Virus record (IMG/VR): IMGVR_UViG_3300037963_001909
Coordinates: 1-20,736 of that record
DNA length: 20,736 nucleotides
Direction: 5' to 3' (one strand)
Source: a virus
Shown here in pieces: positions 1 through 20,736 of the stretch. The position numbers were made by a program, and so were the translations under genes. Numbering within the stretch: the first letter of the stretch is position 1; each line of letters starts with the position of its first letter. The notes beneath the pieces are model-generated. The model did not search any database and had not been told where the DNA came from. It saw nothing but the letters and a program-made list of their open reading frames with translations.

Positions 1-123
1 TCCATCAGGTCCCTCCATAGAATCCTGGACAACAAATACCGTGCACGAAACCGGCAGTCTGGACGTTGGATCATCCATCCAAGATTGGACACGTCCGGTG
101 CGAGAAATTACTGAGGTGGTCAT
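1..123 (-). CDS. Ribonucleotide reductase, N-terminal fragment (runs off the window)
   Basis: The frame opens with ATG at 123 and stays open to base 1 (41 codons), so only the N-terminus is visible. Residues 25-38 read VSCTVFVVQDSMEG. A cysteine (C27) followed seven residues later by Asp-Ser resembles the block around the first redox cysteine of ribonucleotide reductase catalytic subunits (SCxxxxxxDS). The protein starts only about 25 residues before this block, so it lacks the long N-terminal region and ATP cone of cellular enzymes, as I recall for the short enzymes of T7-like cyanophages. The start overlaps the stop of the MazG-like gene by 4 bases (ATGA), implying coupled translation. The role would be making dNTPs from host ribonucleotides. 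The class, probably B12-dependent class II, cannot be judged from this fragment. Confidence 0.6.
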   Translation of the reverse strand, partial: MTTSVISRTGRVQSWMDDPTSRLPVSCTVFVVQDSMEGPDG

Positions 124-464
124 TCGATAATCAGATCAAGAAGATGTGGTTCTTTATAGTTTGGTCCCTTCAGGACTTTGCCGTCTGCACGGTAGATAGG
201 TTTGCCATTGTCATCCAACTTAGACATGTTAGATTCATGGACCCGACGCATGGCTTCGTCAAGGTCCCACTCCTGTGATGCAGCAAACTGGTAGCAAACA
301 TACACAAGGTCTGCTAGTTCTTTGAGCTGATCACAATCATCTTTCATGTGGTAGGCCTCATGGAACTCAGACCATTCCTCATCGATCAAAGCTTTCTGTA
401 TGCCTCTTTCCGCTACCCCAGTCATCAACATATACGCTGAGCGGAACTGTTCGGCCATCGTCAT
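120..464 (-). CDS. mazG: MazG-like nucleotide pyrophosphohydrolase
   Basis: This is an all-alpha NTP pyrophosphatase candidate of 114 residues. It shows the metal-binding pattern EExxE (E29, E30, E33) followed by ExxD (E49, D52). The C-terminal part has the phage-type stretch NMSKLDDNGKPIY...KVLKGPNY. Such enzymes hydrolyse (d)NTPs or alarmone-like nucleotides and occur in many cyanophages. The start is uncertain: ATGs at 464 and 458 give a plausible N-terminus, ATG 491 adds nine residues, and an upstream extension to 578 would run deep into the preceding gene in another frame. None has a good Shine-Dalgarno sequence. With start 464 it overlaps the DUF3310 gene by 86 bases. Its 3' end is coupled to the reductase gene by ATGA. 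Confidence 0.8.
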   Translation of the reverse strand: MTMAEQFRSAYMLMTGVAERGIQKALIDEEWSEFHEAYHMKDDCDQLKELADLVYVCYQFAASQEWDLDEAMRRVHESNMSKLDDNGKPIYRADGKVLKGPNYKEPHLLDLIIE

Positions 465-669
465 CAGGCTGCGATGAATGTAGGAGTTCATTTTCAAGGT
501 AGTGGATAGCTTTTTTAAGGTCTTGAGTCTTTGTGTCAGGACTTTTGAAACCGGCTCTGCAAATATATTTAATAGCATTGCCGAGATGGTAGTTGAGTTC
601 TTGGTCTCTAATGAAATCCCATACTTCTATTGATCCTCGGGTGTAGTGAGAAGGGGATTGTTGGGCCAT
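379..669 (-). CDS. DUF3310 protein, T7 gp1.7-like (nucleotide kinase family)
   Basis: This protein of 96 residues has the DUF3310 core at its N-terminus. HYTRGSIEVWDFIRDQ is followed by LNYHLGNAIKYICRAG and then by the helix DLKKAIHYLENEL. The family includes T7 gp1.7, a nucleotide kinase affecting dTMP/dGMP use. The conserved part ends near residue 62. The tail, rich in Asp, Gly and Ser, overlaps the MazG-like gene in another frame. The start ATG at 669 lies inside the end of the NblA-like gene (43-base overlap). In T7 gene 1.7 lies between the polymerase-ligase region and gene 2; here it sits after the exonuclease in a nucleotide-supply cluster. Domain identity is confident, but kinase activity is inferred from T7. 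Confidence 0.82.
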   Translation of the reverse strand: MAQQSPSHYTRGSIEVWDFIRDQELNYHLGNAIKYICRAGFKSPDTKTQDLKKAIHYLENELLHSSQPDDDGRTVPLSVYVDDWGSGKRHTESFDR

Positions 670-869
670 TGTTTAACTAAGTTTGAAACAGTATTCGAAA
701 GGCAGAAACACTGCCGTTGTAGCGCAATAAAAACAGTAATTAGATCTGCTTTATCCGCTTGTGGTAGCAAGTCTTCAAGCCTCCTAAGTTTGAACTGCTG
801 TTCCATTGTTAGTTCCACTACTGGTGGTGGTGGGAAGCCAGGGGATGACTCTCCGTTCGACTGCATCAT
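627..869 (-). CDS. nblA: NblA-like phycobilisome-degradation adaptor candidate
   Basis: The protein has 80 residues. Residues 20-68 match the NblA pattern without gaps as I remember it: LTMEQQFKLRRLED, then a helix, then LQRQ and NLVKQW, compared with LSLEQEFKLR...ED...RQ...LLKH in NblA. Cyanobacterial NblA directs the phycobilisome antenna to Clp protease, and phage copies are known. The N-terminal 19 residues are Pro/Gly/Ser-rich. A start at internal Met22 would leave too little before the conserved block, so the ATG at 869 (next Met at 866) is preferred. It overlaps the end of the exonuclease gene by 86 bases and the start of the DUF3310 gene by 43. The central helix departs from NblA (ADKADLITVF) and residues for phycobiliprotein contact cannot be verified by eye. 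It could be a cyanophage family that only resembles NblA. Confidence 0.55.
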   Translation of the reverse strand: MMQSNGESSPGFPPPPVVELTMEQQFKLRRLEDLLPQADKADLITVFIALQRQCFCLSNTVSNLVKQWPNNPLLTTPEDQ

Positions 870-1539
870 AGTTAGTGTGCTGTAAGATTTTTGCGAGACG
901 TGCGTTCATCAACGCAGTGTCTTCATCCAATTCTTTGGACTCAAATGCTTTGACGACTGTCTCCCATGTGTAGCCTTCCTTTTCCAGCAAGTCGATGGCA
1001 CGTTTGACTCCAATGCCGGGCACGCCTGCGTAACCATCGGTCTGGTCACCGGCTAGTGTCTGCACAAGATGCCAACGCATACCCTCTTCCTCTGTGATGT
1101 CCACAGTTTCTTTAAGGTCGTACAACTTGCCAGGAATCTGACGCATATCTTTGTCAGGACTGACGATAATGTTGCCAGGCTCGTGCGTTGCAAAGATACC
1201 CATGGCATCGTCTGCCTCAAGCTCATCGATGCGTACGACTTTGTAGAAGGCACTAAGCTCGTTAATTACACGGCGGTAACCACAGGGCTTTTTACGGTTT
1301 CGGTGACCCTTGTAATCGGGGTAAATTTTTTTCCTAAAATTCTTAGAGTCACTGAAAAACAGCACAGGCTCTGCATTAAAAAACTCAGAACGAATCTTCT
1401 CAATGTCACGTTCAACAGAACGGTAGGCTTCGCTAAACCTGCTGACCACAGTGATCACATCATCACCCCAGTCAATCTCAGACTCTGCTGCAGCACAGCA
1501 CTTGTAGACAATGAAGTCAGCGTCAATGAGCAGTTTCAT
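784..1539 (-). CDS. 5'-3' exonuclease, T7 gp6-like (FEN family)
   Basis: The protein has 251 residues. FEN/5'-nuclease metal sites are visible in order: LLIDADFIVY at the N-terminus, FRKKIYPDYKGHRNRKK in the middle, IDELEADDAMG, IIVSPDKDMRQIPG, and the helix-hairpin-helix region LAGDQTDGYAGVPGIGVKRA. In T7 this enzyme removes RNA primers and degrades host DNA to supply nucleotides. The ATG at 1539 overlaps the stop of the LAGLIDADG ORF by 4 bases (ATGA). The C-terminus (Ser/Thr/Asn-rich) overlaps the NblA-like gene. Length is a little below T7 gp6 (about 300 residues), but all expected acidic motifs are present. Confidence 0.93.
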   Translation of the reverse strand: MKLLIDADFIVYKCCAAAESEIDWGDDVITVVSRFSEAYRSVERDIEKIRSEFFNAEPVLFFSDSKNFRKKIYPDYKGHRNRKKPCGYRRVINELSAFYKVVRIDELEADDAMGIFATHEPGNIIVSPDKDMRQIPGKLYDLKETVDITEEEGMRWHLVQTLAGDQTDGYAGVPGIGVKRAIDLLEKEGYTWETVVKAFESKELDEDTALMNARLAKILQHTNYDAVERRVIPWLPTTTSSGTNNGTAVQT

Positions 1540-1979
1540 TTTTTAGAGTGGTACCAGGAAAAGAATTGGTCGGCCTTAGCACGACGACGGTCATGCATGT
1601 ATGGGTAAAATCTGATAACCAAATCATAAATTGTTTTACGAGCACCTGTCTTCCACACACCAGAAGGCTTGTGGTTTTCTTTTCTAGAAGGTTTTTTACG
1701 CAAACCATTGAGGTTTCCTACAAAACCGATGGCTTCATAATATGACCACAACACATCCATGTCGGTCATTTCAACACTCATTTCCCATTTGTCTTCAGTT
1801 GTACAATAACTAAGACAGCCTTCGCCTTCAAAGATGCCGATGGCCCAGGCAAACGGATCAGTGAACGTCAGCCCAATTGTGTCCCTCTTTTGCTTCAGCA
1901 GCGATTGGTACGCGGAGATTGTAGTATTGTCCGGCTCGTCTTGCGGATTCGAGTAGGCATTCTGAAAGATACTTTGCAT
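1536..1979 (-). CDS. LAGLIDADG-type homing endonuclease ORF (start uncertain)
   Basis: A single LAGLIDADG-like helix is seen in DPFAWAIGIFEGEGCLS, with the acidic residue in the usual EGEG context. It is followed by a basic region (LRKKPSRKENHKPSG) and YPYMHDRRRAKADQF. One motif implies action as a homodimer. The frame overlaps the 3' end of the DNA polymerase gene in a +1 frame. ATG 1979 gives 147 residues but puts about 40 codons inside the polymerase gene and has no Shine-Dalgarno. The domain itself begins near the polymerase stop at 1858. An in-frame ATT (about 1876) follows AAGAGGG by 5 bases and would be an unusual start. The stop overlaps the exonuclease ATG. The family is a mobile gene that often cuts essential phage genes; the neighbouring DNA polymerase is the natural target guess. 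Confidence 0.75.
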   Translation of the reverse strand: MQSIFQNAYSNPQDEPDNTTISAYQSLLKQKRDTIGLTFTDPFAWAIGIFEGEGCLSYCTTEDKWEMSVEMTDMDVLWSYYEAIGFVGNLNGLRKKPSRKENHKPSGVWKTGARKTIYDLVIRFYPYMHDRRRAKADQFFSWYHSKK

Positions 1980-3132
1980 TTTTAGGGTGGGTTTCGTACT
2001 GCAATTCGTCGTGGATAAACGCAAGCTGGTGACAGTCGATGTCTTTTAAAGACTCGTTTGTCAATACCATCCAGCGTTTTGCGATAACACCGGCCCCTGA
2101 CTGGAGCAGGTAGTTCAGCGATTTATGTTGGCTTTCGACCTTGATAGATCTGCCGTCAATAGATTTAACGTAGCCTTTTTTACTTGACTTCTTTATAGCC
2201 TTAAGCAATTCTGCAAGGCCATCAATAGCAGAAACAAATGCCTCTCTAATTTCTGCCCCTTTCTTTTTAGCTTCATCTTCTTTTAGGGAAGAGTCAAAAG
2301 AGAGTCCGATTTTGGCATTGCCTGCTCCATAGAGGAAGGCATAGCTGATGGTTTTGACGGCACGCCTTGAGATCCCAATCCGGTCGGCATTAACTTGGTG
2401 AATGTCGCCATTGAGGAGAATATCCGCGTAGCGACCCCCGTCATAGCGTGCAAGGTAATGAGCGAGCATCCTAAGTTCAATACCAGCAAGGTCAGCACCA
2501 ACCATGATGTAGTTGGGCGTTGCTTTGAACAGTTGTCTACAGTCATGATCAGAAGGTACCTGACTTAAATTTGGTTTACGGTGTGCACATCTATGCGTAT
2601 TAGTTGCAACTGAGCAGTGGTGATGTATGCGGCTAGCAGTCGTACATAGCTTCAGCCATGCGTTCATGCCTTCCGAGATCATCCCCAATTTCTTTGTAAT
2701 AGTTAGACACTTCAGAAAGTCCTCTGCAATCGTAATCCCACTTGCAGCAACTTCCTTTAGTACAGTCTCGTCGATCAGGACTTTGCCTGTCGGTGTATGT
2801 TGTGTCGGCTCCCATTTGTAATGCTCTTGTAAGCACCACGCTATGTGATCACGTGATACAGGATTGAATTCGGTGGTGCGGGTGAATGTTGCTCCGGCAA
2901 TATACCCGTAGCGTCGGTTATTTGCTTTAGGAGTAAATTCCGATCGTGGGTAGAAAGGATGCCGGTTTTGTAGTAACTGACAAGTTTCTTCAAGCTCTCT
3001 TCTGAGAGCAGATGACAGTTGCCATGCAGAGCGTTCATCAAAATACCATCCATGAAGTTCCTGTTCGGTGAGGATTTTTGCTACTTGGTGCTCAAGTAAG
3101 ACCCATTCAGGTAGCGGTGGAAGTGGTCGCAT
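1858..3132 (-). CDS. DNA polymerase, family A polymerase domain (second part of a split gp5)
   Basis: This carries the palm/fingers/thumb part of a T7 gp5-like enzyme. Motif A is VGADLAGIELRMLAHYL (catalytic Asp), motif B is RRAVKTISYAFLYGAG (Lys and Tyr of the O-helix), and motif C is AFIHDELQ. The C-terminus NWADVH matches the usual end of the family, so the 3' end is complete. Homology starts at LPEWVLLEHQVAKILTEQE, which in T7-like enzymes directly follows the exonuclease domain. Here that domain is encoded in another frame. ATG 3132 is the only ATG just before the homologous part. The same frame is open upstream to a GTG at 3189, overlapping the exonuclease ORF by 109 bases. Neither start has a clear Shine-Dalgarno, so a -1 frameshift from the upstream ORF is also possible. 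Confidence 0.92.
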   Translation of the reverse strand: MRPLPPLPEWVLLEHQVAKILTEQELHGWYFDERSAWQLSSALRRELEETCQLLQNRHPFYPRSEFTPKANNRRYGYIAGATFTRTTEFNPVSRDHIAWCLQEHYKWEPTQHTPTGKVLIDETVLKEVAASGITIAEDFLKCLTITKKLGMISEGMNAWLKLCTTASRIHHHCSVATNTHRCAHRKPNLSQVPSDHDCRQLFKATPNYIMVGADLAGIELRMLAHYLARYDGGRYADILLNGDIHQVNADRIGISRRAVKTISYAFLYGAGNAKIGLSFDSSLKEDEAKKKGAEIREAFVSAIDGLAELLKAIKKSSKKGYVKSIDGRSIKVESQHKSLNYLLQSGAGVIAKRWMVLTNESLKDIDCHQLAFIHDELQYETHPKNAKYLSECLLESARRAGQYYNLRVPIAAEAKEGHNWADVH

Positions 3133-3620
3133 AGTTTGCGGGTGACGTTGACATCTTGTATGCAGTAATCTTGCATTTCTTGGCTCCACTCCTTCCAGTC
3201 AGCGGTCTTACCAAAGTTGCCTTTGTACTCATTCAACCTATAACCGTAAGATTCAAGTGAATGCCTACCGTATAGCTGTGATGGCATCATGTCGAACTTG
3301 TGTTTCATATCAACGTCGAGCATATCTGTGTGATACAGACGTGACAGAAGCAAAGTGTCTACAACCAGGGCGGTTGGTGAGAACCACGGGTAAATTTTAC
3401 TGAGGCAAGGAATGTCATACCCGATAATGTTGTGACCCACAATGATGTCAGCATCTTCGAGCCGTTGGACACCCCGGGTAAGCGGTTCAGCATCACCCTG
3501 ATCGTTGTAAACAATCGTAGTGTCAGTCTCTTGCTCGTAGATAACAAGGCAATGGATGCAGGTAACATCATGTAGCAGGCCGTTGCTTTCTAGGTCGAAC
3601 ACTAGAGTGGTTCCAGACAT
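3081..3620 (-). CDS. DNA polymerase 3'-5' exonuclease domain (first part of a split gp5)
   Basis: This encodes the proofreading domain of a T7 gp5-like polymerase (179 residues). The three Exo motifs are intact: FDLESNGL near the N-terminus (Asp, Glu), DADIIVGHNIIGYDIPCL (Asn and Asp), and DYCIQDVNVT (Tyr and Asp). HSLESYGYRLNEYKG between them is typical of the family. After CDHFHRYL the frame leaves the homologous sequence, runs ten more codons and stops at 3081. The expected continuation (PEWVLLEH) is in the -1 frame. ATG 3620 places the Exo I motif at residues 8-13 as in T7; a GTG at 3644 would add eight residues. The gene begins 50 bases after the primase/helicase stop. It may act as a separate subunit or be joined to the polymerase by frameshifting. 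Confidence 0.88.
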   Translation of the reverse strand: MSGTTLVFDLESNGLLHDVTCIHCLVIYEQETDTTIVYNDQGDAEPLTRGVQRLEDADIIVGHNIIGYDIPCLSKIYPWFSPTALVVDTLLLSRLYHTDMLDVDMKHKFDMMPSQLYGRHSLESYGYRLNEYKGNFGKTADWKEWSQEMQDYCIQDVNVTRKLCDHFHRYLNGSYLSTK

Positions 3621-3654
3621 AGGTCTTGTCAACGAATTGTGCACGTTTTACCAT
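3568..3654 (-). CDS. Possible 28-residue ORF between helicase and DNA polymerase
   Basis: An ATG at 3654 opens a frame of 28 residues beginning MVKRAQFVDKTYVWN and ending at 3568 inside the exonuclease gene. The same frame is open upstream across the helicase stop and reads GPPNPPTPE just before the ATG, a composition that looks more protein-like than random. No Shine-Dalgarno precedes the ATG. The upstream frame is +1 relative to the helicase gene. It may be a real micro-protein, an extension of the helicase by frameshift, or chance. Confidence 0.22.
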   Translation of the reverse strand: MVKRAQFVDKTYVWNHSSVRPRKQRPAT

Positions 3655-3670
3655 CTCTGGTGTGGGTGGG

Positions 3671-5305
3671 TTAGGAGGACCAAGAAGTTTTATCGTGTGG
3701 ATCGAAGTCCTGGGGAGCTTCAGTTTCATTAAATTTACAGGTAGATAAATCGTAATCTAGTAAACACGCGATGCCAGTTTCGCCAGAATATCGATTCTTA
3801 AGGACTCGCACTGTCGTAGCATCGTGTTTAGATCCACTCTGCTGATTTCGTTCGAGTGCAATAACGCTATCTGAGAGCTGAGCAATTGCAGCTGAGCCGC
3901 GTAACTGGCCGAGAGTAACTCTTGCTCCTTCTTCATGATTCTTGTCCGATTGTGTTGTACGTCGAAGGTGGGACACCAAGAACATGGCAATGCCAGTCCG
4001 TTCCACAAGACTGCGGAGACGGGTCATGGTGATGTCCAGCATCCGTCGTTCGTCGCCATCCAGGCCAGACAAAAGAATGCTGAGGTGATCAAGAAAGACA
4101 ACACGGGTCTCTAACCCTGCTGCCATGTACTCAATACGGTTATAGATATGGTCAGGGTCATAGCTACCGAAACCGTCAAACAGGTGAAGGTTCCAGTTAG
4201 CTATGGTTTTGTCGAAATGATCTGTCAGATCTCGTTTGCTGTGTTCTCCGATGTGGAGAGACTGTCCGACTGCTGATGACATGAGTCCGAGAGCAGTACG
4301 GCGGTTAGATTCTTCAAGTGCCAGGTAACCGACCCGTTCTCCTGTATTAAGAAGGTCAACTGCGAGTTGACGACAGAAGGAGCTTTTTCCGATGCCAGAC
4401 CCCGCAGTAATTGTTGTAAGTTCCCCAAACCTGATCCCGTGAAGCTTTGTTTGTAGTCCTTGAAAGGAGTAGTCATGATCAGCAGGGGGTGAGGGTGTCG
4501 TTACAACTTCTAGCAGGTCTTTGGCATCGATAATGCCATCAGGTGTGTACTTTTGATGGTCGTAGTTACATACGGCTCGGATAGCTTCTGTATCTCCGGC
4601 CTGTAAAGCCTCTGAGGCGTCCTTGTAACCGTCTAGAAAGCCTGTGTAAACCTTTCCAGGTGGTAAGACCCCGGCGCACTCTTTTGCGGCCTCTCTACCG
4701 GCATCATCGTCATCAAAAAATATGACGATTTTGTCGTAGTAGTTGACCCATTCATAGTTGTTTTGAATGGCTTTCTTGGCAGCAGGTGCACCGTTGGGGA
4801 TAGAGACCACGTCCCAATTTGGTTGGGCCTCCCAGACGCTCATCGCATCCATTTCCCCTTCGACGATAACAAGCTTGGTGGTTTGCTTTGTCGTCTTGTG
4901 GCGGAAGTTCTGCATTCCGTACAAGGTTTTGACCTCGCCTTCGCAGCGAAACTCCTTACCTTTGGTTCTTACCTTAGCCCCAGTAAGCTTTCCATCCACA
5001 TCATAGTAATAGTGGCGTAGAACCTGTCCATCCTTGTAGGTTTTGAACAGTTCTGCGGTCTTTTCACTAATCTTCCGTGTAGCCAATCGGGCAGCAGACC
5101 CTTGGAGTTGGACATCGGACATGGTGTGATTGTGATTGGATGTTGAGCCATCACTGCCTGTGCGGTAGTGACACTTGTGACAAAACGTGTGACCATCTGT
5201 GTACAGAGCGTTGGCATCCGAAGAACCGCAGTTATTGCAAGGCATGTGCCTGACAAACTCACTCTCTACATCAGCCACTTGATTGGAATGTTTGAGAATG
5301 AACAC
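3671..5305 (-). CDS. Primase/helicase, T7 gp4-like
   Basis: The protein has 544 residues with the full gp4 architecture. The N-terminal zinc-binding domain has C23, C26, C42 and C45 (PCNNCGSS...TFCHKCH). Toprim motifs are VIVEGEMDAM near 146-155 and IFFDDDDAGREAA near 195-207. A RecA-type DnaB-like helicase has Walker A GSGIGKSS at 302-309, LALEES as the next motif, VFLDHLS as Walker B and VSHLRR near the end. It synthesises primers and unwinds DNA as a hexamer ahead of the split polymerase. The start at 5305 lies 40 bases inside the endonuclease gene. An internal Met62 falls close to where T7 starts its zinc-free short form (Met64), but no Shine-Dalgarno precedes it. The C-terminus (PQDFDPHDKT) is acidic, like the gp5-binding tail of T7 gp4. 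Confidence 0.96.
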   Translation of the reverse strand: MFILKHSNQVADVESEFVRHMPCNNCGSSDANALYTDGHTFCHKCHYRTGSDGSTSNHNHTMSDVQLQGSAARLATRKISEKTAELFKTYKDGQVLRHYYYDVDGKLTGAKVRTKGKEFRCEGEVKTLYGMQNFRHKTTKQTTKLVIVEGEMDAMSVWEAQPNWDVVSIPNGAPAAKKAIQNNYEWVNYYDKIVIFFDDDDAGREAAKECAGVLPPGKVYTGFLDGYKDASEALQAGDTEAIRAVCNYDHQKYTPDGIIDAKDLLEVVTTPSPPADHDYSFQGLQTKLHGIRFGELTTITAGSGIGKSSFCRQLAVDLLNTGERVGYLALEESNRRTALGLMSSAVGQSLHIGEHSKRDLTDHFDKTIANWNLHLFDGFGSYDPDHIYNRIEYMAAGLETRVVFLDHLSILLSGLDGDERRMLDITMTRLRSLVERTGIAMFLVSHLRRTTQSDKNHEEGARVTLGQLRGSAAIAQLSDSVIALERNQQSGSKHDATTVRVLKNRYSGETGIACLLDYDLSTCKFNETEAPQDFDPHDKTSWSS

Positions 5306-5619
5306 CAGAGGATTCCTAAACGTTCACAGTATTGTGCGTAGGTGGTTTTAGATTTTTTAGATATTGTGTTGTAAGGAGCCTGGAAGACCATCCGTAGGTC
5401 GAGCTTAGGATTCTGTTCCTTCACTGCTTTGATCTTTCTCCTGTCTTTACTGTCCCAATACCCTTTGCATTCCAGATGCACCCCGTTAGGTAGGATGAAG
5501 TCTGGCTTGTAGATGTGGGCAATGGTGTAGTCAACCTTGACGGTTTCGTATTCATACTTGACGTCAAGGTCAACCAACAGGTCAGCTACTTTCTCCTCCA
5601 ATCTGGATCGGAAAGCCAT
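5266..5619 (-). CDS. Endonuclease I / Holliday-junction resolvase, T7 gp3-like
   Basis: The protein has 117 residues, against 149 in T7. The PD-(D/E)xK nuclease core is visible as YKPDFILPNGVHLECKGYW, with D40, E50 and K52 spaced as D55, E65 and K67 of T7 gp3. An N-terminal FRSRLEEKVADLL helix supplies the upstream glutamate. It resolves branched DNA before packaging and helps degrade host DNA. The ATG at 5619 overlaps the TAA of the winged-helix gene (TAATG). The 3' end overlaps the primase start by 40 bases. Confidence 0.93.
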   Translation of the reverse strand: MAFRSRLEEKVADLLVDLDVKYEYETVKVDYTIAHIYKPDFILPNGVHLECKGYWDSKDRRKIKAVKEQNPKLDLRMVFQAPYNTISKKSKTTYAQYCERLGILWCSFSNIPIKWLM

Positions 5620-5885
5620 TAACTAGCCTCACAGCTAAACCAAACAGCAGCATTTCTACCTGACCTATTTGGTCGTTTACCTTTTTTGTGGATGAAAGGT
5701 GGCTCCGTGTTAGCTAGTTCATTGATTCGAGCCGTTACAGTTCCACTGCTCATAGACAATTTATTTTCAACCTCTTGGCAGGTCATACCGTCCGGTGAAC
5801 TTTTGATTGCATCTAAAACAATGAGACAAAGGCGATTAACGTGAGGTTGAATCTCTACGAGAGCTTCAATTTTTGTGTCAGCCAT
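5619..5885 (-). CDS. Small winged-helix DNA-binding protein
   Basis: The protein has 88 residues. The layout fits a winged helix-turn-helix: helix VNRLCLIVLDAIKSSPDG, then MTCQEVENKLSMSSGTVTAR as the helix-turn-helix (recognition helix SSGTVTARINELA), then a basic wing FIHKKGKRPNRSGRNAAVW. It lies between the SSB and endonuclease genes with TGATG/TAATG overlaps on both sides, so it is made together with replication proteins. The T7 module has no obvious counterpart at this place. It may regulate middle genes or act in DNA replication. No family name can be given with certainty. Confidence 0.75.
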   Translation of the reverse strand: MADTKIEALVEIQPHVNRLCLIVLDAIKSSPDGMTCQEVENKLSMSSGTVTARINELANTEPPFIHKKGKRPNRSGRNAAVWFSCEAS

Positions 5886-6457
5886 CAGAAGTCATCCTCC
5901 ACTGCTTCCTCCTGCTGGTCATTGATAATGTTGGGCTCGCTTTGTTTGAAGCCTTTGGTCTTACCAAACAACTCAGCCACGTCAGTGTCGTCCATGTCAC
6001 CGACATCGGTACCAGCCTCAGACGAAACCGAGACAATCTGTACACCCACTAGCTTGAGGCTAGTTCCGTAGGTGACACCATCCTTGAGGACGTAAGGCTT
6101 TTGGTAGAAAGCTAGTTTGACTTTGCTGCCGCTAAAGACAGGTACGTTCTCATCAGTGACTGGAGTTCCTTCAGTGTCAACAATGACAGGTTTGGTCTCG
6201 TCTTTCCAGGAGAACTTGATCTTGTACTTACCCTCTGCGACCTCTTCCCACGGCTCAGGCTTAAGGGTAGAACGCTTCGGGTTCTTCAGTTTAGACTCAG
6301 CCCATGCAAGGCTTGTCGGACGATCAGTTTCAAGTTGATCGACCACGTCATCACCGACGATTGCAGAGAGACTAAACCCAAACTTGCTGGGTTTCATCAC
6401 AGCTTGGTAGCCTTCAAGGATGACAGGCTCTTCAGTTTTGAAAATGGTGCGGGCCAT
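5885..6457 (-). CDS. Single-stranded DNA-binding protein, T7 gp2.5-like
   Basis: The protein has 190 residues. Position directly after RNA polymerase and before endonuclease I matches gp2.5. It has a beta-rich body (KIKFSWKDETKPVIVD, SKVKLAFYQKPYVLKDG, SLKLVGVQIVSV) consistent with an OB fold. The C-terminus is strongly acidic and ends in Phe (QQEEAVEDDF), the hallmark through which gp2.5 contacts polymerase and helicase. The ATG overlaps the RNA polymerase TAA (TAATG) and the TGA overlaps the next ATG, so the three genes are tightly coupled. Confidence 0.92.
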   Translation of the reverse strand: MARTIFKTEEPVILEGYQAVMKPSKFGFSLSAIVGDDVVDQLETDRPTSLAWAESKLKNPKRSTLKPEPWEEVAEGKYKIKFSWKDETKPVIVDTEGTPVTDENVPVFSGSKVKLAFYQKPYVLKDGVTYGTSLKLVGVQIVSVSSEAGTDVGDMDDTDVAELFGKTKGFKQSEPNIINDQQEEAVEDDF

Positions 6458-8796
6458 TAGCAGAAAAAGTAGGTGGAATCAATCACTGTTGACGGTTCTA
6501 AGTCACCAATGATGGGTGGTTCTGATTCAGCTCCGATGTGATGGGCAAACGTTGTGAGGTAGTCATGCTCTGCAAATAGATGCATGTATGTCTCACGAAC
6601 AATGGTTGAAAGAATACCCATGTCAGTAGCACGACATAAAACCGAGTCGTGTATGAGGGAAATCGGAGCGTTGAAGCGTAATGTAGATAGACACAAGAGA
6701 CTTGCATCGAGACTGTGGATCAGATTCGGAGCAGTAGCGTTTTTGTGATGTGCTTTGTCAACCTTGTCACCTTCTTTGGTGGCAGCTTTTACAACACATC
6801 GACCTAGCAATTGGAGTTCAATTGTTTCGGTTTTTTTCTTCATAAGACGCTGTGTGACTACAAACCCTGATGGTGTTACCCACTGAATTTTGTCAGCACC
6901 GCGATCAATGGCAGCAGCTACTTCCTTTTCTATCCACTTCATTACCTTCATTGGGCCAGGAACTACAGTGTTCATGGCATCTCTGACAGCCTTCACTGTT
7001 TCTGTCAGGTCTTCCTTTGTAACATCAATTCCCTTTTCTTTCAGTGCCTCACGTATGTAAGACCTATTAGAATAGGGCTTGGCGTTGTAAGGAATTGTCA
7101 TAACTGTACGCTTGGTAACCTTACGATCCATGTGCTGTTTAATACAGTCAGGAACGTTAGGTTGAGCATGTTCAGCTATAACTTTGTATGCGTCCTGTGG
7201 TTTGTCACTAGGGACGACATTGACTAACTTCGCTGTAGACTTGTCACGGGCAAGGCCTGACAATATCTGAAGACCACTACATGTAGCGTCTGTAGCTACC
7301 ATCAGGTTTGTGAACTGACGGCTACAAGTGAGAACACAGGCATGGTATTCCTCACAAGCTGCAAGGAACTGCCAGGGTTCATCTGCACCTTCCCATTCTG
7401 GTAAGTTACCAATCGGGTCAGTTGCTACACGTTTGATCAGATCGTGGTTTTGTGAGACCCAGATCTGTCTGTCTTTCATTGTGTCTTTGTCTAAGCCGTA
7501 GGTTGTTGCAACCTGAAAGGCTAGCCAGTGTTCAGCTTCTGGTGTGACAAATGCTGACTCATGGAACTTCAACAAAGACTTACCGAAGTCAGTGTCTTGT
7601 GGAGTTAAGAACGCAGGGATCGGGTAGACCCTTGACCTGTAGTCAAACGACCAAGGAATGAAGAACTTGTCTTTATCCTTAAATACCTTGACAGCATTCA
7701 TGGTCATCCGTGTCCTACAGGACCGCTCGAACGCATTAGCGTTGATGTTCATAACCTCTGCCGCACGCCGCCTGTAGTCTTTACGTGAATCGTAGTTCTC
7801 CGCAATGTCTACAGGCTTGGGTGGCAGTGGCATCTCCACTACAGGGATAAACTTACCGACCGCTGTACGCTTTTCCATTAGTGTCTCTGCGACACCAACG
7901 ACAAAAGGGTTCAAAGTGTAGGCAACCTTCTGAATCTTGTTCAGAAAGGTGATTGGAGTTTCTCCCTGTATACATATGGGGTTACCGCGCCGAACCATGT
8001 CGTACCCTTTCATAACCTCATTTAAGATGTATCCACCTTGAGACTCATTAGACCAATCGTTTGGTTCAATGAGCATCGGCCAAGCAATTGGACTGAAAAG
8101 TTCAGCCGTTGCCATGACTTCGTCTTTGATGGTTATGAATTCAGGGGTAGCAACTATGTAGTTCTGACGCTTTTTCCCCTCCTGACGCATGTCAGTCATG
8201 AACCAGTTGGAAGATTGGCATATGCAATCCAACAACCAACCACCAAGCCGGATGCGAGTAGCTCGCCCCCACGCTTTCCAATGGTCAACATCACAACGGT
8301 TCATCAGTGTCCGTATGACAACCACCTTTTGATGGGTGCCGATGGACTTGTGCCAGTAGTTCTCCTTCAACGTGTGAAGTAACCCTGGCACATTGCTTTC
8401 GTAAAAGCGCATCATGCACTCGTTCTCGATCGCTTGACCTATAGCGTCCGTGACATTGGACACCAGGTTGGCTCTCGGTCTTGTGCTGAATACTTTGTCA
8501 AAGGTGACCTTACAAGAAATGGCCGCGGCTGAATCAGCATCGAGATCTGTCAGAAACTGGCTAATCTCTTTGAAGTTCTTACCGGCGCTGCCTTTTTTTA
8601 TCCGTAGTTTAGTTGACTCAATACTGTCAACCACACGAGGGATAAGCTCACTAATAGAAGCCACCCCGTAGACTGAAGAACTTGCATAACTCTTTTCCTC
8701 AAGATTGGATGTGTTAGAACGTAGCTGTTGTAATCCTTGTCGGATTTGCTCTCGTTCCAGTGCAATTTGTTCATCGATCTCAAATTTTGTCGGCAT
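6457..8796 (-). CDS. Phage single-subunit RNA polymerase, T7 gp1-like
   Basis: The protein has 779 residues from ATG 8796, shorter than T7 (883). Catalytic residues are recognisable: VATDATCSGLQ (D503, equivalent to D537), KRTVMTIPYNA (K562 and Y570, spaced like K631 and Y639), and LIHDS (H716, D717). DKFFIPWSFDYRSRVYPI matches the T7 FYVPWQIDFRGRVY block. The same frame continues upstream to ATG 8829, but 8796 gives a start like T7 and fits the overlap with the small gene before it. AGGAGG directly touches this ATG, which is too close to be an ideal ribosome site, so the start is not certain. It should transcribe middle and late genes. A promoter-like 19-mer lies within its own coding sequence near residues 270-277. 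Confidence 0.96.
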   Translation of the reverse strand: MPTKFEIDEQIALEREQIRQGLQQLRSNTSNLEEKSYASSSVYGVASISELIPRVVDSIESTKLRIKKGSAGKNFKEISQFLTDLDADSAAAISCKVTFDKVFSTRPRANLVSNVTDAIGQAIENECMMRFYESNVPGLLHTLKENYWHKSIGTHQKVVVIRTLMNRCDVDHWKAWGRATRIRLGGWLLDCICQSSNWFMTDMRQEGKKRQNYIVATPEFITIKDEVMATAELFSPIAWPMLIEPNDWSNESQGGYILNEVMKGYDMVRRGNPICIQGETPITFLNKIQKVAYTLNPFVVGVAETLMEKRTAVGKFIPVVEMPLPPKPVDIAENYDSRKDYRRRAAEVMNINANAFERSCRTRMTMNAVKVFKDKDKFFIPWSFDYRSRVYPIPAFLTPQDTDFGKSLLKFHESAFVTPEAEHWLAFQVATTYGLDKDTMKDRQIWVSQNHDLIKRVATDPIGNLPEWEGADEPWQFLAACEEYHACVLTCSRQFTNLMVATDATCSGLQILSGLARDKSTAKLVNVVPSDKPQDAYKVIAEHAQPNVPDCIKQHMDRKVTKRTVMTIPYNAKPYSNRSYIREALKEKGIDVTKEDLTETVKAVRDAMNTVVPGPMKVMKWIEKEVAAAIDRGADKIQWVTPSGFVVTQRLMKKKTETIELQLLGRCVVKAATKEGDKVDKAHHKNATAPNLIHSLDASLLCLSTLRFNAPISLIHDSVLCRATDMGILSTIVRETYMHLFAEHDYLTTFAHHIGAESEPPIIGDLEPSTVIDSTYFFC
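7955..7987 (-). promoter_or_regulatory. Candidate phage RNA polymerase promoter inside the RNA polymerase gene
   Basis: On the minus strand CGGTAACCCCATATGTATA (7987-7969) is followed by CAGGGAGAAAC. The same 19 bases occur only once more, after the terminase gene at 13877-13859, again followed by a G-rich start. TATA-x-x-GGG(A/G) resembles the initiation half of T7 promoters (TATAGGGAGA). Within the gene it encodes GNPICI, so coding constraint does not explain the match in a non-coding site. If active it would drive SSB, endonuclease, helicase, DNA polymerase, exonuclease and reductase genes downstream. Confidence 0.55.
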
Positions 8797-8926
8797 CCTC
8801 CTCAAGATAATTGACTGAGTTTTCGTCATCAATTTGTTGATGCATTAACTCAATGATCTCTTCTTTGTGTGGATGCTTATCCAACTCAATGATGAATCTT
8901 GCGTATTGCAGGTCAGTCATCATCAT
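8780..8926 (-). CDS. Small protein upstream of RNA polymerase
   Basis: This 48-residue frame begins with three ATGs in a row (8926, 8923, 8920) inside the Asp-rich end of the previous gene. GAGGG lies 8-9 bases before the first ATG, a good ribosome site. The product is acidic and helical (DLQYARFIIELDKHPHKEEI...EEDADKI). It ends at 8780, 17 bases inside the RNA polymerase gene, suggesting translational coupling. No function is recognised. Confidence 0.6.
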   Translation of the reverse strand: MMMTDLQYARFIIELDKHPHKEEIIELMHQQIDDENSVNYLEEDADKI

Positions 8927-9233
8927 CTGTGTGTCCCTCTAATTTGTCAGGATGCACGTAGTACAGTGCTTCTTCGGCGCAGATCACAAGTTCATGTGAT
9001 TTGTATGTCATGTATTGTCGAATCTTAGATTCAGCAGCAGACATACGTTTGTACACGTGCTCTTTAATTTTGTTTGTTTCGAGACTGCGTGCGCGGATGA
9101 CACAGGCAACATCAGGCGGCAGTTCCCAACCGGCAACCTTCCACTCCATTACATCTTCGTAAAAGAGTGGTTCGAATTTGTCGGCTGGGATGTCTGCTAA
9201 CTTACGCCATTTATTTGGGAAATACTTACTCAT
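8913..9233 (-). CDS. Conserved-looking cyanophage protein of unknown function
   Basis: The protein has 106 residues and begins MSKYFPNKWRKL. It contains VMEWKVAGWELPPDV, then a basic stretch (TNKIKEHVYKRMSAAESKI) and LVICAEEALYYVHPDKL, ending in four Asp. From memory this pattern (aromatic N-terminus, WKVAGWELP, ITEHVY, HELVVC) resembles a small protein seen in marine cyanophages, but no function is known to me. The start overlaps the previous gene by 8 bases and the end overlaps the next small gene by 14, as usual in this operon. Confidence 0.8.
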   Translation of the reverse strand: MSKYFPNKWRKLADIPADKFEPLFYEDVMEWKVAGWELPPDVACVIRARSLETNKIKEHVYKRMSAAESKIRQYMTYKSHELVICAEEALYYVHPDKLEGHTDDDD

Positions 9234-9366
9234 CGATTAACCTTACGTCCAGGAGCTGTGAATTACTGTCATTGGACAGTTCTAAGGCGTACCAAGCGGC
9301 ATCCTCAGCACTGGCGGCGAGAATGTAGATGTTCTCGTCACTTAGACAGACTTCATAGCTCCTTAG
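9226..9366 (-). CDS. Small protein without a normal start codon (possible +1 frameshift product)
   Basis: The frame reads SYEVCLSDENIYILAA then SAEDAAWYALELSNDS and QLLDVRLIDE, which looks like a genuine compact protein and, as I recall, resembles a short cyanophage protein starting MxxYEV. No ATG, GTG or TTG precedes this block in frame within the preceding 100 bases. The expected start position holds CTA at 9366-9364. The only ATG nearby (9356) is in another frame and stops after four codons. The upstream gene ends AAG GAG CTA TGA here, so a +1 shift at its last codons would join the two frames. The given start is the CTA, as a minimum extent. Confidence 0.5.
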   Translation of the reverse strand, partial: LRSYEVCLSDENIYILAASAEDAAWYALELSNDSNSQLLDVRLIDE

Positions 9367-9586
9367 TGGGCTTTCGAGTAGCTCGTCTTGCCCGTCTGGG
9401 CTTTGGCTGTTCAGGTTGGACAGTGAATGTCTTCCGTTCTGCCAAATCCTTATAAATGGAGTGCCATTTGTGCTTTTCGTCGAAGTAATACAACCAACAA
9501 TGGATTGCATTACGGATGAAAAAGTCTTCATCCAACGCTTTCGCTTTCCCATCTTTAGTCAAATGACCTCCATTAGAATTGGACAT
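9353..9586 (-). CDS. Small basic-tailed protein, first gene after the early terminator
   Basis: The protein has 77 residues. The N-terminus is MSNSNGGHLTKDGKAKALDE, followed by the aromatic helix FFIRNAIHCWLYYFDEKHKW and a Pro/Arg/Lys-rich tail (PKPRRARRATRKPTKEL). The tail suggests nucleic-acid binding. The ATG at 9586 overlaps a perfect 10-bp palindrome (9586-9595). No Shine-Dalgarno is visible. The stop TGA is embedded in AAGGAGCTATGA, next to the frame of the following gene. It heads the operon that includes RNA polymerase. Function unknown. Confidence 0.65.
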   Translation of the reverse strand: MSNSNGGHLTKDGKAKALDEDFFIRNAIHCWLYYFDEKHKWHSIYKDLAERKTFTVQPEQPKPRRARRATRKPTKEL

Positions 9587-9595
9587 GTAGCTACA
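9586..9595. promoter_or_regulatory. Perfect 10-bp palindrome at a gene start (operator candidate)
   Basis: TGTAGCTACA overlaps the first base of the ATG of the gene at 9353-9586. A palindrome at an operon start fits a dimeric regulator site. The ribbon-helix-helix-like protein encoded just upstream (9843-10217) is one possible partner. This link is inferred from position only. Confidence 0.25.
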
Positions 9596-9842
9596 CGTGA
9601 TTGTGAAAAAAACGTTTTCAGTTGTCCAGGTTCTGCGTGGTTTGGGCTAACCCTCCCCCGCACTTACAAGATAGTGACCTTGGACCGTGGTGCCATAAAA
9701 TCAGTTCACTAAGTGGCACATTACATAACTTAATTCTACCTTTTTGTGCTTCTTCGTTTTGTCTACAGAATGTGCCCCTTGACACAAAAAAAGACCCCCG
9801 CCTGACGGCGGAGGCCTGCACCCCTCATGCTATTGTAGTCGG
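9587..9842 (-). other. Intergenic region with terminator, structured leader and palindromes
   Basis: These 256 bases separate the early operon from the RNA polymerase operon. Reading on the minus strand, the terminator (9814-9786) comes first. An A-rich stretch with TAGAATTAAG near 9737-9728 follows, then GTGCCA...TGGCAC arms, then a G-rich block GCGGGGGAGGG (about 9661-9651) inside longer pairing arms GTCCAAGG and CCTGGAC. AAAACGTTTTTTT (from about 9619) and the palindrome TGTAGCTACA close it. No convincing sigma-70 promoter pair was found and no open frame looks real. A promoter for the RNA polymerase operon is expected here. Confidence 0.5.
9786..9814 (-). terminator. Rho-independent terminator at the end of the early operon
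   Basis: On the minus strand the hairpin CCTCCGCC-GTCA-GGCGGGGG (8 pairs including one G-U) is followed by TC and seven T's. It lies 29 bases after the stop of the ribbon-helix-helix-like gene. It should stop host RNA polymerase, like the T7 early terminator, although here it precedes rather than follows the phage RNA polymerase gene. Confidence 0.92.
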
Positions 9843-10217
9843 TTACAGTGCAAATGCCTCAACCCTGTCAGCGATTGGGTCGAACAGTGGGTCATGACAT
9901 TGGATTCCGTCTTCCTCTCTCTCATGATTGGAAATGTACTGACGCACATGTTTCCAACCATTTGCAACACGTACATCATGATTATTATATTCTTTTTCTA
10001 GCTTTTTGTTTTTATCCATCTGATCTTTTTCTTGTTGTGTGTATTCATCAGGTAATTTCATGACTGCTACACTTTCATCACAGAACATGTATTTGATTCC
10101 GTGTGCAAACAAAAGTTGGTACATGTCTTGCTCTTTGCGTTTGACCTCTTTGGCTACACGCCGCAGCATGACAATGTCTTTTTCGTCGAGTTGGATGGTG
10201 ACTTTTTTGGTGGACAT
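9843..10217 (-). CDS. Ribbon-helix-helix-like protein (possible early regulator)
   Basis: The protein has 124 residues. The N-terminus KKVTIQLDEKDIVMLRRVAKE gives a short beta strand (VTIQL) followed by helices, the order of ribbon-helix-helix DNA-binding domains. The rest is long, charged and probably helical (QQEKDQMDKNKKLEKEYNNH) with a distinct C-terminus. It is the last gene of the early operon, directly before the terminator, and starts 2 bases after the preceding stop. A regulator role is inferred from the N-terminal fold guess only; a structural or host-takeover role cannot be excluded. Confidence 0.7.
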   Translation of the reverse strand: MSTKKVTIQLDEKDIVMLRRVAKEVKRKEQDMYQLLFAHGIKYMFCDESVAVMKLPDEYTQQEKDQMDKNKKLEKEYNNHDVRVANGWKHVRQYISNHEREEDGIQCHDPLFDPIADRVEAFAL

Positions 10218-10219
10218 GA

Positions 10220-10495
10220 TCAGATGATGGTTTTTGTGTTGGTTGTAGGGTCTTCCGTTGCCTGTTCAGGCTCAGGTGGTGGTGCGTTCTTGGGTTCAAA
10301 TGACTTGAACCACTCACGTAACTCCTGACCAGTAGGTGTGGATGCAGGCCACGCGGCGAACTTGATAGCCTTCTTTACATCCGTGAAGATGCGGGAGGTG
10401 TTGGGCTTCCAAACCGTGTACGTGACAGGCGGTCCTTCCTTGTTACGCCTGCGTTCGATCCACAAACCTCCAGCGGTGAAGTAGTCAGGCTTCAC
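10220..10495 (-). CDS. Early protein of unknown function, GTG start
   Basis: The protein has 91 residues, beginning MKPDYFTAGGLWIERRRN. A compact domain ends at LREWFKSFEPK and is followed by a Pro/Glu/Thr-rich tail. The start is GTG at 10495, supported by GAGGAG seven bases upstream inside the end of the preceding gene (11-base overlap). No family is recognised. Confidence 0.75.
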   Translation of the reverse strand: MKPDYFTAGGLWIERRRNKEGPPVTYTVWKPNTSRIFTDVKKAIKFAAWPASTPTGQELREWFKSFEPKNAPPPEPEQATEDPTTNTKTII

Positions 10496-10826
10496 TCATC
10501 AGCTCCTCTTTGTTCTCTTCACACCAATCTCTGATGGCATCTTCGTGACGCATGTTAGCGATGAAGTCGATCGGTATCACAAGATACTTTTTACCACGCC
10601 AAACAGGGTAGTAACCGTCACCGTAAGCAGTGTTGGCGTACACTTGTACCTTGCCGCAGTCACCAATCTGAATTTGACCGCTGTCAACAGCTACGCTGCC
10701 GATGATTTCAGCATCATCAACGGTTACAAGCTCAGTAAATGCTTCACACGCTTCGTCCTTGAGTGGATCCCATTCAGGGTTCAGGTGATCGTGTTGATGT
10801 GCTGGATGCTTTTTCTTTGAAGACAT
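10485..10826 (-). CDS. Early protein of unknown function with a VDSGQ motif
   Basis: The protein has 113 residues. The His-rich start (KKKHPAHQHDH) is followed by EIIGSVAVDSGQIQIGD, a motif (S-x-A-VDSGQ-x-x-x-GD) that recalls widespread small phage and bacterial proteins with VDSGQ...DP, then GDGYYPVWRGKKYLVIPID and a helical acidic end. GGAG lies 8 bases before ATG 10826. It overlaps the previous gene by 53 bases. Function unknown. Confidence 0.78.
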   Translation of the reverse strand: MSSKKKHPAHQHDHLNPEWDPLKDEACEAFTELVTVDDAEIIGSVAVDSGQIQIGDCGKVQVYANTAYGDGYYPVWRGKKYLVIPIDFIANMRHEDAIRDWCEENKEELMSEA

Positions 10827-10956
10827 TGTAGAAGCTCCGTTCTAGGGTGGTTAGTTTGATGGATGAATCTGTGAGTGCAAGACGTGCCCGTGCTTTGGCC
10901 TTGCCGATGTAGTCCTTTGGGTTGTTGTACCACTGGTTGACGCGATCGTTACTCAA
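10774..10956 (-). CDS. Small early protein with TTG start
   Basis: The protein has 60 residues: SNDRVNQWYNNPKDYIGKAK, then a basic helix ARARLALTDSSIKL, and TTLERSFYNVF. The only start is TTG at 10956, overlapping the stop of the preceding gene by 8 bases, so reinitiation is likely. The last 18 codons overlap the next gene and read Ser/Thr/Pro-rich. No function recognised. Confidence 0.55.
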   Translation of the reverse strand: MSNDRVNQWYNNPKDYIGKAKARARLALTDSSIKLTTLERSFYNVFKEKASSTSTRSPEP

Positions 10957-11128
10957 GCTGTTGTACAGTAGTTATCTGTACTTTAGACAGAGATCTAGGT
11001 ATTTCTACCAATGCCTCTGTAATAGCGTGGTTTGCTGACATTGCTGTGACCGTTACGTGTCCAGTGGATGCACGGCCAGTGGTACGGGCTTTGCCTGCGT
11101 ACTTGACGAACCATTTTGTGTAGTTCAT
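10949..11128 (-). CDS. Small early protein (59 residues)
   Basis: The ATG at 11128 overlaps the preceding TGA by 4 bases. The protein starts MNYTKWFVKYAGKARTTG, continues STGHVTVTAMSANHAIT and ends KVQITTVQQLE, suggesting a small alpha/beta fold. Its stop at 10949 is followed within 8 bases by the next gene's TTG, filling what would otherwise be a gap in a packed operon. Function unknown. Confidence 0.7.
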   Translation of the reverse strand: MNYTKWFVKYAGKARTTGRASTGHVTVTAMSANHAITEALVEIPRSLSKVQITTVQQLE

Positions 11129-11475
11129 GAAAGCCTCGCAAGGTGTGCGTACTTGTGTTCAGTGGTCATGCAATACCACTTGGCTACAACCCAGATTTCT
11201 GTGGGTGCATAGCGTTTGGGCTTGAAGCTGATCTCTGTGTCCGTGATCTTGAGGTGACCGAACTCACCCTGGATAAGGGCTTCGTCCTCCATGTCCCACA
11301 ACCAACCGAATTGGTCCTTGAGTTGATCGCGTTGACGATTGATGAATGTTGTCTCGTTATCAAACTGAGAATCAGTCTGGTACAGGCTACGGTCTCGTGT
11401 CACAGTCTTGCGTACGAATGACCGTAGGTCCTTGATCGTGGGATCTTGAACGCGTTGCTTGAATACGATTGCCAT
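11125..11475 (-). CDS. Early protein of unknown function (116 residues)
   Basis: It begins MAIVFKQRVQDPTIKDLRSF and contains QLKDQFGWLWDMEDEALIQG and ISFKPKRYAPTEIWVVAKWY. Two bases separate ATG 11475 from the previous stop; the end overlaps the next ATG (ATGA). The protein is soluble with no signal peptide or membrane segment. No family is recognised. Confidence 0.78.
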   Translation of the reverse strand: MAIVFKQRVQDPTIKDLRSFVRKTVTRDRSLYQTDSQFDNETTFINRQRDQLKDQFGWLWDMEDEALIQGEFGHLKITDTEISFKPKRYAPTEIWVVAKWYCMTTEHKYAHLARLS

Positions 11476-11477
11476 GG

Positions 11478-11717
11478 TCAGTTGATCATGCTGGGTTTGA
11501 TTCGCTCACCGTGGATGGTGACTACGTTGAAGCCTAGTTCCTCAATTTTTGCAATGTCCTGGCGACGTAACGTTTTGAAGCCTGTGAGTCCTTGAATTGT
11601 TTCGGCTTGATCATTTATGGGGTAGGCCAGTGATCTGCCGTACACGTCCTTGAGTTGATAGACAGCGAGGCGTGTGCCATCACTGACAAGTCGTGCGCGT
11701 TGAAGTTGTGAATCCAT
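11478..11717 (-). CDS. Early protein of unknown function (79 residues)
   Basis: It begins MDSQLQRARLVSDGTRLAVY and ends VVTIHGERIKPSMIN. The frame is open further upstream to 11813, but that part would run through the hairpin at 11763-11781, so ATG 11717 (GGA about 7 bases before) is preferred. The content (strands separated by turns, QAETIQGLTGFKTLRRQDI) suggests a small folded domain. No function recognised. Confidence 0.72.
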   Translation of the reverse strand: MDSQLQRARLVSDGTRLAVYQLKDVYGRSLAYPINDQAETIQGLTGFKTLRRQDIAKIEELGFNVVTIHGERIKPSMIN

Positions 11718-11762
11718 GCTGCGTCCGTGCGATGCGATGATTGTGAATTTGTATAAAGAATT

Positions 11763-11781
11763 CCCCGACAATTTGCCGGGG
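11763..11781 (-). terminator. Hairpin within the early operon (weak terminator or processing site)
   Basis: On the minus strand CCCCGGCAA-A-TTGTCGGGG forms a stem of up to 9 pairs including one G-U, followed by AATTCTTTATAC. The T tract is poor, so partial termination or mRNA processing is as likely as full termination. It lies between the stop at 11788 and the ATG at 11717, the only real gap in this operon. Confidence 0.55.
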
Positions 11782-11787
11782 TTTGTG

Positions 11788-12096
11788 TTACTTAGTGTTG
11801 GCGTGTCGTGCATAGTAACTCAGGTAAGTTTCGTGCACATAACGACATTTTTGGTCACGATATACCGAGCGAGATGTAATGAACAGGTAGTCCAACATGT
11901 CACAAATAGTCGCGCACATTTGCTTGTCCGTTTCACTAAACTCCCAGCTGTGGTAATTCTTACATACCTGGGCGATGTTGTCGGGCGTCATGAGATCCAA
12001 CATTTGAAGATGACTCGGGCTTAAGTTCAAACTTTCCGTCTGATGATGCGGTAGTTCTTTTAACTTAGCCTGGCGATTGTCAACGGCAAGTGTCAT
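11788..12096 (-). CDS. Early protein of unknown function (102 residues)
   Basis: The start ATG 12096 overlaps the preceding TGA (ATGA); the same frame is open upstream but would overlap the earlier gene. The protein is helical with several Cys and Tyr: SPSHLQMLDLMTPDNIAQV, KQMCATICDMLDYLFITSRS, and KCRYVHETYLSYYARH at the C-terminus. No membrane segment or known domain is apparent. The hairpin at 11763-11781 follows 7 bases after the stop. Confidence 0.75.
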   Translation of the reverse strand: MTLAVDNRQAKLKELPHHQTESLNLSPSHLQMLDLMTPDNIAQVCKNYHSWEFSETDKQMCATICDMLDYLFITSRSVYRDQKCRYVHETYLSYYARHANTK

Positions 12097-12278
12097 TGTT
12101 CGCGGGTTTCGATGGTAACATTTTGATAGGCAAGGGCAACACCGTGAACCGGCGTACCACTGGTGAGACTGCGAGCGAAGGCGTTCGCCTTGTCTTTGTC
12201 TGTGAACCACCATGTCGGCGGCGAGATGTCAGCACGGGCGGGCACGTAATCAGCCCGGACTAGGTAGCGTGTTGTCAT
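12093..12278 (-). CDS. Small early protein (61 residues)
   Basis: It begins MTTRYLVRADYVPARADI and contains WWFTDKDKANAFARSL, ending YQNVTIETREQ. The pattern of a strand, an aromatic loop, a helix and two strands suggests a compact alpha/beta domain. It has ATGA overlaps at both ends. Function unknown. Confidence 0.75.
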   Translation of the reverse strand: MTTRYLVRADYVPARADISPPTWWFTDKDKANAFARSLTSGTPVHGVALAYQNVTIETREQ

Positions 12279-12754
12279 TTTCCCTGCCCCAATCGTTCGA
12301 CGATTTTGTATGCCATCTGTTCAATGCAGATAGACTGACCAACCATTAGACGGGCGATTGTGTCAGTTTCAGGTGCGATATAGCCAGACAATAAACCTTC
12401 TTCGATGTAATCAACCCGGCTAGGATTGTCAGCGTACCACTGAAACAAACTGTGGTTGTATATGTCGGTTAAGTTGTTAGCAATGCTTACCGACAGTTCA
12501 CCCGGGTCAGCGTTGCTTAGGTCATCTTCATCCATCAACGCTTCGCATATGTTTACAATCGTTTCGTATCGCCAGTCATTTGGAAGCTCGCCGTCGTGAA
12601 GCTCACCGATCCACGTAGCTAAGTCATCGGCTGATTGCCTAGCCTGATCGGTGTATGTCCAGAACGAAGAGCCGTCGTCGCGCTTGTCTTGCGTGAAGGC
12701 TGCACGGAGTGTTCCGGCAGTCAGAAACCAGTTGATCTGTGGGGTGGTGGTCAT
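12275..12754 (-). CDS. Early protein of unknown function (159 residues)
   Basis: ATG 12754 is preceded by AGGAG at 8 bases, the best ribosome site of the operon; an in-frame GTG at 12763 is less likely. The protein is acidic and aromatic: NWFLTAGTLRAAFTQDKRDD, DDLATWIGELHDGELPNDW, ICEALMDEDD, and LMVGQSICIEQMAYKIVERL. The spacing of helices and the ELPNDWRYE turn look like a true conserved family, but I cannot name it. It overlaps both neighbours by 4 bases. Confidence 0.8.
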   Translation of the reverse strand: MTTTPQINWFLTAGTLRAAFTQDKRDDGSSFWTYTDQARQSADDLATWIGELHDGELPNDWRYETIVNICEALMDEDDLSNADPGELSVSIANNLTDIYNHSLFQWYADNPSRVDYIEEGLLSGYIAPETDTIARLMVGQSICIEQMAYKIVERLGQGK

Positions 12755-12882
12755 TGGTTGCACTCCTGATAGGTTTGGCCTGTTCTAGCCACGCAATGGC
12801 GGGCTGTAAAGTCATTCACCCAGGCACCTAGGCCCAGTGTGACAAGAAAGATGATGGAGAGGTAGACGATGAGGGCTTTCAT
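12751..12882 (-). CDS. Tiny membrane protein (43 residues)
   Basis: ATG 12882 overlaps the preceding TGA by 4 bases and its TGA overlaps the next ATG by 4. The N-terminus is one membrane segment (LIVYLSIIFLVTLGLGAWV), followed by a short tail with two Cys (RHCVARTGQTYQECNQ). Perfect fit between two coupled genes argues it is translated. It may act on the host membrane early in infection; that is inference from position and topology. Confidence 0.75.
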   Translation of the reverse strand: MKALIVYLSIIFLVTLGLGAWVNDFTARHCVARTGQTYQECNQ

Positions 12883-13103
12883 TTGTTGTACCTCGCCAGG
12901 TAGTTGAAGACGTCCTGATCATTGGTGATGTATGCCTGGACGTCGTACAGGTCAGTGAAGGGGTCACCGTCTTGATCACCGCAGCCGTCGAGCAGATGGT
13001 ATGTGGTGTCGCCGTCTTCGTCTTTGCCCTTGCGAAGGAAGAAAGACGTGCAGTTGGTCAGGGCGTTGTTGAGTTGTTGGAAGGTGTAGGTCGTGTTGGA
13101 CAT
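12879..13103 (-). CDS. Early protein of unknown function (74 residues)
   Basis: It begins MSNTTYTFQQLNNALTNC, then SFFLRKGKDEDGDTTYHLLD, an acidic Asp/Gly-rich turn region (GCGDQDGDPFTDLYDV) and QDVFNYLARYNK. The start at 13103 is chosen because the protein-like sequence begins there. The frame is open to 13229, including ATGs at 13157 and 13154, but that part is Pro/His/Asn-rich and lies in the repeat-bearing GC-rich patch. No clear Shine-Dalgarno. It heads the densely packed early operon. Confidence 0.6.
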   Translation of the reverse strand: MSNTTYTFQQLNNALTNCTSFFLRKGKDEDGDTTYHLLDGCGDQDGDPFTDLYDVQAYITNDQDVFNYLARYNK

Positions 13104-13450
13104 GGTGTGGTGGGCAAGCCGGTTGGTTGGTGTGTTCCGGTTGCTTGCAGCCATCATTGCCCCTGGACCTGACCAGTGCCCAGGGCCAGTGTGCCAATTT
13201 CTCAGGTGGTTTGTGTCGCGACAGATCACGCTGCATATATAGAACGCACGCGTTACATATAAGACCCCAAATCGTGCCGTCCAGTCCAGCGTATCTGCAT
13301 TTACAGCAGGTACGCAAGGCCCAAAAACCCTTGCTATGACTGGGATCTAGGCCTGTCCAGTCCCGTCCAGACCGGTTTTTCTGGACGCAAGGGGTGGCAC
13401 GGGGGAAATCGCGGCCGTGCAGACGCGATAATAGGCTTGACAAATTTTTG
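13104..13450. other. GC-rich non-coding patch with GTCCAG repeats
   Basis: No convincing gene is found here. GTCCAGTCC occurs at 13279-13287 and 13355-13363, and CGTCCAG at 13278 and 13364. A perfect inverted copy CTGGACG at 13381-13387 forms a 7-bp stem with a 10-base loop. Pairing CCCTGG/CCAGGG arms lie near 13150-13190. A long frame on the minus strand has CxxC pairs but starts with TTG and is out of phase with the next gene. Leader, operator or origin functions are all possible. Confidence 0.45.
13364..13387. repeat. Perfect inverted repeat CGTCCAG/CTGGACG
   Basis: CGTCCAG (13364-13370), loop ACCGGTTTTT, CTGGACG (13381-13387). It reuses the GTCCAG motif that is repeated in direct orientation 80-90 bases away. 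It could be an operator or an RNA hairpin in the early leader. Confidence 0.6.
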
Positions 13451-13453
13451 TCA
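13438..13453. repeat. AT-rich inverted repeat TGACAAA/TTTGTCA
   Basis: TGACAAA-TT-TTTGTCA is a near-perfect palindrome overlapping the stop codon of the CxxC protein gene. On the plus strand it is followed by six T's, but there is no plus-strand gene to terminate. An operator or mRNA-end hairpin is possible. Confidence 0.4.
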
Positions 13454-13600
13454 TTTTTTATCTGCCTTTTGCTTAGCCCAACACGTTTGACAAGTGACTT
13501 CAGAAATCGGGTAGTTCACATTTACTGGAATTTCTACACCGCATTTCTTACAATTCATGATGCGTACATCATCTAACTTAAAATTCATAACATTGACCAT
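13451..13600 (-). CDS. Tiny zinc-ribbon-like protein, first gene at the left genome end
   Basis: The frame of up to 49 residues carries two CxxC pairs (C17/C20 and C37/C40, 16 residues between), as CKKCGVEIPV...VTCQTCW, followed by a Lys-rich end KQKADKK. This is the classic spacing of a small zinc ribbon. Starts at 13600, 13588 and 13558 give 49, 45 or 35 residues; none has a good Shine-Dalgarno. It is the first gene after the terminase-side terminator, where T7-like phages place their first early genes, often small host-takeover proteins. Function unknown. Confidence 0.65.
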   Translation of the reverse strand: MVNVMNFKLDDVRIMNCKKCGVEIPVNVNYPISEVTCQTCWAKQKADKK

Positions 13601-13756
13601 ACTGTAGGGATCTTATTATCATGATCATCCTTCAATGATGATACGGATAATCCTATCCCATCTACATTAAAGGTACGTTATTAACATGACATAAAATAAG
13701 TTACTTACAAGATTCACAGAATGTCCATTTCCAGGGACATATCCTGTATAAATAAA
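13601..13756 (-). other. AT-rich region upstream of the first early gene
   Basis: About 150 AT-rich bases where host promoters for early genes would be expected. TTTAAT (near 13670) could be a -10 element and TTGTAA (near 13710) a weak -35, but spacing and match are poor, so no promoter is called. The inverted pair ATGTCC/GGACAT (13721-13740) and GGATTATCC are present. Confidence 0.35.
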
Positions 13757-13792
13757 GAGACTGAGTTGTCTACTTGTAGACGAGTCAGTCTC
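13752..13792 (-). terminator. Strong hairpin terminator after the late region
   Basis: On the minus strand a 17-position stem (GAGACTGACTCGTCTAC with GTAGACAACTCAGTCTC, two mismatches) with a 2-base loop is followed by TTTATTT. It lies about 100 bases after the terminase gene and separates late from early transcription. The stem is much longer than needed for host termination, as in the T7 late terminator. Confidence 0.8.
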
Positions 13793-13857
13793 ATAGCGCC
13801 GCTGGCGCGGCTATGTGGGGGGGACGAGTCAGGTCCACCCTTCCTTTCCCTTCCCCC
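13757..13857 (-). ncRNA. Possible short RNA between promoter-like 19-mer and terminator
   Basis: If the 19-mer at 13859-13877 is a promoter, transcription starting at the G run would give a roughly 100-base RNA ending at the hairpin. It would hold a purine-rich 5' end (GGGGGAAGGGAAAGGAAGGG), a GC-rich hairpin GCGCC-GCT-GGCGC near 13799-13811 and the terminator stem. CTGACTCGTC occurs twice (13788-13779 and 13832-13823). No open frame is seen. This depends fully on the promoter call. Confidence 0.3.
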
Positions 13858-13877
13858 TTATACATATGGGGTTACCG
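13843..13877 (-). promoter_or_regulatory. Candidate phage promoter after the terminase gene (phiOR-like)
   Basis: CGGTAACCCCATATGTATA (13877-13859) is identical to the site in the RNA polymerase gene and is followed by AGGGGGAAGGG. It starts 17 bases after the terminase stop. T7 has a replication/packaging promoter (phiOR) just past gene 19, so position and start-site composition both fit. A role as terminase recognition or recombination site is the main alternative. Confidence 0.55.
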
Positions 13878-13893
13878 TAAGTCTTACTTGAGA

Positions 13894-15630
13894 CTAGAAA
13901 GAAACCCAGGTAGGGAGACCGTTTTTAGCATTACCTCTAGCTTTTTGTCTTTGGTCTTTATCCATGCCCAGGACAAGGTGGTTAGCTGAGCCTTGAGGGT
14001 CTTCGATTGAAGCGATAAGCATGTCGTTCCAATCTTCACGTTTTCTTTGGTTGACAGCCTCTTGAGCTGATATAGACATACAGTCAGTGAAGTATTTGAC
14101 GCCTTGAGCAAGAGCATCGAGCCGGTCGTCATGCTTGACGGCCCCCTTCTCTTTACACATGCGGCTCATCTGATAGAAGAGCATGTACAGGAGTCTTTTT
14201 TCAGGGGCTTCGTCTTTGTTGGACTTGTAGTCCCAGTCAATGACGCCACGGTCAACGACAAGGCGGTGTTGATTAAGAATAGGCTCAAGAGCATCAATAA
14301 TACGGTCTTCTTTGCGAACGTTGGCTCTGACTTCTTCGACGTCAATCGCCTGTTTAGTCTGTTGAAGATGCTTCTTAAACAGTTCTGCAACAATACCATC
14401 ACCAAAATTAGTTTCGATGACAAGTTTCTGTACCTGATATTTTTTACAGTGTCTCAGAATGTCCAAGAGCGTGTTGTCCGAGTATCCGTCTCTGTAAGCA
14501 CACATTTTGTGCAAGTACAAGAAACCGTTTCGTTGGCTGATAAAAGCTGCAGCCGTCTCATCTGTTCCACGACCCGACGGGTCAACCGAGCATATTGTCT
14601 CTTGGTAAGGAAGCCATTCTCCCTGGATGCGCATTGGACTGTAGAAATAATCTCCAGGTAGTCCGACAGTCGGTAGTTCTTTGATGACGTTTGAGGGGTC
14701 TGAGCACCAGATGATGCTGTCAGGAGCAGTGGTAGGATTAACAGAGGTGACGATAAGGTCAGCCATCTTAAGTGGGAATTTTTCTGCATCGGATAGTGAG
14801 GTATCGAGCATAAACTGGAGCATAAAGTTGCTCCGTCCCATGGCTGCTTCTCGTTCCAGAAGGTCGTCGTCTGAGAAGCGATCAGGATCTGTTACACCCA
14901 ACGGTTCAGCACCGTTGTCTATATCGGCCACTAGCTGCGGTGCTAAGAGGCCTTCGTACTGGCTTACCTTCCTTGGGTACCTAGCAGGCCAAACAAAGGG
15001 CTTGTAGGCCCTCTCAGCAAGCTTACGATAGACAGTAAAGGTTGTCTGTGGAGTACCAAGGAACATAATGCGTGAGTCTTCTTTTGGTGTGAGGATTGAC
15101 TCAGCTTCAGTACATAATTGTAGTAACTTCTCCCGCATAGTTTCGCTAAGACTGTTGCCCGGAACCTCAATGTCGTCCAGAATCATAATATCAGCGCGAC
15201 TACCAGTAAGTTGACCAGTAATGCCAACAGACTTAACTGAAGGAGCTTGGTGAGGGCTGCAATTAACGTCAAACGAGATTCGGGACCATCGGGAGTCATC
15301 AGACTTAGGACGCAAATGAGAAAGCCATGGTGTTTCAATAATTAGTTTTTGTAAGAATATAGACATGTTGTCGGCCCGTTCTTTAGAGGCCGAGATAATC
15401 ATGATCTTTTTTTCAGGGTCATTGAAAAGCGTCCACAGAACAAAGGCTCCAGTAATCCAGCTCTTTCCCACACCACGGAAAGCTTGTATTTGAAGACGCT
15501 TAGGTCCAAATTGAAGGTAGTCTGCGATTGCATATTGTGCACGGGTGGGCGAAGGAAGATCAAGCTGAACCCACAGGGCTTGCAGGAACAGCTTGAAGTC
15601 ATCTTGCAACGCCTGAACGACGTTGGTCAT
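13894..15630 (-). CDS. Terminase large subunit, T7 gp19-like
   Basis: The protein has 578 residues, almost the length of T7 gp19 (586). The packaging ATPase shows Walker A FRGVGKSW (51-58), Walker B IMILDDIEV (148-156) and the coupling motif FLGTPQT (190-196). The RNase H-like nuclease shows SVDPSGRGTDE (D350), VIETNFGDG (E406) and HDDRLDAL (D501/D502). It translocates concatemeric DNA into the prohead and cuts at the terminal repeat. It starts 3 bases after the preceding stop. The promoter-like 19-mer and terminator follow its stop. Confidence 0.97.
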   Translation of the reverse strand: MTNVVQALQDDFKLFLQALWVQLDLPSPTRAQYAIADYLQFGPKRLQIQAFRGVGKSWITGAFVLWTLFNDPEKKIMIISASKERADNMSIFLQKLIIETPWLSHLRPKSDDSRWSRISFDVNCSPHQAPSVKSVGITGQLTGSRADIMILDDIEVPGNSLSETMREKLLQLCTEAESILTPKEDSRIMFLGTPQTTFTVYRKLAERAYKPFVWPARYPRKVSQYEGLLAPQLVADIDNGAEPLGVTDPDRFSDDDLLEREAAMGRSNFMLQFMLDTSLSDAEKFPLKMADLIVTSVNPTTAPDSIIWCSDPSNVIKELPTVGLPGDYFYSPMRIQGEWLPYQETICSVDPSGRGTDETAAAFISQRNGFLYLHKMCAYRDGYSDNTLLDILRHCKKYQVQKLVIETNFGDGIVAELFKKHLQQTKQAIDVEEVRANVRKEDRIIDALEPILNQHRLVVDRGVIDWDYKSNKDEAPEKRLLYMLFYQMSRMCKEKGAVKHDDRLDALAQGVKYFTDCMSISAQEAVNQRKREDWNDMLIASIEDPQGSANHLVLGMDKDQRQKARGNAKNGLPTWVSF

Positions 15631-15633
15631 ATG

Positions 15634-16257
15634 TTATTTTTTGAGGCGGGTGTTATAGGTCTTGCCACGCCAAACAAAAGTTTTTTTGCCCTCACGACGA
15701 GCTTTAGCAAAAGCCTGGTCAAAGTTAGAGATGACTGCCTTACGGCTGAGGTCTTTTTCTTTGGCTTTGTAGTCACTGCCCATGCTTGCCATGGGTTTAT
15801 TTGTACCTTTTTTAGGCTTTGGCTTACTACGCAGTGCTTTTACAGCGTCCATTGCCAGTGAGGCTGCAGCAACAGCTTTGGCTGGCAGGTCAGACCGTGG
15901 ATTGACAATAGTACCAACCTTTGCAGCGGTCTTAATACGAGGGTCAAACCGCGGCGTTCCACCAGTGCCAGGGGGTCCGCTTCTAGCAGGTTGATTACGG
16001 CCACCACGGCGGCCAGTGTCACCACCGATAGCTGTAGGTGTACGGCGGCTAGGACCCTGCTGTGGAGGATTAGCTGGACCTTGTGCACCTCGCGGGCCAC
16101 CTTTGATGTTACGTTGACCACTGACGGTCATTTTGTCTCTAGATCCAGTCTTTCGTGCAGTTTGTGCGCCTTTAATACGTTGTGGACGACGTGCACTAGA
16201 AGTAACAGGAGTTTTAGCGGTTTTACGTCCGCGACGATTGTAAGTACGTTTTGCCAT
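15634..16257 (-). CDS. Very basic low-complexity protein with conserved C-terminal motif
   Basis: The protein has 207 residues. The N-terminal two thirds is rich in Arg, Gly, Pro and Thr (RRGRKTAKTPV, QGPSRRTPTAIGG, GRRGGRNQPARSG) and probably disordered. An Ala-rich helix follows (AKAVAAASLAMDAVKAL). The C-terminus FDQAFAKARREGKKTFVWRG resembles a short block seen at the ends of several cyanophage proteins. The charge suggests DNA binding or an internal virion component near packaging. It immediately follows the other basic gene and precedes the large terminase. Function unknown. Confidence 0.75.
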   Translation of the reverse strand: MAKRTYNRRGRKTAKTPVTSSARRPQRIKGAQTARKTGSRDKMTVSGQRNIKGGPRGAQGPANPPQQGPSRRTPTAIGGDTGRRGGRNQPARSGPPGTGGTPRFDPRIKTAAKVGTIVNPRSDLPAKAVAAASLAMDAVKALRSKPKPKKGTNKPMASMGSDYKAKEKDLSRKAVISNFDQAFAKARREGKKTFVWRGKTYNTRLKK

Positions 16258-16980
16258 TTACTTGCGAACAAATTTACCGTTTTTGAAGACCATTACAGGA
16301 CCAAAAGGCTTTTTATAGGTGTCACCTTCTTTCGGATTCTTCGGTGGGTTCATAGGATGACCACCATAAGGTTTTTGTGTGAACTGAACTTTACGTTCAC
16401 GTCTTGCCGCTGCTGCATTAGCTTCACGCAAGTTGCGTGCTGCTGCTGCTACACGTGGGTCTTTATTCACACGTGCTCTGCTACCACCACGACCAGGCTT
16501 TCGCGTTACCGTTGGTGAAGGAGGATTGCTTTGACGGAATCGACCAGTAGTACCAGGTGTTGTTCCTTGACGCATCCCTTTGGGATTACTTGGCATAGAC
16601 TGACCGTATGTGCCAGTTCCAGGCTTGCCGTCACGTCCAGTGCCGGTGTTTGGCTTAGACTTTTGTACAGCAGGCTTAGCTTTTTGCTGCGGTTTTGCTT
16701 TCGGTTTTGCTTTCGGCTTTGGTTTTGGATTAGCCAAACTTTGTCCAGCTTTCACCATAGCTTTGTACTGCTCAAAGATTTTTTTTTGAGCTTTAGTGGG
16801 GTTTTTGAGCTTAGACATGTTTGTCTTTGCCCAGGTAAACATGGCAGCAGACAATTTTTTACTACTGCTAGCTGGCTTGCCTTGAGACATGTTTGAAATT
16901 TTCTGGGCATTTGCTTTTTCTTTTGCCGTTGGTTTGCCCAGACCAAAATCAGAAGGTTTTTTCTTTTCGTAACGTGCCAT
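16258..16980 (-). CDS. Lys/Pro-rich basic protein
   Basis: The protein has 240 residues. The N-terminal helical part (residues 1-85, KLSAAMFTWAKTNMSKLKNP) is followed by a KPKPKAKPKAKPQQKAKP repeat, a Gly/Thr/Pro-rich stretch, an Ala/Arg helix (DPRVAAAARNLREANAAAA) and a basic end (GPVMVFKNGKFVRK). It pairs with the next gene in charge and layout and may derive from a similar ancestor. The ATG overlaps the HNH gene stop (TAATG). It is possibly a DNA-binding structural protein; no family can be named. Confidence 0.72.
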   Translation of the reverse strand: MARYEKKKPSDFGLGKPTAKEKANAQKISNMSQGKPASSSKKLSAAMFTWAKTNMSKLKNPTKAQKKIFEQYKAMVKAGQSLANPKPKPKAKPKAKPQQKAKPAVQKSKPNTGTGRDGKPGTGTYGQSMPSNPKGMRQGTTPGTTGRFRQSNPPSPTVTRKPGRGGSRARVNKDPRVAAAARNLREANAAAARRERKVQFTQKPYGGHPMNPPKNPKEGDTYKKPFGPVMVFKNGKFVRK

Positions 16981-17309
16981 TACTTAATGTGAGATAAAAT
17001 TAGAGTTTCTCTTAGACGGTTAATACCGAATGTTGCTCTCATCCACGAGAGCCAATTGTTACTTCCTTTGTCCTGATTACACGTTTTGCAGCAAGGGACG
17101 AGGTTACTTGTAATATCTTCTCCACCAAACGTTTTAGGGTGGACGTGGTCAAGTGTAAGTTCGTGTAATTCATAGGTCTCTCCACAATAAACACATGTGC
17201 ATCCAAAGTGTTCTTTGATGCTGCGCCTCCAAAGGCGCTTGGCTTCGGAAGACGTCATGGTTATTAGGTTGTAAATGTAATGATCAGGAGTAGGAAGTAA
17301 AGGAGTCAT
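16980..17309 (-). CDS. HNH endonuclease
   Basis: The protein has 109 residues. It has the ββα-metal HNH core CVYCG...LTLDHVHPKTFGGED, NLVPCCKTCNQDKGS, with zinc-binding CxxC pairs and the catalytic histidine in LDHVHP. ATG 17309 overlaps the previous stop (ATGA); an inner ATG at 17258 (MTSSEAKRLWRR) is also plausible and gives the more typical N-terminus. HNH enzymes close to terminase genes can help packaging-linked cleavage, or they may be free-standing homing genes. In cyanophages similar proteins are usually regarded as mobile. Confidence 0.88.
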   Translation of the reverse strand: MTPLLPTPDHYIYNLITMTSSEAKRLWRRSIKEHFGCTCVYCGETYELHELTLDHVHPKTFGGEDITSNLVPCCKTCNQDKGSNNWLSWMRATFGINRLRETLILSHIK

Positions 17310-17554
17310 GCGTAACGTTGTTTCATACGTGGACGACGGCGGTTTGCAGAGGCATTCTCTGTTTTACCTTTGCCAGGTCCTGTATGAGATGCGTCTTTGC
17401 CGTCTCCGTTACCGTACGTGCCAAGCTTTCGGTTAAGCTTGTTAGCTGCTGTACGGATCATGAGTCCTTTTTTCGTTTTGTTGTAGGCACTCTGCTGTTT
17501 TAGCCGCTTTTTGCGTGCTGCAGAGTTAGATTTGTAGTAAGAAGAAGTATTCAT
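17306..17554 (-). CDS. Small basic protein of unknown function
   Basis: The protein has 82 residues, rich in Lys, Arg, Asn and Ser. The core is KTKKGLMIRTAANKLNRKLG followed by GNGDGKDASHTGPGKGKTEN and NRRRPRMKQRYA. The GKDASH and NRRRP pieces are familiar to me from small cyanophage proteins near packaging genes, without known function. ATGA overlaps link it to both the small terminase and the HNH gene. DNA or RNA binding is likely from charge. Confidence 0.72.
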   Translation of the reverse strand: MNTSSYYKSNSAARKKRLKQQSAYNKTKKGLMIRTAANKLNRKLGTYGNGDGKDASHTGPGKGKTENASANRRRPRMKQRYA

Positions 17555-17790
17555 CGGCCATATAGCCTTGATTGAACAAGTTCAGGGTCAACTTCTGGCA
17601 TTACGGCAGCAAGTTTTGCAAGTGGGCTGCTTTCCATAGCAACACCGCTGATGTCATTAGTCTTTAGCCAGTCACATGCTGCCTTAAGGTCCTGTGTAGT
17701 GGCGTCACCGGACTTAATACGAGTGAGAAACTCTTTAGTCACCAGATTGTGCAGTTCGTTGAACTGATCCTCCGTTGCTTTCTTTTTCAT
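17551..17790 (-). CDS. Terminase small subunit candidate, T7 gp18-like
   Basis: The protein has 79 residues, similar in size to T7 gp18 (89). It is helical with KKATEDQFNELHNLVTKEFL, then KSGDATTQDLKAACDWLKTN and LAKLAAVMPEVDPELV, a layout I associate with small DNA-packaging proteins of T7-like marine phages. It lies upstream of the large terminase with three genes between. It overlaps the previous gene by 56 bases. Identification rests on size, order and pattern, not on a diagnostic motif. Confidence 0.7.
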   Translation of the reverse strand: MKKKATEDQFNELHNLVTKEFLTRIKSGDATTQDLKAACDWLKTNDISGVAMESSPLAKLAAVMPEVDPELVQSRLYGR

Positions 17791-18349
17791 TTGTTAGTGA
17801 TACTATAGGTACAATGTCGTGGCATATCATTTCCACACGGCTACCTGGTCTAAAAGTAAAACCAGCTTTCATGATTTCAGTACATTTAAGTGCACGAATC
17901 ATTTCGTAATCTAGGCGCATCTTTTGTTCGTGACGCTTAGCTATTTGCTTACACAATTCGATCATGCTACCATCCAAGGGAACCATAAAATTGATCTGCA
18001 TACCGAAATTATTTGAACGGACGTATCCGTCTGCTTCGTACGGTATTGTGTCGTTGCCCATATAAAATGGGCTAAGCGTCATAGTAGAACCGTTGCACGA
18101 ACTATTACCGCCAAAGACTTGACGCGAAGGTGCGCCATTGTTTTGGAATTGGACGGCTTGATTTGTAACATTGCCCGTTGCCGCAGCCACAGGGTTAGAT
18201 GTATTTTGTACCTTTGGGTCTTCTGCGTAAGCTGGTGTTACTGCGAGAAGATAGAGAGCGATGTAGTGGTAGAGGTGGACTCGATAGTTTCTGAAATATC
18301 GATTGTCTCTACGACTCCTGCATCGCGGGTGGTTATCTCTAGTGACCAT
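17735..18349 (-). CDS. Exported protein with four cysteines
   Basis: A hydrophobic segment YIALYLLAVTPAYA followed by ED at residues 29-44 looks like a signal peptide, but the only start codon in frame (ATG 18349) places 28 polar and basic residues before it. The mature part has SSCNGSTMTLSPFYMGND, FGMQINFMVPLDGSMIELCK, RALKCTEIMKAGFTFRPGSR and MICHDIVPIVS. Four Cys could form two disulfides. The first 112 bases overlap the previous exported-protein gene in another frame. The unusual N-terminus may mean a non-canonical start. A lysis or particle-associated role is guessed from the neighbourhood only. Confidence 0.75.
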   Translation of the reverse strand: MVTRDNHPRCRSRRDNRYFRNYRVHLYHYIALYLLAVTPAYAEDPKVQNTSNPVAAATGNVTNQAVQFQNNGAPSRQVFGGNSSCNGSTMTLSPFYMGNDTIPYEADGYVRSNNFGMQINFMVPLDGSMIELCKQIAKRHEQKMRLDYEMIRALKCTEIMKAGFTFRPGSRVEMICHDIVPIVSLTNEKESNGGSVQRTAQSGD

Positions 18350-18588
18350 GGGTCTCCAGCGGTGGTAACTGAAAAGGTTGTGCTATCCCCAGCAATATCT
18401 GCGCTAGGTGTTACGTTAGACCCAGACCAGCTATTGTAATCACCACCAAACACCTCAGTTTCAATTGTACGTTCGATGTCAATGGTAGTAGTTGTAGTGG
18501 ATTGCATCGACCCCTGGGTAAACTGTGGGGTAACAGTCTGTGCTGAGACTGGAGCAGCCAACAACAACAGCAAAAATAGTTTTTTCAT
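18238..18588 (-). CDS. Exported Ser/Thr-rich protein
   Basis: The protein has 116 residues with a clear signal peptide MKKLFLLLLLAAPVSA cleaved before QTV. The mature protein is rich in Thr and Ser (SMQSTTTTTIDIERTIE) and ends with DPWSLEITTRDAGVVETI and STTTSLSIFSQ. It is probably beta-rich. The pattern recalls exported proteins of marine cyanophages found near lysis or fibre genes. No lipobox Cys is present, so it is not an Rz1-type lipoprotein. It overlaps the holin-like gene by 4 bases and the next gene by 112. Confidence 0.78.
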   Translation of the reverse strand: MKKLFLLLLLAAPVSAQTVTPQFTQGSMQSTTTTTIDIERTIETEVFGGDYNSWSGSNVTPSADIAGDSTTFSVTTAGDPWSLEITTRDAGVVETIDISETIESTSTTTSLSIFSQ

Positions 18589-18800
18589 TTTGGTGGGTCA
18601 GATTTAGAGTTCTTATCTACACGAGAAATGCCATAAGAAGCCAAAGTTCCGCTGAGCAAAGAGGCCACAAATGTTGGATCCATCTTTTGTAGCATTCCCA
18701 TATAGGATGCAGTCAAAACGCCTGCACTCCAAAACAGGACAAGTGCCTTTACGATCTCTCCGCAAAAGTCACTTAGCCACGTGTGGTGTCTTTTCTCCAT
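18585..18800 (-). CDS. Small membrane protein, holin candidate
   Basis: The protein has 71 residues. There are two hydrophobic stretches: IVKALVLFWSAGVLTASYMG and FVASLLSGTLASYGI. The N-terminus is charged and the end is hydrophilic (RVDKNSKSDPPK). Size and position between tail fibre and terminase match T7 gene 17.5. It overlaps the preceding gene by 32 bases. No endolysin is visible in the window. Other small inner-membrane roles are possible. Confidence 0.65.
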   Translation of the reverse strand: MEKRHHTWLSDFCGEIVKALVLFWSAGVLTASYMGMLQKMDPTFVASLLSGTLASYGISRVDKNSKSDPPK

Positions 18801-19209
18801 TTTTTTTCTTTCGGGTAAGTAGTTTTTTAAGCACGGGCTTCAAAACAGTTACTGTCCGTTTGAAAATTGCAGTGGCTGTAAGGGTGGCTGCAACGGATAC
18901 AGTCGCAGTTGTACCAGCAGTGACTAGGATTTCGTTACTGGGAAGAGGTACAGTAAAATCAGTAGCAGGGATGTCAACGTAACGAATGTCACTCGGCGGT
19001 TGTACTGGTTTTGGTAAAGGTTTTGGTTTTGGTTTTTCTGTTGTCTTCGGCCCTTTGACCCCTGGGGGTGGCCGGAGGTCGCTAGGAGGCACCACAAGCG
19101 GTTTGTAAGACGGTATGTCAGCTCGTGGCACCTCTAGCACCGGACGTGGTAAAAGAAGGGGTTCAGGGAGCCGTAAAGACGGTAGTACCGGCGGCTCTCC
19201 TAAATCCAT
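18769..19209 (-). CDS. Proline-rich protein with C-terminal membrane segment
   Basis: The protein has 146 residues. The first 85 are Pro-rich (PPVLPSLRLPEPLLLPRPVL, KPKPKPLPKPVQPP). A moderately hydrophobic Thr/Ala/Val segment (VTAGTTATVSVAATLTATAI) follows, then a strongly basic tail (LLTRKKKNGEK). This suggests a membrane-anchored protein with an extended Pro-rich arm, an arrangement that could span the periplasm like a spanin, though no coiled coil is seen. Start ATG 19209 overlaps the preceding TAA. Confidence 0.7.
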   Translation of the reverse strand: MDLGEPPVLPSLRLPEPLLLPRPVLEVPRADIPSYKPLVVPPSDLRPPPGVKGPKTTEKPKPKPLPKPVQPPSDIRYVDIPATDFTVPLPSNEILVTAGTTATVSVAATLTATAIFKRTVTVLKPVLKKLLTRKKKNGEKTPHVAK

Positions 19210-19376
19210 TACTTATCACCAAAGAACCCACGTTCAATGAAGGCAACTGCCTGGTCATCAATAGTATTGTCAGATTGTTCTGCAGCTTTACGAAGCAAGT
19301 CAACAATAAGACGTTTTACTTTGTCGCTACCAAGAAACGACATAAGAACTGGGCGAATAAGGGTGATCATAATCAT
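19209..19376 (-). CDS. Small protein (55 residues) in the fibre-lysis interval
   Basis: ATG 19376 overlaps the previous TGA (ATGA) and the TAA overlaps the next ATG. A second ATG (19370) is in frame. The protein starts MIMITLIRPVLMSFLG, a hydrophobic beginning, and continues KVKRLIVDLLRKAAEQSDNT and QAVAFIERGFFGDK, an amphipathic helical part. Coupling at both ends supports translation. Function unknown. Confidence 0.72.
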   Translation of the reverse strand: MIMITLIRPVLMSFLGSDKVKRLIVDLLRKAAEQSDNTIDDQAVAFIERGFFGDK

Positions 19377-19615
19377 TCAGTAGGAAGGACAGCAGTACCA
19401 GCGGTAATAGCAGCATTGAATGGTGCAAGATCTTCGGTAGTCCAGAAGTCTTTAGCAACCATAAGTTCAAGGTGCTCAACGTTACGACGAACAGTATCAA
19501 CCTGCTCACTATCACGCTCAGACAGAGCAACCAGTTCGTTAATCAGAGTGACGCTATCGCCAGCAGCTTTATAGTGTTGAGCAATTTCAGCAACAGTAAG
19601 AGTTTCTTCAGACAT
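19373..19615 (-). CDS. Small helical protein downstream of the tail fibre
   Basis: The protein has 80 residues beginning MSEETLTVAEIAQHYKAAGD. It is predicted as helical, with INELVALSERDSEQVDTVRR, NVEHLELMVAKDFW and APFNAAITAG. The start at 19615 overlaps the fibre stop by 8 bases; a longer frame to 19699 would overlap the conserved S74 domain. I recall similar short proteins next to cyanophage fibres, possibly fibre-associated, but no function is known. Confidence 0.72.
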   Translation of the reverse strand: MSEETLTVAEIAQHYKAAGDSVTLINELVALSERDSEQVDTVRRNVEHLELMVAKDFWTTEDLAPFNAAITAGTAVLPTE

Positions 19616-20736
19616 TTGATTTAAGAGTTTCGATTTCAGATTTAAGATCTTTGATTGCCTGTACAAGGACAGGAATGAGTTGCCCGTAGGCAGCTTCAAG
19701 TCGGTCAGGATTAGAATCCATAACCATCTTCAGGTATTCAGCATCAGAGGTAGACTGGGCAGCTTGCAGATCTTGAGCAATAAAACCAGCATCGTAAGTA
19801 CCATCTTTACCGTTACCATCACGGGTGTCCCATTTAAATTTAACGGGACGGAGAGTATCAATAAAGTCAAGACCCAAAGGCAGGTCTTCTACTTCAGTCT
19901 TGTCACGACCATCAGACAGGCTGCTAATGGTTTGGGTGTTACAACGCAGCGTTGAAATGCTGTTGTTACCAAGAGTGACTTCTTCGTTAGCAGTGTTAGA
20001 ACTCGGAGTTGCGCTCTTGCCAATAACAATTAGATTGTAACCAGTCGTTATACTTGATCCAGCACTCCAGCCAATTAAAGTGTTGTCATAACCAGAAGTA
20101 ACGTCTTCACCAGCATGATTACCGACAGCAACATTATATCGGTTAGTAGTCGCAGGAGAATCTCCCATAAGGGCTTGATAGCCAATAGCAACGTTGCCAT
20201 CACCTAATGCATAGTATCCAGCGTAATCACCTATGTAGCAATTAACACTGTGCGTAGTATTTGAATAACCAGTTTTATAACCGATAAAAACGTTGCTACC
20301 GCCAGTCGTGTTGGATTCTCCAGAGGATCTGCCTAAAGCTGTGTTATAGGTACCAGTAGTGGTTTGTTTAAGTGCATCAGTACCGATTGCTACGTTGTTA
20401 CTAGCGGTAGTAGCAAGCTCCATGGCGTCACTACCCATTACAACGTTGCCACTACCAGTGGTAAGAGTAGGCATTGACTGCCTACCAACAGCAGTGTTGT
20501 AATTGCCCTCAGTTACTGAGCCGCCAGAATTGTGACCTACAAACGTATTTTCAAATCCTGTAGTTACTGCATCTCCAGTTTTCCAACCTATAAATGTATT
20601 AGAAGAACCGGTAGTAACTAATTTACCAGCTTCATAACCAATGGCTGTGTTGTTAGATGCAGTGCTGCTTCCACTCTGGCCTTGAAGAGCAAAATAACCA
20701 AAGGCTACGTTGTTAGAACCTGTTTGATAGCTAGCA
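19608..20736 (-). CDS. Tail fibre with beta-helix repeats and S74 chaperone domain (5' end missing)
   Basis: The frame is open to the window edge, giving 375 residues without a start. The upstream part is a series of about 20-30-residue repeats of the form N-x-(V/T)-x-(I/V/F)-G-x-x-(A/S)-G...TTG, e.g. NTAVGRQS, NVVMGSDAME, NVAIGTDALK, NTALGRSSGE, NVFIGYKTGY, NTLIGWSAGS. This is typical of trimeric left-handed beta-roll or helix fibres. The last 115 residues form a peptidase S74 intramolecular chaperone: SLSDGRDKTEV (Ser/Lys dyad), LDFIDTLRPVKFKWD, YDAGFIAQDLQ, then a coiled-coil end. S74 domains assist trimer folding and cut themselves off. It probably recognises the host surface. Confidence 0.9.
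   Translation of the reverse strand, partial: ASYQTGSNNVAFGYFALQGQSGSSTASNNTAIGYEAGKLVTTGSSNTFIGWKTGDAVTTGFENTFVGHNSGGSVTEGNYNTAVGRQSMPTLTTGSGNVVMGSDAMELATTASNNVAIGTDALKQTTTGTYNTALGRSSGESNTTGGSNVFIGYKTGYSNTTHSVNCYIGDYAGYYALGDGNVAIGYQALMGDSPATTNRYNVAVGNHAGEDVTSGYDNTLIGWSAGSSITTGYNLIVIGKSATPSSNTANEEVTLGNNSISTLRCNTQTISSLSDGRDKTEVEDLPLGLDFIDTLRPVKFKWDTRDGNGKDGTYDAGFIAQDLQAAQSTSDAEYLKMVMDSNPDRLEAAYGQLIPVLVQAIKDLKSEIETLKSNV

Follow-up and report, generated by a model that had tools for sequence, protein, structure and literature searches.

The open reading frame at positions 627-869 of the window (the whole 20,736-nucleotide stretch of DNA analysed here) very probably encodes a phage NblA, a ClpC adaptor that would direct the host phycobilisome to degradation by the Clp protease. 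Judged from its sequence, the protein most likely induces breakdown of the light-harvesting antenna by the Synechococcus host itself. The assignment is based on family membership, a predicted helical hairpin, conservation, purifying selection and a fixed place beside the exonuclease gene. The source of the window is an uncultured marine T7-like cyanophage, and the gene is already known in kind, as NblA of marine T7-like cyanophages has been described before. The gene and its neighbours are as follows.

627-869, minus strand: nblA, an 80-residue open reading frame from ATG, predicted NblA-family proteolysis adaptor with its core at residues 19-67
784-1539, minus strand: T7-like 5'-3' exonuclease (PF02739/PF01367), a conserved neighbour in phage records
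379-669, minus strand: DUF3310 protein (PF11753, E = 5.9e-16), termed 'nucleotide kinase' in some records
120-578, minus strand: nucleotide pyrophosphohydrolase of the MazG/PRA-PH type (PF01503, E = 2e-9; PF03819 sub-threshold)

Coding status and family membership

The coordinates given in the first-pass annotation are exact; the gene lies on the minus strand, whereas no strand had been named there. The frame is maintained in about 90 fetched loci, and conservation among the relatives extends to the core and to the start (M[MT]..G.PPPP). For pairs with computable dS, dN/dS amounts to about 0.03-0.12 over 37 codons (residues 30-66) which overlap neither neighbouring gene. The open reading frame is a real gene under purifying selection. 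No structured RNA was found at the start of nblA, and Rfam gave no match anywhere in the window.

Pfam-A assigns a single significant family to the product, NblA (PF04485), with E = 1.7e-8 and 35.2 bits at a curated cut-off of 25; the profile search proposed in the first-pass annotation is thus significant and above the cut-off. Residues 19-67 match profile positions 1-49 of 50 with equal lengths and apparently without gaps, in agreement with the 49-residue core that had been aligned ungapped to a remembered consensus. A chance match to NblA is rejected on the Pfam E-value, dN/dS and the conservation of the frame. PHROG 27006, for which no function is listed in PHROGs, matches the 80-residue product with E = 5.5e-20 as well as 10 of 10 tested phage orthologues, and can be named NblA-like. 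The NblA equivalog model of NCBIfam (NF045916) gives 23.7 bits (E = 4.2e-5), far under its cut-off of 100 bits. By sequence comparison the protein is therefore homologous to host NblA, although NF045916 does not permit naming it an equivalog.

Both single-sequence and profile searches place NblA entries first among solved structures. The single sequence finds PDB entry 3cs5 at E = 0.0017 and a 30-sequence profile finds 3cs5 at 1.3e-4 and 1ojh at 0.023; in sequence, the resemblance to structurally solved host NblA is modest. Compared with cyanobacterial NblA (PF04485; 1ojh, 2q8v, 2qdo, 3cs5), the core of about 49 residues, its EQQF start, the hairpin helices and two aligned residues described below are shared, whereas a Pro-rich N-terminal extension (PPPPVVEL), a 12-residue tail and low identity in the middle of the core are peculiar to the window protein.

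Predicted structure and proposed mechanism

The AlphaFold2 monomer is a two-helix hairpin with helices at residues 22-37 and 40-66, which bears out the hairpin part of the fold anticipated for NblA in the first-pass annotation. Block-mean pLDDT exceeds 90 over residues 21-60, while the N-terminus and the tail are of low confidence. A Foldseek search of the model against the PDB returned 0 matches, which is uninformative for a hairpin as short as 45 residues, and similarity in fold thus rests on the hairpin and the secondary structure itself.

In the alignment with 1ojh, Leu51 and Lys53 of the Anabaena protein correspond to Leu64 and Lys66 of the window protein. Both Anabaena residues were reportedly found by Bienert et al. 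in 2006 to be needed for phycocyanin binding, and from the alignment we take Leu64 and Lys66 to be their counterparts. Leu64 is invariant in both alignments. Lys66 is present in at least 90% of the alignment of IMG/VR relatives and is replaced in some Synechococcus phages, namely by Thr in S-TIP37 and by Ser in S-CBP1 and S-CBP4.

In the proposed mechanism, phage NblA would be produced alongside the replication genes, in mid infection as the first-pass annotation suggests, and, judging from its family, would dimerise, with its C-terminal end binding phycobiliproteins of the host antenna and another face binding ClpC. Delivery of the phycobilisome to the Clp protease would then free amino acids and lower light capture during infection. 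Two reviews describe NblA as a dimer that links phycobiliproteins to ClpC (PMC7966870, PMC7760959). Cyanophage NblA is described as inducing phycobilisome loss when expressed (PMC9602691), and in many oceanic cyanophages NblA is stated to degrade the light-harvesting complexes of the host (review PMC12892361).

Genomic neighbourhood, distribution and annotation

The nblA gene sits between the T7-type exonuclease and the DUF3310-MazG pair; its 5' part shares 86 bases with the 3' end of the exonuclease gene, and its 3' part overlaps the DUF3310 gene. The T7-like replication module recognised in the first-pass annotation is confirmed by Pfam, which finds the exonuclease, DUF3310 and PRA-PH/MazG proteins together with DNA polymerase A, a T7-type primase-helicase, endonuclease I, T7 RNA polymerase and T7 terminase. 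The nearest record by DNA is the uncultured phage MedDCM-OCT-S28-C3 (86%), followed at 70-73% by podoviruses of Synechococcus, among them S-SBP1 and S-TIP37. The closest isolates infect Synechococcus, and marine Synechococcus is, from these isolates, the most likely host.

Several further features of the window are located on the minus strand. The DNA polymerase is encoded in two overlapping frames, 1858-3189 and 3081-3644 (3'-5' exonuclease part and polymerase part); the same is noted in the records of S-TIP37 and P-SSP7 and represents either a split gene or a programmed frameshift. Between DNA polymerase and exonuclease, a 162-residue open reading frame (1536-2024) resembles a LAGLIDADG-type homing endonuclease by eye (AIGIFEGEGCLSY); a Pfam search at E 0.01 gave no match for it. 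A free-standing HNH endonuclease (PF14279, PF01844) is encoded at 16980-17309. A tail-fibre-like protein at 19608-20735, cut by the window end, carries a C-terminal S74 intramolecular chaperone domain (PF13884).

A scan of IMG/VR found 219 relatives, 80 of which were fetched. The window protein is 100% identical to the copy of one IMG/VR contig and 87.5% identical to that of MedDCM-OCT-S28-C3. Among the 39 deposited phage records listed by tblastn, 37 were retained, all of them cyanophages or uncultured marine phages; the two weakest matches, a Vibrio phage and an Achromobacter phage (E = 5-7), were rejected as chance. Altogether nblA occupies the same slot in 37 deposited cyanophage records, including S-TIP37, S-RIP2, S-CBP4 and others, and in over 200 contigs of IMG/VR; frequently it lacks annotation or is labelled "hypothetical". 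It has no annotated CDS in S-TIP37, S-RIP2 and MedDCM-OCT-S28-C3 and is 'uncharacterized' or 'hypothetical' in P-SSP7 and S-CBP4. It may be missed so frequently because both of its ends overlap the neighbouring genes. In S-RIP1 (L097:1989-2220) a frameshift splits nblA; since that record's exonuclease is fragmented too, a sequencing error is as likely as a pseudogene.

The gene is absent from the T7-like isolates 9515-10a, NATL2A-133 and S-TIP28, where the exonuclease is followed directly by a DUF3310-type gene, identified by eye from a shared 'G.I.VWDFI.DQ.L' motif. The phages lacking it at the same slot mark nblA as an accessory gene with a fixed place. Such a place, adjoining and overlapping the exonuclease, would also suit a nuclease or replication accessory serving that enzyme, whose likeness to NblA had arisen by chance in a small helical hairpin, and chance matches are possible for short helical proteins. 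This function is nevertheless highly improbable, given a single significant Pfam family, NblA entries as top matches among solved structures, and these three isolates, which carry the exonuclease without nblA in the slot. Under the NblA assignment preferred here, no essential difference from known T7-like cyanophage NblA is seen: family, phage group and slot are the same. A prediction of nblA in 14 cyanopodovirus isolates is attributed to Nadel et al. (2019) in PMC9602691, and viral NblA in the ocean is the subject of Nadel et al. (2025, Nature 648:434), as cited in PMC12892361. NblA of the freshwater cyanophages Ma-LMM01, MaMV-DC and PaV-LD has the same proposed role but belongs to different phage types; in PMC9602691 freshwater cyanophage nblA is described as causing phycobilisome loss on expression and as phylogenetically remote from the cluster formed by marine podoviruses.

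The scan of cellular-genome contigs yielded four loci, in two Prochlorococcus assemblies (L092, L094), a Flavobacteriales MAG (L093) and a Planctomycetota MAG (L095). The first three resemble T7-like phage NblA by sequence and were thus not taken as evidence for host genes. The NblA-like open reading frame of the Planctomycetota MAG (L095:2971-3280; MSELPFPVTELTMEQQFKIAAL...) possibly lies on a misbinned cyanobacterial or phage contig. Across 201 genomes of the family to which the genome with L094 (G001) belongs, PF04485 gave 4 matches, 1 of them above the cut-off. The nblA-like gene described for Synechococcus WH8102 is divergent (PMC7439483), and these comparisons accordingly gave no usable host outgroup for the phage gene.

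Orthologues in Prochlorococcus phages

Orthologues at the same slot are found in P-SSP7 (L083:3004-3315), whose host is given as MED4 in PMC3350473, and in P-SSP3 and NATL1A-7; among the loci carrying Prochlorococcus-phage orthologues are L084, L085 and L096, the last being P-GSP1. PF04485 fails to recognise the three copies tested (P-SSP7, P-SSP3 and NATL1A-7). They are matched by PHROG 27006 and by the alignment profile, an alignment which contains these sequences themselves. Position 66 is Glu or Gln in the P-SSP and NATL1A types, and the orthologue of P-GSP1 (host MED4) is more divergent still, with neither the EQ motif nor the terminal Trp. When Synechococcus-phage copies are compared with Prochlorococcus-phage copies, identity of the nblA core falls on average 9 points below that of the exonuclease; the gap is about 0 among Synechococcus phages and 7 among Prochlorococcus phages. 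As the compared pairs are non-independent, these gaps are a description and not a test. Purifying selection on the P-SSP7 type is strong (dN/dS 0.05 between P-SSP7 and contig L092 of a Prochlorococcus assembly), which indicates that the gene is maintained there.

According to PMC7439483, Prochlorococcus has neither phycobilisomes nor nblA. In its phages, orthologues persist at the same locus, with P-SSP7-type copies constrained; those tested lie outside PF04485 and resemble the Synechococcus-phage copies less than the exonucleases resemble each other. This would fit a divergent NblA-type ClpC adaptor with a substrate other than the phycobilisome, for instance a photosystem, a regulatory protein of the host or a remnant phycoerythrin. 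For the window protein itself such a substrate is unlikely: this copy scores above the PF04485 cut-off, retains Leu64 and Lys66, and is closest to phages whose hosts bear phycobilisomes. Moreover, the copy of S-B28, a phage of Synechococcus, likewise fails PF04485, so that divergence also occurs outside Prochlorococcus phages. The suggestion in the first-pass annotation of a divergent adaptor with another target is therefore not required for the window copy, in which the counterparts of both Anabaena residues are present, and possibly applies to the Prochlorococcus-phage orthologues. Host and sequence type map imperfectly, as seen from S-B28 and from P-SSP2, whose record gives Synechococcus as host. 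Tentatively, and with rather less than even probability, the Prochlorococcus-phage orthologue may have persisted under purifying selection with a changed target, as a ClpC adaptor for another protein of the host; the window copy would then represent the phycobilisome-directed form.

With the window protein as a phycobilisome-directed NblA, one more marine phage lineage would be added to those dismantling the antenna of their host, and a probable function would be given to an unannotated open reading frame and to PHROG 27006. The review PMC12892361, citing Nadel et al. 2025, puts the effect at as much as 5% of photosynthetic light capture worldwide.
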